A stretch of 10,727 nucleotides of DNA from assembly GCA_003140115.1 (NCBI GenBank), contig PLIQ01000087.1:1-10727 (forward strand). The letters run 5' to 3'. Shown here piece after piece: positions 1-10,727 of the stretch; position 1 is the first letter of the stretch; every line of letters starts with the position of its first letter. Under the pieces are notes generated by a model. The model saw only the letters and a program-made list of their open reading frames with translations, made no database searches and was not told where the DNA came from. The DNA comes from Actinomycetota bacterium (lineage in GTDB: Bacteria; Actinomycetota; Actinomycetes; Streptosporangiales; Streptosporangiaceae). Made by a program: the position numbers and the translations under genes.

Positions 1-111
1 CGCACGGCAACCAGCCGCAAAGCTGGCGCACCGCGCGCCCGCTGATCTTGTCGCTTAGCGCCTTAACAGGCTGGTGCTTCTAGCAGCCGGCCGAGCGCGG
101 GTAAATCCGCA

Positions 112-393
112 TCATTCGTGCGGTATCTCCTTGCCCCGCGGTATCACCTTGTCCTGCGGCATCCCGTACTCGTCATCTCGGCCGTGCGGGATCTCGAACT
201 CACCCTGCGGCATGTCGTACTTGCCGTGCGGGATCTCGAACTCGCCCTGCGGCATCTCATACTTTCCCCGGGACTGCTCAACCTTGCTGGGGTGCGGCAT
301 GTCATACATCGGGTGCGGCATGTCATACACCGGGTGGGGCATGTCATAGGCGCTGTCGTCACTTACGTCTTTCTTCTCACGCTCGTCGCTCAT
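112..393 (-). CDS. 93-aa Met-Pro heptad-repeat small protein (AfsS-like candidate)
   Basis: The function is not recognised from sequence. After a charged 15-residue N-terminus the protein is almost entirely short repeats: three YDMPHPx units at residues 16-35, a linker (36-43), then four clean seven-residue units at 44-71 alternating KYxMPQG and EFEIPHG, then three degenerate units (YGMPQD, VIPRG, EIPHE). That gives ten [M/I]-P-[H/Q/R] cores. There is no Cys, signal peptide or membrane segment, so it is probably cytosolic and largely disordered. The ATG at 391-393 is chosen because a full Shine-Dalgarno match precedes it by a few bases; the stop is TGA. A good promoter lies about 90 bp upstream. 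It is the last gene on the minus strand, after an AfsR-like regulator and an acidic micro-protein. Streptomyces AfsS is also a tiny protein with Met-Pro repeats, coded downstream of afsR and activated by AfsR. That is the basis for calling this AfsS-like, and it is inference. Other readings are a tandem-core RiPP precursor (no modifying enzyme is seen here) or a Met/His metal binder. Confidence 0.8.
   Translation of the reverse strand: MSDEREKKDVSDDSAYDMPHPVYDMPHPMYDMPHPSKVEQSRGKYEMPQGEFEIPHGKYDMPQGEFEIPHGRDDEYGMPQDKVIPRGKEIPHE
184..267 (-). repeat. Two tandem 42-bp repeats within the repeat-protein gene
   Basis: The copies are 184-225 and 226-267. They differ at a few positions, mostly silent or conservative (for example Asp/Glu in the KYxMPQG unit). 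Each copy encodes two heptads, KYxMPQG plus EFEIPHG. The period is a multiple of 21 bp, so gain or loss of units keeps the frame. Confidence 0.85.
290..352 (-). repeat. Three tandem 21-bp repeats within the repeat-protein gene
   Basis: The units are 290-310, 311-331 and 332-352. They encode the three consecutive YDMPHP heptads near the N-terminus. The first two are nearly identical and the third is more diverged. Confidence 0.85.
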
Positions 394-397
394 GATT

Positions 398-408
398 TCA
401 CCTCCTTT
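398..408 (-). promoter_or_regulatory. Perfect 11-nt Shine-Dalgarno of the repeat protein
   Basis: The minus strand reads AAAGGAGGTGA, complementary over all eleven bases to the usual bacterial 16S rRNA 3' end. The core AGGAGG lies 7 nt before the ATG at 393. None of the other genes here has a site this strong, so high translation of the repeat protein is expected. It is also good evidence that the small ORF is real. Confidence 0.85.
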
Positions 409-1023
409 CCAGGTATCCGAGGTAACTGCCTGTTATCTCACTGACTACCCGTTGTGCCCTGATTGTGCTTCTTTTCCGGGTACTGTATTGACCCACTGTC
501 GTCACGTCAAGGCGTATTGCACATTTAGCTTGGGGTGTTTAACTCGCAGCACGTCGTTTGTGGCGTATAGTAATCTCGGGGGTGAGCTGGGACCAGCTTT
601 CCCTTTTATCCCCGAATAAGTATCGCTGGATGCTAAAGACCATTTGGTCTGACTGGCTATCGATCCGGCGCCGTAGGTGGCCACCCCGGAACTAAGGTCG
701 CGGCGTCGCGCCGTCGGCCGGGCGGCCAAGGCGCGCGCCGGGTCAACGCCACCTTCGGTGTGGCGGGTCCGATTCTGACGGAACCGCGAGCACTTCGCTT
801 AATCCGGCGCCGTCTCCGAGCGTTCGATAACCGTTTCCTCGCAGTTCACCTCTTTCGAGCATGCCAGCCCTAAGATGTCCCTGTTCTCGCGAGTGGCCGC
901 TGTGACTAACGTGAAATAAGCCGGTCAGGCGTGACCCGTAACCCGAAATGACTGCGACCAGATATCAGCAGCTCAACACGATTGCGCGAGCCGCCGCGTA
1001 GCTTAGGACCGACTTCGGCCCGC
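409..1023. other. Gene-poor intergenic region with palindromes
   Basis: I see no convincing gene here. Besides the promoter at 482-510 it holds palindromes at 585-598 (AGCTGG, 2-bp gap, CCAGCT), 637-650 (AGACCA, 2-bp gap, TGGTCT), 666-673 (CGGCGCCG) and 676-685 (GGTGGCCACC). It also holds a 12-bp direct repeat ATCCGGCGCCGT at 663-674 and 802-813. The region lies upstream of the repeat-protein gene and downstream of the acidic micro-protein's terminator, so it is most simply a long regulatory region. A minus-strand ORF of 39 codons (862-743) has only a weak ribosome site and is not called. Confidence 0.5.
482..510 (-). promoter_or_regulatory. Promoter of the repeat-protein gene
   Basis: On the minus strand the -35 element TTGACG (505-510) is separated by exactly 17 bp from the -10 element TACAGT (482-487). 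This fits the principal-sigma consensus, matching 5 of 6 and 4 of 6 bases. Transcription would begin near 475, giving a leader of about 80 nt before the ATG at 393. The -35 overlaps an inverted repeat, TTGAC with GTCAA 13 bp apart, that could bind a regulator. SARP proteins usually bind direct repeats near the -35; I did not find a clear 11-bp-spaced heptamer pair. Confidence 0.6.
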
Positions 1024-1062
1024 AGCGCGTGCGGAGGCTGACGTTCCGCCTCCGCACGCGCT
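1024..1062 (-). terminator. 15-bp perfect hairpin, terminator of the acidic micro-protein gene
   Basis: The arms are 1024-1038 and 1048-1062, perfectly complementary over 15 bp, around a 9-nt loop. The hairpin starts 9 nt after the TAA stop of the 56-aa gene. It has no U tract on the minus strand, as is common in high-GC actinobacteria. Given its symmetry it could act in both directions. Confidence 0.75.
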
Positions 1063-1071
1063 TTGCCCGGG

Positions 1072-1242
1072 TTACGGCTCGGGCATTATGTCAGGCTCGT
1101 CCTCGTCCTCGTCATCGTCGTCATCATCGTCATCGTCGTCGTCTTCGTCGTCCTCGGGTTCGGTCTCGCTCGCGCTCAGCTTGTAGAGCTCGTCGAGGTC
1201 CTCAGTGTCCGCCAGAACCTCGGCGACGGCTGCATTCCCCAT
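1072..1242 (-). CDS. 56-aa highly acidic small protein
   Basis: A short ORF with ATG at 1240-1242 and TAA at 1072-1074. The function is not recognised. Residues 1-28 form an ordinary, partly helical N-terminus (including DLDELYKLSASE). Residues 30-49 are an almost unbroken run of Asp with a few Glu, and the protein ends PDIMPEP. The net charge is extremely negative and it has no membrane segment or signal peptide. A good ribosome site (GAGAGGA) lies about 6 nt upstream. A 15-bp hairpin closes the gene directly after the stop, which supports it as a real, separately ended unit. It lies 102 bp downstream of the AfsR-like gene on the same strand, so it may be read through from it or from its own weak promoter (TACGAT at 1309-1314 with TTGAGT 15 bp upstream). 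The MPEP end echoes the MPHP units of the 93-aa protein. It could be a partner or decoy for a basic protein or DNA-binding surface, a cation binder, or a peptide precursor; none is proven. Confidence 0.7.
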   Translation of the reverse strand: MGNAAVAEVLADTEDLDELYKLSASETEPEDDEDDDDDDDDDDDEDEDEPDIMPEP

Positions 1243-1265
1243 GATCGTCCTCTCGGTTTACCTGG

Positions 1266-1296
1266 CCCCCGGCGCAGAAGGATAAATACCCGGGGG
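1266..1296 (-). other. 7-bp GC hairpin between AfsR-like gene and acidic gene
   Basis: The arms 1266-1272 (CCCCCGG on the plus strand) and 1290-1296 (CCGGGGG) pair perfectly around a 17-nt loop. It lies about 50 nt after the regulator's stop and about 24 nt before the start of the 56-aa gene. It could be a weak terminator or attenuator of read-through into the micro-protein. There is no U tract. Confidence 0.35.
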
Positions 1297-1344
1297 GAGA
1301 CGCGCAGCATCGTATCGGGCGCGACGGCCACTCAAGAGGGCATA

Positions 1345-4230
1345 TCAGGAATTCCCGGAGGTATCCTGCTCGGCGCGTACCTCTGCCGCCCGAGCGCTGT
1401 CACCGAGGTCGTCGAAGATCGCGGCGGCCCGGGTCCACGATTCGCGCGCTTCGGCGGCCAGGCCATTACGAGCCTGGGCCCGGCCGAGGAGCCTCAGCGT
1501 AGCCGCCTGCTGCTGCCGGTTGCCCGACATCTGGTGGCTGGTCAGCGCCTGACCAAGATGCTCCTGGGCGTCCGCGTCCCGTCCCAGCGCCAGGTAGCAG
1601 CGCCCGAGACAGAACAGGGCGTACCCAGCACCATCCACCGCTTCGATCTCGGCAAATGTGCGCTGGGCCTGCTGCAGGTAGTCGAGGGCCTCCTCGGCGC
1701 GATCGATGTCTACCAGCGCATCGCCGATATTGACCAGGGCAATTCCTTCGCCGTACCGGTGGCCCGTCGCCCGGCTCAGCTCAAGGCCCCGTCGCAGCAG
1801 ATCGATCGCCTCCTGCGACCTCCCCAGTCTGGTGTAGGCGTCGGCGAGGTTGTTCGCCGCGCGCGACTCGCCCCTCCGGTCGCCGACCCCGCGGCTGATG
1901 GCCAGCGCCTGCTCAATGCACCCGATGCCTTCGCTGTCGCCCTTGATCCCCAGGGCCAGGCCCAGGTTGACCAGCACCCAGGCCTCGCCCTGACGGTTCC
2001 CCACGTGGCGGGCGCTGTCCAGCGCCATGCGATGGGTGGTGATGAGGTCGGCCCAGTTGCCCCGGGCGTCGAAGATCTGGAACAGCGGAGGCGGGAGGCG
2101 CCAGGCGACCTCGTGCAGGCCGACGGAGGCGGCCTGGCGAGTGGCGGCCACCAGGTTGACGCGCTCGCTGTCGTACCAGGAGAGGGCGTCGTTGACCCCG
2201 GTGAAGCGCAGCGGCGGCGGATCGTCGCCGACGGGTCCCAGCGGAACGTCGTAACGGCGGGGCTGGACGGCGGTGCCGGCCGCGTCTGACGTGCGCATGT
2301 ACCACCGGAGCAGGCGGCCGACCGCGGCGTCGCGGACTTGTGCGGACAGGTCAGCCACGGCCCGTTCGGAAGAATACACACGAAGCAGGTCATGAAACTT
2401 GTACCGGTCGGAGGAGGTCGACTCCAGCAGGTGCACGTCCACGAGGGTCTCGAGCACATCCTCGGCCTGATACTCAGGGCTGCCGAACAGGGCGGCGGCC
2501 GCTGCGGACGAGATCGACGGCCCCTGCCACAGGCCGAGCATGCGGAAGGCGTCGGCCGGGGCGATCCCGTCCGGCTGGGTGCTGGCGGGCAGGCTGGTGA
2601 AGCTGACCTGGAAGCTGGCCCGGACGGCCATGTCCCCGGCCCGCATCTCGTCCAGCCGGCGGTGCTCGTCACGGAGCCTGCTGGCCATGGCCCCGATGGT
2701 CCAGCCGCTGCGCGTGTTCAGCCGCGCCGCGCAGATCCTGATCGCCAGCGGCAGCCCGGCGCAGGCCAGCAGCAGCTCGGCGGTGGCCTCGGGTTCGGCC
2801 GACGCGCGCTCGTCCCCCACGACCCTGGTGAACAGGGTCAGCGCCTCGTCGTCGTCGAGCACGTTGAGGTCGACCAGCTTGGTGCTGGCCAGGTCGGGCA
2901 TCCGGCTGCGCGTGGTGATCAGCACCGCGCTGGACGCAGTGCCGGGGAGCAGCGGCCTGACCTGGGCGGCGTCGCGCGCGTTGTCGAGCACGATGAGCAT
3001 CCGGTGCCCGTCCAGGACGGTCCGGTACCGGGCCGCCCGCTCATCGTCGTCGGCCGGGATGTCCCGGCCGTCCACGCCGAGGTCACGCAGGAACCTGGCC
3101 AGCACGTCGGCGGGCGGGAGCGGCTGCGGGGTGGCGCCGAGCAGGTCGACGTAGAGCTGTCCGTCCGGGAAGCTGGCGCGGACCCGGTGCGCCGCGTGCA
3201 CGGCCAGGGAGGTCTTGCCCAGCCCGCCGGAGCCGGCCACCAGGGCGATCCGGACCGCGCCGGGGTCGGCGTCCGCGCCGCCCCTGGCCAGCAGCTCAGA
3301 CAGGTGCTTGACCTGATCCTCGCGACCGGTGAAGTCGGCGACGTCGGCCGGCAGCTGGGCCGGGACCGGGACGGGCCGCGGAATCTCGGCCGCCGCGGCG
3401 GGAGCACTCGGCCCGGCGCTGGCCGAGATCGTGCCGGCCGAGATGCTGCCCGGCGCGTCATCCGCGTCCCTGGTGAGCGCGTCGTCCTTGGCCAGCAGTT
3501 CGGCATAGTAGTGGCGCAGCTCGGCACCGGGATCGACGCCGAGTTCCTCGGCCATGACGCCGCGCGCCTGCCCGTACGCCTCGAGCGCCTCGGCGTGGCG
3601 GCCGGCGCCGTCCAGGGCCTGCATGAGCATCAGCCACAGGTTCTCCCTGAGCGCATGGTCGGCCAGCAGCCTGCGCAGTTCCGGGATGACCTGGGCGTGT
3701 CCGCCGCAGGCCAGCTCGGCCTTGATCCGCAGCTCGGCGGCGTCCAGGCGCAGCTCGGCCAGGCGTTCGGCCTCGGTCTCGATCATCGTGGTCGACGGGA
3801 CGTCGGCCAGCGGGCTGCCGTGCCACAGCGCGAGGGCCTCGGCCAGCTGGGCGGCCGCTTGCTCCGGATGGCCGGCCGCGTACGCGCGCCCGCCCTCGCG
3901 GACCAGGGCCTCGAACACCTGGGCGTCGGTATCCCCCGGGGCTAGCCGGAGCAGGTAGCCCGGCGCGCGCGTGACCAGCAGCGTGCCGTTGGTGTCACCC
4001 AGGAGCCTGCGCAGCCTGAGCACGTAGATGCTGATGAGGTTGCCCGCCTTGGCGGGCGGCGCGTCCTGCCCCTGCCACACCTCGTTGATCAGAACGTCGG
4101 CCGGGACGATCTGCCCCGCCTTGATCAGCAGCGCGGCCAGCACCGAACGCCACTTCGGGGCCCCGATCCCCCGCCAGTCCTCCTCCTCGGACCGGATCTC
4201 CAGGGGCCCTAGCAGCCGGAACCTCATCAT
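1345..4230 (-). CDS. AfsR-like SARP regulator (wHTH-BTAD-NB-ARC-TPR)
   Basis: This 961-aa transcription regulator has the full AfsR architecture. Residues 2-95 are an OmpR-type winged helix (MRFRLLGPLEI start, APGYLLRL end). Residues 100-250 are the bacterial transcriptional activation domain, ending in the typical EELGVDPGAEL segment. After an Ala/Pro-rich linker comes an NB-ARC/STAND ATPase with Walker A GSGGLGKT (333-340), Walker B LIVLDN (412-417), a TTRS sensor (439-442), GLPLA (492-496) and FHDLLR (612-617) in the place of the MHD motif. About five tetratricopeptide repeats with a 40-residue period follow from about 745 to 950. Family knowledge: such proteins act as ATP-dependent switches that recruit RNA polymerase at direct repeats near the -35, often for antibiotic or developmental genes. 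Two ATGs (4230, 4227) are possible; an AGG lies 5 nt before the second. The start is separated from prs by a structured 400-bp region, so it probably has its own promoter. It is not called afsR itself because orthology cannot be shown here. Confidence 0.93.
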   Translation of the reverse strand: MMRFRLLGPLEIRSEEEDWRGIGAPKWRSVLAALLIKAGQIVPADVLINEVWQGQDAPPAKAGNLISIYVLRLRRLLGDTNGTLLVTRAPGYLLRLAPGDTDAQVFEALVREGGRAYAAGHPEQAAAQLAEALALWHGSPLADVPSTTMIETEAERLAELRLDAAELRIKAELACGGHAQVIPELRRLLADHALRENLWLMLMQALDGAGRHAEALEAYGQARGVMAEELGVDPGAELRHYYAELLAKDDALTRDADDAPGSISAGTISASAGPSAPAAAAEIPRPVPVPAQLPADVADFTGREDQVKHLSELLARGGADADPGAVRIALVAGSGGLGKTSLAVHAAHRVRASFPDGQLYVDLLGATPQPLPPADVLARFLRDLGVDGRDIPADDDERAARYRTVLDGHRMLIVLDNARDAAQVRPLLPGTASSAVLITTRSRMPDLASTKLVDLNVLDDDEALTLFTRVVGDERASAEPEATAELLLACAGLPLAIRICAARLNTRSGWTIGAMASRLRDEHRRLDEMRAGDMAVRASFQVSFTSLPASTQPDGIAPADAFRMLGLWQGPSISSAAAAALFGSPEYQAEDVLETLVDVHLLESTSSDRYKFHDLLRVYSSERAVADLSAQVRDAAVGRLLRWYMRTSDAAGTAVQPRRYDVPLGPVGDDPPPLRFTGVNDALSWYDSERVNLVAATRQAASVGLHEVAWRLPPPLFQIFDARGNWADLITTHRMALDSARHVGNRQGEAWVLVNLGLALGIKGDSEGIGCIEQALAISRGVGDRRGESRAANNLADAYTRLGRSQEAIDLLRRGLELSRATGHRYGEGIALVNIGDALVDIDRAEEALDYLQQAQRTFAEIEAVDGAGYALFCLGRCYLALGRDADAQEHLGQALTSHQMSGNRQQQAATLRLLGRAQARNGLAAEARESWTRAAAIFDDLGDSARAAEVRAEQDTSGNS

Positions 4231-4438
4231 TACCTGGGATCACTCGCCTCCGGCTAGTCGAACTCGGCCGTGGAAGCTCTCACTTAATCACGGCTCAAGA
4301 CAGACGTAAACCACCTGCCCGAGCATGACCCTATTGCCTCGGCGACGGGGCCCAAGGCGAAGAAGCCGGACGGCCACGGGGGCGCCGTCCGCGGTGCCTA
4401 GAACGCCCGCTCGCCTAGCGGGGTGGGTGGTGCGGGAA

Positions 4439-4491
4439 GCGGTCCTGGCCCTAGCTGGGGAGGGAGGGACCGGCCTAGCGGCCAGGACCGC
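4439..4491. repeat. 12-bp perfect inverted repeat in the prs downstream region
   Basis: The arms 4439-4450 (GCGGTCCTGGCC) and 4480-4491 (GGCCAGGACCGC) are perfectly complementary around a 29-nt purine-rich spacer. It can form a stable hairpin in RNA from either strand. It has no U tract on the minus strand. It may be a second terminator, an RNA-stability element, or part of a longer structured RNA. Confidence 0.6.
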
Positions 4492-4570
4492 CCTTTGACC
4501 AGCGGCACCACGGGGGGTGCCGGGGTCATCGGTCGTCCCCCGCGGCAACGCGGCCGGGGGGAAACGCGGC

Positions 4571-4607
4571 CGTCGTCCTCGCGCCTCTGGCGGGGGCGAG
4601 GATGACG
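4571..4607 (-). terminator. Likely transcription terminator of glmU-prs
   Basis: The arms 4571-4582 and 4596-4607 pair over 12 bp with one G-U pair; the loop contains a further short GCC/GGC pairing. The hairpin begins about 30 nt after the prs stop on the minus strand. A short TTT run follows about 5 nt beyond the stem. Confidence 0.6.
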
Positions 4608-4636
4608 GTCGCCGGGGACCTCAGGTCTGGCGTGTC

Positions 4637-5614
4637 TCAGGTCTGGCCGTCGAACAGGCTGGTCACCGAGCCGTCGCTGAACACCTCGCTGATCGCGCGG
4701 GCCAGCAGCGGCGCGATCGAGAGCACCGTGAGCTTGTCGAACCGCTTCTCCTGCGGCACCGGCAGCGTATTGGTGATGATGACCTCGCTGATCCTGGAGT
4801 TCTTCAGGATGTCCACCGCCGAGCCGGACAGCACTCCGTGCGTCGCGGTGGCGATGACCTGGGCCGCACCCTGGTCGAACAAGGCCTCGGCGGCCTTGGC
4901 GATGGTCGCCCCGGTGTCGATCATGTCGTCGACCAGGATGCAGGTGCGCCCCGCCACCTGGCCGACCACCTCGAACATCCGGACCTGGTTCGCGACATCC
5001 GGGTCGCGCCGCTTGTGGATGATGGCCAGCGGGCAGCCGAGCCGGTCCGTCCACCGTTCGCAGACCCGGACCCGGCCGGCGTCCGGTGCGACGATAGTGA
5101 CCTGGCTGACGTCGAGCTTCTTCTCGACGTAGGCGGCCAGGAGGGACAGCGCGAACAGGTGGTCTACCGGACCGTCGAAGAAGCCCTGGATCTGCGCGGT
5201 GTGCAGGTCGACCGCCATCAGCCGGTCGGCCCCGGCCGTGGCGAACAGGTCGGCCATGAGCCGGGCCGAGATCGGCTCGCGGCCGCGGTTCTTCTTGTCC
5301 TGCCGGGCGTAGCCGAAGAACGGCGCCACCACCGTGATCCGCCTGGCCGAAGCCCGCTTAAGGGCGTCGACCATGATCAGCTGCTCCATGATCCACTCGT
5401 TGATCGGCGAGGTGTGGCTCTGCAGGACGAACACGTCGCAGCCGCGGACCGAATCCAGGAAGCGGACGAAGATCTCGCCGTTCGCGAAGTCGAAGAGCTT
5501 GGACGGCGTCGGCGTGATGCCCAGGCGGGCCGCTACCTCCTCGGCCAGCTCGGGAAAGGCCCGGCCGGAGACGATCATCAGCTTCTTGGCGCCCGGCTCC
5601 ATCACGTGGCTCAT
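4637..5614 (-). CDS. prs: Ribose-phosphate pyrophosphokinase (PRPP synthetase)
   Basis: This cytosolic enzyme transfers pyrophosphate from ATP to ribose 5-phosphate, making PRPP for purine, pyrimidine, NAD, His and Trp synthesis. At 325 aa it has the usual class I length. Visible motifs are the flexible loop FGYARQDKKNRG (100-111), the PRPP-synthase signature DLHTAQIQGFFDGP (136-149) with its metal-binding His, the catalytic HKRR segment (200-203) and the PRPP-binding ILVDDMIDTGAT (226-237). Its ATG at 5612-5614 overlaps the glmU stop as ATGA, which implies translational coupling and one operon. An in-frame Met at residue 5 is an alternative start. In Streptomyces and mycobacteria the same glmU-prs order is known, with rplY and pth following nearby. 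Here an AfsR-like gene follows instead. Confidence 0.97.
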   Translation of the reverse strand: MSHVMEPGAKKLMIVSGRAFPELAEEVAARLGITPTPSKLFDFANGEIFVRFLDSVRGCDVFVLQSHTSPINEWIMEQLIMVDALKRASARRITVVAPFFGYARQDKKNRGREPISARLMADLFATAGADRLMAVDLHTAQIQGFFDGPVDHLFALSLLAAYVEKKLDVSQVTIVAPDAGRVRVCERWTDRLGCPLAIIHKRRDPDVANQVRMFEVVGQVAGRTCILVDDMIDTGATIAKAAEALFDQGAAQVIATATHGVLSGSAVDILKNSRISEVIITNTLPVPQEKRFDKLTVLSIAPLLARAISEVFSDGSVTSLFDGQT

Positions 5615-7092
5615 CCGCCCTTCGCCGCCTTGTCCTTATCCAGCGCCGGTCCGTCAGGCGGCCCCGCTGCCTCACGGGTCTGACGGGCGCGCGCGGCGGC
5701 CCGGGTCCCTGGGCGGCGCCGCTCCACCCAGCCTTCGGAGTTGTGCTGCCGGCCACGGGCCACACCGAGGGCGCCCGCGGGGACGTCTTCGGTGATCACC
5801 GATCCGGCCGCGGTGTACGCGCCGTCCCCGACCGTCACCGGGGCCACCAGGATCGTGTCGCTGCCGGTGTAGACGTCCGCCCCGATCGTGGTGCGATGCT
5901 TGGCCGCGCCGTCGTAGTTGGCGAAGATCGTCGCCGCGCCGATGTTGGCCGCGGCCCCGATGTCGGCGTCTCCGACGTAGGACAGGTGCGGGACCTTCGC
6001 CCCCGCGCCGACCACGGAGTTCTTCAGCTCCACGTGGCAGCCGATGTGCGCGCCGGTGCCGATCCGGGTCCCCGGCCGCAGGTAGGCGTAGGGTCCGACG
6101 GTGGCCTCCGGCCCGATCTCGGCCTGCACGCACACCGCGTGGATCACCGCCGCGCGGTCCGCGACCGTGGTGTCGCGCAGCGTGCAGCCCGGGCCGATCC
6201 GCACGCCCTCGCCGATCGTCGTGTGCCCCTCGAGCTGGGTGCCGGGCCCGATCTCGGTGTCCTGGCCGATCGTCACGTCCACGTCGATCCAGGTGGCGCC
6301 GGGATCCACGATCGTCACCCCGGCCCGCATCCAGGTCTCGAGCAGGCGGTCGTTGTACGCCCGGCGGGCCTGGGCCAGCTGGACCCGGTCGTTCACGCCC
6401 TGGATCTCGGCCGGATCGGCGGCCAGGACCGTACCCACCGGATGGCCGTCGCCGCGCAGGATCGCCACCACGTCGGTGAGGTACTCCTGGCCCTGGGCGT
6501 TGCCGGTCGCGACCCGCTTGATCGCGTCGGCCAGCAGCGCGCCGTCAAACGCGTAGCAGCCGGAGTTGATCTCCTCGATGGATCGCTGCTCCGGGGTCGC
6601 GTCGGCCTCCTCGACGATCTCGGCCAGCCAGCCGCGTTCGTCCCTGACGATCCGCCCGTAGCCGCCCGGCTCGGCGACGAGGGCGGTCAGCACGGTGACG
6701 GCGTTTCCCGCCGCGGCGTGCTCCCGGGCGAGCGCGGCAAGCGTCTGGCCGCGGAGCAGCGGCATGTCACCGTAGGTGACCAGCACCACGCCGGGCATGC
6801 TGCCGAGCGCCTCGATCACCATGCGCACCGCGTGGCCGGTACCGGCCTGGCGATCCTGCACGACGCTGACCGCGTCCGGTACGTACCGGGTGGCCTCGGC
6901 GCTGACCTCGTCCCGGCCGTGGCCGGTGACGACCACAATGCGGCGCGGATCGAGCTCGCCGGCCGCGGCGAGCACGTGCCCGAGCATGCTGCGACCGCAC
7001 AGCGGATGCAGCACTTTCGGGATCCGCGATTTCATCCGTGTGCCCTCGCCCGCGGCGAGGACCATGACAGCGACCGGGCGAGGTTCGCTCAC
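5611..7092 (-). CDS. glmU: Bifunctional UDP-GlcNAc pyrophosphorylase / GlcN-1-P acetyltransferase
   Basis: It makes UDP-GlcNAc for peptidoglycan and other glycans: the C-terminal domain acetylates glucosamine 1-phosphate and the N-terminal domain joins the product to UMP from UTP. Seen in the N-terminal domain are LAAGEGTRMKS followed by PKVLH, QAGTGHA, YGDMPLL and INSGCYAF. The C-terminal left-handed beta helix shows RPGTRIG, HVELKNS, the catalytic-His segment VPHLSYVGD, NYDGAAKHRT and the terminal HNSEGWVERR. The GTG at 7090-7092 (493 aa) is chosen because GAGGAG lies 9 nt upstream and the family starts just before the LAAGEGT motif. An in-frame ATG at 7120-7122 would add ten residues with no good ribosome site. 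A charged Ala/Arg-rich tail of about 35 residues follows the helix, as is common in actinobacteria. It overlaps prs by 4 bp. An inverted repeat at 7166-7196 in its leader may be regulatory. Confidence 0.96.
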   Translation of the reverse strand: MSEPRPVAVMVLAAGEGTRMKSRIPKVLHPLCGRSMLGHVLAAAGELDPRRIVVVTGHGRDEVSAEATRYVPDAVSVVQDRQAGTGHAVRMVIEALGSMPGVVLVTYGDMPLLRGQTLAALAREHAAAGNAVTVLTALVAEPGGYGRIVRDERGWLAEIVEEADATPEQRSIEEINSGCYAFDGALLADAIKRVATGNAQGQEYLTDVVAILRGDGHPVGTVLAADPAEIQGVNDRVQLAQARRAYNDRLLETWMRAGVTIVDPGATWIDVDVTIGQDTEIGPGTQLEGHTTIGEGVRIGPGCTLRDTTVADRAAVIHAVCVQAEIGPEATVGPYAYLRPGTRIGTGAHIGCHVELKNSVVGAGAKVPHLSYVGDADIGAAANIGAATIFANYDGAAKHRTTIGADVYTGSDTILVAPVTVGDGAYTAAGSVITEDVPAGALGVARGRQHNSEGWVERRRPGTRAAARARQTREAAGPPDGPALDKDKAAKGG

Positions 7093-7101
7093 GCGGCAGG
7101 T

Positions 7102-7107
7102 CTCCTC
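7102..7107 (-). promoter_or_regulatory. Ribosome binding site that sets the glmU GTG start
   Basis: The minus strand reads GAGGAG, 9 nt before the GTG at 7090-7092. It would lie inside the coding sequence if the upstream ATG at 7120-7122 were used, so it favours the shorter protein. Confidence 0.7.
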
Positions 7108-7165
7108 GGGTAGCGCCAGCATCTGCGTTCCGGGGCTTCAGGGTTAGCGCCCATACTCAGGATCG

Positions 7166-7196
7166 GGGATAGCAGGCCAAGGTGTTCACCTATCCC
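7166..7196. promoter_or_regulatory. Nested inverted repeat in the glmU upstream region
   Basis: The outer arms GGGATAG (7166-7172) and CTATCCC (7190-7196) are perfect. An inner palindrome AGGTG-TT-CACCT (7180-7191) overlaps the right arm. It lies 75-105 bp upstream of the glmU start. It could be an operator or an mRNA leader hairpin; no clear -10/-35 pair could be fixed around it. Confidence 0.4.
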
Positions 7197-7214
7197 TCAC
7201 ATGCAGGATACCGT

Positions 7215-7258
7215 CCGGTCGCCATGGTGAGCAGCCCGATTGCTGGCCGCCGGACCGG
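7215..7258 (-). terminator. Possible terminator after the MFS gene
   Basis: CCGGTC (7215-7220) pairs with GACCGG (7253-7258). Inside, AGCA/TGCT arms allow a second short stem. It lies 54-97 nt downstream of the exporter's stop, before the glmU leader. The stem is short and no U tract follows, so the call is weak. Confidence 0.3.
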
Positions 7259-7311
7259 ATCCGTGCCCGCAGTCCACGTCCCACCCTAGGGCCAGTCGCG
7301 CCCGCCGGGGG

Positions 7312-9231
7312 TCAACCGGGCTTCTTTCGCCCCGACTCGGTGATCGCGGTCGGCTGCCCGTTGGTCCCGTTGGCCCCGGGCGGCTGGCCGTTGGGTCCGG
7401 TCGGCGGCCCGTTGGCTCCGGTCGCGCCGGGCGCTTCGGCCGCCGGGTCCGGGACGACCAGCTCGCTCGGCTCCAGGCCGCCATCGCCGGCCACCGCGGC
7501 CAGCTCGGCGCCGAGCGACTCGGCCCGGCCGGCCCGCGGGCGCGGGCCGGTGAGCAGCGACGCGATCGCGGCGATCAGGCTGGCCGCGATCGCGAACGCG
7601 AACGCCACCCCGAGGCCGTCCTTGAACGGCGTGATGATCAGGTGCGGGAAGAACTGGCGCCCGGTGACGTAGGCGGCGTGCCCGGCCGGCAGGTGCCCCA
7701 GCAGCGAGCCGAGCAGCTGGCGCATCGGGTTGTAGCCGAGGAAGGCCGCGAACAGCACGCCGATCGGCGGCAGGTGCGAGATCTGCTGCGCCGCGCTCGC
7801 CGGGATGCCCTGCGCGGTCAGCCCGCCGGACAGGGCACCGGGTAGCTTGCTCGACAGCCCGACGACCATCAGCGAGAAGAAGACCCCGATCGACAGCACG
7901 AACGCGGTGTTCATGAAGGTGGCGATCATGCCGCCCGCGGCGCCGCGCTGGTCCGCGGGCACCGCGTTCATCATCTCGGCCCGGTTCGGCGAGGCGAACA
8001 GGCCGGAGCCGAAGCCGTTGAACGCGATGATCAGGGCGAACACCCAGTAGCTGAAGTCCACCGGCAGGAACAGCAGGAGGAAGAAGGTCAGCGCGGTCAG
8101 CACCGCCCCGCCGGTGGTGAACGCCCGGGCGCCGAACCGGTCGGAGAGGACGCCGGACAGCGGCGCGGAGAGCAGGAAGCCGATGGTCAGCGGGACCAGG
8201 TAGATGCCCGCCCACAGCGGGGTCTGGCTGAAGCTGTATCCGTGCAGCGGCAGCCAGATGCCCTGCAGCCAGATGATCAGCATGAACTGCATGCCGCCGC
8301 GGCTCAGGGCCAGCATCAAGTTGGCCAGGTTGCCCAGGGCGAAGGCCCGGATCTTGAACAGCGACAGCCGGAACAGCGGCTCGGCCACCTTCGTTTCCAC
8401 GACGCCGAACACCACCAGCGCCGCTAGCCCGCCGAACATCGCGGACAGCACCCACGGGTTGGTCCAGCCCATGGGGTGCCCGCCGTAGGGCAGCAGGCCG
8501 TAGGTGATGCCGACCAGGATGGCGACCAGCCCGGCCGCGAACAAGATGTTGCCCCACCAGTCCATCCGCGCCGGGCGGCGGGCCCCGATGTCCTTCAGCA
8601 TGAAGTACGCCCACACAGTGCCGAACAACCCGATCGGCGCCGAGACCAGGAACACCAGATGCCAGTTGATCGGGCCGAGCAGCCCGCCGAGCAGCAGCCC
8701 GAGGAACGAGCCGGCGATGGCCGCGATCGAGTTGATGCCCAGCGCGGTGCCACGCTGGTTGGACGGGAACGCGTCGGTGAGGATCGCGGTGGCGTTGGCG
8801 AACAGGAACGCGCCGCCGATGCCCTGGACGAGCCGCCACCCGATCAGCCACAGCGCCCCGGCGCTGCCGTGCATCCAGGTAACGGTCAGCAGCAGGGAAC
8901 CGAAGGTGAAGATCGCGAACCCGAGGTTGTACATCCGGACCCGGCCGAACATGTCGCCCAGCCGCCCGAACGACACCACCAGCACGGCCGACACCACCAG
9001 GAAGCCCATGAACATCCACAGCAGGTAGCTGGTGTTGTCCGGGCTCAGCGGGTTGAGCCCGATGCCGCGGAAGATGTCCGGGAGCGAGATCAGCACGATG
9101 GACTGGTTGATGGTGGCCATCAGCACGCCCAGCGTGGTGTTCGACAGTGCGATCCACTTGTAGTGCGGCCCGACCTCCGCGCCGCGACCCTGGCCCGCGG
9201 GCATGCCAAGCACGCTGGAGTTAGCGGTCAT
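7312..9231 (-). CDS. DHA2-family (EmrB/QacA-like) MFS exporter, 14 TM
   Basis: This 639-aa inner-membrane proton-driven exporter belongs to the drug:H+ antiporter-2 branch; the substrate cannot be told. A short cytosolic N-terminus precedes TM1. The TM1 motif lies near residues 36-51 (LMATINQSIVLISLP). Loop 2-3 motif A GRLGDMFGRVRMYNLG is at 89-104. Motif B begins at RLVQG (133-137). The TM5 antiporter motif C is at about 171-190, ending GGLLGPINW. About 14 hydrophobic segments run to about residue 555. In TM1 the usual DHA2 motif has Asp where this protein has Asn. After the last TM comes a hydrophilic tail of about 80 residues whose end is rich in Gly, Asn and Pro (GPNGQPPGANGTNG). The ATG at 9229-9231 is used although its ribosome site is weak; an internal Met at residue 10 is an alternative. 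It is divergent from the HTH gene at 9381, with a strong -10 in between. Confidence 0.93.
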   Translation of the reverse strand: MTANSSVLGMPAGQGRGAEVGPHYKWIALSNTTLGVLMATINQSIVLISLPDIFRGIGLNPLSPDNTSYLLWMFMGFLVVSAVLVVSFGRLGDMFGRVRMYNLGFAIFTFGSLLLTVTWMHGSAGALWLIGWRLVQGIGGAFLFANATAILTDAFPSNQRGTALGINSIAAIAGSFLGLLLGGLLGPINWHLVFLVSAPIGLFGTVWAYFMLKDIGARRPARMDWWGNILFAAGLVAILVGITYGLLPYGGHPMGWTNPWVLSAMFGGLAALVVFGVVETKVAEPLFRLSLFKIRAFALGNLANLMLALSRGGMQFMLIIWLQGIWLPLHGYSFSQTPLWAGIYLVPLTIGFLLSAPLSGVLSDRFGARAFTTGGAVLTALTFFLLLFLPVDFSYWVFALIIAFNGFGSGLFASPNRAEMMNAVPADQRGAAGGMIATFMNTAFVLSIGVFFSLMVVGLSSKLPGALSGGLTAQGIPASAAQQISHLPPIGVLFAAFLGYNPMRQLLGSLLGHLPAGHAAYVTGRQFFPHLIITPFKDGLGVAFAFAIAASLIAAIASLLTGPRPRAGRAESLGAELAAVAGDGGLEPSELVVPDPAAEAPGATGANGPPTGPNGQPPGANGTNGQPTAITESGRKKPG

Positions 9232-9295
9232 TACCCGTAAGCCCCCAAGATGTGGTTCAGGACCCGCGTTTCACTTGCTTCGCATTAACTAAGTA

Positions 9296-9324
9296 ATTAT
9301 AAACCGCATTCCCCGTCCCGTCCC
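9296..9324 (-). promoter_or_regulatory. Promoter of the MFS exporter
   Basis: On the minus strand a perfect TATAAT (9296-9301) sits 17 bp from a weaker -35, GGGACG (9319-9324). It lies in a short AT-rich island (9283-9303) that stands out from the GC-rich surroundings. Transcription would start near 9289, leaving a leader of about 58 nt before the ATG at 9231. Confidence 0.55.
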
Positions 9325-9368
9325 GGCCGGTCCTGCGCTCCGGCCGCTAAAATGTCAGTGGCTCGCGT

Positions 9369-9374
9369 TAGTGT
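9369..9374 (+). promoter_or_regulatory. Possible -10 element for leaderless transcription
   Basis: TAGTGT fits the actinobacterial TANNNT -10 and ends 6 bp before the ATG at 9381. That is the spacing expected if transcription starts at the ATG. No Shine-Dalgarno is present, and the in-frame TAG at 9369-9371 rules out an upstream start. There is no good -35. Confidence 0.35.
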
Positions 9375-9380
9375 TCGAAT

Positions 9381-10197
9381 ATGCGTACTCCACAGGAACT
9401 TGAGCACCTGCGGGATCAGGCCATCCTGCTGCGCCGACAGGGTAAATCCCTGCGCCAGATCAAGGAGATCTTGGGTCCGATGAGTAATGCGACGCTCCAC
9501 GCCGCCCTGAAGGGCGAGCCCCCACCCGAGTGGACCCGGCGTCCACAGGCAAAGGACGAGCTGCGGGCTCGCGCTCGTGAGCTACGCGGCCAGGGCTCGA
9601 GCTACGCGGAGATCGCCGCAGCCCTCGGCGTGGCCAAGGGCTCGGTTTCCCTCTGGGTACGTGACCTGCCCATACCGGCGAGGCTCAGCTACACCGAATG
9701 CCGGGAGCGGTCGGCCGCGGGCGCGCGCCGCTACTGGGCCACCGAGCGGCCGGCCCGCCAGGCCCGGCGGGCCGTCGTCCGTGCGGCAGCCGTCGCGCAG
9801 ATCGGCGCGCTGACCGACCGCGAGATCCTCATCGCGGGAGCCATCGCCTACTGGTGTGAAGGCGCGAAGACCAAGCCGCACCGACGCGACGACCGGGTGA
9901 GTTTCATCAACGGCGACCCGGACCTAATCCGGTTCTTCCTGCGCTTCCTCGACGCGACCGGCACGGCGCGGACGGATTTGAGGTTTCGGATCTACAGCCA
10001 CGAGAGCGCGGACGTGGCAACAGCTCAGCGGTTCTGGCTCGAGATCAGACCTCTATCGCAAGATCGAAGGATGGGCGGCGTCGAGCATGGCGGCGCTCCG
10101 CGCCGCGAACCCGGAACCGGCAGCCAAGCCGTCGCCAGGCGAGGCATCGGCCGATACCGCCACGGGATCGCGGCCGGTATCGTGGGAACCACGCTGA
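9381..10197 (+). pseudogene. Double-HTH, LAGLIDADG-like protein gene broken by a frame-shifting deletion
   Basis: The intact part (residues 1-221) has two helix-turn-helix segments (about 8-45 and 58-95, the second with YAEIAAALGVAKGSVSLWVR). A LAGLIDADG-like half follows: IAGAIAYWCEGAK (151-163) and VSFINGDPDLIRFFLRFLDATG (173-194). From memory, this is a common actinobacterial protein family of uncertain role. After RFWLEI (to 10046) the frame reads Arg/Gly-rich nonsense and stops at 10242-10244, inside the tRNA-Gln gene. Shifted by one base, 10048-10197 reads DLYRKIEGWA and on to a TGA 32 bp before the tRNA. LYxKIEGW is the kind of C-terminus I recall for this family, normally preceded by about 40 residues that are absent here. 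A deletion not divisible by three between RFW and DLY explains both facts. If the frame is in fact used, the product would be a 287-aa protein with an altered tail. The ATG at 9381 has no ribosome site and may be leaderless. Confidence 0.65.
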
Positions 10198-10229
10198 CGG
10201 TGATGTCCCATAACAGGCTGTACCAACAA

Positions 10230-10302
10230 TCCGGCGTAGAGTAATTGGCAGCTCACCAGCCTTTGAAGCTGGCCCGTCCTGGTTCGAGTCCAGGCGCCGG
10301 AA
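10230..10302 (+). tRNA. tRNA-Gln (anticodon UUG)
   Basis: A complete 73-nt cloverleaf can be folded by eye. The acceptor arms TCCGGCG and CGCCGGA pair over 7 bp. The D arm is GAGT with GCTC (one T-G pair). The anticodon arm CCAGC/GCTGG encloses the loop CTTTGAA, giving anticodon TTG, which reads CAA (and CAG by wobble). The variable loop is 5 nt, and the T arm CCTGG/CCAGG holds TTCGAGT. The discriminator is A and CCA is not encoded. The first pair is U1-A72, typical of tRNA-Gln; in bacteria lacking GlnRS it marks the tRNA for transamidation by GatCAB. No copy of its 3' end was seen elsewhere in the window. Confidence 0.93.
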
Positions 10303-10332
10303 CTTAATTCGATTTGATGTTTCTGTCAGGCA

Positions 10333-10352
10333 ATTCCTGCTAACAGCGGAAT
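10333..10352 (+). terminator. Small hairpin downstream of the tRNA
   Basis: ATTCC, a bulged T, then GCT pair with AGC and GGAAT around an AAC loop, starting about 30 nt after the tRNA. It may end the tRNA transcript or help 3' processing. No U tract follows. Confidence 0.35.
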
Positions 10353-10571
10353 GACGTCTCGTGCGTCTGACTAACCGGCATATCGCGATGCGCGCATAGT
10401 GACGCCCGTGAGCGTTTGGCGACGCGGAATGCTAGCCAGACATGACCATCGGCGCGGCGTGACCAGAGCGGCACGCGCCGCTGATGGTCTCGCATGTTGA
10501 GACGCTCGCGGGGTCTGCGGGCGAAATTTATGGGTCCATTTGGAAGAATTCATCTGCTAAGTGTTGCCTAA
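10353..10571. other. Intergenic stretch with an 18-bp imperfect hairpin
   Basis: No gene is supported. The main structure is a long inverted repeat with arms 10444-10461 and 10472-10489: 18 positions, two mismatches and one G-U, around a 10-nt loop. It is followed by a GTCTC/GAGAC stem (10487-10503). Its role is not known. It may be a bidirectional terminator between the tRNA and the gene at 10647. Confidence 0.45.
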
Positions 10572-10606
10572 CCTACGGTCTCGTAGGCTACGGTTACGTA
10601 AGCGTA
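10572..10606. promoter_or_regulatory. Double palindromic operator upstream of the partial gene
   Basis: Two adjacent palindromes lie 40-75 bp before the start codon at 10647. CCTACG-GTCT-CGTAGG (10572-10587) is perfect. TACGGTTACGTAAGCGTA (10589-10606) is an 18-bp palindrome with one mismatched pair, centred on TTACGTAA. CTACGGT occurs twice, 15 bp apart. This is the form of a TetR-family operator. A TACGGT -10-like hexamer (10589-10594) falls inside the site, so a bound protein would block transcription; that is inference. Confidence 0.6.
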
Positions 10607-10646
10607 CTAGTGCGCCGGCCCGTCTTGCTGAACCACGAGGAGCACG

Positions 10647-10727
10647 ATGACCACTTCTCCCGACACCGTTCGCCCGGCCGACACCGTCCACCAGGCCGAC
10701 GCCGCTTCGGCGGCGCAGCCTGCCGCG
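10647..10727 (+). CDS. 5' end of an unidentified gene (27 codons, cut by window end)
   Basis: ATG at 10647 follows GAGGAG by 4 nt. All 27 codons to the window edge are open. The visible N-terminus is hydrophilic, rich in Ala, Thr, Asp and Pro, with two similar pieces (RPADTV, HQAD), so it is probably a disordered leader ahead of the real domain. It has no signal-peptide character. The product cannot be identified. The palindromic operator upstream suggests a gene under a TetR-type repressor. Genes of fatty-acid metabolism, such as acyl-CoA desaturases, often have both features in actinobacteria, but that is a guess. Confidence 0.7.
   Translation, partial: MTTSPDTVRPADTVHQADAASAAQPAA

Follow-up and report, generated by a model that had tools for sequence, protein, structure and literature searches.

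Pleiotropic activation of secondary metabolism is characteristic of AfsS, and the afs box is found in the afsS promoter as 11-bp direct repeats of the GTTYATCG type. AfsS has been described as a protein of about 63 aa in which a 12-residue segment occurs three times, and is called sigma-like for residues that it has in common with sigma domain 3 (PMC2267785). One account has it apparently interacting with RNA polymerase (PMC4415409), another places its binding upstream of pathway regulators (PMC6988585), and a third has it acting "in an as yet unknown way" (PMC10972967). In case of AfsR, NOD and TPR are reported to inhibit the SARP domain and ATP to relieve this inhibition, and the same account leaves open whether an inducer binds to the TPR sensor (PMC10936776). 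The mechanism of AfsS, and the binding of any inducer by the AfsR TPR, are given as open questions in several accounts (PMC10972967, PMC4415409, PMC8914203, PMC10936776). According to a genome study, no AfsS-like protein could be found in S. erythraea (PMC3733707). Among papers listed in literature searches, with few subscription journals among them, none describes hypervariable SARP companions outside Streptomyces in its title or abstract opening. A further described arrangement, the FxSxx-COOH system, comprises a small variable protein whose C-terminal peptide is conserved, together with a peptidase partner (PMC7159879).

The window, i.e., the whole analysed stretch of 10,727 nucleotides, carries along its minus strand the gene order MFS-glmU-prs-large SARP-acidic 56-aa gene-hairpin-repeat gene. 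Like AfsS, the repeat protein is small, acidic and repeat-bearing and is encoded behind a BTAD/NB-ARC/TPR regulator. Met-Pro also occurs in the AfsS repeats of two of five Streptomycetaceae genomes (TTLDSHMPAPP, TTLNNSMPSEP); AfsS units differ among these five, the others being GTENIHAT, TLDNHASG and PDNQFQD. A single BLASTP comparison of the repeat protein with one AfsS (L109) yielded E 0.016. However, AfsS has three repeats of about 12 residues and lies directly behind AfsR, whereas the repeat protein has 93 aa with ten units mostly of 7 residues and is separated from the window SARP by the acidic gene. The afs box is visible before L108, L109, L110 and L111, but was not found before the repeat gene. 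Moreover, the window SARP scores 655 bits against the NF053617 cut-off of 1430 for AfsR, and it stands outside the AfsR clade in the NOD/arm tree. Assignment as a formal AfsS was rejected on four counts: the AfsR cut-off, the clade, the afs box and the form of the repeats. From the AfsS-type regulator proposed in the initial annotation, gene order, size, acidity, likely disorder and repeats were borne out, while formal membership was not. The best reading is that the repeat protein would work like AfsS, by analogy of place and build.

The repeat gene and its product

The 93-aa open reading frame of the repeat ("poly-tail") gene is real; it covers 112..393 of the minus strand, from an ATG at 393 to its stop at 112. 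The ten [M/I]-P-[H/Q/R] units already seen in the initial annotation were confirmed, with units defined by the pattern [MI]P[HQR]. From the N- to the C-terminus, the protein is composed of (i) MSDEREKKDVSDDSA, (ii) three YDMPHP units with a 7-residue period (block 1, 289..348, minus strand), (iii) a spacer, (iv) four units with a 7-residue period (block 2, KYEMPQG-EFEIPHG-KYDMPQG-EFEIPHG, 181..264, minus strand), in which K-Y-[DE]-MPQG alternates with EFEIPHG, and (v) three looser units, EYGMPQD, KVIPRG and KEIPHE (115..171, minus strand, from the unit pattern), so that the protein ends in IPHE. The two blocks were delimited by Tandem Repeats Finder and the unit pattern; the tandem 21-bp and 42-bp DNA units noted initially were recovered by the same program as arrays at 290-348 and 181-264. 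The strict seven-residue period attributed to the protein applies within units 1-3 and 4-7 only, the remaining spacings being 15, 10, 6 and 6. Within the units, the Met position is also occupied by Ile and the His position by Gln or Arg, and the last two units lack the aromatic residue. The protein is Cys-free with a net charge of -11, of low complexity, acidic and Pro-rich. Its AlphaFold prediction without alignment reached a pLDDT of 54, as for a disordered protein or one that AlphaFold cannot model.

The start of the repeat gene is preceded by a Shine-Dalgarno sequence (GAAAGGAGGTGA, 398..409, minus strand) with a 12-nt match to the complement of the 16S tail, one nucleotide longer than the perfect 11-nt match originally claimed. 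The remaining 455 of the 456 possible starts examined have matches of at most 7 nt, scored against a general 16S tail sequence that may not be the host's own. A sigma-70-like promoter TTGACG-17-TACAGT at 482..510 (minus strand), likewise expected from the initial annotation, agrees with 9 of 12 consensus positions, being a consensus match only. This one promoter-like site before the gene (510-482) compares with 0.3 expected from shuffling of 1-1400. SARP-type 11-bp direct repeats upstream of the repeat gene do not exceed chance, and no GTTCA-type site is present in the 200 nt upstream. Since direct repeats beyond chance are missing and a possible terminator intervenes, SARP control of the repeat gene is a candidate only.

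Searches for relatives of the repeat protein returned little. Among 5.8 billion proteins (four candidates), the single match was its own cluster, a 62-aa version that starts at an internal Met and occurs in two contigs. GTDB genome contigs and viral contigs contained no relative, the best PDB match (E 0.33) was no relative either, and, in line with the initial view that no described family is involved, neither Pfam nor NCBIfam has a family matching it. The two nearest genomes also lack a relative of the repeat gene (best E 0.37 in G001, none at E 0.5 in G014). Homologues in related genomes, to which the initial annotation had looked as a check, are confined to the own cluster as far as proteins, GTDB contigs, G001 and G014 are concerned. 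In 200 genomes of the source organism's family, weak matches were obtained in 90 (best E 0.002), and translation of 22 such loci (L081-L102) revealed a small gene with the tandem motif in none.

The acidic companion and its tail motif

The large SARP (961 aa, 1345..4230, minus strand) possesses Trans_reg_C, BTAD, NB-ARC and TPR domains according to domain models, with the TPR at residues 741-961. Upstream of its gene, TT-A-G repeats of 11-bp period at 4281..4312 (minus strand), recognized by eye, may represent a SARP autoregulatory box; similar repeats precede the SARP gene, also by eye, in L001, L125-L127, L130 and L132. Behind the SARP gene follows the acidic companion gene (1072..1242, minus strand; 56 aa, ending in PDIMPEP), assigned by protein matches and tail count. 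On its 3' side, a 15-bp hairpin (1024..1062, minus strand; folding z = -3.5) forms a possible terminator. The terminator scan does not list this hairpin because it is without a T-run, and lists a weak site at 936-923 instead. The repeat gene starts 951 bp behind the SARP stop with the acidic gene in between, and the window ends 111 bp beyond it.

In the closest named locus (L001, a soil MAG labelled Nocardiopsis sp.; identities of 76 % for GlmU, 90 % for Prs, 69 % for the SARP and 82 % for MFS), the order is MFS-glmU-prs-SARP-acidic gene-rplY-pth and the repeat gene is absent. The corresponding order in G014 (L138) is MFS-glmU-prs-SARP-TIPGD repeat gene-4.4 kb-rplY-pth. Since rplY lies outside the window, we infer rather than observe the position of the repeat gene between SARP and rplY. 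The 4.4-kb stretch of L138 from the TIPGD gene to rplY (10998-15428) contains ATPase-like, GGDEF-like and MFS-like ORFs, as judged by eye, and is absent from L001.

The remaining part of the window shows a few further features. The C-terminal end of the MFS transporter (7347-7452) is a Pro-Asn-Gly / Pro-Thr-Gly-like tandem repeat with 51-bp and 21-bp periods. An HTH-domain ORF (9381-10303) overlaps with its 3' end a tRNA-Gln gene on the same strand (10230-10303) and has relatives in L001 and in Streptomyces loci. At 10647-10727, a likely gene start, recognized by eye, is cut by the window end; an 18-bp tandem repeat (10660-10709) falls within its first codons.

A protein search with the acidic companion returned 287 matches at E 0.1, self included, most of them annotated as "hypothetical protein"; its cluster at 90 % identity represents 61 contigs. 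The matches listed have a common build, i.e., an N-terminal MGNAAVAE...LDELYKLDASE segment, then a poly-acidic linker that varies, and P-x-x-[MIV]-P at the C-terminus. Among the 120 matches listed (of the 287, self included), 114 end in [MIV]P followed by two more residues, and most of the six others are cut or extended forms. Tails in this set are MPDP (41), MPEP (19), MPQP (10), MPHE (9), MPHP (8), MPQG (7) and others, and the tail Pro is invariant in an alignment of 32 acidic companions chosen from these 120. The family profile matched only one of 279 genomes of the source organism's family, and with this near absence, the acidic type is known mainly from public contigs.

The repeat protein has in common with the acidic companion family the locus, the strand, the tail tetramers MPHP, MPQG and IPHG, and the kind of C-terminus (IPHE versus MPHE), but is without the MGN...LDELY N-terminal segment and the poly-acidic linker; the companions carry one tail motif, the repeat protein ten. 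Its unit tetramers are MPHP (3), MPQG (2), IPHG (2), MPQD, IPRG and the C-terminal IPHE. In seven of the ten units, the tetramer (MPHP, MPQG or IPHG) equals a companion tail observed among the matches listed, and two pentamers, DMPHP and EMPQG, occur unchanged as tails of listed acidic companions. The protein's own C-terminus, IPHE, fits [MIV]P plus two residues. Since unit tetramers and pentamers equal observed tails, the repeat protein can be read as the companion tail arrayed in tandem. Judged from sequence, its neighbourhood thus appears to account for it, as the tail motif of the companion repeated ten times.

Companions behind related SARPs

A search for the large SARP (E 1e-180) in 297 genomes from the family yielded 19 places in 17 genomes. 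Phylogenetic analysis of NOD plus arm groups 16 of these SARPs with that of the window (support 92/93, several inner forks being weak), where the window SARP clusters with L103 (from L001) and L124 (from G014) at a support of 100/100. As companion counted any same-strand ORF that is short, acidic and free of Cys and lies at most 450 bp behind the stop of a large SARP, a definition written after the loci had been viewed. Such a companion is present behind 15 of the 16 clade SARPs, those of L103 and L120-L133, starting 39-402 bp past the stop, and the contig of the 16th ends after 259 bp. In the window, the same definition picks the acidic gene and not the repeat gene, which is located beyond 450 bp (at 951 bp). 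In 11 of the 16 loci, rplY was seen further downstream.

Ten of the 15 companions are tandem-repeat proteins with the units QPETIISED, TIPGD, TVVPE, PETSVV, EGIIVKE, PETAM, KPTGLEDPDV, PETIAA, PETET (cut by the contig end) and AMTHDAEPA; the five without repeats are those of L103, L120, L122, L123 and L131. In one genus, the SARP is present in seven of eight genomes, with units PETAM, PETIAA, PETIISEDQ, EGIIVKE, PETSVV, PETET and PETVV. A whole unit is never common to two of these, though PET is common to most. The 20 companions measured and the two window proteins are all acidic (net charge -6 to -29) and Cys-free, that of L132 being cut by the contig end. The SARPs of L120-L133 share 50-61 % identity with the window SARP, although the companion units differ in every genome. 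The SARP-companion locus may serve as a marker of rapid unit turnover.

Applied to 14 other large SARPs, one of them with a flank of 158 bp only, the definition found no companion, whereas AfsS was found in five of five Streptomycetaceae AfsR loci. Four of the 14 companion-free SARPs (L113-L115, L118) belong to the AfsR side of the tree; thus not every AfsR relative has a companion. In this clade, the place of the companion is conserved, while its sequence is hypervariable.

Possible origin and role of the repeat protein

The 3' 216 nt of the repeat gene (gene plus flank) align with the companion region of L001 at a score of 25, where 120 other windows of L001 gave no score above 16, and none of 300 shuffles of the whole repeat gene reaches 25 against this region. 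GAC-rich codons contribute part of this score. The similarity is unsteady in blastn, with E 4e-6 in one run, no listing in a rerun at E 0.01, and E 1.1 with trimmed ends. Of 300 shuffles, 257 did as well as the stretch downstream of the stop when this was taken alone, and 2 did as well as the last ten codons together with that stretch. The repeat gene probably arose by duplication of the companion.

That the frame of the repeat gene is open is by itself little proof, since other frames are open as well (plus-strand ORFs of 108 and 91 aa) and since an intergenic 21-bp minisatellite of another genome (L098, 1501-1626) has several open frames, one of them reading as PYEIAPG repeats, which calls for caution before repeat ORFs are called genes. 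Together with the lack of relatives, these observations would suit a chance ORF over a GC-rich 21-bp minisatellite, i.e., a neutral array whose protein, if made, is functionless. Codon differences among units 1-7 number 24/36/70 at positions 1/2/3; their being commonest at third positions argues against chance, whereas the differing codon pairs, 15 synonymous and 73 non-synonymous (D/E, M/I and H/Q exchanges included), are in its favour and let the position pattern support coding only modestly. Considering also the Shine-Dalgarno match unequalled by the other 455 starts, and units that equal the conserved tail of the neighbouring acidic companion, a neutral array is unlikely. The latter agreement equally opposes a generic disordered acidic repeat protein, active in stress, solubility or metal buffering, that adjoins the SARP by chance. 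Low complexity, acidity, Pro content and the pLDDT of 54 would be in keeping with such a protein. However, as Met gives way to Ile, and His to Gln or Arg, from unit to unit, a metal ligand is not kept; the Met/His metal-binding function considered initially finds no support, and a generic protein of this kind is improbable.

The conserved C-terminal tail on a variable protein, and its ten tandem copies, recall precursors of processed or modified peptides as in FxSxx-COOH and cyclophane systems, of which the repeat protein would be a many-core version. In accordance, the TPR models of both FxSxx-COOH and HaaA-type systems (FxSxx and HaaT), whose small proteins have NB-ARC-TPR partners, match the window SARP, but with scores far under the cut-offs (328 of 1125 and 74 of 300 bits), and the tail is a different one. 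The repeat protein has no hydrophobic leader (maximum 15-residue hydropathy -0.71) and no regular basic cleavage sites. An MFS exporter is present, but a radical-SAM enzyme, peptidase or other processing enzyme is absent among the window proteins scanned (SARP, Prs, GlmU by Pfam only, MFS and the HTH protein), nor was a maturation enzyme noticed in L001 and L138, which were read without systematic annotation; enzymes encoded elsewhere could still act in trans. The precursor cut into many peptides, as envisaged in the initial annotation, thus lacks three of its expected features, and a multi-core precursor seems quite improbable.

Slightly favoured overall is a lineage-specific "poly-tail" paralogue of the hypervariable, AfsS-like SARP companion, formed by tail amplification and serving as a motif protein in the SARP circuit. 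The ancestral state would be a small, acidic, disordered companion directly downstream of the large SARPs of this clade. Tandem amplification of its C-terminal tail motif x-x-[MIV]-P-[DEHQN]-[PGE] would have produced the repeat protein, an AfsS-like small motif protein beside a STAND-type SARP and probably part of its circuit. The hydrophobic-Pro tail may act as a short docking motif, present once in the acidic companion and ten times in the repeat protein. The SARP's own TPR sensor would be the first candidate for its partner and RNA polymerase the second, and ten copies could act multivalently, as a ligand or a sponge, and in this way set the regulator's output. Counting against this poly-tail paralogue, the N-terminus of the repeat protein is unlike the MGN... 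start of the acidic companions. If AfsS-like companions do diverge this fast and are visible by gene order only, they may be much more frequent than sequence searches suggest. The series of companions behind orthologous SARPs (one tail, ten tails, other units) offers a direct route to the motif partner.

One may speculate further, if with considerable doubt, that STAND-type SARPs carry dedicated hypervariable companions whose tandem units are ligands of the TPR sensor and co-evolve with it, the window version being multivalent with ten tails. On this view, AfsS would belong to a widespread class of ligands and not be a Streptomyces-only "sigma-like" factor. Charge complementarity between TPR and companion was not seen, the TPR being slightly acidic (net -6) and not basic. 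The TPR is the least conserved domain in all 14 clade rows with all domains, and is also among the least conserved in comparison with AfsR; its fast evolution is accordingly not special to this clade. Beyond NOD/arm similarity, companion type and TPR similarity showed a residual difference of 0.038 (P 0.016, 2000 label shuffles), which is a hint only, since types were assigned by eye and relatedness was only partly removed. The window SARP is equally similar to L103 and L124 in NOD/arm (identity 0.75), whereas its TPR is closer to that of L103 (0.62) than to that of L124 (0.45).
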